64,000 bases of DNA. It comes from Nocardioidaceae bacterium SCSIO 66511. Its GTDB lineage: Bacteria > Actinomycetota > Actinomycetes > Propionibacteriales > Nocardioidaceae. The notes under the pieces are model-generated. The model made no database searches. It saw nothing but the letters and a program-made list of their open reading frames with translations, and was not told the DNA's origin. How positions within the stretch are numbered: position 1 is the stretch's first letter; each line of letters starts with the position of its first letter. Positions 1-64,000 of the stretch are shown in pieces. Position numbers and translations under genes: made by a program. The stretch is from assembly GCA_023100825.1 (NCBI GenBank), contig CP095846.1:3658001-3722000 (forward strand), given 5' to 3'.

Positions 1-185
1 CGGGCGAGCTCGAACTCCGGATGCCGGGTCTGGTCGCCGTCCGCGACCCGGTTGCGATCCTCGGCGCGGACGTTGCCCTCGGCGTCGACGAGAACGGATC
101 CGAACGGCTCATCGCCGGCCTCGAGCGCCTCCTCGGCCAGCTCGACGCAGCGCTTCAGGTGCCTGATGTCTGTTTCATCCACCAC
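1..185 (-). CDS. Nucleoside/cytidine deaminase family protein (N-terminal part, cut by window edge)
   Basis: Reading leftward from a GTG at 185, 61 codons stay open to the window edge. The visible protein contains [13 protein letters not shown] and then RHPEFE. The HPE is the first zinc/catalytic motif (HxE) of the cytidine/tRNA-adenosine deaminase fold; the second half (PCxxC) lies outside the window. The family hydrolytically deaminates nucleobases or nucleosides in the cytoplasm; the substrate cannot be told from this fragment. The start is uncertain: GTG codons at 185 and 182 are both in frame and no clear ribosome-binding site precedes either. It is divergent from msrA, with about 60 bases between them. 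Confidence 0.7.
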
Positions 186-246
186 GTCGGGAAGGATATG
201 TCCATCGCGCTGGTTATGCCTGGCGGATACATCCGAGGAGGCGCCC

Positions 247-882
247 ATGTTCGGTCACGACAAGACCCGGCTCGTCACGCCGGAGGATGCCCTGCCCGGG
301 CGCGAGACCCGTCCGTTCGCAGTCGGTACGACCCACGCCGTACTCGGCACGCCGATCGAGTCGGATCCGCCCGAGGGATTCGAGACCGCGGTGTTCGGGC
401 TCGGCTGCTTCTGGGGCGAGGAGAAGACGTTCTGGGAGACCCGTGGCGTCTGGTCGACGTCGGTCGGCTACGCCGGCGGCACCACCCCGAACCCCACGTA
501 CGAAGAGGTCTGCACCTCGCGTACCGGCCATGCCGAGGTCGTCCGGGTCGTCTTCGACCCGGCGGTCGTTTCGTACGAGCAGCTGCTCAAGATCTTCTGG
601 GAGAACCACGACCCCACGCAAGGCATGCGCCAGGGCAACGACCGCGGCACGCAGTACCGCTCGATCATCCTCACCACTAGTGACGAGCAGCAGGCGGCCG
701 CCGAGGCGTCACGCGACTCGTACCAGAAGGCGATGACCGAGCGCGGATACGGCGAGATCACCACCGTGATCGCACCGCTGCAGGCGTACTACTACGCCGA
801 GGATGTGCATCAGCAGTACCTGGCGAAGAACCCGTTCGGCTACTGCCCGATCCACGCGACGGGCGTCGAGTACGCCGGCTGA
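247..882 (+). CDS. msrA: Peptide-methionine (S)-S-oxide reductase MsrA
   Basis: A 211-residue protein that reduces methionine-S-sulfoxide in oxidised proteins using thioredoxin. The catalytic motif GCFWG is present with the nucleophile at Cys54, followed by the conserved VGYAGG and, near the C-terminus, YCPIH with a recycling Cys at about 200. Length and Cys layout resemble the E. coli-type enzyme. A strong GAGGAGG ribosome-binding site lies 5 nt before ATG 247. The same frame is open upstream to 52, but that part has no family similarity. It is a single gene between the divergent deaminase and a methyltransferase. Confidence 0.95.
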
Positions 883-961
883 TAGCGCTGTCCACGCGAC
901 GCCTGGTCGTGATGCTGACAAACCTCTGGATCCGCACACGATCGAATGCAAACATTCGGCC

Positions 962-1693
962 GTGACGTTCGATTTCCACGCAACGTATGACGAGCTCAAC
1001 CCCGACGACCACGACTACCGCTTCTACGCCCAGCTCGCCGCCGACCGTGGCGTGCGCACGGCCGTCGACCTCGGCTGCGGCACCGGCACATTGGCGCAAA
1101 TCCTCACGGCACAAGGCGTAGACGTCATCGGAGTGGATCCCGATCCGGAGATGCTTCGCGTCGCGCGCTCCAAACACACTGAAAGCGCTTCTGGTGGCCG
1201 GGTCGAATGGAGACTCGGCTACAGCGATGTTCTCGAAGCTGCCGATGCTGATCTCGCAGTGATGTGGGGACACGTCGCACAGGTCTTCACCGACGACGAC
1301 TCGTGGCTGAGTGTGCTCACCGATCTCCACCGTGCACTGGGCCGCGACCGCACGCTTGCCTTCGAATCGCGCAGCCCGGTCGCGCGCAAGTGGGAAGAAT
1401 CGACCCGCGCCGCAACCCTCAGAACGGTCAGGACACCAGACGGCGACGTCGAGTTCTGGCATGAAACCGTCACAGTCGACTTGCCCCTGGTCACCTACGA
1501 CACCTTCACCCGGAATCTCCGCACCCAAGAGCAGTACGCGCACCGCGACGTACTCGCCTTCCGTAACGAAAGCGAGCTGCGCACATCCGTCGAGAAATGC
1601 GGGTTCACAGTCACCAGCGTCTTCGGCGACTGGGACCGATCCACAACCGACCAACAGACGCCCGAATTGATCGTGATCGCTGCGCGTAACTGA
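962..1693 (+). CDS. Class I SAM-dependent methyltransferase
   Basis: A 243-residue cytoplasmic protein. The SAM-binding motif I (AVDLGCGTGTLA) is at about residues 34-45 and the acidic end of the second strand (VIGVDPDPEML) follows, with family motifs such as WGHVAQVF further on. The fold is clear, but the substrate is not predictable. The chosen start is GTG 962, the last start codon before the recognisable domain; the open frame upstream to 803 overlaps msrA and looks non-coding. No strong ribosome-binding site is seen at 962. Its last base (1693) precedes DUF222 gene 1 by about 120 bases. Confidence 0.75.
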   Translation: MTFDFHATYDELNPDDHDYRFYAQLAADRGVRTAVDLGCGTGTLAQILTAQGVDVIGVDPDPEMLRVARSKHTESASGGRVEWRLGYSDVLEAADADLAVMWGHVAQVFTDDDSWLSVLTDLHRALGRDRTLAFESRSPVARKWEESTRAATLRTVRTPDGDVEFWHETVTVDLPLVTYDTFTRNLRTQEQYAHRDVLAFRNESELRTSVEKCGFTVTSVFGDWDRSTTDQQTPELIVIAARN

Positions 1694-1784
1694 TGCCCGT
1701 CCGCCAGACGAGCAAGAGAATGCTGCCGTCGGCGTTATCTGACTGTTACCTACTCGGGCCCGAATCAACCGTCGATCGGGCTCT

Positions 1785-1816
1785 GACTGTCAGTGGCGGA
1801 ATCTACTGTTCTCGTA
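1785..1816 (+). promoter_or_regulatory. Putative promoter/operator of DUF222 gene 1
   Basis: The 14-mer GACTGTCAGTGGCG (1785-1798) also occurs, in the same position relative to the start codon, ahead of DUF222 gene 3 (33245-33258, minus strand). It contains the 9-bp palindrome ACTGTCAGT. A possible -35 (CTGACT, 1783-1788) and -10 (TACTGT, 1804-1809) would start transcription at or next to ATG 1816, which implies a leaderless mRNA. The motif would sit inside the -35/-10 spacer, where a repressor could act. Sharing of the motif is seen; its function is inferred. Confidence 0.45.
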
Positions 1817-3327
1817 TGGGCGTTCGGCATGCTGACAGGTTCCGACGGGTGACGATTCCCGTCGAGCCGGCCGACGTGCAGTGCGCAGACGACGAGGGTG
1901 TCGCGGCTCTTCACGAACTGCTCACGGCGGTGACCAGCCTCCCCTACGCGGACAGCGATACGGCGCGGATAGACCGGATCGCCCTGCTGGAGAAGGCACG
2001 TGGCGCTCTCGCAGCCGCGCAGGCGCTCGAGATGGTCGAGTTCGAGGAGTCGCAGATCGCCACCCAGCGCGAGGCCGGCGTCGCCGAGCGCAATGTCGGT
2101 CGCGGTGTCGCCGATCAGGTCGCGTTGGCCCGTGGTCTGTCTCCGGCGCGCGGGTCGCGGGAGCTGAGCTGGGTACGCGCGCTGGTCAAGCAGCTGCCCG
2201 AAACCCGGCGACTGCTCGCTGCCGGGAAGATCTCCGAGGTGACAGCTCGGGCGATGGTCACCGAGACGGCCGAGCTGCGGGTCGAGGATCGTCGTCGGGT
2301 TGACTCAGACCTCGCCCCTGACCTTCCCGCCATGGTCGAGCGCGAGGCTCGTGCGGCGGCACGCAAGGCCGCGTACGCGCTGGATCCGGAGGCGGCAACG
2401 CGCCGCGCGCGGAAGGCCCGCAAAGACCGACGCGTCTCGATCCGCCCCGCACCCGACACGATGACCCTGGTTACGGGACTTCTGCCTGTCGAGCAGGGTG
2501 TCGCGGCATGGGCGAGTCTGAAACAGGCGGCCGCGTCGGCGAAGGCCTCGGGTGACGAGCGGACCCAGTCCCAGATCATGGCCGACACGTTCGTCGAACG
2601 CCTCACCGGGCAAACCGCGGCAACCGGCGTACCGGTCGAGGTGCATCTGACGATGAGCGCCGAGACGATGTGCGATGAGGATGACGGACCCGCCGACGTG
2701 CACGGTCACGGGCCGGTCCCGGCAGACATCGCTCGCGACATCATCCGCGACGACACGGTCGACCCAGCCAACGGCGATCCGCGACCGACAAGCGCCAACG
2801 TCGAGACGAGCCGTGACGACGCTGCGAACGCCGCCGACGACCCAACCGCACGGCGGCAGGTGAACGTCTGGCTGCGCCGGGTCTTCGATGACCCTGCCTC
2901 CGGCGTCGCGAACGACATCGATCCGGGCCGGCGCCGGTTCACCGGCGCCGTCGCGCGGTACCTGTTCGCCCGCGACAAGATCTGTCGCACCCCTGGCTGT
3001 GGGGCGTCGATCCGCCACCTGGACCACGTCCGTCCCTACCGTGACGGTGGCGCCACCGTCGCCGACAACGGTCAAGGCCTCTGCGAACGCTGCTCGTACA
3101 CCAAAGAAATGCCGGGCTGGACGACCGTCGTGACGTCCGCGGAGACTCACACGACCACGATCACCACCCCCACCGGGCACAGCTATGCCTCGCGACCGCC
3201 GCCCGCGAACGGATACGGTCCATCAGCGCGCACCCTGTCCGCCCGGCGCCGCGACCGACGTCTCGCCCGCCTCAGAACCCGCTGGGTCATGGACGGAGTA
3301 CGCCCACCCGGCGATTCCGCGTCATAG
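1816..3327 (+). CDS. DUF222 / 13E12-repeat family protein with HNH endonuclease domain (gene 1)
   Basis: A 503-residue protein with the usual two parts: an N-terminal helical DUF222 region (about residues 30-330) and a C-terminal HNH nuclease domain (about 389-435). The HNH part carries zinc-type Cys pairs (CRTPGC and CERC) and the core HLDHVRPYRDGG. The family is common and multi-copy in Actinobacteria; its role is unproven, with DNA-damage or mobile-nuclease roles proposed. ATG 1816 was preferred to the frame start at 1693 because the shared promoter motif ends 17 nt before it; GTG 1849 is an alternative. The 3' end overlaps the convergent acetyltransferase by 6 nt. All key HNH residues look intact. 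Confidence 0.85.
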   Translation: MGVRHADRFRRVTIPVEPADVQCADDEGVAALHELLTAVTSLPYADSDTARIDRIALLEKARGALAAAQALEMVEFEESQIATQREAGVAERNVGRGVADQVALARGLSPARGSRELSWVRALVKQLPETRRLLAAGKISEVTARAMVTETAELRVEDRRRVDSDLAPDLPAMVEREARAAARKAAYALDPEAATRRARKARKDRRVSIRPAPDTMTLVTGLLPVEQGVAAWASLKQAAASAKASGDERTQSQIMADTFVERLTGQTAATGVPVEVHLTMSAETMCDEDDGPADVHGHGPVPADIARDIIRDDTVDPANGDPRPTSANVETSRDDAANAADDPTARRQVNVWLRRVFDDPASGVANDIDPGRRRFTGAVARYLFARDKICRTPGCGASIRHLDHVRPYRDGGATVADNGQGLCERCSYTKEMPGWTTVVTSAETHTTTITTPTGHSYASRPPPANGYGPSARTLSARRRDRRLARLRTRWVMDGVRPPGDSAS

Positions 3328-3810
3328 GTCGCGGCGGAACTTCCGGCCCGTCTGATCGCCGACACTCGCTGGATCGGCCGGGCCGACTTCGGTGAAGCCC
3401 GCCTTGAGCAGTACGCGTTGAGAGCCGACATTCTCTTCGGAGGTTCCCGCGGTGAGCGTACGCAGCCCGTGCGAGTCCCGGGCCAGGACGCAAAGGCGCT
3501 GCAAGGCAGCCGTAGCAACACCGCGACCCGCGGCGCTTTCGGCAACCCGGTAGCCGACCTCCGCAGACCCGTCGACCAGGTCGTAGAGGTTGAACCGACC
3601 GATGACCGATCCGTCGGCGGCGACCAGCACGTAGAAGGCGCAGATGCCGGCGTCCTGCTCGGCCAGCAAGGCGTCGAGCCTGCTGTCGAACTGATCGAAG
3701 AACCCGTCACCGCGGTCTGAGATGAACCGCGCGAAGTATGCGCGATTCGCGAGTTCGAAGGACAAGACCGCCGGCGCATGATCGGTACTCAACTGCTGAA
3801 GATCGGGCAC
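3322..3810 (-). CDS. GNAT family N-acetyltransferase (RimJ/RimL-like)
   Basis: A 162-residue acetyl-CoA-dependent N-acetyltransferase. The core is seen as GSAEVGYRVAESAAGRG (strand beta4 and the pyrophosphate-binding loop, variant of R/QxxGxG/A) followed by NVGSQRVLLKAGF, the typical C-terminal GNAT segment. RimJ/RimL-like members acetylate protein N-termini, but small-molecule substrates are equally possible. The start is GTG 3810. A TAGGGT hexamer lies 6 nt before the GTG and no ribosome-binding site is seen, so the transcript may be leaderless. It is convergent with DUF222 gene 1. Confidence 0.85.
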   Translation of the reverse strand: MPDLQQLSTDHAPAVLSFELANRAYFARFISDRGDGFFDQFDSRLDALLAEQDAGICAFYVLVAADGSVIGRFNLYDLVDGSAEVGYRVAESAAGRGVATAALQRLCVLARDSHGLRTLTAGTSEENVGSQRVLLKAGFTEVGPADPASVGDQTGRKFRRDL

Positions 3811-3840
3811 GACCCGACCCTATCCAGCGGAAGGTTTCAC

Positions 3841-5412
3841 TCAGTTCACCTGGCGCGCCATACCCTCCCAATGCGGCTTGCGCAGGTCACGTTTGAGCAC
3901 CTTGCCCGTCGGTGACGTCGGCAGCACCTCGACGAACTCCCAGCCTGTCGGGATCTTGAAGTCGGCAATGCGCGAAGCGCAATGAGCACGCAGCTCGTCA
4001 GCGTCCGGTGCAGAGCCGGATCGAGCTACGACGACCGCGTGCACCCGCTCCCCGACGTCACCGTCGGGCACCGCGATCACAGCGCACGCAGCGACGTCGG
4101 GATGGGCGGCGAGGGTGTTCTCGACCTCGACCGAATGCACGTTGTCGCCGTTCACGACGATCGTGTCCTTCACCCGATCGACAACGTAGACATATCCGGA
4201 CTCGTCGAGGTAACCGACGTCGCCGGTGTGCGCCCATCCGTGTCGCAGCACCTCGGCAGTCGCGTCGGGGTCGTTCCAGTAGCCGAGCATCGTGCCGGGG
4301 CCGCGCAGCAGGATCTCGCCGAGAGCGCCCGTTGGCACATCGACGTCGTCGGAGTCGACGACCCGCAGCTCGGTGTGGATGGCCGCGCGGCCGGCGGATC
4401 GCAGCTGCGGTCCGGGCCGGTGGTCGCCGGGTGTCAGGAACGTACCCGACATCGTCTCGGACATGCCGTAGAGCTGCCCGAAGTCCGCGTTCGGGAATGC
4501 CTTTTCGGAGCGCTCCAAAAGCGTCTCCGGCATAGGCGATCCCCCGTAGAACAAGAACCGCATACTGCTCAGGTCGCGCCAGGCGGCGTCCGGATGGTCT
4601 ACGACCTGCTGCAGCATCGGTGGTACGAGCAGCACCGCGGTCACCTGGTGCTCGTCGATCGACTGGAGCACCGCGGCCGGGTCGAAGCGCGGTAGCGGCA
4701 CCAGCGTGTTGCCGTACTGGGACTGCGCGAGGCACGAACCCACACCCGATGAATGCGAGATCGGCGTGACCTGCAGCTGTCTCGTACCCGGGCTCACGTA
4801 ACCGGGGAGGCCTCCGCCGAACGCCAGAATGATGCTCATCATCGAGCTGGTGCTGTGCATCACGGTCTTGGGTAGACCAGTTGTGCCTCCGGTGTGCACG
4901 AGCACGGCAAGGTCGTCCCCGGCGCGCCGCGCATCGGAGACCGGTTCCGAACTCGCGATGAGTTCCTCGTATGACGCCATGCCCGCGGGAGTCGGCCCGT
5001 CTCCCATGTGGATGACCGACCGCAGACCCGGATATCCCTCCTTGATCTGCGGTATGTATCCCGCGAAGGCGTCGTCGACCAGGAGGATGTCGGTATCGGC
5101 GTCGGCAAGCATCGGCGCCATCTCGAACGGCGCGCGCACGATGTCGACCACGTCGATGACGCCGTCGGCCCACGGGATCGCGAGCACCGCCTCCGCGAAA
5201 CGATCGGAGTTCAGGCCGAGCACACCAACACGTGCGCCGTCGCGTACGCCCAGCTCACGCAGTGCCCCGGCGAGCCGAGCAACCCGATCGGCCTGTTCGG
5301 CGAACGTGCGCTTGCGATCACCGAAGATGGTGGCGATGCCGTCGGGTTGCAGCTGCAGCGCCCGGTGCAGGCCATGCGTCCAGTTGATCTCGTGGCGAGT
5401 CGTCATGGGCAT
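3841..5412 (-). CDS. AMP-binding (ANL superfamily) acyl-CoA synthetase-like ligase
   Basis: A 523-residue cytoplasmic ligase that would activate a carboxylic acid as its adenylate and transfer it to CoA. Motifs in order: the phosphate loop HTGGTTGLPK (about 170-180), YGMSE (A5), HTGDVGYLDESG (A7), DRVKDTIVVNGDNVHSVEVE (A8) and near the end PTSPTGKVLKRDL with the catalytic Lys (A10). The FadD/CaiC-like layout fits medium- or long-chain fatty or aromatic acids; the exact substrate is unknown. ATG 5412 was chosen because GGAG lies 8 nt upstream; ATG 5406 is also possible. It stands alone between the acetyltransferase and the ECF41 sigma factor, both on the same strand. Confidence 0.88.
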   Translation of the reverse strand: MPMTTRHEINWTHGLHRALQLQPDGIATIFGDRKRTFAEQADRVARLAGALRELGVRDGARVGVLGLNSDRFAEAVLAIPWADGVIDVVDIVRAPFEMAPMLADADTDILLVDDAFAGYIPQIKEGYPGLRSVIHMGDGPTPAGMASYEELIASSEPVSDARRAGDDLAVLVHTGGTTGLPKTVMHSTSSMMSIILAFGGGLPGYVSPGTRQLQVTPISHSSGVGSCLAQSQYGNTLVPLPRFDPAAVLQSIDEHQVTAVLLVPPMLQQVVDHPDAAWRDLSSMRFLFYGGSPMPETLLERSEKAFPNADFGQLYGMSETMSGTFLTPGDHRPGPQLRSAGRAAIHTELRVVDSDDVDVPTGALGEILLRGPGTMLGYWNDPDATAEVLRHGWAHTGDVGYLDESGYVYVVDRVKDTIVVNGDNVHSVEVENTLAAHPDVAACAVIAVPDGDVGERVHAVVVARSGSAPDADELRAHCASRIADFKIPTGWEFVEVLPTSPTGKVLKRDLRKPHWEGMARQVN

Positions 5413-5461
5413 CACGATGACTCCGCGCGCTGTCAATGCGCTGCCAGGTCACTGCCAACGG

Positions 5462-6367
5462 CTACATCGGATCGGGTACGTGCGCCAACTTGTCCGGGTT
5501 TCGGATGACATCGATCGAGGCGATCCGGCCGGCATCGAAGCTGAACGCCAGCACGGAGACACCGCCCGTGCGCTCGCGGATGATGAGACCGGGTGCACCG
5601 TTGACGTCGGTCGGCACCATCTGCAGCTCGCCGAAAGCGTTCGCTTGCGCCAGCATCATCGGTGCGATGCGCTCCGCCTGGCGTACCTCTTCCTGAAGCG
5701 CCTGGACCTTGCCACCACCGTCGCCGCGCAGGACGACGTCAGGGTCGAGCACGGCGATGAGACCCGGAAGATCGCCCCGATCGCACGCAGCAGCGAACGC
5801 CTCCACCAGCGCCCGCTGCTCGGCGTCGCTCGGCGGTGCCACTGGTTGCCCGGCTTCGACGCGTCGGCGGGCTCGGGATGCGAGCTGGCGTACGGCCGCG
5901 GGGGTGCGGCCGACGATCTCGGCGACCTCGGGGAACGGCACGGCAAACACGTCGTGCAGTACGAAGGCCGTACGCTCCGCAGGCGAAAGCTGCTCGAGCA
6001 CGACGAGCAACGCCATACTGACCGATTCATCCAGCGTGATCCGGTCCGCAGGGTCTTGCGACGTGTCCTGCACGAGTGGCTCCGGCAACCAGGTGCCGAC
6101 GTACTGCTCGCGCCGAACGCGTGCGCTACCGAGCGCGTCCAGCGCCAGCCGGCTGACGGTGGTCGTCAACCAGGCGGCGAGATCCCGTACCCCGTCTGGA
6201 TCGGCGATACCGCGCAACCGCAACCAGGCCTCCTGGACACAGTCCTCCGCCTCCGCGAGCGACCCCGTCATCGTGTACGCGATGCGCAGTAGCCGTGGCC
6301 GGTTTACCTCGAATGCCTCGGCGAGCGCCTGCTCGGTCTCTCGTACGTCCCGTTTGTTGTCTCCCAT
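5462..6367 (-). CDS. ECF41-group RNA polymerase sigma factor (SigJ-like) with SnoaL-like C-terminal domain
   Basis: A 301-residue sigma factor. Region 2 (LLRIAYTMTGSLAEAEDCVQ) and region 4 (about 110-165, ending AVRQLASRARRRV) are followed by an NTF2/SnoaL-like extension. The three hallmarks of group ECF41 are all present: WLPEP in the linker, DGGGKV in the extension and NPDKL near the C-terminus. In this group the extension, not an anti-sigma factor, controls activity. ATG 6367 lacks a ribosome-binding site but lies a few bases from the start point predicted by the ECF41-type promoter at 6402-6376, so a leaderless transcript is likely; the in-frame ATG at 6403 would fall in that promoter. 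It is divergent from the MMPL transporter. Confidence 0.92.
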   Translation of the reverse strand: MGDNKRDVRETEQALAEAFEVNRPRLLRIAYTMTGSLAEAEDCVQEAWLRLRGIADPDGVRDLAAWLTTTVSRLALDALGSARVRREQYVGTWLPEPLVQDTSQDPADRITLDESVSMALLVVLEQLSPAERTAFVLHDVFAVPFPEVAEIVGRTPAAVRQLASRARRRVEAGQPVAPPSDAEQRALVEAFAAACDRGDLPGLIAVLDPDVVLRGDGGGKVQALQEEVRQAERIAPMMLAQANAFGELQMVPTDVNGAPGLIIRERTGGVSVLAFSFDAGRIASIDVIRNPDKLAHVPDPM

Positions 6368-6375
6368 GCAGTGAT

Positions 6376-6402
6376 GACTAGGCGGGTCGCCGATTTGTGA
6401 CA
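6376..6402 (-). promoter_or_regulatory. ECF41-type promoter of the sigma factor gene (autoregulation)
   Basis: On the minus strand TGTCACA (6402-6396) is followed after 16 nt by AGTC (6379-6376). The known ECF41 target motif is TGTCACA in the -35 and CGTC in the -10. The -10 differs in one base. The predicted start point is within about 3 nt of ATG 6367. This would give autoregulation, which is usual for the group. Confidence 0.7.
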
Positions 6403-6426
6403 TCGGCCCGCAATGAGCCGCCGCAA

Positions 6427-6453
6427 TGTCACACCCCCGGCAGCTGCGTCGTC
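6427..6453 (+). promoter_or_regulatory. ECF41-type promoter of the MMPL transporter gene
   Basis: TGTCACA (6427-6433), 16 nt, CGTC (6450-6453): a full match to the ECF41 -35/-10 pair, with the same spacing as the divergent copy. Transcription would start near 6459, leaving a leader of about 54 nt before ATG 6513. This makes the MMPL transporter the probable target of the adjacent sigma factor. Confidence 0.75.
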
Positions 6454-6512
6454 ACCAGGCCACCAACGCCCTGCCGACGCCGGGGTGCCCGACGACTGCT
6501 GGGGGAAAGCTC

Positions 6513-8690
6513 ATGACACTCACCGAGACAGACCGAGACAAGAACACCAGACCGCCAGTACGAGGAGGCGTGTTCGTCCGCATCGGCGGCTTTGCCTACC
6601 GCCGCAAATGGATCGCTTTGATCCTCTGGGTTGCCGTTCTCGCCGGGGTCTGGGGCGCGGCGACGGCGGCGGGCGACGCGTACAGCAATGACAACTCCCT
6701 ACCGGGAACCGAATCGCAGGCGGCGGCAGACCTGCTGGATGCGCACGGCGCCGGGCATGCCGCAGACACCCTCGAGATCGTCGTGCACGACGAGGACGGG
6801 CTGGACGGCGTACAAGAACGCATCGAACCCATGCTCCAGGAGGTCGCGGACCTCCCGAACGTCGACAGCGTCCAGAGCCTGTACGACAATCCGGCCGCCA
6901 TCGCGGACGACGGCACGATCGGGTTCGCGACCGTGACACTCGAGGTGCCATCCGAGGACATGCCGCTCGAGGACACCGAACGCATCCTCGATACCGCGCA
7001 GGAGATCGACGGCGACGGCCTGCAGGTGGAGCTCGGCGGAGATGCATCCCGGCTATTGGCTGAGGGCAGCACCAGTGCCGCGGAAGGCGTGGGAATCATT
7101 GCCGCGCTGGTGATCCTCGTCTTGATGTTCGGCACGTTCATCGCCGCCGGTCTGCCGATCGCGATCGCCCTTTTCGCCGTCGGATCGACGGTCGGCATCA
7201 TCATCCTGGCGTCACACATCTTCACCATCGCGTCCTGGACGCCACCGGTCATGTTCCTGGTCGGCCTCGGCGTCGGCATCGACTACGCATTACTGATCTT
7301 TGCCCGTTACCGCAGCGAGCTCGTACGCGGTGAGGACTCCGAACGCGCCGCGATCACCGCTATGGATGCCGCCGGTCGTTCGGTCTTCTTTGCCGGTTGC
7401 ACAGTGATCCTGGCGCTGCTCGGCCTCACCGCGCTCGGGCTCGGCGCGATCCAGGGCATGGCACTGTCGGTCGCGCTCACGGTACTGATGACGATGGTGG
7501 CCGCGCTGACGCTACTCCCCGCGCTGATGGGCATTTTCGGTAATCGTTTCGCCCGGCAGTTCGCGAAGCGGGCGGAGAAGCGCAAAGCCAAGAACAAGGG
7601 TGCGGACGGCGACGGCTGGCGGCGTCTCGCAACCACAGTGCAGAAGCGCCCGCTGGCCGCACTCATCGCGGCGGCGATAGTCCTCGGCGCACTCGCCTTC
7701 CCCGCGCTGAGTATCCGCCTCGGCTTCAATGATGCGGGCAACGATCCGGCAGACAGCACCAGCCGGCAGGCGTACGACCTGCTCTCCGACGGGTTCGGGC
7801 CCGGTTTCAACGGTCCGTTGCTCGTCGCCACCGACGGTGGCGACGGCAGCGCCGACGAGGCGGCGACCGCTGCGGCGCAGGCGCTGGGCGAGACCGACGG
7901 CGTCGCAGCCGCAGCGGACCCGATGCCGACACCGGACGGCGAAGCCGCGACGGTCATGGTCTTCCCCGAATCATCCCCACAGGACGAACAGACCCAGGAT
8001 CTCGTCGGCACGTTGCGCGACGACGTCCTGCCGGAAGTGTCAGCCGACACCGGTGCGGAGTACCTCGTCGGCGGCGCCACCGCCGCGTCGGAGGACTACG
8101 CAGGCAAGCTCGGCGAACGAATGCCGCTGTTCATGGCGATCGTCGTTGGACTCTCCGTCATCCTGCTGATGGCGGTGTTCCGGTCGGTCCTCATTCCGCT
8201 GAAGGCTGCGATCCTGAACCTGCTCAGCATCGGCGCCGCGCTCGGCGCGATGAAACTGGTCTTCCAGGACGGGATGCTCGGATTCGAAGGCGGACCGATC
8301 GAGGCGTACGTACCGGTGATGATCTTCGCCATCGTCTTCGGGCTCTCCATGGACTATGAGATCTTCCTGATCTCCCGGATGCACGAGGAATGGACGAACG
8401 ACAAGAGCCACGATCCCTCGCACGCGGTACGTGAGGGCCTCGCCCACACGGGCGCGGTGATCACCGCGGCGGGGTCGATCATGGTCGTGATCTTCGCGGC
8501 CTTCGTCCTCAGCGACCAACGGCTACTGCAGCAGACGGGCTTCGCCTTCGCAGTCGCGATCTTCGTCGACGCAGTGATCATTCGATGTCTAGTCGTCCCC
8601 GCGGCGATGGAGCTGATGGGTCGCCGCGCCTGGTGGCTACCGGCGCCGCTCGCCCGGGTGTTGCCGAAGGTGGAGCTGGAGCGACACTGA
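6513..8690 (+). CDS. MMPL family (RND superfamily) transporter
   Basis: A 725-residue inner-membrane protein of the MmpL/YdfJ type, which exports lipids or amphiphilic compounds using the proton gradient. Two similar halves each begin with a membrane helix (RKWIALILWVAVLAGVW; AALIAAAIVLGALAFPALSI), then an extracytoplasmic domain, then a five-helix bundle. The proton-relay-type motifs GIDYALLIFARYR in half 1 and SMDYEIFLISRMHEEW in half 2 are visible. ATG 6513 has GGGGGAAAG 4 nt upstream; an in-frame ATG at 6426 lies inside the promoter and was rejected. The cargo is unknown. Confidence 0.93.
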   Translation: MTLTETDRDKNTRPPVRGGVFVRIGGFAYRRKWIALILWVAVLAGVWGAATAAGDAYSNDNSLPGTESQAAADLLDAHGAGHAADTLEIVVHDEDGLDGVQERIEPMLQEVADLPNVDSVQSLYDNPAAIADDGTIGFATVTLEVPSEDMPLEDTERILDTAQEIDGDGLQVELGGDASRLLAEGSTSAAEGVGIIAALVILVLMFGTFIAAGLPIAIALFAVGSTVGIIILASHIFTIASWTPPVMFLVGLGVGIDYALLIFARYRSELVRGEDSERAAITAMDAAGRSVFFAGCTVILALLGLTALGLGAIQGMALSVALTVLMTMVAALTLLPALMGIFGNRFARQFAKRAEKRKAKNKGADGDGWRRLATTVQKRPLAALIAAAIVLGALAFPALSIRLGFNDAGNDPADSTSRQAYDLLSDGFGPGFNGPLLVATDGGDGSADEAATAAAQALGETDGVAAAADPMPTPDGEAATVMVFPESSPQDEQTQDLVGTLRDDVLPEVSADTGAEYLVGGATAASEDYAGKLGERMPLFMAIVVGLSVILLMAVFRSVLIPLKAAILNLLSIGAALGAMKLVFQDGMLGFEGGPIEAYVPVMIFAIVFGLSMDYEIFLISRMHEEWTNDKSHDPSHAVREGLAHTGAVITAAGSIMVVIFAAFVLSDQRLLQQTGFAFAVAIFVDAVIIRCLVVPAAMELMGRRAWWLPAPLARVLPKVELERH

Positions 8691-8709
8691 CTCCGGCTCC
8701 GACCGGGCC

Positions 8710-9579
8710 TCAGGACGGATCGTCGAGCACCTCACGAAGCTTCCGCGCGAATGCCTCGGGCTGGCCGGCGTAGCCGAACTCGCCGTCCATGAAACCGCCG
8801 TGGTGGCTCGGGAACACAACCGCCTGTCGCCCGAGAAGCTCAGCGGTGGCCACCGTCGTACGCCCGGTCAACGCCGCACCCGACTCCTCAGCGACGCCGA
8901 CCACGATCCTGGTCGGCGTCGCGAGGAGCGCTTCGGTGTCGAGACGTTGATCAGAAACCGCCCACGAACGCTCAGAGAGCAACGGATCATCGCGAGTTCC
9001 ATCGTCATCGGTCGGTAACCCGAATGCCGCAGGATCCGGTTGCTCTTGCCCGAAGAAGGCGTCGGTGAACTCACCCTGCCAGGACGTCATGGCCGTGAAC
9101 GCCGCCATGCCCGCACCCCAGCCGCCGCTTTCGTACGCGTCACGTACGTCGCGCCTCGCACGATGTGCGGCGTCGGCATCCTCGAGCAGTGAGATCAGCG
9201 GGGGTTCGTGCGCAACGAGCATGGTCACATCGTCGGGGTACTGCGCGACGAGCACCAGCGCAGTCACCGCACCGCCGCTGCTGGCGAACAGCTCGACGGG
9301 CCCGGCGTCGAGCGCTTCGATCAACGCATGCACATCGGCTGCCTGAGTCTGCGGCACCTGGTCCAGCCGGCCGTCCTTGCGAATGCTGCGACCGAGACCG
9401 CGCGGGTCGTACCTCACCACCGTGCGGTCCGGGAACTGCGCGGCCAATGCGCTGAAACCACCGGAGTCCATCGGCTGGGCGATCATCAGCAGCGGCGGGC
9501 GACCATCCGCTGTCGGCAAGGGTCCGTCGACGTCGTAGACGAGGTCGACTCCGGGCAGCTCGAGAGTATGTGTGGTCAT
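8710..9579 (-). CDS. Alpha/beta-hydrolase fold protein
   Basis: A 289-residue cytoplasmic hydrolase. The fold is visible from VVRYDPRGLGRS (oxyanion-side loop) and the nucleophile elbow ELFASSGGAV, an ASSGG version of the usual GxSxG. A late His is in FPSHHGGFMDGEF, suitable for the catalytic base. Members include esterases, lactonases and haloperoxidase-like enzymes; no substrate can be assigned. ATG 9579 was taken. It is divergent from the SARP regulator, with a 100-base shared promoter region, so that regulator could control it. Confidence 0.8.
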   Translation of the reverse strand: MTTHTLELPGVDLVYDVDGPLPTADGRPPLLMIAQPMDSGGFSALAAQFPDRTVVRYDPRGLGRSIRKDGRLDQVPQTQAADVHALIEALDAGPVELFASSGGAVTALVLVAQYPDDVTMLVAHEPPLISLLEDADAAHRARRDVRDAYESGGWGAGMAAFTAMTSWQGEFTDAFFGQEQPDPAAFGLPTDDDGTRDDPLLSERSWAVSDQRLDTEALLATPTRIVVGVAEESGAALTGRTTVATAELLGRQAVVFPSHHGGFMDGEFGYAGQPEAFARKLREVLDDPS

Positions 9580-9680
9580 GCCTCGTACGACGATTCGAAC
9601 GCCCGAAACTCATCGGTACCCCACTGGCAGAGGAAACGGGATGGCGCTGGTCATAGGTCTAGGCATTAGGCTCACGTGCC

Positions 9681-12446
9681 ATGTGGTTCGGGGTGCTGGG
9701 TTCATTCGAGGCCCAAGACGATGCTGGCGTGCCCTTGACCATCCCTGCGCCGAAGCAGAAGCGGCTGCTCGCTGTGCTGCTCGCGAGCGGCACAGAATGG
9801 GTGACGACCGACCGGTTGATAGACGTGCTCTGGTCGGGCGAGCCGCCGCGGTCCGCGCGGTCGAACCTGCATGTGTACGTCTATCGGCTGCGCGGCGTAC
9901 TCGGCGAGGATCGAATCGAACACCGCGACGGCGGATACCGCCTCGCCGTTGATCCGGAGGAGACCGACGCTGGCCGCTTCGAGCTGCTTGCCGCGTCGGG
10001 GTCGTACCACGAAGCGTTGGCGCTCTGGCGGGGTGAGCCCTACGTCGGCGTAACGGATATGGAGGTCGTACGCGAGGAGGCGGCGCGACTCGACGAGCTG
10101 CGTTTGAACACCCTCGAGGCACGTATCGACGACGACCTACGCCACGGGCTACACACGGAGCTGGTCGCCGAGCTCACCAACATCGTCACGCAGCACCCAC
10201 TTCGCGAGCGCTTCTCCGGCCAGCTGATGCTCGCGTTGTATCGCGCCGGGCGCGCGTCCCATGCGCTCGAGGTGTACAGCTCCCTTCGTACGCAGCTGGT
10301 CGAGGAGCTCGGTACGGAGCCGGGGAAACCGCTACGTGAGCTCCAGCAGGCGATCCTCGCCGAGGACCCCGAGCTCGAGGGCACGCCGAAACCCAATGCT
10401 CCGACACACACCGTCCCGGCCGAGCTGCCGCCGGCAATCGGCAGCTTCTCGGGCCGCAACAACGAGCTCGAACGCGTCGGAGCGATGCTGACGGACGCAC
10501 GCGAACCCTCGGTGCCAGTCGTCGCAATCGCCGGCCCCGGCGGTATCGGCAAGTCGGCGCTCGCCGTACAAGCCGCACACACGGTCGCGGATGCCTTTCC
10601 CGACGGCCAGCTCTACGTGAACCTCCAGGGCGCCACCCCCGGTATGCGCCCGTTGCAGTCGCGCGAGGTCCTGGAGCGCCTGCTTCGCTCGCTCGGTGAC
10701 GCCGACTTCGACGCACCGCGTGACGTCGACGAGGCATCCGCACGGTTGCGTACCCTCACCGCCGACCGGAAGATCCTGGTCGTACTCGACGACGTCGTCG
10801 ACAGCGCCCAGGTACGCCCGCTGCTGCCGGGTGGCAAGGGTTGTGGGGTTCTGGTGACGAGCCGCAGCGTATTGGCCTCGCTCGACGGCGCCGTGACCCA
10901 CCAGCTCGACGCGCTCGACGACGCTGAGGCTACCGACCTGCTCGGCAGGGTCATGGGCGTCGACCGGCTCCACGCCGAGCCCGAGGCCGCCCAGGAGCTC
11001 GCCGCGTTGTGCGACCGGTTGCCGCTCGCATTGTGCATCGCGGGCGCGAAGCTGAACCGGCGGCCGAACTGGCCGATCGCCGAACTCGTCCGCCGCCTCG
11101 CCGACGAGCAGCGCCGGCTCGACGAACTCGAGCTCCCAGACCGGGCCGTACGCGCGTCGTTCACCGTCAGCATCACCGATGTCGGACCCGATGCGGCACG
11201 GATGTTCCGGCTGCTCGGACTGCTCGCCGGCCCTGATTTCGGCGTACCGGTGGCGGCGGCGCTTGCAGAGGTCGCCGATGTCGAAGCCGAACGACTCCTC
11301 GACGAGCTCGTCGATGCCCAGCTCGCCGATTCCCGTACGCCGGGCAGGTTTCGGCTGCACGACCTGCTCCGGCTGTTCGCGCGCGATCAGGCGTACGCCG
11401 TGGAGTCGGAAAGCGACCGCGAAGGAGCAGTGCGCCGGACCCTGCACTGCTACCTCGCTACCGCGCGTACAGCCGAGCTGATCCAGACTCCGGACACCTG
11501 GCGCGACCGCTTTCTGCCCGATGAACTCGCGCACGAGGGGCAGCGCCTCCAGAACGAGGCCGAGATCGGTGCTTGGCTGTCGGCCGAGCTACCGAACCTG
11601 TTGGCGTCCGCGCGCCAGGGCTCCACACTTCCGACCGACGGCAACCGTCTCGCGGCGGCCTTCGCGGTCATGCTGTTCACGCCGATGAACACCCGCGGCC
11701 GATGGTACGAGCTGCGGGAGCTGATCGAGCTGGGTCTCGAGGCGCTGGGTGACAACCCGCTCACCGACCATCATGCGCTGCTCCTCAACGACCTCGGATG
11801 GATCAACGCACTGGTCGGCGACCCGGGCCAAGCCCCGGCGCATCTGGATCGAGCGCTCGCACATTGGCGCGCCACCGGAAACCGCCGGGGCGAGGCGACG
11901 ACCCTGCGCGTACTCGCCCGTTCGTTCGGCGAGCGCGGCCGCGCCGAGGACGCCATTGACCACGCCCGAGCGGCACTGGCGCTCTTCAACGAGCTGGGCG
12001 TCCAGCACGGTCAGGTCGACTGCCTCATCACGATCGGGTTGCAGGCCGCGAGGCTGGAACGCTTCGACGAGGCCATCACGGCGCATATCGACGGCATCAA
12101 GATCGCCGAGGACATCGGCGACCGATGGCTTCAGGGCGTACTCCACGGCAACGTCGCAGACCTGTACCGGCGGTCCGGCGATCGCCACCTCGCCATCACC
12201 GAGTTCGAGAAGGCGCTGCACCTGGATCACACGTCGGGCAACGCCGAGACCTACTTCGAGGCCGAGCATCTCTGGGGCCTCGGTCGAGCACTGCATGAGG
12301 TCGGCGACACCGACAGCGCCCGCCGCTGCTGGGACCGGTCAGCACGCATCTTGCGCGGACTCCGCCTGATCGGCACGGACGAGCTCACGGCGCTGCTCAC
12401 GACACCGCACCCGGAAACGCCCGAGGTCATCGCCCGCCAGATCTGA
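9681..12446 (+). CDS. AfsR/DnrI/RedD (SARP)-type regulator with NB-ARC ATPase and TPR domains
   Basis: A 921-residue transcriptional regulator. Order: OmpR-type winged helix (about 1-90), bacterial transcriptional activation domain (about 95-240, VEELGTEPGKPL at its end), NB-ARC ATPase (Walker A AGPGGIGKSA near 281-290, Walker B KILVVLDDV near 363-372) and TPR repeats from about 690 (LNDLGWINALVGDPGQA). This is the AfsR layout, whose members activate secondary-metabolite or morphology genes. No biosynthetic cluster adjoins it, so the target is unknown; the divergent hydrolase is a candidate. A TAGGCT hexamer 8 nt before the ATG, with no ribosome-binding site, suggests a leaderless mRNA. Confidence 0.93.
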   Translation: MWFGVLGSFEAQDDAGVPLTIPAPKQKRLLAVLLASGTEWVTTDRLIDVLWSGEPPRSARSNLHVYVYRLRGVLGEDRIEHRDGGYRLAVDPEETDAGRFELLAASGSYHEALALWRGEPYVGVTDMEVVREEAARLDELRLNTLEARIDDDLRHGLHTELVAELTNIVTQHPLRERFSGQLMLALYRAGRASHALEVYSSLRTQLVEELGTEPGKPLRELQQAILAEDPELEGTPKPNAPTHTVPAELPPAIGSFSGRNNELERVGAMLTDAREPSVPVVAIAGPGGIGKSALAVQAAHTVADAFPDGQLYVNLQGATPGMRPLQSREVLERLLRSLGDADFDAPRDVDEASARLRTLTADRKILVVLDDVVDSAQVRPLLPGGKGCGVLVTSRSVLASLDGAVTHQLDALDDAEATDLLGRVMGVDRLHAEPEAAQELAALCDRLPLALCIAGAKLNRRPNWPIAELVRRLADEQRRLDELELPDRAVRASFTVSITDVGPDAARMFRLLGLLAGPDFGVPVAAALAEVADVEAERLLDELVDAQLADSRTPGRFRLHDLLRLFARDQAYAVESESDREGAVRRTLHCYLATARTAELIQTPDTWRDRFLPDELAHEGQRLQNEAEIGAWLSAELPNLLASARQGSTLPTDGNRLAAAFAVMLFTPMNTRGRWYELRELIELGLEALGDNPLTDHHALLLNDLGWINALVGDPGQAPAHLDRALAHWRATGNRRGEATTLRVLARSFGERGRAEDAIDHARAALALFNELGVQHGQVDCLITIGLQAARLERFDEAITAHIDGIKIAEDIGDRWLQGVLHGNVADLYRRSGDRHLAITEFEKALHLDHTSGNAETYFEAEHLWGLGRALHEVGDTDSARRCWDRSARILRGLRLIGTDELTALLTTPHPETPEVIARQI

Positions 12447-12495
12447 GCGATGGACGTTATAGAGCGCGTATAGCGACATCGCGAATGCTGTGGCA

Positions 12496-13287
12496 ATGGA
12501 TCGCGAACACATTCTCGGTACTTCGACCGATCTCCGCGCGGAGCGCCGCGCCCTCGTACAGAAGCTTTTCGACCCGGTCTCGACTCTCTTGCTCGGTGAA
12601 GCCGGTGTGCGATCGGGCTGGCGTTGCCTCGAACTCGGCGCGGCCGGCGGCTCGATCACGCGCTGGTTTGCCGACAGAAGCGGGCCGGCCGGACGCGTCG
12701 TCGCCGTCGACCTCGAACCGAACCATCTTGCCGCCCCGCCCGGTGTCGAGGTTCACCGTCACGACATCGGCACCGGCCTTCCGGTGGACAGCGCGTTCGA
12801 CATCATCCATGCGAGCAACGTGCTAGGTCAGCTGCCCCGACGAGAGCATGTCTTCGACTCTCTGGTCACCACATTGGCGCCCGGCGGTTGGCTGCTGCTC
12901 GGCGATATCAGCGGACAGCCGCTGCGAGTGCTTTCGGCGCCGAGCGCCGACGACGCAGACCTGAGCGATCGGGTCGTACGCGCATGCCGGCGAGCAACGA
13001 CGGAGACGACTGGCGTCTCCTGGGACTGGGCACAGCGGGTCGAGCGGCACATGGCTGCCGCTCAACTCGTCGATATCCGCGGGTTCGAGTACGCCCCGAT
13101 GCTCGTCGGCTCGGGGGCCGTTGCTGCGCTGGCCGACACCTACGTACGCAGCGTCGAGCCGGCGATCGCCCGGCACGGCATCTCGCCGGATGAGCTCGAG
13201 CGTTTCCACTCGCTCATGCATGACCCGAGCTTCCGTGCTTGGCCGTTCTTCCGGCTGGTGCTCACCGTTGGGCGTAAGGCCTGCTGA
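12496..13287 (+). CDS. SAM-dependent methyltransferase
   Basis: A 263-residue class I methyltransferase. SAM motif I is CLELGAAGGSITRWF, followed by the acidic VVAVDLEPNHL and ASNVLGQLP, as in small-molecule methylases. The substrate is not predictable. ATG 12496 is preferred to GTG 12490 immediately upstream; neither has a good ribosome-binding site. It begins 50 nt after the SARP regulator in the same direction, so read-through is possible. Confidence 0.78.
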   Translation: MDREHILGTSTDLRAERRALVQKLFDPVSTLLLGEAGVRSGWRCLELGAAGGSITRWFADRSGPAGRVVAVDLEPNHLAAPPGVEVHRHDIGTGLPVDSAFDIIHASNVLGQLPRREHVFDSLVTTLAPGGWLLLGDISGQPLRVLSAPSADDADLSDRVVRACRRATTETTGVSWDWAQRVERHMAAAQLVDIRGFEYAPMLVGSGAVAALADTYVRSVEPAIARHGISPDELERFHSLMHDPSFRAWPFFRLVLTVGRKAC

Positions 13288-13335
13288 GATGTCGTGGCCT
13301 CGCGGTTGTCGGGCCGGCGGCCTATCGTCGCGTAC

Positions 13336-14439
13336 GTGGCCGTTCATGAGCTCACCCGTAGGCAGGCGCGGCGGATCGCGGTGCGTGCTCAGCTACTCGA
13401 CGCAGAGCGACCGGCCGACCTCATCGACGTCGTACGTCGGCTGTCGCTGCTGCAGCTGGACCAGACGGCCGCGGTAGCACCGAACGCCGACCTCGTGGCG
13501 TGGAGCCGTCTCGGGTCTTCGTACGCCCCCGCCGAGCTGCAGCGACTGCTCGCCGACGGCACCTTCGTCGAGTTCCGAGGTCGCGTACGCCTCGGCGAGG
13601 ACCTCGCGCTGTATCGCGCGGAGATGGCGGCCTGGCCGGGCAGCGGAGACGTCGCGGAGTACCTGCTGGCTCAGCGCGACTGGATCGAAGACAACGCCGC
13701 ATGTCGCCAAGACATCATCGCGCGGCTCGAGTTGTCGGGGCCGCTCACGTCGCGCGAGCTGCCCGACAGCTGTGTCGTCCCGTGGCGCTCGTCCGGCTGG
13801 AACAACAACCGAAATGTCGTCCGAATGCTCGACCTGATGGAGCAACGCGGAGAAGTCGCGGTAGCCGGGCATCGAGGTCGCGATCGGTTGTGGGACGTAC
13901 CGGCCCGCGTTCATCTCGACGATTCGGTCGTACCGATCGACGAAGCGCAGCACCTGCGTGCGGTACGCCGGCTTCGCTCTCTCGGGATCGCGCGACCGAA
14001 GGGGCCTGAGTTCCCCGTCGAACCGAACGACGTCGGTCAGGTCGGTGAACTCGCCGTGGTCGAAGGCGTACGCGGTACGTGGCGAGTCGACCCGAGCCAA
14101 CTCGACAGACCGTTCTCGGGACGCACCGCGTTACTGTCGCCACTCGACCGGCTTGTATTCGACCGGAAGCGGATGGCCGACATCTTCGACTTCGACTACC
14201 AGCTGGAGATGTACAAACCCGCGGCGAAACGTCGCTGGGGCTACTTCGCGTTGCCGATCCTGTATCGCGACCGACTCGTCGGCAAGGTCGACGCGACCGC
14301 CGACCGCAAGGGCGGTGTTCTCCGGGTCGACGCCGTGCACCGCGACGTGGAGTTCAGCAAGACGATGGCTTCCGCCGTCGACGCCGAGATCCACGATCTG
14401 GCCGAATGGTTGCAACTCGACCTCGATCTGCCCGCCTGA
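13336..14439 (+). CDS. YcaQ/AlkX-type DNA glycosylase (winged-helix HTH_42 family)
   Basis: A 367-residue protein of the family once called DUF1006, which includes AlkZ and YcaQ. These enzymes remove bulky N7-alkyl purines and unhook interstrand crosslinks. The catalytic element is Q-hydrophobic-Q in AlkZ and Q-hydrophobic-D in YcaQ; here LLQLDQT places Gln40-Leu41-Asp42, the YcaQ type. Conserved later segments include GKVDATADRKGGVLRV. GTG 13336 was chosen: it opens the family-like sequence, and TATCGT lies 7 nt upstream with no ribosome-binding site, which fits a leaderless gene. A role in crosslink repair is inferred from the family. Confidence 0.85.
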   Translation: MAVHELTRRQARRIAVRAQLLDAERPADLIDVVRRLSLLQLDQTAAVAPNADLVAWSRLGSSYAPAELQRLLADGTFVEFRGRVRLGEDLALYRAEMAAWPGSGDVAEYLLAQRDWIEDNAACRQDIIARLELSGPLTSRELPDSCVVPWRSSGWNNNRNVVRMLDLMEQRGEVAVAGHRGRDRLWDVPARVHLDDSVVPIDEAQHLRAVRRLRSLGIARPKGPEFPVEPNDVGQVGELAVVEGVRGTWRVDPSQLDRPFSGRTALLSPLDRLVFDRKRMADIFDFDYQLEMYKPAAKRRWGYFALPILYRDRLVGKVDATADRKGGVLRVDAVHRDVEFSKTMASAVDAEIHDLAEWLQLDLDLPA

Positions 14440-14473
14440 CCCCGTCACCATTCGAGCCTGGTTCACTTTGAAC

Positions 14474-15220
14474 ATGGCCCGACCGCTCACCTTGATCACC
14501 GGCGGCACCCGCGGCATCGGCGCTGCGACTGCCTTGCACCTCGCCGAAGCCGGACACGATCTCGTACTCGGTTATGTCCGCGACCACTCCGCCGCCAACG
14601 ACGTTGCCGCGCGAGTACGCGACGTCGGTGTCGACTGCCTCACGGTGAGTGCCGACCTCGTTGCCGCTGACGGCATCGACACGCTGTTCGCGAAGGCCGC
14701 CGATGCCGGAGTGCTCACCGGCGTGGTCAACAACGCCGGCGCGACGCTGTACATCGGCCCGCTCGCGGATACCCCTCCCGACATCGTGCGTCGCACGGTG
14801 GACCTGAACCTCACGTCCGCGCTGCTCGTCGCTCGTGCAGGCGTACGCGCGATGTCGACCGCGTACGGCGGCCAGGGCGGTGTGCTCGTCAACGTCTCCT
14901 CGGGCGCGGCCACTATCGGCTCGCCGGGCGAGTATGTGCAGTACGCAGCCGCCAAAGCCGGCGTCGATGCGATGACTCTCGGCCTCGCCCAGGAGGTCGC
15001 CGCCGACGGTGTACGTGTCGTCGGCGTGGCGCCGGGCATCGTACGCACCGACATCCACGCCGATGCCGGCGAACCGGACCGCATAGCCCGCGTCGGTCCG
15101 AAGGTGCCGCTCGGCCGCGCCGGTGAGCCGGGCGAGATCGCCGAGGCGATCGGCTGGCTGCTCAGCGACGCTGCTTCGTACGTCACAGGTACGACGCTGC
15201 GAGTAGCCGGCGGCCGCTGA
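14474..15220 (+). CDS. Short-chain dehydrogenase/reductase (FabG-like)
   Basis: A 248-residue classical SDR. Seen are the cofactor loop TGGTRGIG (residues 9-16), NNAG, the catalytic Ser in NVSSG, and YAAAK with the catalytic Tyr and Lys, then the C-terminal GTTLRVAGGR. An Arg after the glycine loop hints at NADP, but this is weak. The substrate is unknown; sugar or 3-oxoacyl compounds are typical. ATG 14474 begins 34 nt after the glycosylase stop, in the same direction. Confidence 0.88.
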   Translation: MARPLTLITGGTRGIGAATALHLAEAGHDLVLGYVRDHSAANDVAARVRDVGVDCLTVSADLVAADGIDTLFAKAADAGVLTGVVNNAGATLYIGPLADTPPDIVRRTVDLNLTSALLVARAGVRAMSTAYGGQGGVLVNVSSGAATIGSPGEYVQYAAAKAGVDAMTLGLAQEVAADGVRVVGVAPGIVRTDIHADAGEPDRIARVGPKVPLGRAGEPGEIAEAIGWLLSDAASYVTGTTLRVAGGR

Positions 15221-15240
15221 CCACTGCCCCGTGGGCTTGT

Positions 15241-15732
15241 TCAGTCGACTGGAGACGACAGCCAGTTGCCCTCCAGCATCACTGTTCGGCCTTGGAACTC
15301 GTGGAACCCGTTCCATACCTGGACGCGCCGAGGAAGTAGGCGTAGGTACACATAACCCGACAACCGTCGTGGGTCATGGGAGACAGCGGCGAAGCGGTCG
15401 GCCACATCGATGGCAACGTCGCGGACGGTCACGAGGCCGCCGAGCGTGACGTCGACCATCACCACATCGGAGGTGGTTCCCAGTGCAATCCGTGCCTTCC
15501 CGGTCTCGTTCAAGTTCCGGACGGTCTTGCTGCCCTCGCCCGTTGCCGTGACGACCGAGTCCCCATCGATCACGAAAGCGACCGGAATCAGATGCGGACC
15601 GGCACTTCCCGCCGTCGACAGCCACATCTGGTACTCGTGCTCCAAACGGTCCTGTGCGGCGGCAATGCGTTCGCGATGGGTCCGCGGATCCAGTGACTCG
15701 CGCTGCGTACTCGTGTCGTTACCCGTAAGCAT
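15241..15732 (-). CDS. Pyridoxamine 5'-phosphate oxidase-fold (PPOX/FDOR) family protein
   Basis: A 163-residue split-beta-barrel flavin or F420-binding protein. The family pattern HLIPVAFVIDGDSVVTATGE, followed by KTVRNLNETGKARIAL and a C-terminal VQVWNGFHE, matches actinobacterial F420-dependent PPOX members. The reaction is unknown. ATG 15732 lies at the edge of a palindrome-rich stretch that probably regulates it. It is convergent with the SDR. Confidence 0.75.
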   Translation of the reverse strand: MLTGNDTSTQRESLDPRTHRERIAAAQDRLEHEYQMWLSTAGSAGPHLIPVAFVIDGDSVVTATGEGSKTVRNLNETGKARIALGTTSDVVMVDVTLGGLVTVRDVAIDVADRFAAVSHDPRRLSGYVYLRLLPRRVQVWNGFHEFQGRTVMLEGNWLSSPVD

Positions 15733-15734
15733 TG

Positions 15735-15776
15735 ACTTACGCTAAGTTGATCGGGACTGGTAAGTCACTACTTACC
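15735..15776 (-). promoter_or_regulatory. Two palindromic operator candidates upstream of the PPOX gene
   Basis: Site 1 is ACTTACGCTAAGT (15735-15747; arms ACTTA/TAAGT). Site 2 is GGTAAGTCACTACTTACC (15759-15776), with perfect 7-bp arms around CACT. Both use the same TAAGT half-site, and their centres are about 26 bp apart. They cover the expected core promoter of the minus-strand gene starting at 15732. A dimeric repressor (TetR or MarR type) is likely; no such gene adjoins. Confidence 0.55.
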
Positions 15777-15850
15777 ACTTGCGTCACCACTCAGCACGGC
15801 CTTCGGTCCGCGTCGGGGGTTCCGTCAGTCCAGCGTGAGATCGTTTCGCC

Positions 15851-16201
15851 ATGACGGATGTGACCCTGTTCCACAACCCCCGATGCTCGACCTCCCGACA
15901 TGCGTACGACGAGCTCGCAGACGCAGACGTCGAGGTCGTCGAATACCTCAAGACACCGCTCGACCGCACCCAACTACTCGCCCTGATCGACAAACTCGAG
16001 GACCCGCCGGCCGATCTGGTGCGCAAGGACGCATACTTCAAGAAACAGGGCCTCGACACAGACGACTACACCTCCCCGAACGCGGTCGCCGACCTCCTCG
16101 TCGAACACCCGCGACTGATGGAGCGTCCGGTGATCGTACGTGGCGAGCGTGCGATCATCGGGCGGCCGAAGCATCGCGTTACGGAGTTCATGTCTTCGTA
16201 G
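15851..16201 (+). CDS. ArsC/Spx-family (glutaredoxin-type) arsenate reductase-like protein
   Basis: A 116-residue thioredoxin-fold protein. The active site is NPRCSTSR, with the single reactive Cys at residue 12, and the C-terminal half has ERPVIVRGERAIIGRP with the Arg that binds the anion in this family. True arsenate reductases use glutathione or mycoredoxin, but many chromosomal YfgD-like homologues have unknown thiol-redox roles, and no ars genes adjoin. ATG 15851 was chosen; the ribosome-binding site is weak. It is divergent from the PPOX gene across about 120 bases. Confidence 0.82.
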   Translation: MTDVTLFHNPRCSTSRHAYDELADADVEVVEYLKTPLDRTQLLALIDKLEDPPADLVRKDAYFKKQGLDTDDYTSPNAVADLLVEHPRLMERPVIVRGERAIIGRPKHRVTEFMSS

Positions 16202-16406
16202 GTTCGCTTCGCTTGCTTCCTTCATCGTTTTCCGTTCGCTGCGGTTCTCTTCTTTGGCGGCGACGACGCAGGTACGCGCCGGTGGCCGCTTTCCCGCGAC
16301 CATCCCCGCTACTTCGGTTGCCACCTTCGCCGTTTCGGCGGTGCTTTGGCTCGCACCTTTGGTCCTGATTCCCCTTTAAAACAAGGCGATTCGACACTCT
16401 CAACTC

Positions 16407-16435
16407 TTGTTCATCGAACACACTTACGATACAAT
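16407..16435 (+). promoter_or_regulatory. SigA-type promoter with LexA/SOS-like box in the spacer (DUF222 gene 2)
   Basis: TTGTTC (16407-16412), a 17-nt spacer, TACAAT (16430-16435): a good housekeeping promoter whose start point falls on ATG 16443, so the mRNA should be leaderless. The spacer contains TCGAACACACTTACGA (16414-16429). The actinobacterial SOS box is TCGAAC-N4-GTTCGA; the left half is perfect and the right half matches 4 of 6. Lying exactly between -35 and -10 is ideal for repression. Some mycobacterial 13E12 genes are known LexA targets. Confidence 0.62.
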
Positions 16436-16442
16436 AGGTTCC

Positions 16443-17900
16443 ATGTTCGAGCCGCAGACCTACACCCGCCTCCACGAGCAGGCGCGGCAGGCTGCGGACG
16501 CTTCCGAGCTCATTGGCCTCGCGACCGATGAGCAGCTGTGCCAGTCGTTGCGTGACCTGCAAGCGGCGTTGGATTTGCTCGACGGGGTACGCGCCTCCCT
16601 GTTCGCGCAGCTGAAAGAGTCTGAGGCCCACAAGTCCGACGGTGCGTCCACGGTCGCTGGGTGGGCTCGCCAAGAGTTGCGCATGGGATTGGGTGAGTCG
16701 CGGCGGCACACCAAAGCCGGACAGACCCTCAAGACGTTGCCGAAAGTCGCCGACGCGCTACGGGCCGGGACGATCCGGGCGGCGCATGTCGACGAGTTCA
16801 CCGTCGGTGTCACCAAGGTCGGCGCCGACATCATGACCGACCTGCAAGACGTCCTCCTCCCGATCGCCAAAACATGTGAGCCCCGGGATCTGCGGGTCGC
16901 GATCAACGAGCTCAACGACATCGTGAACTGTGAAGAACGCGATAAGGCGTACCAGCGAGGCATGAACAAACGCGACATCCGGGTCGACAAATGTGGTGAC
17001 GGGTACTACGTGTCCGGGATGCTCGACCCCGTCACCGGCGCAAAGTTCGCCCGATGGGCCAAAACCGTGTCAATGCCTGAGTACGACGGCGACGACCGCG
17101 CACCGTCCGACCGGAGGGTCGACGGACTCGGACGGATGCTCGACGACCAAAGCACCCCACCCCCGCCCGAACAGCAGCCCTCAGACGAACAACCCGAGCA
17201 GGAGCCGTCGAAACCGCGCCGCCGTGCCGACACCACCCTGCTCGTCCTCGCCGACCTCGAAACCCTCCTGCGCCTCCCCGGCGCCCGTCCGGCCACCCTC
17301 GTCGGGTTCGGACCCATCGGCCCCCAACTGCTGGGCTACCTGACCTGCGGCGCCGACACGTCAGGCATCCTCACCCACGGCACAACGAACGGCCCGACAC
17401 CGCAGGCCAACGTCCTCAACGTCGGCCGCACCAGCCGCCTCGCCACCGCCGCACAACGCAAAGCGATCACCGCCCGCCAAGACGGCATCTGCGCCAACCC
17501 CGGCTGCGGCTCCACCTTCCTGGAGTTCCACCACGTCAACTGGTGGAACCGCGACGGCGGGCGTACGGACCTGTCGAATTTGGTCGGGATCTGCGGCGGC
17601 TGCCACCAACTCGTCCACCAAAACCGGCTGATCATCCGGCACGACGGGTCCGGCGGCTTCACCTTCCACCGCTCCACCGGCGCCGTCATCGACGACCACA
17701 CCCGGATCACGAAACAACGCGTCCGCGACCTCATCGCCAACATCCGCCACGCGGCTGCTGAAACCGGCGACGAGAGACGACGGCCACCCGACCGACAACA
17801 CCAGCGGCACCGACGGCACGGCCGACTCCACGACCTCCCCGGCCGCACCTACACGATCACCCACCTCAACCTCTGCGACCTCACCCCACCCCGCACCTGA
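16443..17900 (+). CDS. DUF222 / 13E12-repeat family protein with HNH endonuclease domain (gene 2)
   Basis: A 485-residue DUF222-HNH protein. The N-terminal helical domain (about 30-320) includes VAGWARQELRMGLGESRRH; a Pro/Gln-rich linker (PPPPEQQPSDEQ) comes before the HNH domain at about 349-395, with CANPGCG, LEFHHVNWWNRDGG and CGGCHQLVH, all intact. It is only distantly similar to genes 1 and 3, so the three are not recent copies. ATG 16443 matches the predicted leaderless start; upstream in-frame codons (from 16407) lie within the promoter. Probable DNA-damage induction is inferred from the LexA-like box. Confidence 0.88.
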   Translation: MFEPQTYTRLHEQARQAADASELIGLATDEQLCQSLRDLQAALDLLDGVRASLFAQLKESEAHKSDGASTVAGWARQELRMGLGESRRHTKAGQTLKTLPKVADALRAGTIRAAHVDEFTVGVTKVGADIMTDLQDVLLPIAKTCEPRDLRVAINELNDIVNCEERDKAYQRGMNKRDIRVDKCGDGYYVSGMLDPVTGAKFARWAKTVSMPEYDGDDRAPSDRRVDGLGRMLDDQSTPPPPEQQPSDEQPEQEPSKPRRRADTTLLVLADLETLLRLPGARPATLVGFGPIGPQLLGYLTCGADTSGILTHGTTNGPTPQANVLNVGRTSRLATAAQRKAITARQDGICANPGCGSTFLEFHHVNWWNRDGGRTDLSNLVGICGGCHQLVHQNRLIIRHDGSGGFTFHRSTGAVIDDHTRITKQRVRDLIANIRHAAAETGDERRRPPDRQHQRHRRHGRLHDLPGRTYTITHLNLCDLTPPRT

Positions 17901-17953
17901 CAGCGCCGCAGCCCGCCGCCAGCGGGCTCATCGGCATGCGCGGACGCTTTATA

Positions 17954-17990
17954 TGAGTCGACTCAACTTTTGGAATAGAACCCACTCAAC
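17954..17990 (+). promoter_or_regulatory. HAIR-like (HspR) operator candidates upstream of hsp20
   Basis: A perfect 12-bp palindrome TGAGTCGACTCA (17954-17965) overlaps the half-site ACTCAAC (17961-17967), and a second ACTCAAC is at 17984-17990. The HspR element is CTTGAGT-N7-ACTCAAG. The right halves match 6 of 7 here, while the left partners at the N7 distance match only about 4 of 7. HspR control of an actinobacterial hsp20 is known in mycobacteria, so the call is plausible but imperfect. Confidence 0.42.
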
Positions 17991-18047
17991 TCTGGTTGTA
18001 CGAGGTGACGGGCAAACAGCCCGAACTCACGAACTAGGAGTACAACC

Positions 18048-18512
18048 ATGAACACATTGGCACTGCGCGCCAGGCGGGATCCGTTCGCCGAGTTCGACGC
18101 GCTCGTCCGCAACGCCTTCGGTCCGACGAACGTCCGTACGACCGGTTTCTCACCGGCAGCCGAGGTCAGTCGCGACGGCGACGACGCGATCGTACGAGTC
18201 GAGCTACCCGGCGTCGACGTCGAGAACGACGTCACGGTCGAGGTCGACGATGGGCGTCTGGTCGTACGCGGTGAGCGTCGCGACGAGCGCACCGAGGAGA
18301 GCGACGGCCGTAGCCTCCGCGAGATCAGCTACGGAGAGTTCCGTCGATCATTCACCCTGCCGAAGCACATCGACTCCGAGGCGATCTCCGCCTCGTATGA
18401 CGCCGGTGTGCTGAGTGTCCGTGTCACCGACGCGTACGCGACCAAGCAGGCCGCGCGCATCGCGATCGCCAACGGCGCACCCGCAGTCGAGGCGCCGGCA
18501 GACGAGAGCTGA
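18048..18512 (+). CDS. Small heat-shock protein, Hsp20/alpha-crystallin family
   Basis: A 154-residue ATP-independent holdase chaperone that forms cytoplasmic oligomers. The alpha-crystallin domain spans about residues 40-130 (ELPGVDVENDVTVEVDDGRL, then FRRSFTLPKHID and the A-x-YDAGVLSVRV end). A TAGGAG ribosome-binding site lies 6 nt before ATG 18048. It is a single gene with HspR-like half-sites upstream and a strong terminator downstream. Confidence 0.95.
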   Translation: MNTLALRARRDPFAEFDALVRNAFGPTNVRTTGFSPAAEVSRDGDDAIVRVELPGVDVENDVTVEVDDGRLVVRGERRDERTEESDGRSLREISYGEFRRSFTLPKHIDSEAISASYDAGVLSVRVTDAYATKQAARIAIANGAPAVEAPADES

Positions 18513-18527
18513 CGCCCAACAGAACGC

Positions 18528-18561
18528 AACGGCCCGGCCTCCCGCAGGAGGCCGGGCCGTT
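18528..18561. terminator. Strong bidirectional hairpin terminator between hsp20 and the ABM gene
   Basis: A perfect 15-bp GC-rich stem (18528-18542 with 18547-18561) closes on the 4-nt loop CGCA. It lies between two convergent genes and so can serve both. There is no long U-tract, as is common in high-GC Actinobacteria. Confidence 0.85.
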
Positions 18562-18567
18562 CGCGCG

Positions 18568-18894
18568 CTAGTCGCCGAGGTCGAGCTCGCCCATCCTCGA
18601 CCAGCCGTCGCCGGGCATGTCGACGTTGATGATGTCCGGCGTACGGGCCAGCATCGGGCGCATCGTGTCGAGTCCGGCCTGGAAATGCGGATTGGACACA
18701 TGCTGCGCGCCGGCATCGCCGTCGGCGAACGCCTCGATGAGGATGAACTGGTCGGGGTCGTCGACACTGCGCGACCAGTCGAACCAGAGGTTGCCTGGCT
18801 CGGCCCGGGTCGCCTCGGTGAAGTCTCTGACCCGATCGAGCCACTCGTCGCGATGCTCGGGCTTGACGGTGAACTTGACGACGATGAAGATCAT
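18568..18894 (-). CDS. Antibiotic biosynthesis monooxygenase (ABM)-fold protein, putative quinol monooxygenase (YgiN-like)
   Basis: A 108-residue ferredoxin-like dimeric barrel protein. The start MIFIVVKFTVKPEHRDEW and the central PGNLWFDWSRSVDDPDQFILIEAF follow the ABM pattern; YgiN-type members oxidise quinols without a cofactor. ATG 18894 has GGAGGA 4 nt upstream. It is the last gene of a probable four-gene unit (amidohydrolase, DUF59, IclR, ABM), 26 nt after the IclR stop, and ends at the shared terminator. Confidence 0.85.
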   Translation of the reverse strand: MIFIVVKFTVKPEHRDEWLDRVRDFTEATRAEPGNLWFDWSRSVDDPDQFILIEAFADGDAGAQHVSNPHFQAGLDTMRPMLARTPDIINVDMPGDGWSRMGELDLGD

Positions 18895-18920
18895 GCTTCC
18901 TCCGCGTTCTTGTGGATCGG

Positions 18921-19751
18921 TCAGCCCACGCTCAGGGCGCGGTTCGCGACGAGGGCTCCATGGCGCACCGCACGCTCGAGATCCCAACGCCGCTTGGCGA
19001 ACAACCCGAGCGGAATGGAGATTGCCACGGTCGCGACAACCTCTCCGGCCGGCGTACGCACGGGTGCTGCCATGCAGGCGATACCGTCTTGGAACTCACC
19101 GATCTCGAGTGCGATACCCGACTCGCGTACGTGGTCGAGGTGTCGCTCGAGCGTCCGGAGATCCGTGATCGTCCTGGTGGTGCAGGCCCGCAGGCTGAAG
19201 CGCCGGAGGTAGTCGGATCGCTGCTCGGCGTCCATCGCCGCGAGCATCACCTTGCCGAATGCCGTTGCGTGGCTGGCCTCATGAAAGCCGACGTCGAGTG
19301 CCTGTACGCGCGGGCGTTGCGCCGAGTCGACCACGTGCGCAAGCACCACATCGGTCTCCCGGTAAACCGCATAGTACGCGGCCGCGTCGGCCTGAACGTG
19401 CAGATGGGCGATGGCATCGCGGATCGCCTTGGGCACCTCGAGCTGATTGGTCAGGCCCCGCTCGAGCACGCGTACCTGATAGCCGATCCCGAAGCGCGCG
19501 TTGTTCGCGAGATGCACCAAGTAGCCGCTCTCCACGAGCGTGGCCAGCAGGTGGTACGTGGACGGAAGTGCGATATCGAGGTGGGCCGCGATCTCCTTGG
19601 CCGAGGCGCCGTCGCGACGTGCCGCCACGAACTCCAGCGCACGAAACGCGCGGGCGACCGACTTCACCGTACCGGCAACGGGCGCGGACTCCTCCCGCGG
19701 CGGGGACTGCGGCAAAGGCACCGAGACGTCCTGCGCGACCACCGACATCAT
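18921..19751 (-). CDS. IclR family transcriptional regulator
   Basis: A 276-residue regulator with an N-terminal winged helix (about 28-90: SVARAFRALEFVAARRDGASAKEIA, written in family order, then STYHLLATL) and a C-terminal IclR effector domain (ATAFGKVMLAAM, GIACMAAPV, ISIPLG). Such proteins control catabolic operons in response to aromatic or small acid ligands. The start may be ATG 19751 or 19748. It lies in the middle of the amidohydrolase operon, 18 nt after the DUF59 gene, so it probably regulates that operon. Confidence 0.9.
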   Translation of the reverse strand: MMSVVAQDVSVPLPQSPPREESAPVAGTVKSVARAFRALEFVAARRDGASAKEIAAHLDIALPSTYHLLATLVESGYLVHLANNARFGIGYQVRVLERGLTNQLEVPKAIRDAIAHLHVQADAAAYYAVYRETDVVLAHVVDSAQRPRVQALDVGFHEASHATAFGKVMLAAMDAEQRSDYLRRFSLRACTTRTITDLRTLERHLDHVRESGIALEIGEFQDGIACMAAPVRTPAGEVVATVAISIPLGLFAKRRWDLERAVRHGALVANRALSVG

Positions 19752-19769
19752 CCCCGCTCCCGACTTGCC

Positions 19770-20462
19770 CTACCCCGAGTTCGCTCCCCCGCCGTACCTT
19801 ACCGCCAACAGTCCTCGGCACAGGCCTGCGTTGCCCTCCATGCTGATGCGCGTCGTACGCGCGAACTGCAGGCGACCCGGAATGTCTTCGTCCTCGATCG
19901 GCTCACCGTCGTCGTGTACGAGCAGCGGCGCGGTGGGTCCGGACGGCAACCCGAGCTCAGCGCGGCGACGTAGCAGACGCTCGGCGTCCGGCCCGGGCTC
20001 CGCATCAGACAGCGTCGCGGTCGCCAGCGACTCAGGCACTCGACCGGCCCGAATCATGGCGGCCGCAACGCGTTCCTGGCAAGCCGAATGCGCTTTGCGC
20101 AGGAACGTCAGCCGGAGCTCCGAGAGCTCGTTGTCGGCAAGACCCGGGAACGTGCCGGCAAAGCCCTTCGACGCTGCAACGCCCTGATTGATCTCATCGG
20201 CGGCGAAATGATCGAGGAGGCGAACGCATACGGACCGTACGCCGGGCACCGTCCAGGCAGCGTCGTAGCTGTCGGACACCATCAGGTACGCGAAGTTCGG
20301 TGCACAGAAGTACGTGGGCAGGCGGAGCTCGATCGTGACAGCGGAGCCATCGGCTGAGATCGACTGGACGAACCCGAGCTCGGTGATCGCCTCGTCGAGC
20401 TCCGGGTCGCGTACCGAGCCGAGCGCGGCGTACACCCTGTCCTCGGTCAGGTTCGGGAACAT
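19770..20462 (-). CDS. DUF59/MIP18-type iron-sulfur assembly protein
   Basis: A 230-residue protein whose first 100 residues are a DUF59 domain: the signature VRDPELDEAITELGFV and PTYFCAPNFAYLM, with the reactive Cys of the family. DUF59 proteins assist Fe-S or diiron cofactor assembly. The C-terminal part (about 110-230) is not recognised. It begins 1 nt after the amidohydrolase stop, so the two are coupled. The same pair accompanies propane/acetone-type diiron monooxygenase clusters in Mycobacterium and relatives (family knowledge), but no monooxygenase subunits are in this window. Confidence 0.8.
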   Translation of the reverse strand: MFPNLTEDRVYAALGSVRDPELDEAITELGFVQSISADGSAVTIELRLPTYFCAPNFAYLMVSDSYDAAWTVPGVRSVCVRLLDHFAADEINQGVAASKGFAGTFPGLADNELSELRLTFLRKAHSACQERVAAAMIRAGRVPESLATATLSDAEPGPDAERLLRRRAELGLPSGPTAPLLVHDDGEPIEDEDIPGRLQFARTTRISMEGNAGLCRGLLAVRYGGGANSG

Positions 20463-20463
20463 C

Positions 20464-21468
20464 TCAAACCCCCGCCGTGGTCGTCTCGGGCAGCCGAAGG
20501 TGAGCGGGTACGTCGATGTCGTACAGCGCGGCGGCGTTCAGCCCGAGAATCTTCTTCTTCGCCTCGATCGTCAGTGGCGCGTACTCATCGAGGTCGGCGG
20601 GGATCTCGAAATCCACGAACCGCTCGACCAGCCACTGCGGCGTCCAGATGGCGTAGTCGCTGGAGAACGTCATGCGATCCTCGCCGATCCAGTACATGAG
20701 CTCGCCGATGATCTGAGCGAAGTACCTCGGCCGCGAGTGGATGAACGGCATCGCAAAGGCGAGACCGCCGTACACGTTGGGTTCCTGCGTCGCGATCCAG
20801 CAGAAGTCCTCCAGCCGCGGGAGGCCGACGTGCTCGACGATGAACCGCAACCCGGGAAACTCCGAGGCGGCGTCGTCGACATCGGCGACATCGAAGGCGT
20901 CCCGGTTCAACGGATAGGCGGTCGGGCCCTTGTGTACATGGATGTTGCGGATTCCGAGCTCGAGACACTTCTCCAGGAAGCGGTACGCCCACGGGTCGCT
21001 GAGCTTCCAACCCTTGGAGGCGCCCTTCCACTCGGCTGTGTACAGCTTGACACCCTGTAGCTGCCAGCGCTCCGCGAGCCGGGAAAGCCGCTCGAGGCCG
21101 TCCTCACCGTCGCGCGGATCCCAAGCACCATTGACGATGAACTTATCCGGGTGCTTCTCCGCCAGCGCACCGCATCGCTCGGTCGTGTTGAAGCCGTTGA
21201 CGTAGAAGTCGTTGAGATACGTCGGCTGGAAGATCGCCTTGTCGACATAACCGTTGGTGAACAGGTCGTCGAGGATCCGCTGCTCACTCTGCAGCTGGAA
21301 GTCGTCGACACTCCAGAGCTGATCCTGCGGGCTGAGGTTACGGTGATAGTCGTAGAAGCAGTTGATGAAACCTTCGCCGTAGCGGTTGGCCTGATTGGCC
21401 GGCGTGGCGTCCCACGCGTGCACGTGGCTGTCGACGATGAAGTAGGACTCCCCGTTCTTGGTGTACAT
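20464..21468 (-). CDS. Amidohydrolase family 2 (TIM-barrel metal-dependent hydrolase)
   Basis: A 334-residue member of the ACMSD/gamma-resorcylate decarboxylase-like amidohydrolases. Metal ligands seen in order: DSHVHAWD (HxH), NIHVHKGP, VEHVGLPR and SSDYAIW (Asp). These enzymes hydrolyse or decarboxylate small aromatic or cyclic substrates. The sequence closely resembles, by eye, the amidohydrolase found beside mimABCD/prmABCD diiron monooxygenases. ATG 21468 has a TAAGGA ribosome-binding site. It is the first gene of the four-gene minus-strand unit; an inverted repeat lies about 115 bases upstream. Confidence 0.87.
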   Translation of the reverse strand: MYTKNGESYFIVDSHVHAWDATPANQANRYGEGFINCFYDYHRNLSPQDQLWSVDDFQLQSEQRILDDLFTNGYVDKAIFQPTYLNDFYVNGFNTTERCGALAEKHPDKFIVNGAWDPRDGEDGLERLSRLAERWQLQGVKLYTAEWKGASKGWKLSDPWAYRFLEKCLELGIRNIHVHKGPTAYPLNRDAFDVADVDDAASEFPGLRFIVEHVGLPRLEDFCWIATQEPNVYGGLAFAMPFIHSRPRYFAQIIGELMYWIGEDRMTFSSDYAIWTPQWLVERFVDFEIPADLDEYAPLTIEAKKKILGLNAAALYDIDVPAHLRLPETTTAGV

Positions 21469-21582
21469 GTGATCCTTACCGAGTCAGGATGGCGTGGCAG
21501 CGTACGACAAACCCCGACGGTCGCTCCCAGCGGCAAGGGTTGACTGATTGTGACCCTGCGCGCGCGGAGGGATGAACCAGCG

Positions 21583-21599
21583 TTATCGCAATCCGATAA
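21583..21599. promoter_or_regulatory. 17-bp inverted repeat upstream of the amidohydrolase operon
   Basis: TTATCG, a 5-nt spacer and CGATAA form a perfect inverted repeat about 115 bases before ATG 21468 and just after the stop of the lyase gene. It may be the operator of the IclR protein encoded in the operon. Distance from the likely promoter makes this tentative. Confidence 0.35.
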
Positions 21600-21610
21600 G
21601 TGGGGTGGGT

Positions 21611-22669
21611 CTACTTATGCCCGCGACCTTGCAGCGGCCCCTCAGTGACGAGCAGGACAACCGTCGAACTCGCATCGATCTCGAGGTCGTCGCGACGCGC
21701 AGACGTGCCGAGCGCGGCCGTCGTACCCGCTAGCGACGCCGCTCCGCTCGGTCCCGCGGCCACGCCGGCGGCGGCAAGCTCATCGATCGCCACGGCGGTC
21801 TCGTCGTCTCCGATCGCGATTGCCGCGTCGAGGCCGTCGCGCAGCACCGGCCAGGCGAGGCTGGACAGCGTGCCGCAGTTGAGGCCCGCCATGCTCGTCG
21901 AAGCGGTCTCAACCGTCACCGGCGCGCCAGCACCCAGGCTCTCGACTGTGCACGGCGCGGCGTCGGGCTCCACCGACAGCACCGATGGCGATCTGCCGCC
22001 GCTGCGGTAGTGGCGCACAACGGCCTGCGCAAGCGAGCCAACTCCAACCGGCACCGCGACCAGGTCGGGTCCGGGGACTCCGTCGGAACCGAGCTGCGCG
22101 TCGATCTCCTCGAGCAGAGTCTCGTAGCCTTCGACGATCCATCCCGGCACCCGCTCGTACCCGGGCCATGCGGTGTCTTGGATCAGCAGGCACTCGGGCG
22201 ACTCCGCGGCCGACGCGGCCCTCGCGACCGTGTCGTCGTACGCGGCGTCGAGCACCTCGACGTCGGCCCCTTCACCACGGATGGCAGCCACCACGACCGG
22301 GTCGACGCCCTTCGGGACGAAGACTCGAGCGCTGAGACCAGACCGCTTCGCCATCCGCGCGACGGCATGGCCGTGGTTGCCGTCGGTAGCGGTGACCAGC
22401 GTGGACACGTCGCTCGGAGCCTCATCGAGCGCACGGTGAATCGCGTACGAAGCGCCGAGTACCTTGAACGCCGGTAGCCCCAGCCTGGACGCCTCGTGCT
22501 TGACGTACGCGTGACCCACTCCGAGTCGGTCGGCGATCTGCGGCACCTCGACAAGCGGCGTCGGCGCGTACCCCGCGAGCCCTCGATGGAAGACTCCCGC
22601 CCGACCGTCGACCGGCGTACAAGACCACTGCCTGGCCGTGGGACGGGAGTACCAGTGCGTCGCGCTCAT
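21611..22669 (-). CDS. Diaminopropionate ammonia-lyase-like PLP enzyme
   Basis: A 352-residue fold-type II PLP enzyme. The Schiff-base Lys is Lys69 in LPAFKVLGASYA, with TDGNHGHAVA (Asn/Gly phosphate and substrate loop), VPVGVGSLAQAV (Gly-rich phosphate-binding loop) and GPSGAA near the end. This pattern is that of 2,3-diaminopropionate ammonia-lyase, which makes pyruvate and ammonia; E. coli-type members are longer (about 400 residues), so a related dehydratase is possible. It begins 30 nt after the sulfotransferase stop and is probably the last gene of that operon. Confidence 0.8.
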   Translation of the reverse strand: MSATHWYSRPTARQWSCTPVDGRAGVFHRGLAGYAPTPLVEVPQIADRLGVGHAYVKHEASRLGLPAFKVLGASYAIHRALDEAPSDVSTLVTATDGNHGHAVARMAKRSGLSARVFVPKGVDPVVVAAIRGEGADVEVLDAAYDDTVARAASAAESPECLLIQDTAWPGYERVPGWIVEGYETLLEEIDAQLGSDGVPGPDLVAVPVGVGSLAQAVVRHYRSGGRSPSVLSVEPDAAPCTVESLGAGAPVTVETASTSMAGLNCGTLSSLAWPVLRDGLDAAIAIGDDETAVAIDELAAAGVAAGPSGAASLAGTTAALGTSARRDDLEIDASSTVVLLVTEGPLQGRGHK

Positions 22670-22699
22670 GCTCAGAGAGGGTAGTCGCGACCGCCGACC

Positions 22700-23584
22700 T
22701 CAGTCATCGTGTAGCCAGTGCAGCAGATCGGGAGCTGCCAGCTCCGCGACGCGTCGCTCGTAGCGCTCGAACTCGGTCGGGCTGAGCACCTCGCGCCCCG
22801 CACCGGGCCTGCCCCGCCGGAAGAACGCGGACTCGTCCTTGAGCACGCCGGGCAGGGTCGGAACAGACGCGGTCGATGCCGCGCGCATCTGCTCGAAGGT
22901 CGCAGCCTTCACCAGCTCCGGCCACCGGTCTGCGGCAACGGAGATGCCCAGCTCGGTTGCCAATGACCGCATCTGCCCGTCGAGATCGTGTACGAGGTCG
23001 GCGTACCGGAGCAGAGCGATATTGGCGTCCGCACGTCGAGCCCAGGCATCGGACAGATGCCACATCACGCCCGGAAGCGAGTCCATCTGGTCGCGCGGGT
23101 CTGCCTGCGACTCGACCCAGGAGAGCAACCAGTCGTGCAGCTCCGGTCGCTCGCGGCGCGGCCCGGCCGGTACGCCGGTCAGCTCCGCGATGCGTTCACG
23201 GTCGAGGTTGTTGCCCTGGTGGTACAACGAAACAGCCATGTCCAGCGGATGCCGCGCGACGACGAGGTACGTCGCACGGTCGTCGATCGGTATGCCGTCG
23301 AGTGGCGTATGCGTCTTGATGATCCGTCGATGCGGTTGGCGCTCCAGCCGCTCGACCAGCTCGTCGCGGGGCGTGACCAACCAGTCGAACCACGGAGACA
23401 GCGTTGCGAGGGGTTCGGGTAAAGCAGGCGTCTGGTGGACGAGCAAGGCACAGATCATCTGCGCCCACGTCGTACCGCTCTTGGACCGCGTGCTGATCAC
23501 GATGTCGCCCTCGCGGAACGGGAAGTCGTGCCACCGGGCGCTGTCTTCCTCTGGTGAGCGATAGCGGACCGGTTCAGACGTCAC
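22700..23584 (-). CDS. Sulfotransferase (PAPS-dependent, Sulfotransfer_1 family)
   Basis: A 294-residue cytosolic-type sulfotransferase. The 5'-phosphosulfate loop is STRSKSGTTW (residues 31-40), the catalytic His is in KTHTPLD (His92) and the 3'-phosphate site is VVARHPLDMAVS (about 108-119). Toward the C-terminus, FFRRGRPGAGRE corresponds to the RKGxxGDW-like PAPS segment, in altered form. It transfers sulfate from PAPS to a hydroxyl or amine of an unknown small molecule. GTG 23584 overlaps the stop of the acetyltransferase by 4 nt (GTGA), which is strong evidence for this start and for coupling. Confidence 0.9.
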   Translation of the reverse strand: MTSEPVRYRSPEEDSARWHDFPFREGDIVISTRSKSGTTWAQMICALLVHQTPALPEPLATLSPWFDWLVTPRDELVERLERQPHRRIIKTHTPLDGIPIDDRATYLVVARHPLDMAVSLYHQGNNLDRERIAELTGVPAGPRRERPELHDWLLSWVESQADPRDQMDSLPGVMWHLSDAWARRADANIALLRYADLVHDLDGQMRSLATELGISVAADRWPELVKAATFEQMRAASTASVPTLPGVLKDESAFFRRGRPGAGREVLSPTEFERYERRVAELAAPDLLHWLHDD

Positions 23585-24156
23585 GGCCGCGGATCTGTTG
23601 CCAACATCGACATAACGCTCGCGTCGACCCATTCGTCGTCGAAGCGGAGCGCGTCGCGCAAGGTGCCCTCGTGGACGAACCCGACCTTCTCGTACGCGCG
23701 GCGTGCGCGTGGGTTGAACGCGTAGACCTCGAGTGCGATGCGATGAAGACCCAGCTCGTCGAACCCGTACGCGACGATCAGTTTGCCCGCCTCGGTGCCG
23801 AGACCGCGGTCGCGCCCGTTCTCACCGAACAGCGTCCGGAAGTTGCAGGAGGCCGACCCCTCGTCGTACCCGTTGAGCACGACCTCCCCCACGCACTCGC
23901 CGCTGGCGTTGTCGACGACGGCGAGATCGAGTCGGTCGGCCTGCTCGTTGCGGCTCGAGTACCAGTCGCGCAACTCGTCGTCGACCACCGGTACGCCGTT
24001 GCCCAGCTCTGCTGTCGAGTTGTAGCTTCCGGTGAGCCGACCGACTTCGGGCTCGGCGATGATCGCGGCCATCACGGAAACGTCGCTCGCGTCGAACGGG
24101 CGTAACGTGACGAGGTCTCCGTGAAGGGTTGGTTTCGTCGAGAACGGTGTAGGCAT
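23581..24156 (-). CDS. GNAT family N-acetyltransferase (RimJ-like)
   Basis: A 191-residue acetyltransferase. VTLRPFDASDVSVM opens the domain; NGRDRGLGTEAGKLIVAYGF carries the acetyl-CoA-binding loop and NPRARRAYEKVGFVHEG is the typical C-terminal part. The acceptor is unknown. ATG 24156 has AGGA 4 nt upstream; the longer frame to 24276 is rejected because its extra part has no family similarity. It is the first gene of a probable GNAT-sulfotransferase-lyase operon, with a palindrome just upstream. Confidence 0.88.
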   Translation of the reverse strand: MPTPFSTKPTLHGDLVTLRPFDASDVSVMAAIIAEPEVGRLTGSYNSTAELGNGVPVVDDELRDWYSSRNEQADRLDLAVVDNASGECVGEVVLNGYDEGSASCNFRTLFGENGRDRGLGTEAGKLIVAYGFDELGLHRIALEVYAFNPRARRAYEKVGFVHEGTLRDALRFDDEWVDASVMSMLATDPRP

Positions 24157-24177
24157 GTCCTGCAGACTTCCAGAATG

Positions 24178-24197
24178 CCGTTTCGTGCTGCAAACGG
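24178..24197. promoter_or_regulatory. Palindrome upstream of the GNAT-sulfotransferase operon
   Basis: CCGTTT, an 8-nt spacer and AAACGG form a perfect inverted repeat 21 bases before ATG 24156. It sits where the -10 region of the operon should be, so it may be an operator. No regulator gene is adjacent. Confidence 0.33.
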
Positions 24198-24229
24198 TTT
24201 TGAGCACGAGGTCGACCTCCTCAGCAGCG

Positions 24230-25075
24230 TTAGGCGTCCCAAGCCCCGGTCGCCGCGGCCGCCTTCGCGTACTCACCGAAGTCGCGTGCCGAACGTCCGA
24301 GCGCCTGCTCGACCCCGTCGGTCACCGATGCGTTGCGTCCGTCGAGCACCGTTGAGAACAGGTAGCCGAGCAACGACTGGACCTCGGCTGGCACCTCCAT
24401 TGCCGACATCGCATCCGCGTACTCCTGTGCGCTGACCGCACGGAACCGGAGCTCTCGCCCGGACGCCTCCGAGACCTCATGCACGGCTTCGGCGAAGGTC
24501 AGCAAGCGTGGGCCGGTCAGTTCGTACAGCTTGTTCTGATGGCCGTCCTCGGTCAGCGCGCGTACTGCGGCCTCGGCGATGTCGTCGATGTCGATGAAGG
24601 GCTCACGTACGCCTCCGACCGGCAGCGACAGCTCGCCGGTGGCCATCAGTTCGTCGCGCCAGAACCCTTCGCTGAAGTTCTGGGCAAAGAAGCTGGATCG
24701 CAGTACGGTCCATTCGAGCCCGGAGTCCTGTACGACGCGTTCGCAGGCAACGGCTTCCTCCTCACCGCGACCGGACAACAGCACGAGATGCTCGACACCC
24801 GCATCGGCCGCGGTCTTGACGAACGCCGCCATGTCCTCGACCGAGCCCGGTACGGCGAGGTCGGGTGCGTACGAGATGTACGCCGCGCGGACGCCGCGTA
24901 CGGCCCCCGGCCAGGTCGCTCGATCCTGCCAGTCGAATGCCGGCGTGCTCTTGCGAGAGCCGATCCGGGTGGGTACGCCGAGCTCGTCTAGCCGTTGTGC
25001 GACGCGGCTGCCGGTCTTGCCGGTGCCGCCGACGACGAGTACTGGTTGACTGAAGTTTTTCGTGGTTTCGTTCAT
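24230..25075 (-). CDS. NmrA-like NAD(P)-binding protein (atypical SDR, quinone reductase-like)
   Basis: A 281-residue atypical SDR. The dinucleotide loop VLVVGGTGKTGSRV (about 12-25) and the central LVLLSGRG, LRSSFFAQNFSE and FIDIDDIAEAAVRAL match NmrA/TMR/HSCARG proteins and QOR2-like quinone oxidoreductases, which act as redox sensors or NADPH-dependent reductases. No classical YxxxK is seen, which is normal for the group. ATG 25075 was chosen; the ribosome-binding site is weak. The MarR gene lies upstream on the same strand, 68 bases away. Confidence 0.85.
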   Translation of the reverse strand: MNETTKNFSQPVLVVGGTGKTGSRVAQRLDELGVPTRIGSRKSTPAFDWQDRATWPGAVRGVRAAYISYAPDLAVPGSVEDMAAFVKTAADAGVEHLVLLSGRGEEEAVACERVVQDSGLEWTVLRSSFFAQNFSEGFWRDELMATGELSLPVGGVREPFIDIDDIAEAAVRALTEDGHQNKLYELTGPRLLTFAEAVHEVSEASGRELRFRAVSAQEYADAMSAMEVPAEVQSLLGYLFSTVLDGRNASVTDGVEQALGRSARDFGEYAKAAAATGAWDA

Positions 25076-25143
25076 GCCACTGAGTCAACCGTCGGACGCC
25101 GCGACTCTCCATGTCTCAGAACCGCAGCCACATATGCAAGCGT

Positions 25144-25635
25144 CTACGCGGGATCAGGGTCGCCGAAGCCTGGATGCCCGCCCTCGGCGAGCTGCTCATG
25201 TTGGGCGATCTTGGTGAGAATGCGGATGAGCGCCTGGTGTTCCGACTCGCTCAGGCTCTCGGTCATCGCTTCCTCGTGCTCGCGCGAGACCGTCATCAGC
25301 TTGGACAGCATGGTCTTGCCGCGACGCGTCAGGTGCAGTGCGTTGGCCCGTCGGTCGTCCGGTCGCGCCCGACGCTCGATCAACCCGCGGCTCTCGAGCC
25401 CGTCGATCACGGCGACGATCCGGCTCGGGGGTACGTCGAGGGCAGGACCGAGAGAGCGTTGCGTACGCCCCGGCTCGGAGGCAACCATGCGGAGCACGAC
25501 CATCTCGCGCGCGTCGACCCCGAGCGGCTTCAGCCGCGCCTGCCAGAGCTTCGACGACTGGGTGCCGACGGCCGACAGCAGGTACGCGGCCCGCGGCTTC
25601 CACAGTTGCTGATCATCGTCACCCTGACTCGCCAC
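25144..25635 (-). CDS. MarR family transcriptional regulator
   Basis: A 163-residue winged-helix regulator. Recognition helix region SLGPALDVPPSRIVAVIDGLE, then the wing RRARPDDRRANALHLTRRGK with the conserved DxR. MarR proteins respond to phenolics or oxidants. The start is GTG 25635. A loose inverted repeat with GAATC/GATTC arms lies about 13 bases upstream. The likely targets are itself and the downstream NmrA-like gene. Confidence 0.88.
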   Translation of the reverse strand: MASQGDDDQQLWKPRAAYLLSAVGTQSSKLWQARLKPLGVDAREMVVLRMVASEPGRTQRSLGPALDVPPSRIVAVIDGLESRGLIERRARPDDRRANALHLTRRGKTMLSKLMTVSREHEEAMTESLSESEHQALIRILTKIAQHEQLAEGGHPGFGDPDPA

Positions 25636-25771
25636 GCCGGCCTACCTCCGAATCAGACTGTGTTACAGATTCGAACTATCCCAACGAAAAACTGGTCTCG
25701 CGGAGATCGTTGCAGTTCGCACCACTCTAACTGCCGCCCGGTTCCGATCGTTGCCGGATACGCTGATCGAC

Positions 25772-26713
25772 ATGGACGCGATCTCCGGCCTGCTCGACGG
25801 GCCACGTGCGCGCGGTGCGTTTGTGCTGCGCTCATCAATGCGACCGCCGTGGTCGTTGCGGATCCAAGATGAAGCGCCGCTGACCGTGGTCGCTGCCGTA
25901 CGCGGCGAGGCCTGCATCGTCCGGCACGATCTCGTCACCTGGCTCGACGCGGGCGACGTCGCCGTCATCTGCGGGCCCGAGCCCTACGAGGTCGCCGACA
26001 AACCCTCGACGCCCCCGCAGGTGGTCATCCAACCCGGGCAGCTGTGCACGACCGTCGACGGTGTCGAGGTCAGCGACATGGCAGAGATGGGCGTACGCAC
26101 GTGGGGCAATGCCGAGGACGGCGAGACGGTCCTGCTGACCGGCACGTACCAGCTGCAGAGCGAGATCAGTGCCCGGTTGTTGTCGACGTTGCCCGAACTC
26201 GTGCACCTTCCGGCGGCCGACCTCGATACTCCGCTGATCGCATACCTCGCTCAGGAAACGGTCAAGGACGCACCTGGTCAGGAGGCACTGCTCGACCGGC
26301 TGCTCGACCTGCTGCTCATCGCGGCGCTGCGTGCCTGGTTCTCGAGGCCGGGTGCCGAGGCTCCCGGGTGGTATCGCGCGCACGGTGACCCCGTCGTCGG
26401 CCCGGCGCTGCAGCTACTGCACAACAGCCCGGACAAACAGTGGACGGTCGAGTCGATCGCGAGGGCTGCGGGTGTGTCGCGCGCGGCACTCTCTCGGCGG
26501 TTCACAGCGCTCGTCGGCGAACCCCCGATGACGTTCCTCACCAACTGGCGACTCACGCTCGCGGCAGACCTCCTACGCGAGCCCGACACCACCGTCGAGG
26601 CGGTCGCCCGCAAGGTCGGTTACAGCAGCGCGTTCGCACTGAGCACGGCGTTCAAACGCGTGTACGGAGTCAGTCCGCGCGAGCACCGCGAGCGGGCGTA
26701 CGTCGGCAGCTGA
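25772..26713 (+). CDS. AraC family transcriptional regulator (cupin-type sensor)
   Basis: A 313-residue regulator. The N-terminal half is a cupin-like ligand domain (PPWSLRIQDEAPLTVVAAVRG, WLDAGDVAVICG); the C-terminal 100 residues have two HTH motifs (WTVESIARAAGVSRAALSRR and VEAVARKVGYSSAFALSTAF) and the typical GVSPREHR. ATG 25772 was preferred to an in-frame TTG at 25751. It is divergent from the MarR gene; AraC proteins of this type often control a neighbouring oxidoreductase, here the NmrA-like protein. Confidence 0.9.
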   Translation: MDAISGLLDGPRARGAFVLRSSMRPPWSLRIQDEAPLTVVAAVRGEACIVRHDLVTWLDAGDVAVICGPEPYEVADKPSTPPQVVIQPGQLCTTVDGVEVSDMAEMGVRTWGNAEDGETVLLTGTYQLQSEISARLLSTLPELVHLPAADLDTPLIAYLAQETVKDAPGQEALLDRLLDLLLIAALRAWFSRPGAEAPGWYRAHGDPVVGPALQLLHNSPDKQWTVESIARAAGVSRAALSRRFTALVGEPPMTFLTNWRLTLAADLLREPDTTVEAVARKVGYSSAFALSTAFKRVYGVSPREHRERAYVGS

Positions 26714-26735
26714 CGTTCGAGAGTCGACAAGCGCG

Positions 26736-28175
26736 CTATTCCGGGTAGGGCGCCGTAGAGTCCACACCACACCGCCGCTGCCGCTCCACCGGGATCTCGT
26801 GCTCATTCGGTCCGCGTCGTACGAGAGCCGCAGCGGTGATCGCGCCGGCAACGAGCAGACCCGCGCAGATCAGCATGGCCGTGGTGAACCCGTCGTCGAC
26901 GATCTGCGGATCGGCGTAGCCGCCGCCGACGATCCCGACCAGCGACGGTAGGGCCGCCACCGCGAGCAACTGGCCGGTACGCGCTATCGCGTTGTTGATG
27001 CCCGAGGCGAGACCGGCCTGGCTGGACGGCGCCGCGGACAGGACCGCGGTCGTGAGCGGCGCCACCATGATCGACAGCCCGAGGCCGAACACGAGGACAC
27101 CGGGCAGCACATCGGCGACGTACGACGAGTCGGCGTCGATTCGCAGCATCAGGAGCAGTCCACAGGCTCCGACGAGTGGGCCGACGGTCATGGGGATCCG
27201 CGGTCCGATGCGTTCGCCGAGCGCGCCGGCGTACGGGGAGAGCAGCAGCATCAGCAGGGTGATCGGAAGGCTGGCGGCGCCGGCGGCGAGCGGCGAATAG
27301 TCGACGACAACCTGTAGGAACAGCACGAACAGGAAGAACGTACCGCCGAGCGCCGCGTACACGACGAGGGTGACGAGGTTCGACGCTGCGAAGACTCGGT
27401 TCGAGAACAACGTCAGCGGCATCAGCGGATCCGTTGCACGGCTCTGCCACCACACGAACACCAGCATCACGACGAGTCCGACGACCGTGACCGACAGGGT
27501 CGCCGCGATCAGCCCGTACGTGAGTGCCGCGAGGCCGACGGCACCGAGGACCACGCCAGCCAAGTCGATGCCGTCCGCGGCAGACTCGTCGCGCGACTCC
27601 GGTACGTGCCGCAGTGCGACCCATACGATCACCACTGCGATGGGCACGTTGATCAGGAACACAGCCCGCCAGCTGACTGCATCGACGAGCCAGCCGCCGA
27701 AGATCGGCCCGGCGGCAGAGGCGACGCCGCCGATACCCGACCAAGCACCGATCGCCTTCCCTCGGTCACGTTCGTCGATCGAGGCGGATATCAGGGCAAG
27801 ACTTCCGGGTGTGAGCAGTGCACCCCCGACACCTTGAAGTACGCGCGCAGCAACAAGCAGTTCGACGTTCGGCGCCAGACCGCACAGCGCCGACGCGGCA
27901 GCGAACCACACCACCCCCACGACGAAGATCCGCCGGCGGCCCCAACGGTCACCGAGGGCGCCGCCGAGCAGGATCAGCGAGGCGAGGGCGAGCGTGTATC
28001 CGTTGAGCGTCCATTGCAGTCCGCCGACGCCTGCGTCCAGATCAGCACCCAGCCGTGGCAGCGCGACGTTGACCACCGTCGCATCGAGCATCGCGATACT
28101 CGAGCCGAGAATCGTCGCGGCGAGCAGCCAACGGCCGGTGGGGGTTGCCATCCGGACCGGAGTCGCCACGGACAT
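26736..28175 (-). CDS. MFS transporter, DHA2 (EmrB/QacA) drug:H+ antiporter family
   Basis: A 479-residue, 14-helix membrane exporter. Motif A (GALGDRWGRRRIF), the family-specific TM1 motif LDATVVNVALP and motif C-like GPIFGGWLVDAVSWRAVFLI support the call; the last reads GPxxGG. It would extrude cationic or amphipathic drugs with proton exchange. ATG 28175 follows a strong AGGAGG. It begins 10 nt after the carbonic anhydrase stop, so it belongs to the katA operon. Confidence 0.92.
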   Translation of the reverse strand: MSVATPVRMATPTGRWLLAATILGSSIAMLDATVVNVALPRLGADLDAGVGGLQWTLNGYTLALASLILLGGALGDRWGRRRIFVVGVVWFAAASALCGLAPNVELLVAARVLQGVGGALLTPGSLALISASIDERDRGKAIGAWSGIGGVASAAGPIFGGWLVDAVSWRAVFLINVPIAVVIVWVALRHVPESRDESAADGIDLAGVVLGAVGLAALTYGLIAATLSVTVVGLVVMLVFVWWQSRATDPLMPLTLFSNRVFAASNLVTLVVYAALGGTFFLFVLFLQVVVDYSPLAAGAASLPITLLMLLLSPYAGALGERIGPRIPMTVGPLVGACGLLLMLRIDADSSYVADVLPGVLVFGLGLSIMVAPLTTAVLSAAPSSQAGLASGINNAIARTGQLLAVAALPSLVGIVGGGYADPQIVDDGFTTAMLICAGLLVAGAITAAALVRRGPNEHEIPVERQRRCGVDSTAPYPE

Positions 28176-28185
28176 CGGTCGCCTC

Positions 28186-28704
28186 CTAACCGACCCGGTT
28201 CAGCAGCCCCGTGTCGACGTCGTACAGGAATCCGCCGACGGAGACCGAGTTGGCGATCAACGGATGCGACCGCACCTTCGCCACATCCTCCCTGACGCAT
28301 GACTCCTGATCATCGATCACGCCGATCGACATCCAGGAGGCGTCGGTGCCACTCGCTTCGGTGATCTTCCCGCGTACCTCGGGCTCCGACGCTGTCGTCA
28401 TCGCGCAGCGGGTGTGCTCGACGATGAGCACCCGCGACACGTTCAACAGGTTCACGCCGAGGACGAGCGCTACCAGCGCCTGGTCGGTCACTCGGCCGCC
28501 GGGGTTACGCAGGATCTTGGCGTCGCCCGGCTTCAGCCCGATCATCCCGAGCGGATCGATGCGCGAGTCCATACACGTGACCATCGCTACTCCGGCCCGG
28601 GCAACACCGTCGAATCCGGACAATGCGAACGTGTCCGCGAACGCACGGTTGGCCTCGAGCAGATCGTCGAAGGCCCTGGTCTCGGTAGAGTCAGCGTCAG
28701 CCAC
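28186..28704 (-). CDS. Beta-carbonic anhydrase (Rv1284-like)
   Basis: A 172-residue zinc enzyme that hydrates CO2. Zinc ligands are Cys44 in VTCMDSRID, His97 and Cys100 in VEHTRC, and the catalytic Asp46-Arg48 pair is intact. The size and ILRNPGGRVTD match the small mycobacterial Rv1284 type. The start is GTG 28704, 9 nt after the catalase stop. It lies between catalase and the MFS exporter in one operon; a functional link among the three is not obvious. Confidence 0.92.
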   Translation of the reverse strand: MADADSTETRAFDDLLEANRAFADTFALSGFDGVARAGVAMVTCMDSRIDPLGMIGLKPGDAKILRNPGGRVTDQALVALVLGVNLLNVSRVLIVEHTRCAMTTASEPEVRGKITEASGTDASWMSIGVIDDQESCVREDVAKVRSHPLIANSVSVGGFLYDVDTGLLNRVG

Positions 28705-28713
28705 GAGGCCACG

Positions 28714-30171
28714 CTATCGCGCTTGTTCGCGTACTCCCGACTCGATCCGGTCGCCGGTCGGCTTGTCGATGTTGCGCCAGTACTCGAATGCCCGCTCGAG
28801 GACCGGCTCGCTCACGCCGTCCAGCAGGTGACCGACCACGTTGCTGACCAGGCGGTCACGCGCCGCGTCGTCCAGAACCTCCCGCACCAGGGTGCCGGCC
28901 TGGCCCCAGTCGTCGTCCTCGGCGTGCAGAGCGGCCGCCGCGCGAACCATCGCTCCGTCGGTGTGCCACCCGGCCGGCTCGCCGAACCGTTCGGTGTCGG
29001 CATGCGGGCCGCCCTTCGAGTTCGGCGCGTACACCGGGTCGCCGGGGTTCTTGAAGCGCATTGCGCCGTCCTTGGCATACGAACGTCGTTCGGCATGACG
29101 CGGCGCATTGGGCGGGAGCTCGGCATAGTTGACGCCCATCCGGTAGCGATGCGCGTCGGCGTACGAGAACAACCGGCCGAGCAGCATCTTGTCGGGGCTC
29201 GGGCCGATGCCCGGCACCAGGTTGTTCGGCTCGAACGCGGCCTGCTCCATCTCGACGTGGTAGTCGTCGACGTTGCGGTTGAGGGTCATCTTGCCGACCT
29301 CGATCAGCGGGTAGTCCTTGTGCGAGATCGTCTTGGTGAGATCGAACGGGTTGAACCGGTACGTCTTGGCGTCCTCGAACGGCATGATCTGCATGTACAG
29401 AGTCCAACTCGGAAACTCACCGCGTTCGATTGCCGAATGCAGGTCGCGTTGGTGGTAGTCGCCGTCCTTGCCCGCGAGCTCGTCGGCGTCCGCCTGGGTG
29501 AGGAACTCGATGCCCTGGTCGGTCTTGAAGTGGTATCGAACCCAGAACTTCTCACCGGCGGCGTTGACCCACATGTAGGTGTGGCTCGAGTAGCCGTTCA
29601 TGTGCCGCCATGTACGTGGGATCCCGCGGTCGCCCATCAGCCAGGTGACCTGGTGTGCGGATTCGGGAGACAGAGTCCAGAAGTCCCATTGCATGTCGTT
29701 GTCGCGCAGGTTCGTGTCTGCGCGGCGCTTCTGGGATCGGATGAACTGCTGGAACTTCAGCGGGTCACGTACGAAGAAGACCGGCGTGTTGTTTCCGACC
29801 ATGTCGTAGTTGCCTTGCTCGGTATAGAACTTGAGCGCGAAACCACGAGGGTCACGCCACGTGTCTGGGCTACCGCGCTCGCCCGCGACAGTGGAGAACC
29901 GAGCCAGCATCTCGGTCGACCTACCGGGCTGGAACACGTCGGCCTTGGTGTACGCGCTGACGTCGTGGGTCACCTCGAAGACGCCGTACGCTCCGCCGCC
30001 CTTGGCATGTGGCTGCCGCTCTGGCACGCGCTCGCGGTTGAACTGCGCCATCTGCTCGATCAGATACGCGTCCTGCAGGAGAATCGGACCATCGGGCCCG
30101 ACCGTCAGTGAATGCTCGTCGCTCTCGACCGGTATCCCGGCGTTCGTCGTGGTGAAGTTGTTGTCCGCCAT
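28714..30171 (-). CDS. katA: Monofunctional heme catalase (clade 3, KatA type)
   Basis: A 485-residue small-subunit catalase that dismutates hydrogen peroxide. The distal His is His55 ([10 protein letters not shown]), the Asn is in [11 protein letters not shown] (about 127) and the heme-ligand Tyr is in [14 protein letters not shown] (about 340); the clade-typical [12 protein letters not shown] is at the N-terminus. ATG 30171 has AGGGGA 3 nt upstream. It is the first gene of the katA-carbonic anhydrase-MFS unit. No PerR or OxyR gene adjoins. Confidence 0.96.
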
Positions 30172-30239
30172 ATCCCCTGCTCCGTTCGATCACGGCCCCG
30201 TCAACCCACGGCAACACCAAAACCGGACCCAGTCAAGGG

Positions 30240-31649
30240 TCAGAAGACGCCCCAGAGGATCCATGCGACGGCGAATGCCGAAACGCCGAGCGTCGTCTCC
30301 ATGACCGTCCACGTCTTGAGCGTCATCGCCTCGGACATGGCGAAGAACCGGCTCACCAACCAGAAGCCGGAGTCGTTGACGTGCGACAGGACCGTCGCAC
30401 CGGCCGCGATCGCCACGACCAGCAGCGTCAGCTTGAAGTCGCTCAACCCGGCCGCCGCGACCGGCCCCGCGATCAGACCGGCAGTGGTCGTGAGTGCAAC
30501 GGTCGCGGAGCCCTGCGCCACGCGCAGCAGGGTTGCGATGATGAATGCCTGCAGGATGAGCGAGATGCCCAGATCGGACAGCGAGTCGCTCAGCGCGGCA
30601 CCGATGCCGCTGAGCTCGAGTACACCGCCGAACATGCCGCCGGCGCCGGTGATCAGAATGATCGCGCAAACGGGGCCCAACGCGTCGTCGACGATCTTGG
30701 TGACGGTCGCCATCGATGCGTTCGGTCTGCCGAGTACGAAGATCGCTACCAGCGTCGTGATCAGCAAGGCGACCGGCGTGACGCCGAGCAGCATGAGGAA
30801 CTCCACCCAGCCAAGTCCCTCGTCGAGGGTTCCGGCTTGGACAAGCGTGTCGAGGATCGTGTTGCACGAGATCAGCACGAGCGGAACCAACAGGATCCCG
30901 AGCACCACGCCGAACGCCGGCGGGCTCCGCCGCATCCGCTGCACGGCATCGCCCTCAGCGGCCTGCTGCGCTTGGTCGACCTCCCCGAAGATGACATCGG
31001 GCAGGGAGACATTGAACCGAGCACCGAGTACGCGGGAGACAAGGTACGAGCCGATGTACCACGAGACGATCGCGATCGGTACGCCGACAAGCAACGTCAC
31101 GCCGATGCTCGCATCGAGTGCCGTGGCCGCTGCAACAGGGCCCGGATGCGGCGGCACGATGGCATGCATCGCTGCGAACGCGCCGGCTGCGGGCAGTGCG
31201 TAGAACAGCAGCGACCCACCGAACCGACGCGCAACCGTGAGGATGATCGGGAGGAACACGACCAGACCCGCGTCGAAGAAGATCGGGAAACCGAATATCA
31301 ACGCTGCGACGCCGAGTGCGAACGGGGCACGCTGCTCACCGAATCGCGAGATCAGCGTGTCGGCGAGCACCTGCGCACCGCCGGTCACCTCGAGCAATCG
31401 GCCGAGCATCACCCCGAACGCCACGAGCAGCGCAACGGAACCGATCGTGTCCGCGAATCCGTACATCAACGCGTCCGGAATATCGCCGAAGTCGAAGCCG
31501 ACCGCAATTGCCGTCAGGGTGCTCACGAGCACGAGCGACACGAACGCATGGAGCTTGACGGCGATGATCAGGATCAGAAGGACGGCGACGGCAGCTGCGG
31601 CGATCAGCAACAGGGTGACCGTCCCGTACTGCGGCTCGATTGCTTCCAC
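30240..31649 (-). CDS. Gluconate:H+ symporter, GntP family
   Basis: A 469-residue membrane protein with 12-14 hydrophobic helices. FGFPIFFDAGLVVFLPI and HAIVPPHPGPVAAA are the family signatures, and VLSHVNDSGFW is the conserved late loop. It imports gluconate or related sugar acids; some members carry other hydroxyacids. The start is GTG 31649 with GGAGGG upstream. No gluconate kinase gene adjoins. Confidence 0.93.
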   Translation of the reverse strand: MEAIEPQYGTVTLLLIAAAAVAVLLILIIAVKLHAFVSLVLVSTLTAIAVGFDFGDIPDALMYGFADTIGSVALLVAFGVMLGRLLEVTGGAQVLADTLISRFGEQRAPFALGVAALIFGFPIFFDAGLVVFLPIILTVARRFGGSLLFYALPAAGAFAAMHAIVPPHPGPVAAATALDASIGVTLLVGVPIAIVSWYIGSYLVSRVLGARFNVSLPDVIFGEVDQAQQAAEGDAVQRMRRSPPAFGVVLGILLVPLVLISCNTILDTLVQAGTLDEGLGWVEFLMLLGVTPVALLITTLVAIFVLGRPNASMATVTKIVDDALGPVCAIILITGAGGMFGGVLELSGIGAALSDSLSDLGISLILQAFIIATLLRVAQGSATVALTTTAGLIAGPVAAAGLSDFKLTLLVVAIAAGATVLSHVNDSGFWLVSRFFAMSEAMTLKTWTVMETTLGVSAFAVAWILWGVF

Positions 31650-31867
31650 TGAGCCCTCCGCGGCCGATGCGGGTCCCGAGCCGAACGCCGCCCACCATGC
31701 CGCACGCCGGCGTGAGCCGCAACCGCGCGATCAGCTCTCTGAAGGGTTGGCCTTGGGCCGGCGTACGCGAGGCACACGGTCGAGCACGATCGGCTCATCA
31801 TCACGGGCGCGACAGCCGTGCGGCAAATGCGTGTGCCCCGCCATGGTGGTGCTCAGGTGGCGGGGTG

Positions 31868-33226
31868 TCAGGCGGCGGCGTGTTTTCGCTTCTCTGGAAC
31901 GGTTGTGTCTGTTCTGCCGGGGAGTTTTGTGGTGGTGCCGGCTGTGACGAGGTACGAACGGCCTGCCGGTGACAGCCACAACCAGATTCCGGGTGCCGGT
32001 GACGACGCGGTCCAGGCGGTGAATGTCTTGGCCCGGTGATGGAACCGACAAAGTCGGTGTCCATTTCGTGAGTCGGTCGGACCACCGTCGGTGTAGTTGC
32101 GGATGTGGTCGTAGTCGCCGAGCTTCGCCGGACGGGTGCAGTACGGGAATGTGCAGGTGAGGCCGTTCATCAGCGCGGTCTGCTCGCGTAGCCGCAGGGG
32201 TGCGACATATCCGGTGGTCGAGATCGTCGTCTCCAGATCGATGACCGGCTTCACCACGATCCGCGACGATTTGCCGAGGATCTGTTCGGCCTCGGTACGG
32301 GTGATGGCGCCGACGTCGTCGAGTGACCAGGTGCCCCAGCACCTGTCGTAATGAAGGTAGAGCACGGTCTCGCGCAGCCCACGCCTTCTGCTGCCGCGCC
32401 GCTTCGACGGCTTCGGATCGTCGGTCTCCGCGCCGGTGGCGTCGTCGGTTTTGTCTGCGACGAGGGTGTAGAGGTCGTCGAGGCTGTCGGGTTCGTGGAC
32501 CATGCCCATCGCAACGGAGCGGAGGATGTGGTCCGGTCGGGTGTCGCCGAGGAACCGCATCGACTCCACCAACTGATCAAGGCGCTGATCCAGCCGCTGC
32601 CCGTCGTCGACGGTGAGGGTGCCCGAGATGTGGGCGACGCCGTCTTCGAACCAGATCGTCACACCCCGCCGCCTGCGCGCCTCCCGCCGTTTCTTTTCGG
32701 CACCGTCGGGGTCGTCGACGAACCGGATCTGATCGAGCACCAGCTGCAGCCGCGGCATGGTGATCCGTGCGATCAACGGTGTTCCGTCGACATTCGCAGC
32801 GCTCAGGCGGCGGTCGGCATCGCCGGCTTGGGCGATGGTGAACTCCCGCGTCGCACGCGCGACTTTACGGATCCGCCACGCATCCACACTGCCTTCGTGC
32901 AAACAGGCGTACAGGCGTGGGAGCCGGTACGCCAAATCAAGTCCGTCCGCGATCAGAGCCCGGGCTCCGTTCGCGGAGAGGCCGAGGACGGGGCCGACTT
33001 CGGCGACCGCATACTCCGACACACCGGGTGTGCCGGATCCGCCGTAGCGGGTCCATTCATTCACCCCACCCGCCTGCGCGAGCGGCTCGACGGCGATTTG
33101 CCGCAGATAAGAAAGGACCGCGTCGAACTGTGCGGCCTCGGTGCGGGCGAGCTGAGCACGCGCGGCCGCAGCGATGTCGAGACCGTCAGTGGTCTCGACA
33201 TCGTCGATCAGGTTCGCCGTCCTCAT
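31868..33226 (-). CDS. DUF222 / 13E12-repeat family protein with HNH endonuclease domain (gene 3)
   Basis: A 452-residue DUF222-HNH protein. The N-terminal domain (about 20-250) includes VNEWTRYGGSGTPGVSEYAVAE; a basic patch (KRRGSRRRG) comes before the HNH region at about 357-405 with CTFPYCTRPA, YDHIRNYTDGG and LCRFHHRAK, all intact. ATG 33226 is preferred because it lies 18 nt after the promoter motif shared with gene 1, the same spacing; ATG 33235/33238 and GTG 33250 are in frame. About 218 bases between its stop and the GntP gene show no convincing gene. Confidence 0.87.
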   Translation of the reverse strand: MRTANLIDDVETTDGLDIAAAARAQLARTEAAQFDAVLSYLRQIAVEPLAQAGGVNEWTRYGGSGTPGVSEYAVAEVGPVLGLSANGARALIADGLDLAYRLPRLYACLHEGSVDAWRIRKVARATREFTIAQAGDADRRLSAANVDGTPLIARITMPRLQLVLDQIRFVDDPDGAEKKRREARRRRGVTIWFEDGVAHISGTLTVDDGQRLDQRLDQLVESMRFLGDTRPDHILRSVAMGMVHEPDSLDDLYTLVADKTDDATGAETDDPKPSKRRGSRRRGLRETVLYLHYDRCWGTWSLDDVGAITRTEAEQILGKSSRIVVKPVIDLETTISTTGYVAPLRLREQTALMNGLTCTFPYCTRPAKLGDYDHIRNYTDGGPTDSRNGHRLCRFHHRAKTFTAWTASSPAPGIWLWLSPAGRSYLVTAGTTTKLPGRTDTTVPEKRKHAAA

Positions 33227-33244
33227 ACCCCGCATCATGCCACT

Positions 33245-33258
33245 CGCCACTGACAGTC
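33245..33258 (-). promoter_or_regulatory. Motif GACTGTCAGTGGCG upstream of DUF222 gene 3
   Basis: The same 14-mer as at 1785-1798, here on the minus strand and 18 nt before ATG 33226. CATGAT, 7 nt before that ATG, could be the -10. It is a probable promoter-linked operator shared by genes 1 and 3. Confidence 0.45.
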
Positions 33259-33275
33259 GAGGGGCTCAGAAGGCC

Positions 33276-33284
33276 TTATCCACA
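33276..33284 (+). promoter_or_regulatory. Perfect consensus DnaA box
   Basis: TTATCCACA matches the 9-mer DnaA box exactly. It lies in the 256-base gap between DUF222 gene 3 and the phosphodiesterase, next to an A+T-rich palindrome. No second box is seen nearby, so this is not an origin; a titration site or chance is possible. Confidence 0.4.
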
Positions 33285-33294
33285 AGGGAAAACG

Positions 33295-33313
33295 AAGATT
33301 CTTGAAGAATCTT
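33295..33313 (-). terminator. Palindrome, probable terminator of the phosphodiesterase gene
   Basis: A 19-bp perfect palindrome, AAGATTCTT-G-AAGAATCTT. Read on the minus strand it is followed by CGTTTTC, a short T-run. It is unusually A+T-rich for this genome. It lies about 170 bases past the stop of the minus-strand phosphodiesterase gene. Confidence 0.5.
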
Positions 33314-33353
33314 TTCGGACGGTCACGCCGAAACAGGCTGGTCGCCCCGTGAA

Positions 33354-33395
33354 CCGGTGGGTCGGGTCGGCTGACAAGCAACCCGAACCCACCGG
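33354..33395 (-). terminator. Large stem-loop downstream of the phosphodiesterase gene
   Basis: A stem of 14 bp with a single-base bulge (33354-33367 with 33381-33395) around a 13-nt loop. It lies about 90 bases past the phosphodiesterase stop codon and could be its main terminator. Confidence 0.5.
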
Positions 33396-33482
33396 AAACG
33401 GATCCTCGTCGCCGCCAAAGCGGTCTGCACCGAAGCGCACGAGAAACGATGAAGGTGGCAACCCGCGGGTCGGCCAGCCCGA

Positions 33483-34637
33483 TCAGTCGTCGTAGTGCCA
33501 GTCGCGCGCCTGGACCGCGGAGTCCGGCTGATCGGCGAACACCCCGTCGACACCAAGGTCGAAGAAGGCCTCGTACATGCCGAAGACATCGCCCTTGGCG
33601 TTCGGGTCGTCGCCGTCTCGGAAGTCTGCGGGCAAGAACTGGTTCTCGTCGCGGAAGGTCCACACGAACACCTCGAGGTTGTTGCGATGTGCGCGCTTGA
33701 CCACGCGGGTCGGCTTCTCGAGGTAGCCGTCGGCGTCCCGTGGGATCACGACGTCGGTGTGCGCGCCGATGGAGGTCGCGTACCGCGAGATCCAGCGCAG
33801 GCCCTTGCCGGTCACCAGATCTTCGTACGTACGCGGATCTCCCGCTTCCACGAAGTCGTACGGGGCGCCAGACCCGTTGATCAACTGTGCAAGGTGTACG
33901 CGCGTGCGCCGGGCGAGGTAGCGCAGGTTCGACGTCTCGAAGGACTGCACGACGACCGGGGCGTTCGGGCGGTTCAATCCGTTCGCACGCAGTGTCTCGA
34001 TCAGCGGCTTCTCGAGACGCAGGCCGATGTCGCGGAAGTAGCTCGGATGCTTGGTCTCCGGGGCGACTCCGATCGTCACGCCACGTTTGCGGCTCTCGGC
34101 GGCGGCGAGATCGAGCACCTCTTGCAGAGTCGGTATCTCGAACCGACCGTCGTAGCGGGTATTGGCCGGGCGGACGTCGGGTAGACGCTCCTTGGCACGC
34201 AGCGTCTTGAGCTCCTCGAGGGTGAAGTCTTCGGTGAACCAACCGGTCACGTCCTGACCGTCGATCACCTTCGTGGTCTTGCGATCCGCGAACTCCGGAT
34301 GGTCGGCGACGTCGGTCGTGCCACTGATCTCGTTCTCGTGCCGGGCGACCAGGACGCCGTCCTTGGTGCTGACGACATCGGGCTCGATGTAGTCGGCGCC
34401 CATCTGGATCGCGAGCTTGTACGCCGCGAGGGTGTGCTCCGGTCGGTATCCCGACGCCCCGCGGTGCGCGATGATCGTCGGCTCTCCGGACTCGATGAAT
34501 CGGTTCGAGGCATTGGCGAGGGACGGCTCTGCAGCGCCGTCGGCCACTGACGCGGGCGCGGCGACGAGCGATGCTGACACGGCGAGTCCTCCAACGACGG
34601 CGGCCAGTCGGTACGTACGAAGGTGCGGTTTCGTCAT
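33483..34637 (-). CDS. Secreted glycerophosphodiester phosphodiesterase (GDPD)
   Basis: A 384-residue exported enzyme that cleaves glycerophosphodiesters to glycerol-3-phosphate and an alcohol. The signal peptide is residues 1 to about 37 (basic N-terminus, LAAVVGGLAVSASLVAAPAS). Catalytic motifs: IIAHRGASGYRPEHT (HR and E), DYIEPDVVSTKDGVLVARH (ExD and H), and PETKHPSYF (E, K). The length and the middle insertion match GlpQ-type enzymes. ATG 34637 starts a proper signal peptide; the frame upstream to 34700 was rejected. Confidence 0.93.
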   Translation of the reverse strand: MTKPHLRTYRLAAVVGGLAVSASLVAAPASVADGAAEPSLANASNRFIESGEPTIIAHRGASGYRPEHTLAAYKLAIQMGADYIEPDVVSTKDGVLVARHENEISGTTDVADHPEFADRKTTKVIDGQDVTGWFTEDFTLEELKTLRAKERLPDVRPANTRYDGRFEIPTLQEVLDLAAAESRKRGVTIGVAPETKHPSYFRDIGLRLEKPLIETLRANGLNRPNAPVVVQSFETSNLRYLARRTRVHLAQLINGSGAPYDFVEAGDPRTYEDLVTGKGLRWISRYATSIGAHTDVVIPRDADGYLEKPTRVVKRAHRNNLEVFVWTFRDENQFLPADFRDGDDPNAKGDVFGMYEAFFDLGVDGVFADQPDSAVQARDWHYDD

Positions 34638-34759
34638 TGGCCCAGCCTCACGCCGAGAGTGAACGGCGTGGCACAGCGCACGTGAACAAGTGCCGAACAC
34701 CCGGATTCTCCTGTGGTTCGCGTACGCTCGATACAGATCGCCGACGAACAGGAGACCCC

Positions 34760-35020
34760 ATGATCGGCTTCATCGTGTTCGGACTCGTGGTGGGCGTCGT
34801 CGCCCGCATCATCAAGCCCGGCAAGCAGAACCTCTCGTTCCTCGCGACGCTCGGTCTCGGACTGGTCGGCTCCGTCATCGGCGGCACGATCGCCTCCCTG
34901 ATCGGTTCCGGCGACATCTTCGAGCTGAACATCATCGGCAGCGTCGTCGCCGTCATCGCCGCGGTCGCATTGGTCGGCACGGCCGAGCAGCTCACCGGTC
35001 GGAGCAGCAGCACCAGCTGA
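34760..35020 (+). CDS. GlsB/YeaQ/YmgE family stress-associated membrane protein
   Basis: An 86-residue protein with three hydrophobic helices; the family pattern GFIVFGLVVGVVARIIKPGK, then GLVGSVIGGTIAS and a final GSVVAVIAAVALV, is clear. These transglycosylase-associated proteins are induced by stress; their function is unknown. ATG 34760 has AGGAGA upstream. It is divergent from the phosphodiesterase. Confidence 0.92.
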   Translation: MIGFIVFGLVVGVVARIIKPGKQNLSFLATLGLGLVGSVIGGTIASLIGSGDIFELNIIGSVVAVIAAVALVGTAEQLTGRSSSTS

Positions 35021-35124
35021 CCGATCACGACCCCTGTCGATCGCCGCAATCGGTGCTAGGTTGCGGTACTACACAGCCTCGGGGGCTGCGCCACCAGAAG
35101 TGTGCACCTACCGAGGGAGGACCG

Positions 35125-36660
35125 ATGCGACGACGACCTGGTCGCATTCTGACGGCCGCGATTGCCGGCGCCCTGGCTATGACCAGCCTGAGCGTATCCA
35201 CCGGACCCGCCGGAGCCGTCGACGACGTCAACACCAAGAAGCTTCGCAACGCCGTCACTGTCGGCGGCATCCTGCAACACGAGCGCGTACTCCAGCGCAT
35301 CGCCAACAACAACGACGGCACCCGCGCGTCCGGCACACCGGGCTACAAGGCCTCGGCAAAGTACGTGAAGAAGACGCTCCGCAAGGCCGGCTACAAGGTC
35401 TCGCAGCAGGCGTTCCGGTTCCCGTTCTTCCAGGAGCTCGCGCCGGCCACCCTGGCCCAGACCTCTCCGACACCGACGGACTACGAGACCGGCACGTTCT
35501 CCTACTCCGGTTCCGGCGATGTCACCGGCACGGTCGTACCCATCGACGTCACGATCCCGCCACCGGCCGAGCCCGGATCGACCTCAGGCTGTGAAGCGAG
35601 CGACTTCCCGGCACCGCCCTCCGATCCCGCGATCGCGTTGATCCAGCGCGGTTCCTGTGACTTCGGGGTGAAGGCCGCCAACGCCGAGGACGCGGGCTAC
35701 GACGCGGCGATCATCTTCAACGAGGGTCAAGAGGGTCGCACCGAGCTGACCATCGGCACCCTCGGTCAGATCGTCGGCATCCCGGTAGTCGGCCTCTCGT
35801 ACGAGGACGGCGAGGCGATCTATCAGCAGACCGAGGCCGGCGACGTCGAGCTCAACGTCACGACCTCGACCTTGAACAAGCCGAACGCCAAGACCTGGAA
35901 CATCGTCGCTGATACACGCAAGGGCAACAAGAACAAGACTGTCGTCGTCGGCGCTCACCTCGACTCGGTCACCGAAGGCCCCGGTATCAACGACAACGGC
36001 AGCGGCACCGCCGCGCTGCTGGAGATCGCCGAGCAGATCGCGAAGCTCAAGCAGGATCCGCGCCAGCGAGTCCGCTTCGCCTTCTGGGGCGCTGAGGAGG
36101 GCGGGCTGCTCGGCTCCGAGCATTACGTCGCGAGCCTTCCGGACCGCCAGCTCAGCAAGATCGTCGCGAACCTGAACTTCGACATGGTCGGATCACCGAA
36201 CTACGTCCGGTTCGTCTACGACGGCGACGGCTCCGACACCGACACCGCTGGTCCGCCGGGATCCGCGCAGATCGAGGGCATCTTCAACAACTACTTCGCC
36301 GGTCAGGGCATGGCCTCGGAACCCACAGCCTTCGACGGACGCTCCGACTACGGTCCGTTCATCGACGTGGGCATCCCGGCGGGTGGCCTGTTCAGCGGTG
36401 CCGAGGGAGTCAAGACCCCCGAGGAGGCCGAGACGTACGGAGGTACGGCAGGCGAGCCGTACGACCCGTGCTACCACCAGGCCTGCGACACGATGACCAA
36501 CCTCAACACCGCCGCGCTCAACGAGCTCGGCGATGCGGCCGCACATGCGACCTGGACGCTCGCTCGTACCAAGAGCGGCTTCTTCGAGGACGGGAGTCTC
36601 CGCCACGGCAAGTACCGGGCACCCAAGACCGCGTACGACGGGAACCTCCTCCGCCACTGA
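35125..36660 (+). CDS. Secreted M28 family zinc aminopeptidase with PA domain
   Basis: A 511-residue exported peptidase. The signal peptide ends near residue 32 (TGPAGA). A protease-associated domain (about 140-245, PAIALIQRGSCDFGVKAANA) comes before the M28 catalytic domain: GAHLDSV (His, Asp), GINDNGSG (bridging Asp), WGAEEGGLLGSEHYV (Glu-Glu), NFDMVG (Asp), and CYHQACDT (His). All ligands of the co-catalytic zinc pair are present. It resembles the Streptomyces griseus-type aminopeptidase. ATG 35125 follows GGGAGG. The hairpin at 36679 follows. Confidence 0.94.
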   Translation: MRRRPGRILTAAIAGALAMTSLSVSTGPAGAVDDVNTKKLRNAVTVGGILQHERVLQRIANNNDGTRASGTPGYKASAKYVKKTLRKAGYKVSQQAFRFPFFQELAPATLAQTSPTPTDYETGTFSYSGSGDVTGTVVPIDVTIPPPAEPGSTSGCEASDFPAPPSDPAIALIQRGSCDFGVKAANAEDAGYDAAIIFNEGQEGRTELTIGTLGQIVGIPVVGLSYEDGEAIYQQTEAGDVELNVTTSTLNKPNAKTWNIVADTRKGNKNKTVVVGAHLDSVTEGPGINDNGSGTAALLEIAEQIAKLKQDPRQRVRFAFWGAEEGGLLGSEHYVASLPDRQLSKIVANLNFDMVGSPNYVRFVYDGDGSDTDTAGPPGSAQIEGIFNNYFAGQGMASEPTAFDGRSDYGPFIDVGIPAGGLFSGAEGVKTPEEAETYGGTAGEPYDPCYHQACDTMTNLNTAALNELGDAAAHATWTLARTKSGFFEDGSLRHGKYRAPKTAYDGNLLRH

Positions 36661-36678
36661 CACGCGGGTCACATCCGG

Positions 36679-36717
36679 CCGAGGCGCGGGTTCTGTACGC
36701 CAGAACCCGCGTCTCGG
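36679..36717 (+). terminator. Hairpin terminator after the M28 peptidase gene
   Basis: A 16-bp stem with one mismatch (36679-36694 with 36702-36717) around a 7-nt loop, 18 bases past the stop codon. It is GC-rich, with no U-run. Confidence 0.75.
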
Positions 36718-36790
36718 TGCGGTGCCGCGAGCCGGCCATCGACCTGTTTCGCTGACGGTGAACAAGGGAACAGCAGGCGACTCATCGAGG

Positions 36791-36809
36791 TTGAGCCAGA
36801 TACGCTCAA
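36791..36809 (+). promoter_or_regulatory. HspR-binding (HAIR) element upstream of lon
   Basis: TTGAGC (36791-36796), 7 nt, GCTCAA (36804-36809). The HAIR consensus CTTGAGT-N7-ACTCAAG has the same N7 spacing, and 5 of the 6 core bases match in each arm (perfectly symmetric here). It ends 19 bases before the lon start. Control of lon by HspR is known in Streptomyces. Confidence 0.7.
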
Positions 36810-36828
36810 TTACGCGATGGAGGATCCC

Positions 36829-39156
<2,328 letters not shown>

Positions 39157-39209
39157 CCCGGCCGTTCACACGCGAACCGGTGCGCACGGCATCTTGCTAC
39201 TCTGACGCC

Positions 39210-39287
39210 GTGCGCACCGCTCTTGCGACTGATGACGGTGCCCTCGAGGGCCTACGCGAACTCCTCAGCACGGATCCCGGGACCTGA
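39210..39287 (+). CDS. Possible 25-residue leaderless ORF
   Basis: GTG 39210 opens 25 codons ending at TGA 39285-39287 (VRTALATDDGALEGLRELLS at the start). TACTCT lies about 8 nt upstream, so a leaderless start is conceivable. No family is recognised; it may be the remnant of a longer gene or chance. Confidence 0.2.
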   Translation: MRTALATDDGALEGLRELLSTDPGT

Positions 39288-39371
39288 ATCGGGGAATCCC
39301 CTGACGTGGGCGTGCCCTCCGACCGACTATTGTCTGCGGGACCTTTGCCACTGACTTGGGGGACCATTCAC

Positions 39372-40661
39372 ATGCTCACGATCGCGAGTCGCGTGCGCGC
39401 ATGGGTCGGGCGGCGGATGCTGGCGCGAGCGATGAAGGACGGGTTCGACCTGTCGAAGCTCTCGCATCTACCTGACCACCTGTACATGCCGCTGCGACGT
39501 AACGGCGTCGACCCGGTGCCGGAACTCGGCGCTCTGCGCGAGCGGGAACCGATCAGCAAGCTGCCGCTGCCGTTCGATCTGAACGCCTGGCTCGTCACCG
39601 GTCATGCCGAGGCTCGTGAGGTGCTCACCAAATCTGCGGGTTACAGCACCGACATCCGTCACCTCCTCGGCCAGGCCGCCAAGGACGAGACGGGCGGGCT
39701 CGGCTTCACCGACCCGCCGGATCACACCCGACTGCGCAAAATCCTCACGCCCGAGTTCACGATGCGGCGCATCTCCAGGCTGCGGCCGACGATCCAAGGC
39801 ATCATCGATGACCGGCTCGACCTGCTCGAGAAGGCCGGCCCCGGCGCCGACCTCGCGACGATCTTCGCGTTTCCGATCCCGTTCCTGGTGATCTGTGAGC
39901 TGCTCGGCGTCGGCGAAGAAGGCCGCGACGAATTCCAGCAACTCGGCACGGCCCGCTTCGATGTGAGCCAGGGCGGGCCCGGGGCGTTCGGCGCGATCGC
40001 CGGATCCCGCTCCTTCATCCGCAATGCGGTCCAACAGCAACGCGCCGAACCCGGCGACGGCCTGCTCGGGATGATCATTCGCGAGCACGGCGACGCGATC
40101 GACGACGAGGAGCTCACCGGGCTCGCCGACGGCGTGTTCACCGGCGGGTACGAGACCACGGCGGCGATGCTCGCACTCGGCACGATGGTGCTGCTCCAGG
40201 ACCGTCGCCATTACGACGCGATGCGCGATGCGACCGACGACGAGGTGCACCGCGCCGTCGAAGAGCTGCTGCGCTACCTCGCGGTCGTACAGGTCGCGTT
40301 CCCGCGCTTCGCCAAGGAAGACATGGAGGTCTGCGGTCAGGCGATCGCAGCCGGCGACGTCGTGCTCGTCTCGCTGAGCGGCGCCAACCGCGACGGCTCC
40401 CTCGGCAACGACATGGAGGGCTTCGACCCGACCCGCGAGGCGACGCCGCACCTCACCTTCGGACACGGCATCCACCGGTGCATCGGCGCCGAGCTGGCCC
40501 GGATGGAGCTACGCGCGGCGTACCCGTCGCTGTCTCGACGATTCCCCGACCTGCGGCTCGCGGTGCCGACCTCCGAACTGGATTTCCGTAAGCACTCGCT
40601 GGTCTACGGCATCGAGTCCCTACCCGTGACGTGGGACTTGTCGGCCGGGCGTCAGGGCTGA
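39372..40661 (+). CDS. Cytochrome P450
   Basis: A 429-residue heme monooxygenase of the soluble bacterial type. The heme loop is FGHGIHRCIGAELAR with ligand Cys370; the K-helix ExxR is EELLRYL, and the I-helix reads GVFTGGYETTAAM, with the acid-alcohol pair Glu-Thr. The substrate is unknown; no ferredoxin, reductase or biosynthetic genes adjoin. ATG 39372 has GGGGGA 8 nt upstream; the frame start at 39306 was rejected. Its last 10 bases overlap the convergent TIGR03086 gene. Confidence 0.94.
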   Translation: MLTIASRVRAWVGRRMLARAMKDGFDLSKLSHLPDHLYMPLRRNGVDPVPELGALREREPISKLPLPFDLNAWLVTGHAEAREVLTKSAGYSTDIRHLLGQAAKDETGGLGFTDPPDHTRLRKILTPEFTMRRISRLRPTIQGIIDDRLDLLEKAGPGADLATIFAFPIPFLVICELLGVGEEGRDEFQQLGTARFDVSQGGPGAFGAIAGSRSFIRNAVQQQRAEPGDGLLGMIIREHGDAIDDEELTGLADGVFTGGYETTAAMLALGTMVLLQDRRHYDAMRDATDDEVHRAVEELLRYLAVVQVAFPRFAKEDMEVCGQAIAAGDVVLVSLSGANRDGSLGNDMEGFDPTREATPHLTFGHGIHRCIGAELARMELRAAYPSLSRRFPDLRLAVPTSELDFRKHSLVYGIESLPVTWDLSAGRQG

Positions 40662-41200
40662 CGTCCCAGGAACGCGAGCAGGCGATCCTGATCGTCGGCA
40701 TCCGGCTCGGCGTCGATCGCCGGTCCGTACACGTTCGGGCCACGCATCGTGTCTTGTAGCGCACTCGCCCGCGACCAGACCCACTCCACGTCGTTCGGGT
40801 CGATGTGTTCGTCGAGGCCGGCGGCCCGTGCGAGATCCCAACCGTGCACGACGAGGTCCATCGACAAGAACCCGTCGACAGATTCCTCGAACGTGGTCGG
40901 ACCGAAGTAGCCTTCGTAGGCGGTCTCTGCGGTCTCGGGTTCGTCGAGGTGTTGCTGCACCTGGCCGGTCGCTGCGAGGAACGCGCCGTGTGGGTCGTCC
41001 TCGACCGACGGGCCGGGCTCGAGGTTGCGTCCGACGAGCTGTTCGAACATGCCTTGAGTCTCGATGACGTGGCGTACGACGTCGCGGGCGGTCCACTCCT
41101 CGCACGGTGACTGGTTCTGCCACCGCTCCTCGGGAACGGCAGCCACCTTGGCTGCGAAGGTCTTCCGGAGACGGCTGTAGCGCTGCGCGATCGATTCCAT
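40652..41200 (-). CDS. TIGR03086/DinB-like (mycothiol maleylpyruvate isomerase superfamily) protein
   Basis: A 182-residue four-helix-bundle protein. The motif SPCEEWTARDVVRHVIETQ and the later LSMDLVVHGWDLARAAG carry the His residues of the DinB-type metal site. Some members are mycothiol-dependent enzymes; the role of TIGR03086 proteins is unknown. ATG 41200 was chosen. It lies next to the crcB pair but 49 bases beyond it, on the same strand. Confidence 0.85.
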   Translation of the reverse strand: MESIAQRYSRLRKTFAAKVAAVPEERWQNQSPCEEWTARDVVRHVIETQGMFEQLVGRNLEPGPSVEDDPHGAFLAATGQVQQHLDEPETAETAYEGYFGPTTFEESVDGFLSMDLVVHGWDLARAAGLDEHIDPNDVEWVWSRASALQDTMRGPNVYGPAIDAEPDADDQDRLLAFLGRQP

Positions 41201-41247
41201 GGGACGACGCTAACCTGCGATGGTGACGCACCGCTTGAACAATCGCG

Positions 41248-41610
41248 TCATCCGGCTCCGAGCGCGTACCCGACCGCAGCGGCGAGCACGCACCCGATCG
41301 GCTGCCCTACTAGAGTTGCCGCGCTTGCCAGTACCCGGCGCTCGCGCAGCAACGTGGCGGTTTCGACCATCGCCGTGCTGAAGGTCGTGTATCCGCCGCA
41401 GAATCCGACGCCGATCGCAGCCCCGGTCGAAACGTGCACCCCGCCGGACGCGTACGCGACGACAACGCCGAGCAGTGCAGAACCGGTGAGGTTGATCAGT
41501 AACGTCGCAACGGGGAACCGAACCGGCCACCAGCGGCGCACGCCGGTGTCGACCAGGAACCGCGCCAGTGCGCCTGCGCCTCCGCAGAGGCCGACGATCA
41601 CCGCCGTCAT
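41248..41610 (-). CDS. crcB: Fluoride channel subunit CrcB/Fluc (second gene)
   Basis: A 120-residue, four-helix membrane protein that exports fluoride as a dual-topology or heteromeric dimer. Signatures: GGAGALARFL, FPVATLLINLTGSALLG and GFCGGYTTFSTAMVE, with the Phe-box Thr/Phe residues. ATG 41610 overlaps the stop of the first crcB by 4 nt (ATGA). Having two non-identical copies is typical of the heterodimer type. Confidence 0.95.
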   Translation of the reverse strand: MTAVIVGLCGGAGALARFLVDTGVRRWWPVRFPVATLLINLTGSALLGVVVAYASGGVHVSTGAAIGVGFCGGYTTFSTAMVETATLLRERRVLASAATLVGQPIGCVLAAAVGYALGAG

Positions 41611-42065
41611 CGAGTCGTCCGAGGCGTGTGCGTCGGACGAACCGCGACTGCGATCCCGCCCAGGCAGGCGGCCAGCCCCAGGACCAGGCTCGCCGCGCAG
41701 TAGCCGATGGCCGTGCCGTACGCGCCGTCTGCAAGCAGCCGCTCAGTCTCGACGGCGAACGAACTGTACGTCGTGAAGCTACCGAGGAAGCCCGTACCGA
41801 CGAGCAGTCGTACATCGCGCAGCCGCGGTCTACCTGGCCCGACCGCCGCGAGTCGCTCGATGAGCACACCGAGCGCGAACGCTCCGACCACATTGACGAT
41901 CAGGGTTGCGAGTGGCCACCCGCGGACCGTTGGCAGGCTTTCACCGATGCCGTAGCGGCACAGGGTCCCGACAACTCCCCCGGCCACGACCAGCAGCGAT
42001 GAGTACGCAAGTCTGCGACCACGACTCTGCGACTGGACGGAACCGTACGACGACGGCGCGCTCAT
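41607..42065 (-). CDS. crcB: Fluoride channel subunit CrcB/Fluc (first gene)
   Basis: A 152-residue CrcB with an N-terminal extension of about 25 polar residues before the first helix. GGVVGTLCRYGIG, WPLATLIVNVVGAFALG and GTGFLGSFTTYSSFAVE are the family signatures. ATG 42065 has GGGAGA 6 nt upstream. A fluoride riboswitch lies in its leader, about 60 bases ahead, so the pair is probably switched on by fluoride. Confidence 0.94.
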   Translation of the reverse strand: MSAPSSYGSVQSQSRGRRLAYSSLLVVAGGVVGTLCRYGIGESLPTVRGWPLATLIVNVVGAFALGVLIERLAAVGPGRPRLRDVRLLVGTGFLGSFTTYSSFAVETERLLADGAYGTAIGYCAASLVLGLAACLGGIAVAVRPTHTPRTTR

Positions 42066-42126
42066 CGGGTCTCCCGGCACGGCACGACGAGCACGGGACA
42101 TTCGGGCATGGGCGCACTCCTCTCGC

Positions 42127-42190
42127 AGAGCAGGAGCCATCAGCCGGTCACGGCGGTTCGAGCGGGCGCTCTGGCGGAGATCCATCGCCG
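42127..42190 (-). ncRNA. Fluoride riboswitch (crcB motif)
   Basis: On the minus strand the leader of the crcB pair has GGCGATGGATCTCCGCC (42189-42173, the P1-type stem-loop with the conserved GATG), then GAACCGCC, a small stem (GCCG/CGGC), and GGCTGATGGCTCCTGC, the conserved 3' part (about 42146-42131). The order and these blocks match the known fluoride aptamer. Pseudoknot pairing between GGATCT and GGCTCC is 5 of 6. The location ahead of crcB supports it strongly. The switching mechanism (transcription or translation) is not clear. Confidence 0.8.
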
Positions 42191-42250
42191 CAGCGATCTT
42201 ATCGCCATACGCGGTACAAAGGACGCAGGCATACTGCGGGAGGACTCGAC

Positions 42251-43378
42251 ATGGACGCACAGGTGGCAGTGATCGGCACCGGCAGCATCGGATCGATGAC
42301 GCTGTGGCAGCTCGCCAGGGCCGGTGTCAGCGCAATCGGGTTCGAACAGTTCGGCATCGCCCACGACCGGGCGGCGGCAGGCGGCGAGTCGCGGATCTTT
42401 CGCACGGCATATCTCGAGGGCCCCGAGTACGTACCACTGCTTCGCCGCTCGTACGAGCTCTGGCGCGAGCTGGAGGCGGAGTCGGGCCGCGATCTGCTCA
42501 CGCTCAACGGTGGGTTGATGATCGGCGACCACGACAGCGACGCGATGCGCAACGTACAGGCATCGATCGATGAGTTCGACATCCGCCACGAGGTGCTCGA
42601 CCACAAGGCGATGGCGCAACGGTTCCCACAACATCGCGTCGGACCCGACGAGATCGCATTGCTCGATCTCGAGGCCGGTGTGCTGCGGCCGGAGTTCGCC
42701 GTCGCGGCCGCCGCGTACCGCGCTCGCTCGCTTGGCGCCGACGTGCACCCACGTGAGCGGGTGACGGCAGTCGAGCCGATGACGGGATCCGTGCGCGTCA
42801 CGACCGAACGCGGCGAGTACCTGGTCGAGCAGGCGATCGTGACCACTGGGCCGTGGACAGCCCGTTTCGCACCAAGCCTGCGCGAGCAGATCCGGCCGCG
42901 CCGGCTCATCATGACCTGGTACGAAGCGCAGGACGTCGACCTGTGGCGCCCGGAACGCTGTCCGATCTTCATCCGCGACAACGCGGACGCGCACGTCTTC
43001 GGCATTCCGACGCTCGATGGCGGCTCGGTCAAGGTCGCACCGCATCTCGATGACGTCGACTTCCTCGACGATGCCGACGACCTCGACCGCAACGTCACGT
43101 TGAGCGCGCTCGACGGCATCAACTCGGCGGTTGCGAAGTATCTGCCCGGGTTGATCCCTGAGCCCGTACGAGTCGCGGCGTACATGGATGCCTACACCTC
43201 GGATCGACACGGTGTGGTCGGAAGGGCTCCGGGTACGGACAACGTATGGCTGCTCGGGGCGTTCTCCGGGCACGGGTTCAAGCTCGCGACAGCGTTCGGT
43301 CAGATCGCGTCCGATCTGGCGCGCGAGGGCACTACCGACCTTCCGATCGGGCACCTGGACCCTGCCCGGTTCGCCTGA
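42251..43378 (+). CDS. FAD-dependent amine oxidase, N-methyltryptophan/sarcosine oxidase (SolA/MSOX) family
   Basis: A 375-residue flavoprotein that would oxidise an N-methyl or secondary amine with release of hydrogen peroxide. The FAD loop VAVIGTGSIGSMT (residues 5-17), SRIFRTAY and the C-terminal FSGHGFKLATAFGQ are family signatures. The Cys that binds FAD covalently in typical monomeric sarcosine oxidases appears replaced (AAYMDAYTSD), so the flavin is probably not covalent there; this rests on alignment by eye. ATG 42251 was chosen. It is divergent from the crcB operon. Confidence 0.85.
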   Translation: MDAQVAVIGTGSIGSMTLWQLARAGVSAIGFEQFGIAHDRAAAGGESRIFRTAYLEGPEYVPLLRRSYELWRELEAESGRDLLTLNGGLMIGDHDSDAMRNVQASIDEFDIRHEVLDHKAMAQRFPQHRVGPDEIALLDLEAGVLRPEFAVAAAAYRARSLGADVHPRERVTAVEPMTGSVRVTTERGEYLVEQAIVTTGPWTARFAPSLREQIRPRRLIMTWYEAQDVDLWRPERCPIFIRDNADAHVFGIPTLDGGSVKVAPHLDDVDFLDDADDLDRNVTLSALDGINSAVAKYLPGLIPEPVRVAAYMDAYTSDRHGVVGRAPGTDNVWLLGAFSGHGFKLATAFGQIASDLAREGTTDLPIGHLDPARFA

Positions 43379-43390
43379 CCGAGGCGGACG

Positions 43391-44167
43391 TCAGCGCCCG
43401 GGCTTGGCCTCGCGCCCCTTGCGCGCGACCTTCGCGACGATCGACTGCGGCGCGTTCCGGGCAAGAACCGACAGCACCTTGTACCGCTTCGACGGCGTCG
43501 AGGTCGCCTTGCCTGCGTCGGCGTCTGCGAGTGCTTCCCGGACGAGGCGTTCTTTCGAGAGCCACATCCAGCCCGGGATGTTGTCAGTACGCGCGTCCAT
43601 TCGCTGATGGAACTCGGTCCGGGTGAACCCCGCAACCACCGCCGTCGTGGTGACACCGCGATGCGCGTACTCGATGTTGGCCCAGCGGCTGAAGCTGATC
43701 AGCCATGCCTTGTGCGCGCCGTACGTACCCCTCGGTGTGTGGCCGGCGACGCTGGCGATGTTGATGATCCGGCCGCGGCGACGGTCGAGCATCGGCCCGA
43801 TCGCCGCGTGCGAGAGCCGCATCGGGGCACCGACCAGAATGTCGAGGTTGCCCTGCTCGACCTCGACGGTGCTGTCGGCGAACTTCGTCATCAGCCCGTA
43901 GCCCGCGTTGTTGACCAGGATGTCGACCGGTCGATCGGCGTCGGCGAGCCGAGCGGCCACTCGGTCGACGTCGACTCGTACGGTCAGATCGGCCTGGACG
44001 TACTCGGCGTCCACCCCGTGCGCGTCCTCGAGCCGACGGCACGCCTCTTCGAGCCGGTCGACGTTACGTGCAACCAGGACGACATTGCAGCCGCGGGCCG
44101 CGAGCTGGTCGGCGAACTCGGCACCGATGCCGGAGGTTGCGCCGGTGATCAGGGCGGTGTCGGGCAT
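43391..44167 (-). CDS. Short-chain dehydrogenase/reductase
   Basis: A 258-residue SDR of the acyl-reductase-like (DltE/SDR_c1) type. TGATSGIG (8-15), NNAGYG, the catalytic Ser in NIASVAG and YGAHKAW (Tyr and Lys) are present; VARNVDRL after the second strand suggests NADP. The substrate is unknown. ATG 44167 follows AGGAGA. It is convergent with the amine oxidase and downstream of the TIGR02206 gene. Confidence 0.88.
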   Translation of the reverse strand: MPDTALITGATSGIGAEFADQLAARGCNVVLVARNVDRLEEACRRLEDAHGVDAEYVQADLTVRVDVDRVAARLADADRPVDILVNNAGYGLMTKFADSTVEVEQGNLDILVGAPMRLSHAAIGPMLDRRRGRIINIASVAGHTPRGTYGAHKAWLISFSRWANIEYAHRGVTTTAVVAGFTRTEFHQRMDARTDNIPGWMWLSKERLVREALADADAGKATSTPSKRYKVLSVLARNAPQSIVAKVARKGREAKPGR

Positions 44168-44197
44168 TCGATCTCCTCGTCATAGGTCGCGGTCAGC

Positions 44198-44923
44198 CTA
44201 CGCAGGTGTTGTATCGCGCCTGCGCGCTCGTACGACCCACGGCCAGGTCAGCAGGGCCCATGCGCCGAGGATGATCGCGATCTCGAAAACCAGGTAGAGC
44301 GGCCACGGCCCGAGGAGATCGAGGATCGACGGGTCGTCCGGCTTGCGGTTCAGGAAGCCGTAGTTCGAGCCGATCGCCAGGTTGATCACGAACACCGCGA
44401 TCGCCCAGACAAGCGTGACGAGTACGCAGATGCGGTACTCGCGCCAGGTCGGCCCGAGTCCGAGACCGAACGTCAGGTACGCGGCCGCCCATACGATCAC
44501 GATGTGCATCGCCCAGAACATCACGAACCCCGGCTCGGGGAAGGTGGAGCCGAGGTCGGGGGTGACGATCGCCTGCACGGTCAGGGTGAGGCCCCAGAAG
44601 TACGTCACGCCGATCGCCCAGGGGCGCAGCGCCCACAACGCGACGGTCGCGGCGATCCAGGCGAAGTCGCACAACTGCAAGGGCAATGACTTCTCTACAT
44701 CGAGCTCTCCGGGCAGCTGCTGGTAGATCTGCACAGGCACCGTGACCACCGGCACAACGACGGCGAGCACTCGGCTGAAGGTGGGTACGCCGGATGAGCC
44801 GCGCTCCCTCCGACCGACCACGGTCACAACGACAGCACCGAGCACACAGAGGGCGAGCATCGAGAGATGGTCGGCGCCGAAGGTCGTGAACTCCTCAGCG
44901 CCGAGCACGGTGCGGTCGTCCAC
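44198..44923 (-). CDS. TIGR02206 (YwaF-like) integral membrane protein
   Basis: A 241-residue protein with about seven hydrophobic helices. The family pattern FGADHLSMLAL near the start, LPLQLCDFAWI in the middle and NYGFLNRKPDDPSILDLLG near the end are clear. The function is unknown. The start is GTG 44923 with GGAGGG 5 nt upstream. It is followed by the SDR 30 nt downstream, and divergent from the FAD dehydrogenase. Confidence 0.88.
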   Translation of the reverse strand: MDDRTVLGAEEFTTFGADHLSMLALCVLGAVVVTVVGRRERGSSGVPTFSRVLAVVVPVVTVPVQIYQQLPGELDVEKSLPLQLCDFAWIAATVALWALRPWAIGVTYFWGLTLTVQAIVTPDLGSTFPEPGFVMFWAMHIVIVWAAAYLTFGLGLGPTWREYRICVLVTLVWAIAVFVINLAIGSNYGFLNRKPDDPSILDLLGPWPLYLVFEIAIILGAWALLTWPWVVRARRRDTTPA

Positions 44924-45019
44924 GGCAACCCTCCGCAGGTGTCGCGGCAGGACCCGTACGCGAACACGTCGGGTAGTCCTGCACCATTACAGTCACCCCA
45001 TTGTCCCTCGGAGGTTCCA

Positions 45020-46672
45020 GTGGATGCAGATGTCATCGTCGTCGGAGCGGGACTCGCCGGTCTCGTCGCAGCGGCCGAGTTGACCGAACGCGGCAAATCG
45101 GTTCTGCTCGTCGAGCAAGAGCCCGAGCAGAACCTCGGCGGCCAGGCGTTCTGGTCGTTCGGCGGTATCTTTCTCGTCGGCTCCCCCGAGCAGCGGCGGA
45201 TGGGAGTACGCGACAGCCATGCGCTCGCCCTCCAGGACTGGATGGGCACTGCAGCATTCGACCGTGCCGAAGACGAGTGGCCGAGGCGCTGGGCAGAGGC
45301 GTACGTCGACTTCGCCGCCGGCGAGAAGCGGGCGTGGCTCCGCGAGCGCGGCGTACGGTTCTTCCCGATCGTCGGCTGGGCCGAGCGCGGCGGCTACGAC
45401 GCAACCGGACACGGCAACTCGGTGCCCAGGTTCCACATCACCTGGGGAACCGGCCCGGGCATCGTCGCCCCGTTCGAGCAGCGCGTGCGCGCAGCGGCGG
45501 AGTCGGGACGACTGCGGTTCTGCTTCCGGCATCGGGTCGATGAGCTCGTCATGTCCAACGGCTCCGTCACAGGTGTACGCGGGGCAGTGCTCGAGCCGAG
45601 CGATTCACCGCGCGGCGCTCCGACCACAAGGACCGAGACGGGCGAGTTCGAGCTGTCCGCGCAGGCGGTGGTCGTCTCGTCCGGCGGCATCGGCGGCAAC
45701 CACGACCTCGTGCGGGAGGCCTGGCCGACCACGCTCGGCACGCCGCCCGAACACATGCTGGCGGGCGTACCCGCGTACGTCGACGGGCGGATGATCGGCA
45801 TCACCGAGAGCGCGGGCGGGCACGTCATCAACCGCGACCGGATGTGGCACTACGTCGAGGGCATTCGCAACTACGCGCCCGTCTGGGAGAACCACGGGAT
45901 TCGCATCCTGCCCGGCCCGTCGTCGCTGTGGCTCGACGCAACCGGCCGACGTCTTCCGGTGCCGCTGTTCCCGGGCTTCGACACCCTCGGCACCCTCGAG
46001 CATCTGCGTACGACCGGCTACGACTACAGCTGGTTCGTACTCAGCCAGAAGGTGATCGAGAAGGAGTTCGCGCTGTCCGGATCGGAGCAGAACCCCGATC
46101 TGACCGGCAAGAGCATCCGCGAGGTTCTACGACAGCGACTGAGTGCCGGCGCTCCCGAACCGGTCGAGGCGTTCAAGCAGCAGGGCGCGGACTTCGTCGT
46201 CGCCGACACCATCGGCGAGCTGGTCGCCGGGATGAACGCCGTAGCCGGCAGCGACCTCCTCGACGCTGCCGACGTGGAGCGTCAGGTCGTCGCCCGCGAC
46301 CGCGAGATCGACAACGCGTTCACGAAGGATCTGCAGGTCACCGCGATCCGCGGGGCACGCAACTATCGAGCGGACAAACTGTTCCGCGTCGCGCCACCGC
46401 ATCGACTGCTCGACCCGTCGGCCGGGCCGCTGATCGCAGTCCAGCTCCACGTCATCACGAGGAAGAGCCTCGGTGGGCTCAACACCGACCTCTCCGGGCG
46501 CGTACTCGATGCGACAGGTGAACCGGTCCCCGGCCTGTACGCGGCCGGCGAAGCGAGCGGCTTCGGCGGCGGAGGCGTACACGGCTACCGCTCCCTCGAG
46601 GGCACTTTCCTCGGCGGATGCATCTTCTCCGGCCGCTCCGCCGGACGCGGCGCTGCCGACGCCGTGGGCTGA
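45020..46672 (+). CDS. FAD-binding dehydrogenase, succinate dehydrogenase/fumarate reductase flavoprotein fold (KstD-like)
   Basis: A 550-residue FAD oxidoreductase. VIVVGAGLAGLVAAAEL (residues 5-21) binds FAD; VVVSSGGIGGNHDLVRE and LYAAGEASGFGGGGVHG are typical of actinobacterial FAD-binding dehydrogenases related to 3-ketosteroid dehydrogenases. The substrate is unknown, and no steroid genes adjoin. The start GTG 45020 has GGAGG 5 nt upstream; the longer frame to 44867 overlaps the divergent gene and was rejected. Confidence 0.88.
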   Translation: MDADVIVVGAGLAGLVAAAELTERGKSVLLVEQEPEQNLGGQAFWSFGGIFLVGSPEQRRMGVRDSHALALQDWMGTAAFDRAEDEWPRRWAEAYVDFAAGEKRAWLRERGVRFFPIVGWAERGGYDATGHGNSVPRFHITWGTGPGIVAPFEQRVRAAAESGRLRFCFRHRVDELVMSNGSVTGVRGAVLEPSDSPRGAPTTRTETGEFELSAQAVVVSSGGIGGNHDLVREAWPTTLGTPPEHMLAGVPAYVDGRMIGITESAGGHVINRDRMWHYVEGIRNYAPVWENHGIRILPGPSSLWLDATGRRLPVPLFPGFDTLGTLEHLRTTGYDYSWFVLSQKVIEKEFALSGSEQNPDLTGKSIREVLRQRLSAGAPEPVEAFKQQGADFVVADTIGELVAGMNAVAGSDLLDAADVERQVVARDREIDNAFTKDLQVTAIRGARNYRADKLFRVAPPHRLLDPSAGPLIAVQLHVITRKSLGGLNTDLSGRVLDATGEPVPGLYAAGEASGFGGGGVHGYRSLEGTFLGGCIFSGRSAGRGAADAVG

Positions 46673-46730
46673 GGCGGTGGCCTCCGTACGCGCGAGGTTC
46701 GGCTCGCCGTCGGGTCGCCTTTCCGTCGGC

Positions 46731-47149
46731 GCGACTACCCGATTCCGCCACCCTATCGGCCTTCTCGGCTACCTGGGTTAGGCAAAAGACGCGGCGACGC
46801 GCGGACCCGCCACTTCGGCTCACATTGTTTGGCGGCTTTCCGCGCCACCTTAATATGGGATCGGGGTAACGTTCGGTTTCGGCGTCACTCCAGTACCGGT
46901 AGTCGCTGGCGTACCAACGGGCACGGCAACCTGTCACTTTGCACGGCGCATCTGCCATGCAAAGTGGAGTTTCACCATGTTTACTTGGTAAACCACCACC
47001 GGCCGACGCCGCAAGAGCCGACCGGAACGGGTTAGCCGGCGAGCAACCCAGCCACGTAGTTGCGGCTCCCGCGTCGCCGCGTCTTTAGCGCAACCGTATG
47101 AAGCGGGAAATGCCGACAGCGTGCGGAACCGGGACAGGCGGGTAGTCGC
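46731..47149. repeat. Diverged inverted-repeat element in a gene-free stretch
   Basis: Two related blocks face each other: 46731-46801 (plus) and 47149-47070 (minus). Each begins GCGACTACCCG and ends AAAGACGCGGCGACGCG; these 11-mers and 17-mers are exact inverted copies, and the 45-50 bases between them are alignable but diverged. The 268 bases inside hold further palindromes. The stretch 46673-47202 has no convincing gene, and its base composition is less GC-rich than its flanks. No transposase is present. It could be a non-autonomous mobile element or a structured RNA or DNA site. Confidence 0.6.
46935..46993. repeat. Nested palindromes in the centre of the inverted-repeat element
   Basis: CACTTTGC (46935-46942) and GCAAAGTG (46959-46966) are perfect 8-bp arms around a 16-nt loop that itself contains CGGC/GCC. 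Just after it, GTTTAC-TTG-GTAAAC (46979-46993) is a second perfect palindrome. Both look A+T-rich against the local background. Confidence 0.6.
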
Positions 47150-47202
47150 AATGTAGAAGCACGGAAGCCGCCGGCGGCATCGGCGGGTGGGCAAACACCG
47201 CC

Positions 47203-47718
47203 CTAGTCCGCCAGCACCCGTGCCCGAACCAGCCAGACTCCCCCGCCGAGCAGCACCCCGAGACCCAGCACCAGCACGATCCCGGACGCAGGCTCGACGT
47301 CGTCGGCGATGAATGCGCCCAGCCACAAGGCGATCGCGATTCCGCCGAGAACCGCAGCACGCGTTCCCCAGCGTCGGTACGAGGCGGCTCCGAGGTGTGT
47401 GCCGGGCGGCGTGAGGGACGCGATGCTGGCGCACAGATGCATAAGGACGAGGCAGCAGGCAGCAACCGGGGTGAGCATGCTGAGCTCATTCTCGACGACC
47501 ATCAGCCAGTTCGCGAGCAGTAGGGCGATCGAGACTCCGACGACTTGACCGTCTGGGTACGCGGCCGCGCCGACGGCACATGCCAGTGCAGCCGCGCCGA
47601 CGACCCACGACCCCGCGGTCGGCGACGCGCCGGATGTCAACGGTGCGATCAGCACGACGATCAACGCACAGCAGACCAAGGCTGCTCGAAACACCAGCGC
47701 GTGCGGCGAGATCGTCAT
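47203..47718 (-). CDS. Small membrane protein of the MoxR/DUF58 operon
   Basis: A 171-residue protein with about five hydrophobic helices (ALVCCALIVVLIAPLTSG; LACAVGAAAYPDG; VSIALLLANWLMVV; GIAIALWLGAFIADD; IVLVLGLGVLLGGGVWLV). No family is recognised. ATG 47718 overlaps the DUF58 stop by 4 nt (ATGA), so it is the last gene of the five-gene operon and probably works with it at the membrane. Confidence 0.8.
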   Translation of the reverse strand: MTISPHALVFRAALVCCALIVVLIAPLTSGASPTAGSWVVGAAALACAVGAAAYPDGQVVGVSIALLLANWLMVVENELSMLTPVAACCLVLMHLCASIASLTPPGTHLGAASYRRWGTRAAVLGGIAIALWLGAFIADDVEPASGIVLVLGLGVLLGGGVWLVRARVLAD

Positions 47719-49031
47719 CGGCGCGCCAGCCTCGGAGCGGCAGCCCGCCGGTTGAGGTCACGAAGCACTTCGTCCAGGCTGCCCGGCCCGCGCCACGGTA
47801 CGACGGGTACCCCGACCTCTTCGATGCGCGCCACCTCTCGGCGTCGTTCGAGGAGCCGGATGCGCCAGGCGAGATCGACGTATCGGTCGTCGTACACCCG
47901 TGGCTCGGCGTCTTCTGGGAGGGTGTCGATCACGACGATGCTCAGCCCCGATCGGGCGATGCCCGCAGCAGCGGCCAGCGGACTGCGAGCGATCAGCGAT
48001 GACAGCATCACGACGGTCGCACCCGCGCTGAGGCGCTGCTGGCTGCGCAGCGGGTCGAACCGCGCATCGGCGCCGGGCCGGATCGTGGTCAGATGGTCGA
48101 GTACACGGCGCAGCTGGGTAGTGCCGCTCGACGGCGGCAACCGATGCATGCCGCGCGAGTCGAGCACGCGTACCTCGACGCGATCGCCCTCGCGCAGGTA
48201 CTGCTCGGCGATTGCGGCAGCCGCGCGTACCGTCACGTCGAGCGAGCTGGCCGAGCCGTCGACTCCCTCGCTCACGCCGATGTCATCGGTGCCGTCGACG
48301 AGGAGTACGACGTGGGCGTCCTGGTCGGCCCAGGTCGTGATCGAATGCAGCTCGCCGGTACGAAGGGACACCGGCCAGTGGATGCGGCGCAGTCTGTCAC
48401 CGACCTCGAACGGCCTGATGCTGTTGAACTCTGAGCCGTCGCCGCGCCGCGCGGACCGATGGCTCCCGACGAGACCGACGGGATGAGGCATCGGCGCGGA
48501 GCTGTCGAAATCCGACAGCGTCGGCGACGTGACGAGCATGCCGTACGTTGCGGATGTCGCATGTGTACGGAAGCCGTCCAGCACGGTGCTCGCACGGATC
48601 GCTGCCGGACCGACCGTACGCCGGCCCCAGCGGACCGACCGCAGGCGTATCGCGGTGGCGAGGTAGGCACCGTCTGCCTCCAACTGGGCAGCACCGGACG
48701 CGGGCGCGGCCGAGACGAACGACGGCAGCGTCAGCTCGACCGAAGCGTCATCGATGCCGTCGACTCGATCGAGTCTGACCGAACACTGAGTCGTCTCGCC
48801 CTCGCGCAGCGACAGCGTCGCCCAGCGCGTCTCGTACCCCGGCCGCTCGGTCGGCCGCCGCCATGCCGCCCATACGGCGATCGTGAGCAGCGGAGCGGTG
48901 AGCACGACGAGGTCGACGCGCCCGAACGCGACGCCCCAGAGCACGCCGCCGAAGCCGATCGCGACTGCGCGCACCATCGCGTACGTCGGCCGCCATGGCG
49001 GCAGGGTGTCTCGACTCCGCTGGTCGCTCAC
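47715..49031 (-). CDS. DUF58 domain-containing protein
   Basis: A 438-residue protein with two N-terminal membrane helices (about 20-60) and a DUF58/vWA-like domain whose signature is GDRLRRIHWPVSLRTGEL (about 230-250), followed by a vWA-like DAHVVLLVDGTDD. DUF58 proteins are partners of MoxR ATPases; the complex is thought to act as a chaperone or insertion system for envelope proteins. The start is GTG 49031, overlapping the MoxR stop by 4 nt. Confidence 0.92.
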   Translation of the reverse strand: MSDQRSRDTLPPWRPTYAMVRAVAIGFGGVLWGVAFGRVDLVVLTAPLLTIAVWAAWRRPTERPGYETRWATLSLREGETTQCSVRLDRVDGIDDASVELTLPSFVSAAPASGAAQLEADGAYLATAIRLRSVRWGRRTVGPAAIRASTVLDGFRTHATSATYGMLVTSPTLSDFDSSAPMPHPVGLVGSHRSARRGDGSEFNSIRPFEVGDRLRRIHWPVSLRTGELHSITTWADQDAHVVLLVDGTDDIGVSEGVDGSASSLDVTVRAAAAIAEQYLREGDRVEVRVLDSRGMHRLPPSSGTTQLRRVLDHLTTIRPGADARFDPLRSQQRLSAGATVVMLSSLIARSPLAAAAGIARSGLSIVVIDTLPEDAEPRVYDDRYVDLAWRIRLLERRREVARIEEVGVPVVPWRGPGSLDEVLRDLNRRAAAPRLARR

Positions 49032-50011
49032 GACGTCTTGCCCGCCACGGCTTCGCGGGCCGACGGAACGGGCACCTTCGCCAGCACATCGGCGACGACC
49101 GAGTCGGCTGTGACATTCGAGGACCACAGCTCCGGCTTGACCGTGATCCGGTGGGTGAGCACAGCCGGCGCAACCGACTTCACGTCCTCCGGCGTCACGA
49201 AATCGCGCCCGGAGACGACGGCGTACGCCCGCGAGGTGAGCATCAGGGCCAATGCGCCACGCGGAGATGCGCCGAGGAGTACGTGCCGGTGATCGCGGGT
49301 CGCTCCCGCGAGCGCAACGCAGTACTGACCGACGCTGTCGTCGACGGTCACGATCTCGACCGCGGCTTGCATCGCCGCCAGACCGGCAGCATCGGTCACC
49401 GGTTCGAGTGTCTGCTCCTCGCGGCGTCGCTCGACGCGCCGGCGGAGCACCTCCCACTCATCGGTGGCCGACGGATAGCCGAAGCCGATGCGCATCAGGA
49501 ACCGGTCGAGCTGCGCCTCCGGGAGCGGGTAGGTGCCTTCGTACTCGACCGGGTTCGCGGTGGCCAGCACGTGGAACGGGTGCGGCAGCTCGAACGTGCG
49601 CCCCTCGACGGTGACCTGACGCTCCTGCATCGCCTCCAGCAACGCGGCCTGTGTCTTGGGCGGCGTCCGGTTGATCTCGTCGGCCAGTAGGAGCCCGGAG
49701 AACAACGGACCCGGCCGGAACTCGAACTCCGCGGCACCTTGGTCGTACACGAACGAGCCCGTGATGTCACCGGGCAGGAGATCCGGGGTGAACTGTGCGC
49801 GTTTGAACTCCAACCCGAGCACCTGCGCGAACGATCTCGCCGCAAGCGTCTTGCCGAGCCCTGGGAAGTCCTCCAACAGCACGTGACCGCCGGCGAGGAT
49901 GCCGCTGAGCACGAGCGCGAGCGGCTCTCGTTTGCCGACGACGGCGCGTTCGACCGCGTCGAGGATCTGGGCCGTCTGAGCGGAGACGGTGTCCAACGGG
50001 GTTGCGTTCAT
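49028..50011 (-). CDS. MoxR-family AAA+ ATPase
   Basis: A 327-residue AAA+ ATPase. Walker A is EDFPGLGKT (about 47-55), Walker B is LLADEINRTPPKTQAALLEAM, and sensor 1 is VLATANPVEYEGTY. MoxR ATPases assemble or activate proteins together with vWA/DUF58 partners. ATG 50011 has GAGGAG upstream and overlaps the previous stop by 4 nt. It is the third gene of the operon. Confidence 0.94.
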   Translation of the reverse strand: MNATPLDTVSAQTAQILDAVERAVVGKREPLALVLSGILAGGHVLLEDFPGLGKTLAARSFAQVLGLEFKRAQFTPDLLPGDITGSFVYDQGAAEFEFRPGPLFSGLLLADEINRTPPKTQAALLEAMQERQVTVEGRTFELPHPFHVLATANPVEYEGTYPLPEAQLDRFLMRIGFGYPSATDEWEVLRRRVERRREEQTLEPVTDAAGLAAMQAAVEIVTVDDSVGQYCVALAGATRDHRHVLLGASPRGALALMLTSRAYAVVSGRDFVTPEDVKSVAPAVLTHRITVKPELWSSNVTADSVVADVLAKVPVPSAREAVAGKTS

Positions 50012-50499
50012 AGCTCCTCGATCTCGGTCACGATCGCGTCGAGATAGTCCCGGCGCGCGAACTGGCGGGGTGGCGGGCACTCGGCGACGAAGCCGGCGAG
50101 GTGCGGCCCGAGGACCTTCGCGGCCGCCGCCGGATCCTCTGCCCGGTTGATGTCATGGGATCGGATGAGACGGTCGTCGACGAGTTGGACGAGGTCGCGC
50201 CACAGCCAGGTGTCGTCGAATCCCGGTCTGCCGATCTCGGCGAGTCGACGGGTCCAGCGGGTCGTACGCATGTCGCCGCCGCGACGTGGGCCGGCAGCGG
50301 GCGCGTCTGCGACTCCGATCGTGTGGGCGACGACGACGGCGGAGGCGTCGATGGCCAACCAGCCGATGGAGAACGCGCAAATCGCAATGATCACCAGCGC
50401 CACCGAGTTGAGTCCGTCGCCGATGGCGATGAGGACCGCTAGCACGATGGCCGTCGAGACTGCGGCTCCCGCTGCGCGTCGTGGCCATTCGACGGTCAT
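50008..50499 (-). CDS. Small membrane protein (unrecognised) in the MoxR operon
   Basis: A 163-residue protein with two or three hydrophobic helices near the N-terminus (AAVSTAIVLAVLIAIGDG; VALVIIAICAFSIGWLAID) and a polar C-terminal half rich in Asp/Arg (DDTWLWRDLVQLVDDRLI). No family is recognised. ATG 50499 overlaps the DUF4129 stop by 4 nt and its own stop overlaps MoxR by 4 nt. Confidence 0.8.
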   Translation of the reverse strand: MTVEWPRRAAGAAVSTAIVLAVLIAIGDGLNSVALVIIAICAFSIGWLAIDASAVVVAHTIGVADAPAAGPRRGGDMRTTRWTRRLAEIGRPGFDDTWLWRDLVQLVDDRLIRSHDINRAEDPAAAAKVLGPHLAGFVAECPPPRQFARRDYLDAIVTEIEEL

Positions 50500-51221
50500 C
50501 CGGCCACCTCCGACCTGGTGGTCGGGCGAGCCTCGAGGCTGGCATGGATGCGTTCGAGCGTGCCGATCGCCTCGGCGCGCAACTGCTCGGTGAGCTCGTG
50601 CCTGGAGAACCGTGCTTCGCGATACAACGCGGCCAGCCGGGTGATCGCAGCGTCGTCGACGCCATATTTCGCGAGCACTCGCCCGGTCAGCTCGGCCGAG
50701 GTCTCCGCTCCACGTACGGTCATGCCGGCCGACGTCACGGCATCCTCGAGGCGAACCCAACACGCCACGATCGCGTTGCGCGGCGAGCCCGTACGCAGCG
50801 CCTCGTACTGCGCCTCGGCATCCGCCCGTACGCGCGCGGCCACATCCGGAAGCGGTTCGCCCGGCTGACCGTACGGTCCGCGCCGACGCGCGAACAAGCC
50901 GATTCCCTTCGTACGAAGGAGCGCCACCACGGCTGCGAGCAGTACGACACCGAGGAGCACCAACAAGACCATGATCACCACACCGACCACGTTGCTCGGC
51001 TCGCGTGGCTTCGGCGCACACTCATCGCCGACACACTCGTCCGGCTCGGATGTCTCCTGTGCGGGCTCGGCGGCGGGAGCGCCGTTGTCACCGGAGTTCG
51101 CCGACCAGTCAAGTGAGGGACCCGACGCTGCCGACCAGAGCGCCAGCACCAGGCCGATCACGACGACAGCGACCGCGAGCACACCGATCAGGCGATGCTG
51201 GGACCGCATCGACTCGCTCAT
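50496..51221 (-). CDS. DUF4129 domain-containing membrane protein
   Basis: A 241-residue protein: an N-terminal membrane helix (RLIGVLAVAVVVIGLVLALW), an extracytoplasmic segment with a Cys pair (ECVGDEC), a second helix (VVGVVIMVLLVLLGVVLLAAV) and a C-terminal cytoplasmic DUF4129 domain (AIVACWVRLEDAVTSAGM, RLAALYREARFSRHEL). It is the first gene of the five-gene operon; ATG 51221 has GGGGGAA upstream. DUF4129 proteins commonly accompany MoxR/DUF58. Confidence 0.88.
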   Translation of the reverse strand: MSESMRSQHRLIGVLAVAVVVIGLVLALWSAASGPSLDWSANSGDNGAPAAEPAQETSEPDECVGDECAPKPREPSNVVGVVIMVLLVLLGVVLLAAVVALLRTKGIGLFARRRGPYGQPGEPLPDVAARVRADAEAQYEALRTGSPRNAIVACWVRLEDAVTSAGMTVRGAETSAELTGRVLAKYGVDDAAITRLAALYREARFSRHELTEQLRAEAIGTLERIHASLEARPTTRSEVAG

Positions 51222-51366
51222 CGGTTCCCCCGTATCTGGTTCGCGAGAGGTGGAGTTTTCCCTACCTCACCTGACAACTCAACACCATCGTTTGGTTGCC
51301 TCCACGCGAATAGCGTTTCGAGTGTCCGAGCCGGATACCGGCACGCAACCGCAGCAGGGGGTACCG

Positions 51367-52143
51367 ATGACCGCGCCATCCGTCGAGTCGCACGCGCTGA
51401 GCCTGCATGACGTCACCAAGCTCTACGGAGCCGAGGGTACGCGCGTACGGGCGCTCGACTCCCTCTCGCTCGATATCCCGGCACACACCTTCACCGCCGT
51501 CATGGGGCCGTCCGGCTCGGGCAAGAGCACCTTGCTCAACTGTGCAGCCGGGCTCGACCACCCCGACGAAGGAGAGGTGCGCCTCGACGGCGACCCGATC
51601 GGCGGTCGCAGCGAGACCGCGTTGACGAAGTTCCGGCGTCGACGCGTCGGCTTCGTGTTCCAGTCCTTCAACCTTCTGCCGTACCTGACGGTTCAGCAGA
51701 ACGTCGCACTGCCCATGCGGCTGATGGGCAAGCGGATCGACAAGCGATGGCTCTCGACGCTCCTCGATCGCGTCGGCCTCACCGATCGCAGGGACCACCG
51801 ACCTGCCGAGCTGTCCGGCGGCCAGCAACAACGGGTCGCGATCGCCAGGGCGCTGATCGGCAGACCCGCGATCCTGTTCGCGGACGAGCCGACCGGCGCA
51901 CTCGACAGCAGAAGCGCACACGAGGTGCTCGCGCTGCTCCGGGCGAGCGTCGACGACCACGGACAGACGGTCGTCATGGTGACCCATGACCCGGTCGCCG
52001 CGTCGTACGCCGACTCGGCGCTGTACTTCGCCGACGGTCGCGTCGTCGGCCGGGCCGAGGATCCGACGGTCGACGGCATCGCCGCGCAGCTTGCCCACCT
52101 CGACGATCTCGCGGGCGCCACCGCGCGCCGGATCGGAGCTTGA
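51367..52143 (+). CDS. ABC transporter ATP-binding protein (MacB/LolD-like)
   Basis: A 258-residue ATPase. Walker A is MGPSGSGKST, the signature LSGGQQQRVAIARAL, Walker B ILFADEPTGALD, and the H-loop VMVTHDP. With the following FtsX-like permease it forms an export or mechanotransmission ABC transporter rather than an importer. ATG 51367 follows GGGGG. It is divergent from the MoxR operon across 145 bases. Confidence 0.95.
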   Translation: MTAPSVESHALSLHDVTKLYGAEGTRVRALDSLSLDIPAHTFTAVMGPSGSGKSTLLNCAAGLDHPDEGEVRLDGDPIGGRSETALTKFRRRRVGFVFQSFNLLPYLTVQQNVALPMRLMGKRIDKRWLSTLLDRVGLTDRRDHRPAELSGGQQQRVAIARALIGRPAILFADEPTGALDSRSAHEVLALLRASVDDHGQTVVMVTHDPVAASYADSALYFADGRVVGRAEDPTVDGIAAQLAHLDDLAGATARRIGA

Positions 52144-52145
52144 CC

Positions 52146-53501
52146 ATGATCCGCCTCGCCTATCGGTCGCTACGATCGCGCGCCACAGAGTTCACGGCGT
52201 GCTTCCTGTCGATCTTCCTCGGGTCGGCCATGATCACCGCCTTCGTCTCGTTGTCGGAGAGCGGCCAGGGGAACGTATCTGCGGCAGACGAGGAGTCATT
52301 GACGGTGATGGGCTCGGTCATCGGCGGCTGGGCGATCGTCATCGTGCTGTTCTCGGTGGTCTCGACGCTTGGCATCACGATCCGGCAGCGGGCGAGCGAG
52401 ATCGGCCTGCTCCGAACCATCGGTACGACCCCGCGCCAACTACGCCGGATGGTCGTTGCCGAAACGAGCGCAGTTGCCGCTGGCGCGTCCGTGTTGGCGC
52501 TAATACCCGGCTGCTTGTTGGGCCGCTGGATCCTCTCCCTCGTCAAAGATGCAGAGATGGTGTCCGCCGACGTCGATCACTCGGTCGGAGCCATGACGCT
52601 GTTGAGTACGCCGGTCGCAATGGTGCTGAGCGCGGCGATCGCCGCAACGGTCGCCGTACGTCGCGCCGCGAAGGCATCGGCTCGCGATGCCGAGCGCATG
52701 GCATCGAACGGTGGCCGCATGGGCAAGCTCCGCGTCATCGGCGCCGTACTGATGTTGACCGTTGCCATCAGCTATGCGTCCGTCACGGTGACCGTGATGG
52801 ACGACAGCTCCGATCCGTACGGCGCGATGAGCACCGCCGGACCGGCCTCGGTGTTCGCCTCCGTCGGACTCGCACTACTCGCGCCGGTGCTGCTGCGCGC
52901 CGCCGCAACGATTGCCGGCGGGCCGATGCGCCTGGGCAGGGTCGCGGGCTACCTCGCGGCGTTCAACGCGAGGCGCCGGGCGCTCGAACTGTCCAGCGTC
53001 CTCATGCCGGTCGTCATCTTCGTCGGAATCGCAACCGGCACGCTCTACCTGATGGCCATCCAGGCCGACGTCACCGAAGGCGTCGTGCAGGATGCGGAAG
53101 CAAAGAACATCGAGTTCTTGAACTACGTCGTCGTCGGCATGATCGCGGCGTTCGCGGCGATCATGATCGTCAACACCTTGGTCGCGGCGATGCAGCGTCG
53201 GCGGCGTGAGTTCGGTCAGCAGCGGCTGACGGGGGCCACCCCGGGGCAGCTACTCGGCATGGTGGGCTTCGAGAGCGTCCTCCTGACCGCCGTCGGAATC
53301 GTGCTCGGCGTAGTTGCCTCGACAGCGACGATCGTGCCGTACAGCCTGGTGAAGCTCGACCAGCCTCTGCCCGACAACGGCCTCGGGTTGCTGATCGGTG
53401 TCGTCGTCCTCGCCGGCGCGGTGACCATCGGCAGCGGTGTGGCGTCAGCCCGACGCGGCCTGCAGGTGCCCGCGCTCGAGGCTGCCGCGCTCCCCGCTTG
53501 A
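52146..53501 (+). CDS. ABC transporter permease, FtsX-like (MacB family)
   Basis: A 451-residue membrane protein with eight or so helices in two FtsX-like halves, each with a G-x-x-R-(A/T)-(I/T) type loop: SEIGLLRTIGTTPRQLRRMV in half 1 and REFGQQRLTGATPGQLLGMV in half 2. It works with the ATPase 2 nt upstream; the substrate is unknown. ATG 52146 has GGAGC upstream. Confidence 0.93.
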   Translation: MIRLAYRSLRSRATEFTACFLSIFLGSAMITAFVSLSESGQGNVSAADEESLTVMGSVIGGWAIVIVLFSVVSTLGITIRQRASEIGLLRTIGTTPRQLRRMVVAETSAVAAGASVLALIPGCLLGRWILSLVKDAEMVSADVDHSVGAMTLLSTPVAMVLSAAIAATVAVRRAAKASARDAERMASNGGRMGKLRVIGAVLMLTVAISYASVTVTVMDDSSDPYGAMSTAGPASVFASVGLALLAPVLLRAAATIAGGPMRLGRVAGYLAAFNARRRALELSSVLMPVVIFVGIATGTLYLMAIQADVTEGVVQDAEAKNIEFLNYVVVGMIAAFAAIMIVNTLVAAMQRRRREFGQQRLTGATPGQLLGMVGFESVLLTAVGIVLGVVASTATIVPYSLVKLDQPLPDNGLGLLIGVVVLAGAVTIGSGVASARRGLQVPALEAAALPA

Positions 53502-53524
53502 GCGGCGTCGTCCTGGTCGGCGGT

Positions 53525-53547
53525 GCGGCGGGTCGTACGCCCGCCGC
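53525..53547 (+). terminator. GC-rich hairpin after the ABC permease gene
   Basis: GCGGCGGG and CCCGCCGC form an 8-bp stem around a 7-nt loop, 24 bases past the permease stop. No U-run follows. Confidence 0.4.
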
Positions 53548-53574
53548 CGCCGTGGCGTTATAGGTTCATTGCCG

Positions 53575-54168
53575 ATGAGGGAGCGCACGCGAGGGAGACG
53601 CGCCGCTGAGGTGTCGGCGGCGCTCGTTCTTGTCGTGCTGCTCGCAGGCTGCGGCGGCATCGAGGTCAGTACGGGAAGTGAGATCTCGGCCTCCGACGTT
53701 GCTGCGAAGGCCGAGGAGGCGCTCGCGCCGAAGGTCGATGCCGAACCCTCGATCACCTGCGACGACGGCCTGAGCGCCGAAGAGGGCGACAGCACGACCT
53801 GCGTCATGCGGGTCGGCGATGACGATACCGAGTACGCCGTCGAGGCGACGGTCTCCTCGGTCGACGGTGACGACGCCAACCTCGACTTCAGCAGCGAGGA
53901 CTACCGTCCCGGCGAGGGCGAGGGCACTATCTTCGCCGACGAGGTCGCACGCCAGGCCGAAGACGCGCTGGAGTCTAAGTACGGCCAGCGTCCCGAGATC
54001 ACCTGCCCCGACGACCTGCCGGGCGAGGTCGGAGCGACGACACGGTGCGTACTCGGAGTCGCCGGTGACGAGACGAAGTACGGCCTGACCGCTGAGGTCA
54101 CGGCGATGGACGGGCCGAAGTTCAGCCTCGACTTCTCCGTCGACGACGAGCCCCTCGACCAGGGCTGA
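53575..54168 (+). CDS. Secreted lipoprotein with two DUF4333 repeats
   Basis: A 197-residue protein. The signal peptide ends in a lipobox (VVLLAGCGG), so the Cys at about 24 should be lipidated. Two DUF4333 repeats follow (about 35-105 and 115-190), each with a Cys pair: SITCDDGLSAEEGDSTTCVM and ITCPDDLPGEVGATTRCVL. DUF4333 is common in actinobacterial lipoproteins, of unknown function. ATG 53575 is the last start before the signal peptide; TATAGG lies 10 nt or so upstream. Confidence 0.85.
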   Translation: MRERTRGRRAAEVSAALVLVVLLAGCGGIEVSTGSEISASDVAAKAEEALAPKVDAEPSITCDDGLSAEEGDSTTCVMRVGDDDTEYAVEATVSSVDGDDANLDFSSEDYRPGEGEGTIFADEVARQAEDALESKYGQRPEITCPDDLPGEVGATTRCVLGVAGDETKYGLTAEVTAMDGPKFSLDFSVDDEPLDQG

Positions 54169-54276
54169 CCCGGACGCGGCGTTCCGCAAGCGCGTGAGCG
54201 CCGCCACAGGTACAGCGCATTGATGCCTGTCGCCATCCGATGTTACATTCTTCGTGTCATATACAGAGGAGGCTCG

Positions 54277-55746
54277 ATGAGCGAGAGCACCCACCGAGTA
54301 GTCATCGTCGGATCCGGGTTCGCCGGCGTATGCGCGGCGATTCGGTTGAAGCAGGCCGGCATCACCGACTTCGTCATCTTGGAGAAGGACGACGACCTCG
54401 GCGGTACGTGGCGCGACAACACCTACCCGGGCTGCGCATGTGACGTCCCTTCGTACCTCTACTCGTACTCCTTCGAGCAGAACCCCGACTGGACCCGGAT
54501 GTTCGCACCCCAGGAGGAGATCTGGGCCTACATCCGCCGCTGCATCGACAAGTACGACCTCGCTTCGCACCTCAGGTACGGCCAGGAGCTCACCAGTGCG
54601 GCTTGGGACGAAGAGTCCGCGACGTGGGATCTCCTTACCGCGCAAGGCACCAGCTACACCGCGCGTGCCGTCATCGCCGGGTTCGGGGCGCTACACACTC
54701 CTCGCTATCCCGAGCTCGACGGCCTCGACACCTTCGAGGGAACGACCTTCCACTCGGCCGAGTGGAACCATGAACACGATCTCAGCGGCAAACGCGTCGC
54801 CGTGATCGGTACGGGCGCGAGCGCGGTGCAGTTCATCCCGCAGATCCGCAAGTACGCCGCACAGGTCGATGTCTACCAGCGCACACCGTCCTGGATCGTC
54901 GGCAAGCCCGATCGTCCGATCGGGAGCCTCGAACGCGGCCTCTACAAGCGACTCCCGATCGCACAGCGGGTCGTGCGCAACACGATCTATTGGGCGCTCG
55001 AGCTGCGCGCACTCGGTTTCGCGGTGAACCCACGGCTGATGAAGCCGCTCGACCTGCAGGCCCGGCGGCACATCGCCAAGCAGATCGACGACCCCGAGCT
55101 CCGCGCAAAGGTCACACCTTCGTACGAGGTCGGCTGCAAGCGACTGCTGATCAGCAACGACTACTACCCGGCGCTCACGGCCGACAACGTCGAGCTCATC
55201 ACCGACGGCATCGACCGGGTGACGCGCGACGGCGTCGTCGACCGCAACGGCACCGAGCGCAAGGTCGACACGATCATCTACGGCACGGGATTCGACGTCG
55301 TCGGCAACCTGACCCGAGCCAAGGTGGTCGGCCGCGGCGGAACGGAGCTCGCCGAGAACTGGGAGCAGGACGGCGCGTCCGCGCACCTCGGCATCAGCGT
55401 CTCCGGGTTTCCCAACTTCTACCTGCTCGTGGGGCCGAACACCGGCCTCGGCCACACCTCGATGATCTTCATGATCGAGCGCCAGGTCGAGTACATCGTG
55501 AACGCATTGAAGGCGACCGCCGCACGCGGGGACGACTTCGCCGACGTACGCCCCGAAGCCGAGCGCGCGTTCACTTCGAAGGTTCGCTCCAAGTTGTCGG
55601 GCAGCGTGTGGGACTCGGGCTGCTCGAGCTGGTACCTCGACGACAAGGGCCGCCCGGTGACCGTATGGCCGTACTTCACCTTCAAGTACTGGGCAGACAC
55701 TCGCAGGTTCCGCGAGAACGAGTACGAGTTCGGTCGCGCGAGCTGA
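54277..55746 (+). CDS. Flavin-containing Baeyer-Villiger-type monooxygenase
   Basis: A 489-residue FAD/NADPH oxygenase. FAD loop VVIVGSGFAGVCAA (about 8-21), the fingerprint FEGTTFHSAEWN (FxGxxxHxxxW), the NADPH loop VAVIGTGASAVQFIP and a late DTIIYGTGFDV are seen. The fingerprint usually ends in Pro or Asp; here it ends in Asn. It would insert oxygen next to a ketone. ATG 54277 has AGAGGAGG upstream. It stands alone; no alcohol dehydrogenase or esterase adjoins. Confidence 0.92.
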   Translation: MSESTHRVVIVGSGFAGVCAAIRLKQAGITDFVILEKDDDLGGTWRDNTYPGCACDVPSYLYSYSFEQNPDWTRMFAPQEEIWAYIRRCIDKYDLASHLRYGQELTSAAWDEESATWDLLTAQGTSYTARAVIAGFGALHTPRYPELDGLDTFEGTTFHSAEWNHEHDLSGKRVAVIGTGASAVQFIPQIRKYAAQVDVYQRTPSWIVGKPDRPIGSLERGLYKRLPIAQRVVRNTIYWALELRALGFAVNPRLMKPLDLQARRHIAKQIDDPELRAKVTPSYEVGCKRLLISNDYYPALTADNVELITDGIDRVTRDGVVDRNGTERKVDTIIYGTGFDVVGNLTRAKVVGRGGTELAENWEQDGASAHLGISVSGFPNFYLLVGPNTGLGHTSMIFMIERQVEYIVNALKATAARGDDFADVRPEAERAFTSKVRSKLSGSVWDSGCSSWYLDDKGRPVTVWPYFTFKYWADTRRFRENEYEFGRAS

Positions 55747-55840
55747 CGTCTGCTCCGACGTCCTCCGCCGCGCGGGTTTGACGGTGCGTGACGCGGGGTA
55801 GGCATGGTGGCCAAGGAGCAATCACGAGGATCGGACCACC

Positions 55841-57208
55841 ATGCATAAACGTAGAGGACTGACCTTCGCCGCGACTGCGGCGTTCGTCGGCTGCTCGGCC
55901 CTGGTCGCGAGCGGGCTTGCCAGCGCGGAGACCGACGCCCCGGCCACCGATGAGTCACTGAACGACGCGTTCGCGTCCGCGGCCTCGACGTACGACGTGC
56001 CGCGCGACGTACTCGCCTCGCTCGGATACACCGAGAGCCGACTGGTCCACCACGAGGGAGCAAGCCAGGACAACGGCTACGGCCTGATGCACCTGGAGTC
56101 GAACGCCGACAACAACAACCTCCGGCGTGCCGCACGTCTGACCGACCACAGTGTCGAGGATCTGAAGACCGACGCGACCGCCAACATCGACGGGGCCGCG
56201 GCCGTTCTGCGCAAGATCGCCGATCGCGCCGGACTCGATGGGTCCGATCGCAGCGACCTCGCACAGTGGTACGTACCGCTCGCGAGGTACGCGCGGGGTC
56301 AGACCAAGTACGGCGCGAAGCTCGAGGCAGATGCCGTTTTCGACAACCTGCGCACGGGATTCACCCACAAGGCAGGCGGCGAGCGCGTCACGGTGGCGAC
56401 CCACAAGATACGTGCCGAGCGCGGCGCGTACGCGGGTCTTCGCGTTGCCGACGGCGTCGGGACGCAGTCCGACGACTACCCGGACGCCCTTTGGGTTCCG
56501 GCCAGTACGTCGAACTACTCGTCCGGCCGCAGCTCCGCCATCAGTTCGATCGTCCTGCACGTGACCCAGGGCTCGTACGCGGGCAGCATCTCGTGGTTCC
56601 AGGATCCCGCGGCCCAGGTGTCAGCCCACTACGTGATCCGCTCCAGCGACGGCGAGATCACCCAGATGGTCCGTGAGGCAGACACCGCGTGGCACGCTCG
56701 TGACGCCAACTCGTACGCCGTCGGCATCGAGCACGAGGGCTATGTCGACGACCCGGCATGGTTCACCGACGTGATGTACCGCTCGTCGGCCGCACTCACG
56801 GCCAACATCGCCGACGACAACGGCATCCCCAAGGATCGCGAGCACATCGTCGGCCACAGTGAGGTTCCGGGCAACGACCACACCGACCCGGGCCCGAACT
56901 GGGACTGGGATCTGTACATGTCGTACGTGAACGACGGCGAGGAGCCAGACCCCGACGACGGCATCGCGTTCTCCACGTGGGGTAACGACGTCAACGTACG
57001 CGCCGATGCAAACACGCAGTCCGACGTCGTCACTACCCTGTCGGGTCCGACGAACGTACGCGTGCTGTGCCAGAAGGAGGGCGAGAACGTCGAGTACAAC
57101 GGCTACAGTGGACCTTGGTGGTCGAAGCTGAAGGGCCAAGGCGGGTTCATCTCGAACATCTTCATCTCGAACCCGAACCACAAGTTGCCCGACGTGCCGA
57201 CCTGCTGA
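55841..57208 (+). CDS. Secreted peptidoglycan hydrolase: SLT-like plus N-acetylmuramoyl-L-alanine amidase (Amidase_2) with SH3-like tail
   Basis: A 455-residue exported protein. Signal peptide 1-30 (ends SGLASA). Residues 40-130 resemble a lytic transglycosylase (ASLGYTESRL with Glu, then NGYGLMHL). The central Amidase_2 domain (about 225-365) has zinc ligands in SIVLHVTQG and VGHSEVPGNDHTDPG, and GIEHEG with the catalytic-site Glu. The C-terminal 80 residues are SH3b-like (VNVRADANTQSDVVTTL). The combination suggests cell-wall turnover or lysis of other bacteria. ATG 55841 has CGAGGA upstream. Confidence 0.88.
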   Translation: MHKRRGLTFAATAAFVGCSALVASGLASAETDAPATDESLNDAFASAASTYDVPRDVLASLGYTESRLVHHEGASQDNGYGLMHLESNADNNNLRRAARLTDHSVEDLKTDATANIDGAAAVLRKIADRAGLDGSDRSDLAQWYVPLARYARGQTKYGAKLEADAVFDNLRTGFTHKAGGERVTVATHKIRAERGAYAGLRVADGVGTQSDDYPDALWVPASTSNYSSGRSSAISSIVLHVTQGSYAGSISWFQDPAAQVSAHYVIRSSDGEITQMVREADTAWHARDANSYAVGIEHEGYVDDPAWFTDVMYRSSAALTANIADDNGIPKDREHIVGHSEVPGNDHTDPGPNWDWDLYMSYVNDGEEPDPDDGIAFSTWGNDVNVRADANTQSDVVTTLSGPTNVRVLCQKEGENVEYNGYSGPWWSKLKGQGGFISNIFISNPNHKLPDVPTC

Positions 57209-57238
57209 CTTCCTGGGGCTCCCCCCGGCTCCAGGAAC

Positions 57239-57277
57239 GACTCGACCCCGAACCCGCACAGGGTTCGGGGTCGAGTC
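57239..57277. terminator. Strong hairpin terminator between the amidase and the binding-protein genes
   Basis: A perfect 17-bp stem (57239-57255 with 57261-57277) around loop GCACA, between two convergent genes and usable by both. Confidence 0.88.
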
Positions 57278-57299
57278 ATCTCTGCTCGATGTGCCTGCG

Positions 57300-58214
57300 C
57301 TAGAAGGCCTTGTCGAACTCGTCGAGAAGCAGATTCGCGGCGAGGATGCCGATCCCGGTGATCAGGTCGTCGTCGATCTCCGTGGTACGCCCGTCCTTGA
57401 CCGGTGCGAGGTTCGTCCACAGCCCGCTGGACGTGATCTCCGCGCGGTCGGTGTCGTCGGCGGCACCGTAGGTCGAGGTGAGCACGTAGTCGGCGTCGGC
57501 GAGACCAAGCTTCTCCGGCGACAGCTCGATATGGGTGTCTGCGCCGCGCGCGGCCGACGGCACCTCGGCCCCGACGTCGGTGGTGATCACACCGGAGAAC
57601 GACTTGTCGGAGTAGAGCCGGGTCTGGTCGGGAAGGAAGCGCACGAGGCTCACCACCGCGTCGTCGGGCAGCGCCTTGGCCACCTTCGCGGCCTTCGCGT
57701 CGTACGCGGCCATCAGCTCATCGGCCTCGTCCTCGCGTCCGAGTGCCTCCGCATGTAGCTCGAGATTCTGCTTCCACGTCTCACCGATGTTCCCGGAGAA
57801 CACCGTCGGCGCAATCTTGGAAAGCTGGTCGTACAGTTCGGCGTGACGCACCGTACTGGACAGGATCAGGTCCGGATCGAGCGCGGCGATCTGCTCGAGG
57901 TTCGGCTCGCCGATGGTTCCGACCGTCTCGATTCCGTCGGTGCGGTCGCCGAGGTAACTGAGGAACTCCGAGTCGACATCGGTCGTGACGGCACCGACCG
58001 GTGTGACGCCGAGTGCGAGCGCATCGTCGAGCTCTCCGGTGTCCAGCACCACGACCCGCTCGGGGTCCTCGGGCACCTCAACTGTGCCGTTCGCGGTCTC
58101 GACCGGATGGGTCGACTCCGAGGCCCCCTCGTCCGCTTCCGAGTCATCCCCGCACGCCGCGACGCCGAGTACGAGCATGGCGGCGGCAACCACCTGGCCG
58201 ATGCGATTGATCAT
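57300..58214 (-). CDS. Iron-siderophore ABC transporter substrate-binding lipoprotein (FecB/FepB-like)
   Basis: A 304-residue lipoprotein. Lipobox LGVAAC with Cys21, then a type III (BtuF/FepB) binding fold: RVVVLDTGELDDALALGVTP, EQIAALDPDLILSS and a C-terminal helix. It binds a ferric siderophore and hands it to an ABC permease, which is not in this window. ATG 58214 (AAAGG upstream) is preferred to GTG 58220. An iron box lies 18 bases upstream. Confidence 0.92.
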   Translation of the reverse strand: MINRIGQVVAAAMLVLGVAACGDDSEADEGASESTHPVETANGTVEVPEDPERVVVLDTGELDDALALGVTPVGAVTTDVDSEFLSYLGDRTDGIETVGTIGEPNLEQIAALDPDLILSSTVRHAELYDQLSKIAPTVFSGNIGETWKQNLELHAEALGREDEADELMAAYDAKAAKVAKALPDDAVVSLVRFLPDQTRLYSDKSFSGVITTDVGAEVPSAARGADTHIELSPEKLGLADADYVLTSTYGAADDTDRAEITSSGLWTNLAPVKDGRTTEIDDDLITGIGILAANLLLDEFDKAF

Positions 58215-58231
58215 CCTCACCCTTTCGTAAG

Positions 58232-58250
58232 TTAGGTGAGCCTAATCAAA
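58232..58250 (-). promoter_or_regulatory. DtxR/IdeR iron box upstream of the siderophore-binding protein gene
   Basis: On the minus strand the 19-mer here contains TTAGGCTCACCTAA; the iron-box consensus is TTAGGTTAGGCTAACCTAA. The 14-base core matches 13 of 14 and the full site 16 of 19. It lies 18 bases before ATG 58214, so iron-dependent repression by IdeR/DtxR is likely. Confidence 0.82.
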
Positions 58251-59189
58251 TCACACGGGTTGAGGCAGTTGCGGCACGACCTCGTCGGCGATCAGGTGAA
58301 GGTGGTCGAGATCCTCGAGATCGAGCACCTGCAGGTAGATGCGCTGCGACCCGGCGTCCGCGAACTCTGCGATCCGCTGCGCGACTTCGCCCGGCGTACC
58401 CGCGAGTCCGTTGCGATGCAGCTCCTCCGGATCGCGCCCGATCCGGTCGGCACGACGTCGCACCTCGACGTCGTCGGCACCGCAGCACACGACAAGTGCG
58501 TTCGAGTACGTGAGGGAGTCTGCGTCGCGTCCGACGGCCGCGCATGCGGTACGTACCCGCTCGAACTGGGTGCGGGCGTCGTCGAGCGAGCCGAACGGCA
58601 GGTTGAACTCGTCGGCGTATCGGGCCGCGAGCGCGGGCGTACGCTTGGCGCCGTTGCCGCCGATGAGCACCGGCGGGCGTGGCGACTGAACGGGCTTGGG
58701 CAGAGCGGGTGAGTCCTCGACCTGGTAGTGCTCCCCGGCGTACGCGAACCGCTCGCCCAGCGGGGTCTCCCACAACCCGGTGATCACCGCGAGCGACTCC
58801 TCCAGCCGATCGAAGCGCTCTCGTACGTCGGGAAACGGGATCGCGTACGCGCGGTGCTCCTCGGCGAACCACCCGGCACCGATGCCGAGCTCGACCCGGC
58901 CACCACTCATCTGGTCGATCTGGGCCACGGCGATCGCGAGCGGCCCCGGTAGGCGGAACGTCGCCGAGGTCATCAGGGTGCCGAGTCGGACGGTCGATGT
59001 GTCGCGGGCCAGCCCCGCGAGCGTCGTCCACGCATCGGTCGGACCGGGGAGGCCCTCGGTGCCCATGCCCAGGTAGTGGTCGGAGCGGAAGAACGCATCG
59101 AATCCGAGGGACTCGGTTGCCTGCGCCACCCGGAGCAGATCGTCGTAGGTCGCACCCTGCTGTGGCTCGGTGAAGATTCGTAGGTCCAT
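58251..59189 (-). CDS. LLM-class (luciferase-like) F420-dependent oxidoreductase
   Basis: A 312-residue TIM-barrel oxidoreductase. ESLGFDAFFRSDHYLGMG near the N-terminus, VRLGTLMTSATFRLPGPLA and RVELGIGAGWFAEEHRAY are the TIGR03560-type F420 family signatures. The substrate is unknown. ATG 59189 was chosen. It ends 36 bases before the siderophore-binding gene on the same strand, which has its own iron box in between. Confidence 0.88.
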   Translation of the reverse strand: MDLRIFTEPQQGATYDDLLRVAQATESLGFDAFFRSDHYLGMGTEGLPGPTDAWTTLAGLARDTSTVRLGTLMTSATFRLPGPLAIAVAQIDQMSGGRVELGIGAGWFAEEHRAYAIPFPDVRERFDRLEESLAVITGLWETPLGERFAYAGEHYQVEDSPALPKPVQSPRPPVLIGGNGAKRTPALAARYADEFNLPFGSLDDARTQFERVRTACAAVGRDADSLTYSNALVVCCGADDVEVRRRADRIGRDPEELHRNGLAGTPGEVAQRIAEFADAGSQRIYLQVLDLEDLDHLHLIADEVVPQLPQPV

Positions 59190-59210
59190 ATGCCCACTCT
59201 GCCGTATGGA

Positions 59211-59825
59211 TCAGGCGGCCGGACCACCGACGACGAGCCAGCCGCCGAGCCCGAACATGACCGCCGCGATCCCGGCGTCGAGTACCCGCCAGGCGCGCGG
59301 GCGCGAGAACAGCGGCCCGAGCAGCCGCGCACCCCAGCCGAGCGAGACGAACCAGGTCAGGCTCGCCGCAATCGCGCCCGCGCCGAACCACCACTGCTCA
59401 CCGGACTGGTACTGGTTGGCGATCGATCCGAGCATCAGCACAGTGTCCACGTAGACGTGCGGATTGAGGAAGGTCAGCCCGAGGCAGGTCAACACCACTG
59501 CGCGAAGCGAGTCGCGCGGACCCCCGGCGGCCACCAGTTCTCCCGGGCGCAGTGCGCGTCGCGCCGCAAGCAGCCCGTACGCCAACAGGAACGCTGCACC
59601 GACGTAGCGGACCGCGTCGATCAGTCCCGGATGCGCGCGTAACGGTTCACCGAGACCGGCGATCCCCGCGCTGATCAGAATCATGTCCGCGGCGGCGCAG
59701 ACGATCACGACGGCCGCCACGTACTCGCGCCGTAGCCCTTGGCGAAGGACGAACGCGTTCTGGGCGCCGATCGCGATGATCAGACCGGCCGACGTGGCGA
59801 ACCCGATGACGAGGGGTAGGAGCAC
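59211..59825 (-). CDS. lysE: LysE/ArgO family basic amino acid exporter
   Basis: A 204-residue membrane protein with six helices. IAIGAQNAFVLRQGLRREYV near the start and LTFLNPHVYVDTVLMLG are the LysE/ArgO signatures. It exports lysine and/or arginine. The start is GTG 59825. It is divergent from a LysG/ArgP-type regulator with an inverted repeat between the two, the classic Corynebacterium arrangement. Confidence 0.92.
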   Translation of the reverse strand: MLLPLVIGFATSAGLIIAIGAQNAFVLRQGLRREYVAAVVIVCAAADMILISAGIAGLGEPLRAHPGLIDAVRYVGAAFLLAYGLLAARRALRPGELVAAGGPRDSLRAVVLTCLGLTFLNPHVYVDTVLMLGSIANQYQSGEQWWFGAGAIAASLTWFVSLGWGARLLGPLFSRPRAWRVLDAGIAAVMFGLGGWLVVGGPAA

Positions 59826-59860
59826 GCTTCGAGCATCGCCGTTCCCGGCGGTGAATACCA

Positions 59861-59886
59861 GCTAATGTTTCTACAGTTGCATTAGC
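59861..59886. promoter_or_regulatory. LysG/ArgP operator candidate between lysE and lysG
   Basis: GCTAATG, 12 nt, CATTAGC: perfect 7-bp arms centred between the two divergent genes (59861-59886). LysR regulators bind such interrupted palindromes. The site ends 8 bases before the lysG start, so it could also control lysG itself. Confidence 0.65.
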
Positions 59887-59894
59887 CTGACTTC

Positions 59895-60785
59895 ATGACC
59901 TGGGATCGCCATCAACTGGCCGCGCTCGCTGCGGTCGTACGTACGGGCAGCTTCGACGCGGCAGCCCGTGAGCTGCATGTGACCCCTTCGGCGGTCAGCC
60001 AACGGATCAAGGCATTGGAGAACGCGTCCGGGCAGATCCTGGTGCGGCGCGGTCGTCCGTCCACGGCAACCGAGGCGGGACACGTTCTCATCCGACTCGG
60101 AGAGCAGACCGAGCTGCTCGAGCGGGAGGCCGCCGCCGAGCTGCGCGGCGCCGATGACGTACGCGTGCGTCTGCCGGTCGCAGTCAACGCCGACTCCCTG
60201 TCCGCTTGGTTCCTGCCGGTGCTCGCGGCCGTCGCAGCGAAGCACGCCGTCGTCTTCGACGTACACAAGGAGGACGAAGGCGAGTCTGCCGAGCTGCTGC
60301 GCAACGGGTCCGTGATGGCCGCGGTGACCGCCGAGCCAGCACCGGTGCAAGGGTGCGCTTCCGTACCTCTCGGCTCGATGCGGTACCTGCCGATGGCCTC
60401 ACAAGGGTTCGTCGACCGCTATCTCGATGGGCCGCTCGGCGCCACCTTGGCGCACGCACCGATGCTGAACTTCAATCGCTCGGATGGCTTGCAGCAAAGG
60501 TACCTGCGTACGATCACCCGCCGCGTTGCGAGCCCGCCGATCCATTTCATCCCGTCATCGGCGGCGTTCAACGAGGCGGTCCGCCTAGGTCTCGGATGGG
60601 GCCTCGTGCCCGAGCAGGATCTCCGGCCCGACGAGGCGAGTCGACCCGACGGCCTCGTACGCCTCGACGACCAGCATGTCGACGTACCCCTCTATTGGCA
60701 GCACTGGCGACTCGAATCGCTGTTGCTGCGCACGCTCACCGACGAGGTACGTGAGCATGCCGCCGTTGCCCTTAATGACACTTAG
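59895..60785 (+). CDS. lysG: LysR family regulator of basic amino acid export, LysG/ArgP-type
   Basis: A 296-residue LysR regulator. HTH at about 15-60 (TGSFDAAARELHVTPSAVSQ) and a C-terminal LysR effector domain; HQLAALAAVVRTGSFD and LVRRGRPSTATEAG are typical of ArgP/LysG. It senses lysine or arginine and activates the divergent exporter. ATG 59895 was chosen. Confidence 0.92.
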   Translation: MTWDRHQLAALAAVVRTGSFDAAARELHVTPSAVSQRIKALENASGQILVRRGRPSTATEAGHVLIRLGEQTELLEREAAAELRGADDVRVRLPVAVNADSLSAWFLPVLAAVAAKHAVVFDVHKEDEGESAELLRNGSVMAAVTAEPAPVQGCASVPLGSMRYLPMASQGFVDRYLDGPLGATLAHAPMLNFNRSDGLQQRYLRTITRRVASPPIHFIPSSAAFNEAVRLGLGWGLVPEQDLRPDEASRPDGLVRLDDQHVDVPLYWQHWRLESLLLRTLTDEVREHAAVALNDT

Positions 60786-60816
60786 CCATTGCGCTAAATG
60801 TTCTGACCTGTAACAC
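60782..60816 (+). promoter_or_regulatory. Promoter and operator of the ArsR-SRPBCC-DHFR operon
   Basis: TTAGC, 6 nt, GCTAA (60782-60797) overlaps a likely -35 (TTGCGC, 60789-60794); a -10 TAACAC at 60811-60816 sets the start point at or beside ATG 60825 (leaderless). Repression by the encoded ArsR protein is inferred. Confidence 0.5.
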
Positions 60817-60824
60817 TTTGCTTC

Positions 60825-61163
60825 ATGGCACAGTGTTTGACCGAACTGGACGATGTGCTCACCGCGCTCGCCGATCCGACCCGTCGGGCGGTCGTGCAGC
60901 GACTCGGCCGAAGCCCGGCCACCGTCGGGGAGCTCGCAGAGCCGTTCGCCATGACCCTGCCCTCGTTCATGAAACACGTTCGCACGCTCGAAGCGAGCGG
61001 TCTGATCCGTACTACGAAGTCCGGGCGAGTACGAACCTGCCTGCTCAACCGCGAGCGTCTCACGATCGTCGATGCCTGGCTTGTCGAGCAACGACAGATC
61101 TGGGAAGAACGCACCGACCGTCTCGAACGCCTCGTCACCACCGAAACCAAGGAGCCGCAGTGA
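60825..61163 (+). CDS. ArsR family (SdpR-like) winged-helix regulator
   Basis: A 112-residue DNA-binding protein. LADPTRRAVVQRLGRSPATV is the ArsR entry helix, followed by MTLPSFMKHVRTLEASGLI (recognition helix) and the wing KSGRVRTCLL. There is no metal-binding Cys cluster, so it is probably not a metal sensor. Such proteins are usually coupled to an SRPBCC gene, as here; the GTGA overlap with the next gene supports this. Confidence 0.92.
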   Translation: MAQCLTELDDVLTALADPTRRAVVQRLGRSPATVGELAEPFAMTLPSFMKHVRTLEASGLIRTTKSGRVRTCLLNRERLTIVDAWLVEQRQIWEERTDRLERLVTTETKEPQ

Positions 61164-61663
61164 GCGACCCAAACGCCGTACCCGATCTCGACCCGACGCT
61201 CGACCTCACGATCACGCGAGTGATCCGCGCACCACGCGAGGCGATCTGGAAGGCCTGGACCCAGCCGGACCTCCTGGCCCGATGGTGGACGCCTGCGCCG
61301 ACGGTCGCGCGCGTCTCGCGACTGGATGCGCAGCCCGGTGGCGCATTCGTCACCGAGCTCAGCGAGGACGGCATCGAGTACGTACCGCACACGGACGCGA
61401 CGTACCTGCTCGTCGAGGCGAACCGCCGATTGGTGTTCACGAACGCAGTCACCAGCCGATGGCGCCCGGCTCCGCCGGCTCCGGTGTCCATGACCGCCGA
61501 GATCCGGCTCGACGACCACCCGGACGGCACGGACTACCGCGCAATCGTGCGGCACGCGAGCCCGGCCGATCGGGCGCGCCATGAGGAGCTCGGGTTCTTC
61601 GACGGCTGGGGATCGGTCACCGAGGCGCTGGCGACGCTCGTCGAGAGTGAGGTACGCGCATGA
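61160..61663 (+). CDS. SRPBCC (Aha1/START-like) family protein
   Basis: A 167-residue helix-grip protein. TITRVIRAPREAIWKAWTQP and LLARWWTP are the family start; LGFFDGWGSVTEALATLVE is the C-terminal helix. Ligand unknown. GTG 61160 overlaps the ArsR stop by 4 nt (GTGA) with AAGGAG upstream. Second gene of the operon. Confidence 0.92.
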   Translation: MSDPNAVPDLDPTLDLTITRVIRAPREAIWKAWTQPDLLARWWTPAPTVARVSRLDAQPGGAFVTELSEDGIEYVPHTDATYLLVEANRRLVFTNAVTSRWRPAPPAPVSMTAEIRLDDHPDGTDYRAIVRHASPADRARHEELGFFDGWGSVTEALATLVESEVRA

Positions 61664-62286
61664 AGGTCACTGTGACGCAGTTCGTCTCGCTCGACGGTGT
61701 GAGCCAAGGCCCTGGGTCCGCCGACGAGGACGTCAGCGACGGCTTCCGCTTCGGTGGCTGGTTCGTACCGCATCTCGACGACGCCTTCGTGCAACGCGCA
61801 TCGGCGTGGCTTGACCTCGCCGACGGGCTGCTCCTCGGCCGGCGTACGTACGAGGCGTTCGCCCGCGACTGGCCGCAGATCACCGACCCCGAGGATCCGT
61901 TCACCGAGCGCATGAACGCTCTACCGAAGTACGTCGTCTCCAACACGATGACCGCCGGTGACTGGTCACCGACGACGGTCCTGCCCGGCGACCCGGTCGA
62001 GTCGGTTGCCGCGCTCAAATCCGAACCCGGCAGGGAGCTGCAGATCCACGGCAGCTCACGCCTGGCGGGCGCTCTGCTGCCCGCGGGCATTGTCGACACG
62101 TTGCGGCTCGTGGTCGCACCGGTCGTCGTGGGCAGCGGCCGACGCCTCTTCACCCGTCCCGACACCGCCACTGGTCTGCACCTGGTCGAGCACGCGGTCA
62201 CGCCCGGCGGACTCGTGTTGCTCGAATACGAGGTACTCGAGCAACCGACGCTCGCCGACTACCAAGGCGTCACGGCATTGGCTTGA
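61660..62286 (+). CDS. Dihydrofolate reductase-fold family protein (RibD C-terminal domain)
   Basis: A 208-residue protein. KVTVTQFVSLDGVSQGPG at the start, LLLGRRTYEAFARDW and the glycine-rich IHGSSRLAGALL are the actinobacterial RibD_C/DHFR-like signatures; it probably binds NADPH. The substrate is unknown. ATG 61660 overlaps the previous stop by 4 nt (ATGA). Third gene of the operon. Confidence 0.92.
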   Translation: MKVTVTQFVSLDGVSQGPGSADEDVSDGFRFGGWFVPHLDDAFVQRASAWLDLADGLLLGRRTYEAFARDWPQITDPEDPFTERMNALPKYVVSNTMTAGDWSPTTVLPGDPVESVAALKSEPGRELQIHGSSRLAGALLPAGIVDTLRLVVAPVVVGSGRRLFTRPDTATGLHLVEHAVTPGGLVLLEYEVLEQPTLADYQGVTALA

Positions 62287-62307
62287 CGGTGGAGGTACGT
62301 CGGCGGG

Positions 62308-63678
62308 TCAGCCCTGACTGATGAAACCGAGCAGATCGTGTCGGGTGAGTACGCCCACCGGCATACCGTCCTCGTGAACCAGTACGGCGTCGGCCGACTC
62401 CAGCGCCGATACTGCCTCCGCGATCGGCTCACTCGCACCGATGGTCGGCAACGGCGGACCGAGGTGCATCTCGACCGTGTCGGCGAGCTGAGCCTTCCCG
62501 GCGAAGATGTCCTCCATCAGCTCGCGCTCGCTCACCGCGCCGGATACTTCGGCGGCCATGATCGGCGGCTCAGCATTCAGCACCGGGATCTGCGACACGT
62601 CGTACTCGCGTAGCGTGGCGACGGCCTCGGCGATCGTCTCGTGCGGGTGGGTGTGGACCAGATCGGGCAGCGACCCGTCCTTACCTCGCAGCACTTCGCC
62701 GATCGTACGCTCCTGGCCCTTGGGCAAGAAGCCGTAGCGTCCGAGCCACTCGTCGTCGAACACCTTGGTGAGGTAGCCGCGACCGCCATCGGGCAGCAAC
62801 ACGACGATCACCGCGTCGGGATCCTGCAGATCCTCGGCCAGACGTACGGCCGCAGCGACGGCCATGCCGCCCGAGCCACCGACCAACATCGCTTCCTCGC
62901 GGGCGAGCTGACGGGTGGTCAGGAACGAGTCCTTATCGCTGATCTCGATGATCCGGTCACAGATATCGCGATCGTAGGTCGTCGGCCAGAAGTCCTCGCC
63001 AACGCCTTCGACCAGGTACGGGCGGCCGGTGCCGCCGGAGTACACCGACCCGTGCGGGTCGGCGCCGACGATCTGGACCCGACCGTCGCTCTTCTCCTTC
63101 AAGTACTTGCCGGTGCCGCTCACGGTGCCGCCGGTGCCGATACCGGCAACGAAGTGGGTGATGCGCCCCTCGGTCTGCTCCCAGATCTCCGGGCCGGTGG
63201 TCTCGTAGTGCGAACGCGGGTTGTTCGGGTTCGAGTACTGGTCCGGCTTCCACGCGCCTTCGGTCTCCGCGACGAGCCGATCGGAGACGCTGTAGTAGGA
63301 GTCCGGATGCTCGGGCGGCACCGCGGTCGGGCACACGACGACGTCAGCGCCGTAGGCCTTGAGCACGTTGCGCTTGTCTTCACTGACTTTGTCGGGGCAC
63401 ACGAAGATGCAGTGGTAACCCTTCTGCTGCGCGACCATCGCGAGCCCGACGCCGGTGTTGCCGCTGGTCGGTTCGACGATCGTGCCGCCGGGTTTCAGCG
63501 AGCCGTCCTGTTCGGCGGCCTCGACCATCCGGGTCGCGATGCGATCCTTGACGCTGCCGCCTGGATTGAGGTACTCGACTTTCGCGAGAATCGTGCCGGG
63601 CGCTCCGCGCGTCGATTGGTTCAACCGGACGAGCGGGGTGTCACCGATGAGGTCGAGTAGCGAGTCAACGTAGTCCAC
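62308..63678 (-). CDS. cbs: Cystathionine beta-synthase
   Basis: A 456-residue PLP enzyme that condenses serine (or O-acetylserine) with homocysteine to cystathionine in reverse transsulfuration. PLP Lys44 is in NPGGSVKDR; EPTSGNTG and GIGTGGTVSGTG bind substrate and phosphate. Two CBS domains occupy about 330-456 (VHTHPHETIAEAVATLREYD; EPIAEAVSALESADAVLVHE). There is no N-terminal heme-binding segment, as in other bacterial forms. The start is GTG 63678 (TAAGG upstream, 10 nt). O-acetylserine sulfhydrylase activity is an alternative, but the CBS domains favour this call. Confidence 0.93.
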   Translation of the reverse strand: MDYVDSLLDLIGDTPLVRLNQSTRGAPGTILAKVEYLNPGGSVKDRIATRMVEAAEQDGSLKPGGTIVEPTSGNTGVGLAMVAQQKGYHCIFVCPDKVSEDKRNVLKAYGADVVVCPTAVPPEHPDSYYSVSDRLVAETEGAWKPDQYSNPNNPRSHYETTGPEIWEQTEGRITHFVAGIGTGGTVSGTGKYLKEKSDGRVQIVGADPHGSVYSGGTGRPYLVEGVGEDFWPTTYDRDICDRIIEISDKDSFLTTRQLAREEAMLVGGSGGMAVAAAVRLAEDLQDPDAVIVVLLPDGGRGYLTKVFDDEWLGRYGFLPKGQERTIGEVLRGKDGSLPDLVHTHPHETIAEAVATLREYDVSQIPVLNAEPPIMAAEVSGAVSERELMEDIFAGKAQLADTVEMHLGPPLPTIGASEPIAEAVSALESADAVLVHEDGMPVGVLTRHDLLGFISQG

Positions 63679-63779
63679 ACCGAGTACCTTACGGCGCAGT
63701 GGTTCTCGGCGTCAGACACTGCCATGTCGTACGTACTTATTCGCTGCGGTTTGTCGGTCCGATCGGGCATCATTGAGGT

Positions 63780-64000
63780 ATGCAGACCAATCGAGCAGCC
63801 CGCCGACTCGCACTCGCCGCCGCCTACGGCGGCGGGAGTGTCGGCCTGCTCGGTGGCGCCCTCTGGGGAGTGATGAAGACCGAGGCGGGTCTCGCCCGTC
63901 GTACGATCGGCGACGCCAACGGCAAGCCACCATCCGGTGACGGCGTCTACGGCCGCGAGCTCGCCGGCGACGTCCTTGGGTTCGCCATGCTGGGTGACTC
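63780..64000 (+). CDS. SGNH/GDSL hydrolase family protein (5' part, cut by window edge)
   Basis: ATG 63780 opens 73 codons to the window end. The N-terminal hydrophobic stretch (LALAAAYGGGSVGLLGGALW) suggests a membrane anchor, and the visible end FAMLGDS is block I of the GDSL family, with the nucleophilic Ser. The family hydrolyses esters or acyl groups. It is divergent from cystathionine beta-synthase, about 100 bases apart. The rest lies outside the window. Confidence 0.75.
   Translation, partial: MQTNRAARRLALAAAYGGGSVGLLGGALWGVMKTEAGLARRTIGDANGKPPSGDGVYGRELAGDVLGFAMLGD

Follow-up and report, generated by a model that had tools for sequence, protein, structure and literature searches.

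The window, which is the whole stretch of 64,000 nucleotides analysed here, carries a repeat element between two convergent genes, a FAD-binding gene with its stop at 46672 and a minus-strand gene for a 171-aa protein with its stop at 47203. The two arms of the repeat, 71 nt (46731-46801) and 80 nt (47070-47149) long, lie in opposite orientation and share an outer pair of exact 11-base sequences (GCGACTACCCG at 46731-46741 and CGGGTAGTCGC at 47139-47149, 100% identity) and an inner pair of exact 17-base sequences (AAAGACGCGGCGACGCG at 46785-46801 and CGCGTCGCCGCGTCTTT at 47070-47086), the latter inside a 26-nt pair at 88% identity. The ends of the repeat read CGACTACCCGCC and the arms AAAGACGCGGCGACG. 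These inverted blocks, their exact ends and two palindromes between them are all where the original prediction had placed them. Peptides in opposite frames that resemble each other, which the same prediction had pointed out, are explained by the inverted arms, and neither of the two overlapping ORFs reaches the Pfam cut-off. The repeat matches no Rfam family, in keeping with the earlier remark that no known RNA family is present, and no tRNA was found in it. The window copy can be folded into one long branched hairpin (z -6.2). A terminator scan of this copy returned only two weak sites, on which ground an intrinsic terminator was rejected, and no U-tract follows the palindromes. The parts of the element are listed in Table 1.

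Table 1. Parts of the repeat copy in the window (window coordinates)
Feature	Position	Strand
Whole repeat element, 1 of ~80 copies in G000	46731-47149	+
Left outer unit, ~53-55 nt, which other copies have repeated; possibly preceded by another, degenerate unit	46731-46781	+
Left inner arm AAAGACGCGGCGACGCG.., conserved block	46782-46810	+
Conserved left-body block TTAATATGGGATCGGGGTAACGTTCGG (module A); also in sister-species locus L009	46850-46880	+
Degenerate palindrome where the sister species has P1 (GTACCAACGGGCACGGCAAC)	46906-46931	+
Hairpin H, CACTTTGCACGG-N8-CCATGCAAAGTG	46935-46966	+
Palindrome P2, GTTTCACCATG-TTTA-CTTGGTAAAC	46969-46993	+
Right body; AGCCGGC.AGCAACC block complementary to left body	46994-47055	+
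Right inner arm ..CGCGTCGCCGCGTCTTT, most conserved block	47056-47090	+
Right outer unit with CGGGTAGTCGC at its end; possibly followed by a second, diverged unit as far as ~47192	47091-47149	+

Used as a query against the genome of the strain itself (G000; 4.6 Mb, one contig), the 419-base element found, besides the window copy, at least 39 more long matches with identities of 79-87%, from 40 scored candidates out of 112. At up to 3 mismatches, P2 is present 80 times in G000 and a reversed control of it 0 times, counts that depend on the search pattern. The original prediction, made from the window alone, did not recognise a family of ~80 copies, or that its core also exists alone. Because the same layout recurs in dozens of places in G000, the window element is neither a one-off nor a product of chance. 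Read alone, the window copy with its diverged arms would fit an inverted repeat that arose by chance, or the degraded remains of two unrelated genes, but ~80 copies of the same layout rule this out and leave it next to no probability. In an alignment of 40 copies from G000, 102 of the 406 columns have at most one variant, where ~7 would be expected if variation were uniform. Conservation is highest in H, P2, the right inner arm and a block around 46853-46880, and lowest at the ends. The closest pair among these copies is still 12% different, so the spread within G000 appears to be old. An exact match to the outer unit at G000:C1:3524091, with no P2 listed within 10 kb, is either a solo end or a remnant.

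The long element is modular. Its conserved core, hairpin H and palindrome P2, is set in long degenerate arms. In the consensus, the left arm matches the right one in inverted orientation, less clearly so in the window copy. Each end carries up to three outer units of ~53-55 nt. The left modules are interchangeable: module A, which the window copy carries, is present in 43/79 copies, module B in 19/79, and both in one. Module B carries a perfect palindrome, GCGGTTTGCCTTGGTACCAAGGCAAACCGC, which we noted in the left part of some copies (L085, L092, L098, L051, and L094); the left part of L094 has an additional GTCACTGTCC..GGGACAGTGAC hairpin. Both inner arms are present in 48/79 copies, and the remainder lack one or both. 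Arms of the same copy are no more alike (identity 0.734) than arms of different copies (0.736). Hence, the long arms look inherited, and their maintenance by pairing in each copy was rejected. Covariation was absent from P2 and weak in H among the G000 copies.

G001 is the only other species of the genus that we compared. It has at least 40 compact arrays of the same palindromes, arranged as P-H-P or P-H-h at fixed spacing, i.e., a palindrome P (GTTTACCATG-nnnn-CATGGTAAAC), the hairpin H and then either another P or a short half hairpin. The body and arms are present as well at one G001 locus (L009). Among the arrays with a callable stop codon, 29 of 31 have P starting 8-38 nt past it. Two P-H-P arrays fold with z about -12. 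Paired changes in P1 and H occupy 62 cells, against 39.8 ± 5.5 in shuffles, and are also above those of slid pairings; subfamilies or template-switch correction of palindromes may account for part of this excess. Searching relatives, a check that the original prediction had called for, traced related repeats to G001 only: G001 aside, 58 relatives gave no true match, and neither did ~390 further genomes from the order. Two short matches of 23-25 bp in other genera (L010 and L011) and one 3-mismatch palindrome in G102 were taken as chance, as were 7 matches in unrelated taxa from a scan of named GTDB genomes from which near relatives were left out. As far as these sequence searches reach, the repeat family is apparently confined to the genus.

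With respect to genes, 35 of 75 copies in G000 lie between convergent genes, compared with 3 of 38 background gaps, all from one window (p=2e-5), and divergent gene pairs are avoided. In tandem gaps, P takes the stop side in 23 of 27 cases (p=3e-4). Gene calls were those of a home-made codon-usage caller. Most repeat positions differ between G000 and G001. At two intergenic sites, L088/L120 and L094/L141, both species carry a repeat, and at a third common site (L148/L128), an orthologous gene end, an H-like hairpin is still paired with different letters. A search for empty sites, also proposed in the original prediction, yielded a near-empty one, where ~488 bp in G000 (L016) correspond to 18 bp in G001; an insertion on one side or a deletion on the other could lie behind each such site. 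At the position of the window element, G001 has no copy but another gene, and DNA at this place (L143, 7080-8589) resembles window positions 31833-33290. We also inspected 15 gene ends in G000 that are orthologous to those behind which G001 arrays lie. Most have only a short unrelated stretch, and three have other hairpins (L103/L156, L118/L155, and L130/L154). One copy, in L078 (3-815), adjoins an apparently truncated reading frame, which we take to be a tricorn-type protease, possibly a gene broken near the insertion.

These hairpins might be RNA elements that the host maintains at gene 3' ends, kept by selection for transcript end formation, nuclease protection or insulation of convergent genes. 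Such a role, which is compatible with a mobile origin, is favoured by the distance of P from stop codons and its side in tandem gaps, by the folding and paired changes of the G001 arrays, by the L128/L148 hairpin, and by the other hairpins at the same gene ends in G000. However, insertion tolerance could also give the placement, the palindromes have no U-tract and the window copy only its two weak terminator sites, and in G000 neither covariation in P2 nor coevolution of the arms within copies was seen. We regard this as a tentative possibility. The structured RNA of the original prediction is supported for the compact G001 arrays, with paired changes above shuffles and one orthologous hairpin paired with different letters, and is not supported for the long arms, in which no coevolution within copies was seen. 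On a host role the evidence points both ways: pairing in G001 speaks for it, and the lack of pairing evidence in P2 and the arms of G000 speaks against it.

We looked for enzymes and insertion traces that could account for the spread. No Y1/RAYT transposase (PF01797) was matched in G000 or G001, with 8/14 control genomes positive, and RAYT/IS200-type mobilisation was rejected because no Y1 protein was found. Inspection by eye of L016/L144 and of the G001 array sites showed no evident target duplication, and orthologous DNA is ~20% diverged. A composite transposon between two close copies in L041 was rejected, as the intervening genes are ordinary. Correia elements are MITEs, high-copy and noncoding, with inverted-repeat ends (PMC3049150, background). 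The genus repeat is like them in having terminal inverted repeats (the arms are ~73% alike within copies), no coding capacity and a high copy number; it differs in that its ends are variable tandem units, and no clear target duplication was found at the inspected junctions.

Two other classes of repeats are close in character. Like REP, BIME, and REPIN sequences (PMC3733652 and PMC3116915), the genus repeat consists of short intergenic palindromes, present tens of times near gene 3' ends, in inverted groups that are mosaic with other motifs and have varying stems. REPs in other phyla likewise lie shortly after stop codons or within convergent gene pairs (PMC3733652); the word "Actinobacteria" is absent from the main text of that survey. 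Unlike REPs, the genus repeat comes without a Y1/RAYT transposase and as three adjacent palindromes at fixed spacing, which in G000 lie inside a 420-bp long-armed element. REP-type sequences are tagged with GTAG or CGTC, whereas the stem flanks in G001 have GTAG in 0/110 and CGTC in 14/110. Since tag and transposase were tested and not found, we do not class these repeats as RAYT-type REPs. BOX repeats of Streptococcus pneumoniae, which together with RUP are enriched between convergent genes, are also modular and intergenic, with a variable number of tandem units and predicted RNA structure (PMC3049150). This likeness is one of architecture only, and BOX has its variable units in the middle and its constant part at the ends, the reverse of the genus repeat.

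We suggest, with a probability of roughly 0.7, that the block in the window is one copy of a genus-specific, mosaic family of palindromic non-coding intergenic repeats (REP/BIME/BOX-like) that was spread by a trans-acting factor and now has its hairpins in the 3' regions of genes. Among bacterial palindromic repeats the family is new; it is of a kind already known, with an unusual architecture. The dispersal bears out the non-autonomous mobile element of the original prediction insofar as ~80 copies, mosaic modules and a near-empty site in the sister species are mobile-element-like. We favour past mobilisation in trans and infer that copies spread by a transposition-like process, in which the mobilising enzyme probably recognised the palindromes or the arms and would now be lost or unrecognised. 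Copies would have been retained mainly behind genes, at positions tolerant of insertion, and their hairpins would there become part of the 3' untranslated RNA; the placement at 3' ends could come from insertion tolerance or from use. The conservation of blocks exceeds that of a purely decaying parasite, which counts against this reading. An improbable alternative is that the arrays are a genus-specific gene 3'-end module, used by the host to form RNA ends or to bind a protein; it would move from one gene end to another and be replaceable there by other hairpin families, with the 420-bp element as a mobile derivative that captured the module. The family adds a well-populated set of palindromes in a high-G+C genus without the transposase usually held responsible, and the compact and expanded forms in two related species offer a natural comparison for how a repeat grows, spreads and settles behind genes.

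A dimeric DNA-binding or nucleoid protein of the genus could also bind the palindromes as duplex DNA, its operator being TTACCATG-nnnn-CATGGTAA, a reading that we consider unlikely. Across 39 aligned G001 arrays, the half-sites are nearly invariant and the central four bases and outer flanks variable, and a second palindromic repeat combines the same half-sites with a GGCC centre, both of which would fit an operator. However, the half-site search pattern itself favours intact sites, P2 in G000 departs from the operator, and the three palindromes of an array stand side by side at the 3' ends of genes and not at promoters. The positions of copies round the G000 chromosome are random, which rules out a chromosome-domain (macrodomain) signal. 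The second repeat (GGATTACCATGGGCCCATGGTAATCC) was seen near GCAAATTTGC at ~1116 of G001 L126; it is also present in G000 at L156, the ortholog of the G001 L103 site, and several more are present in G001.
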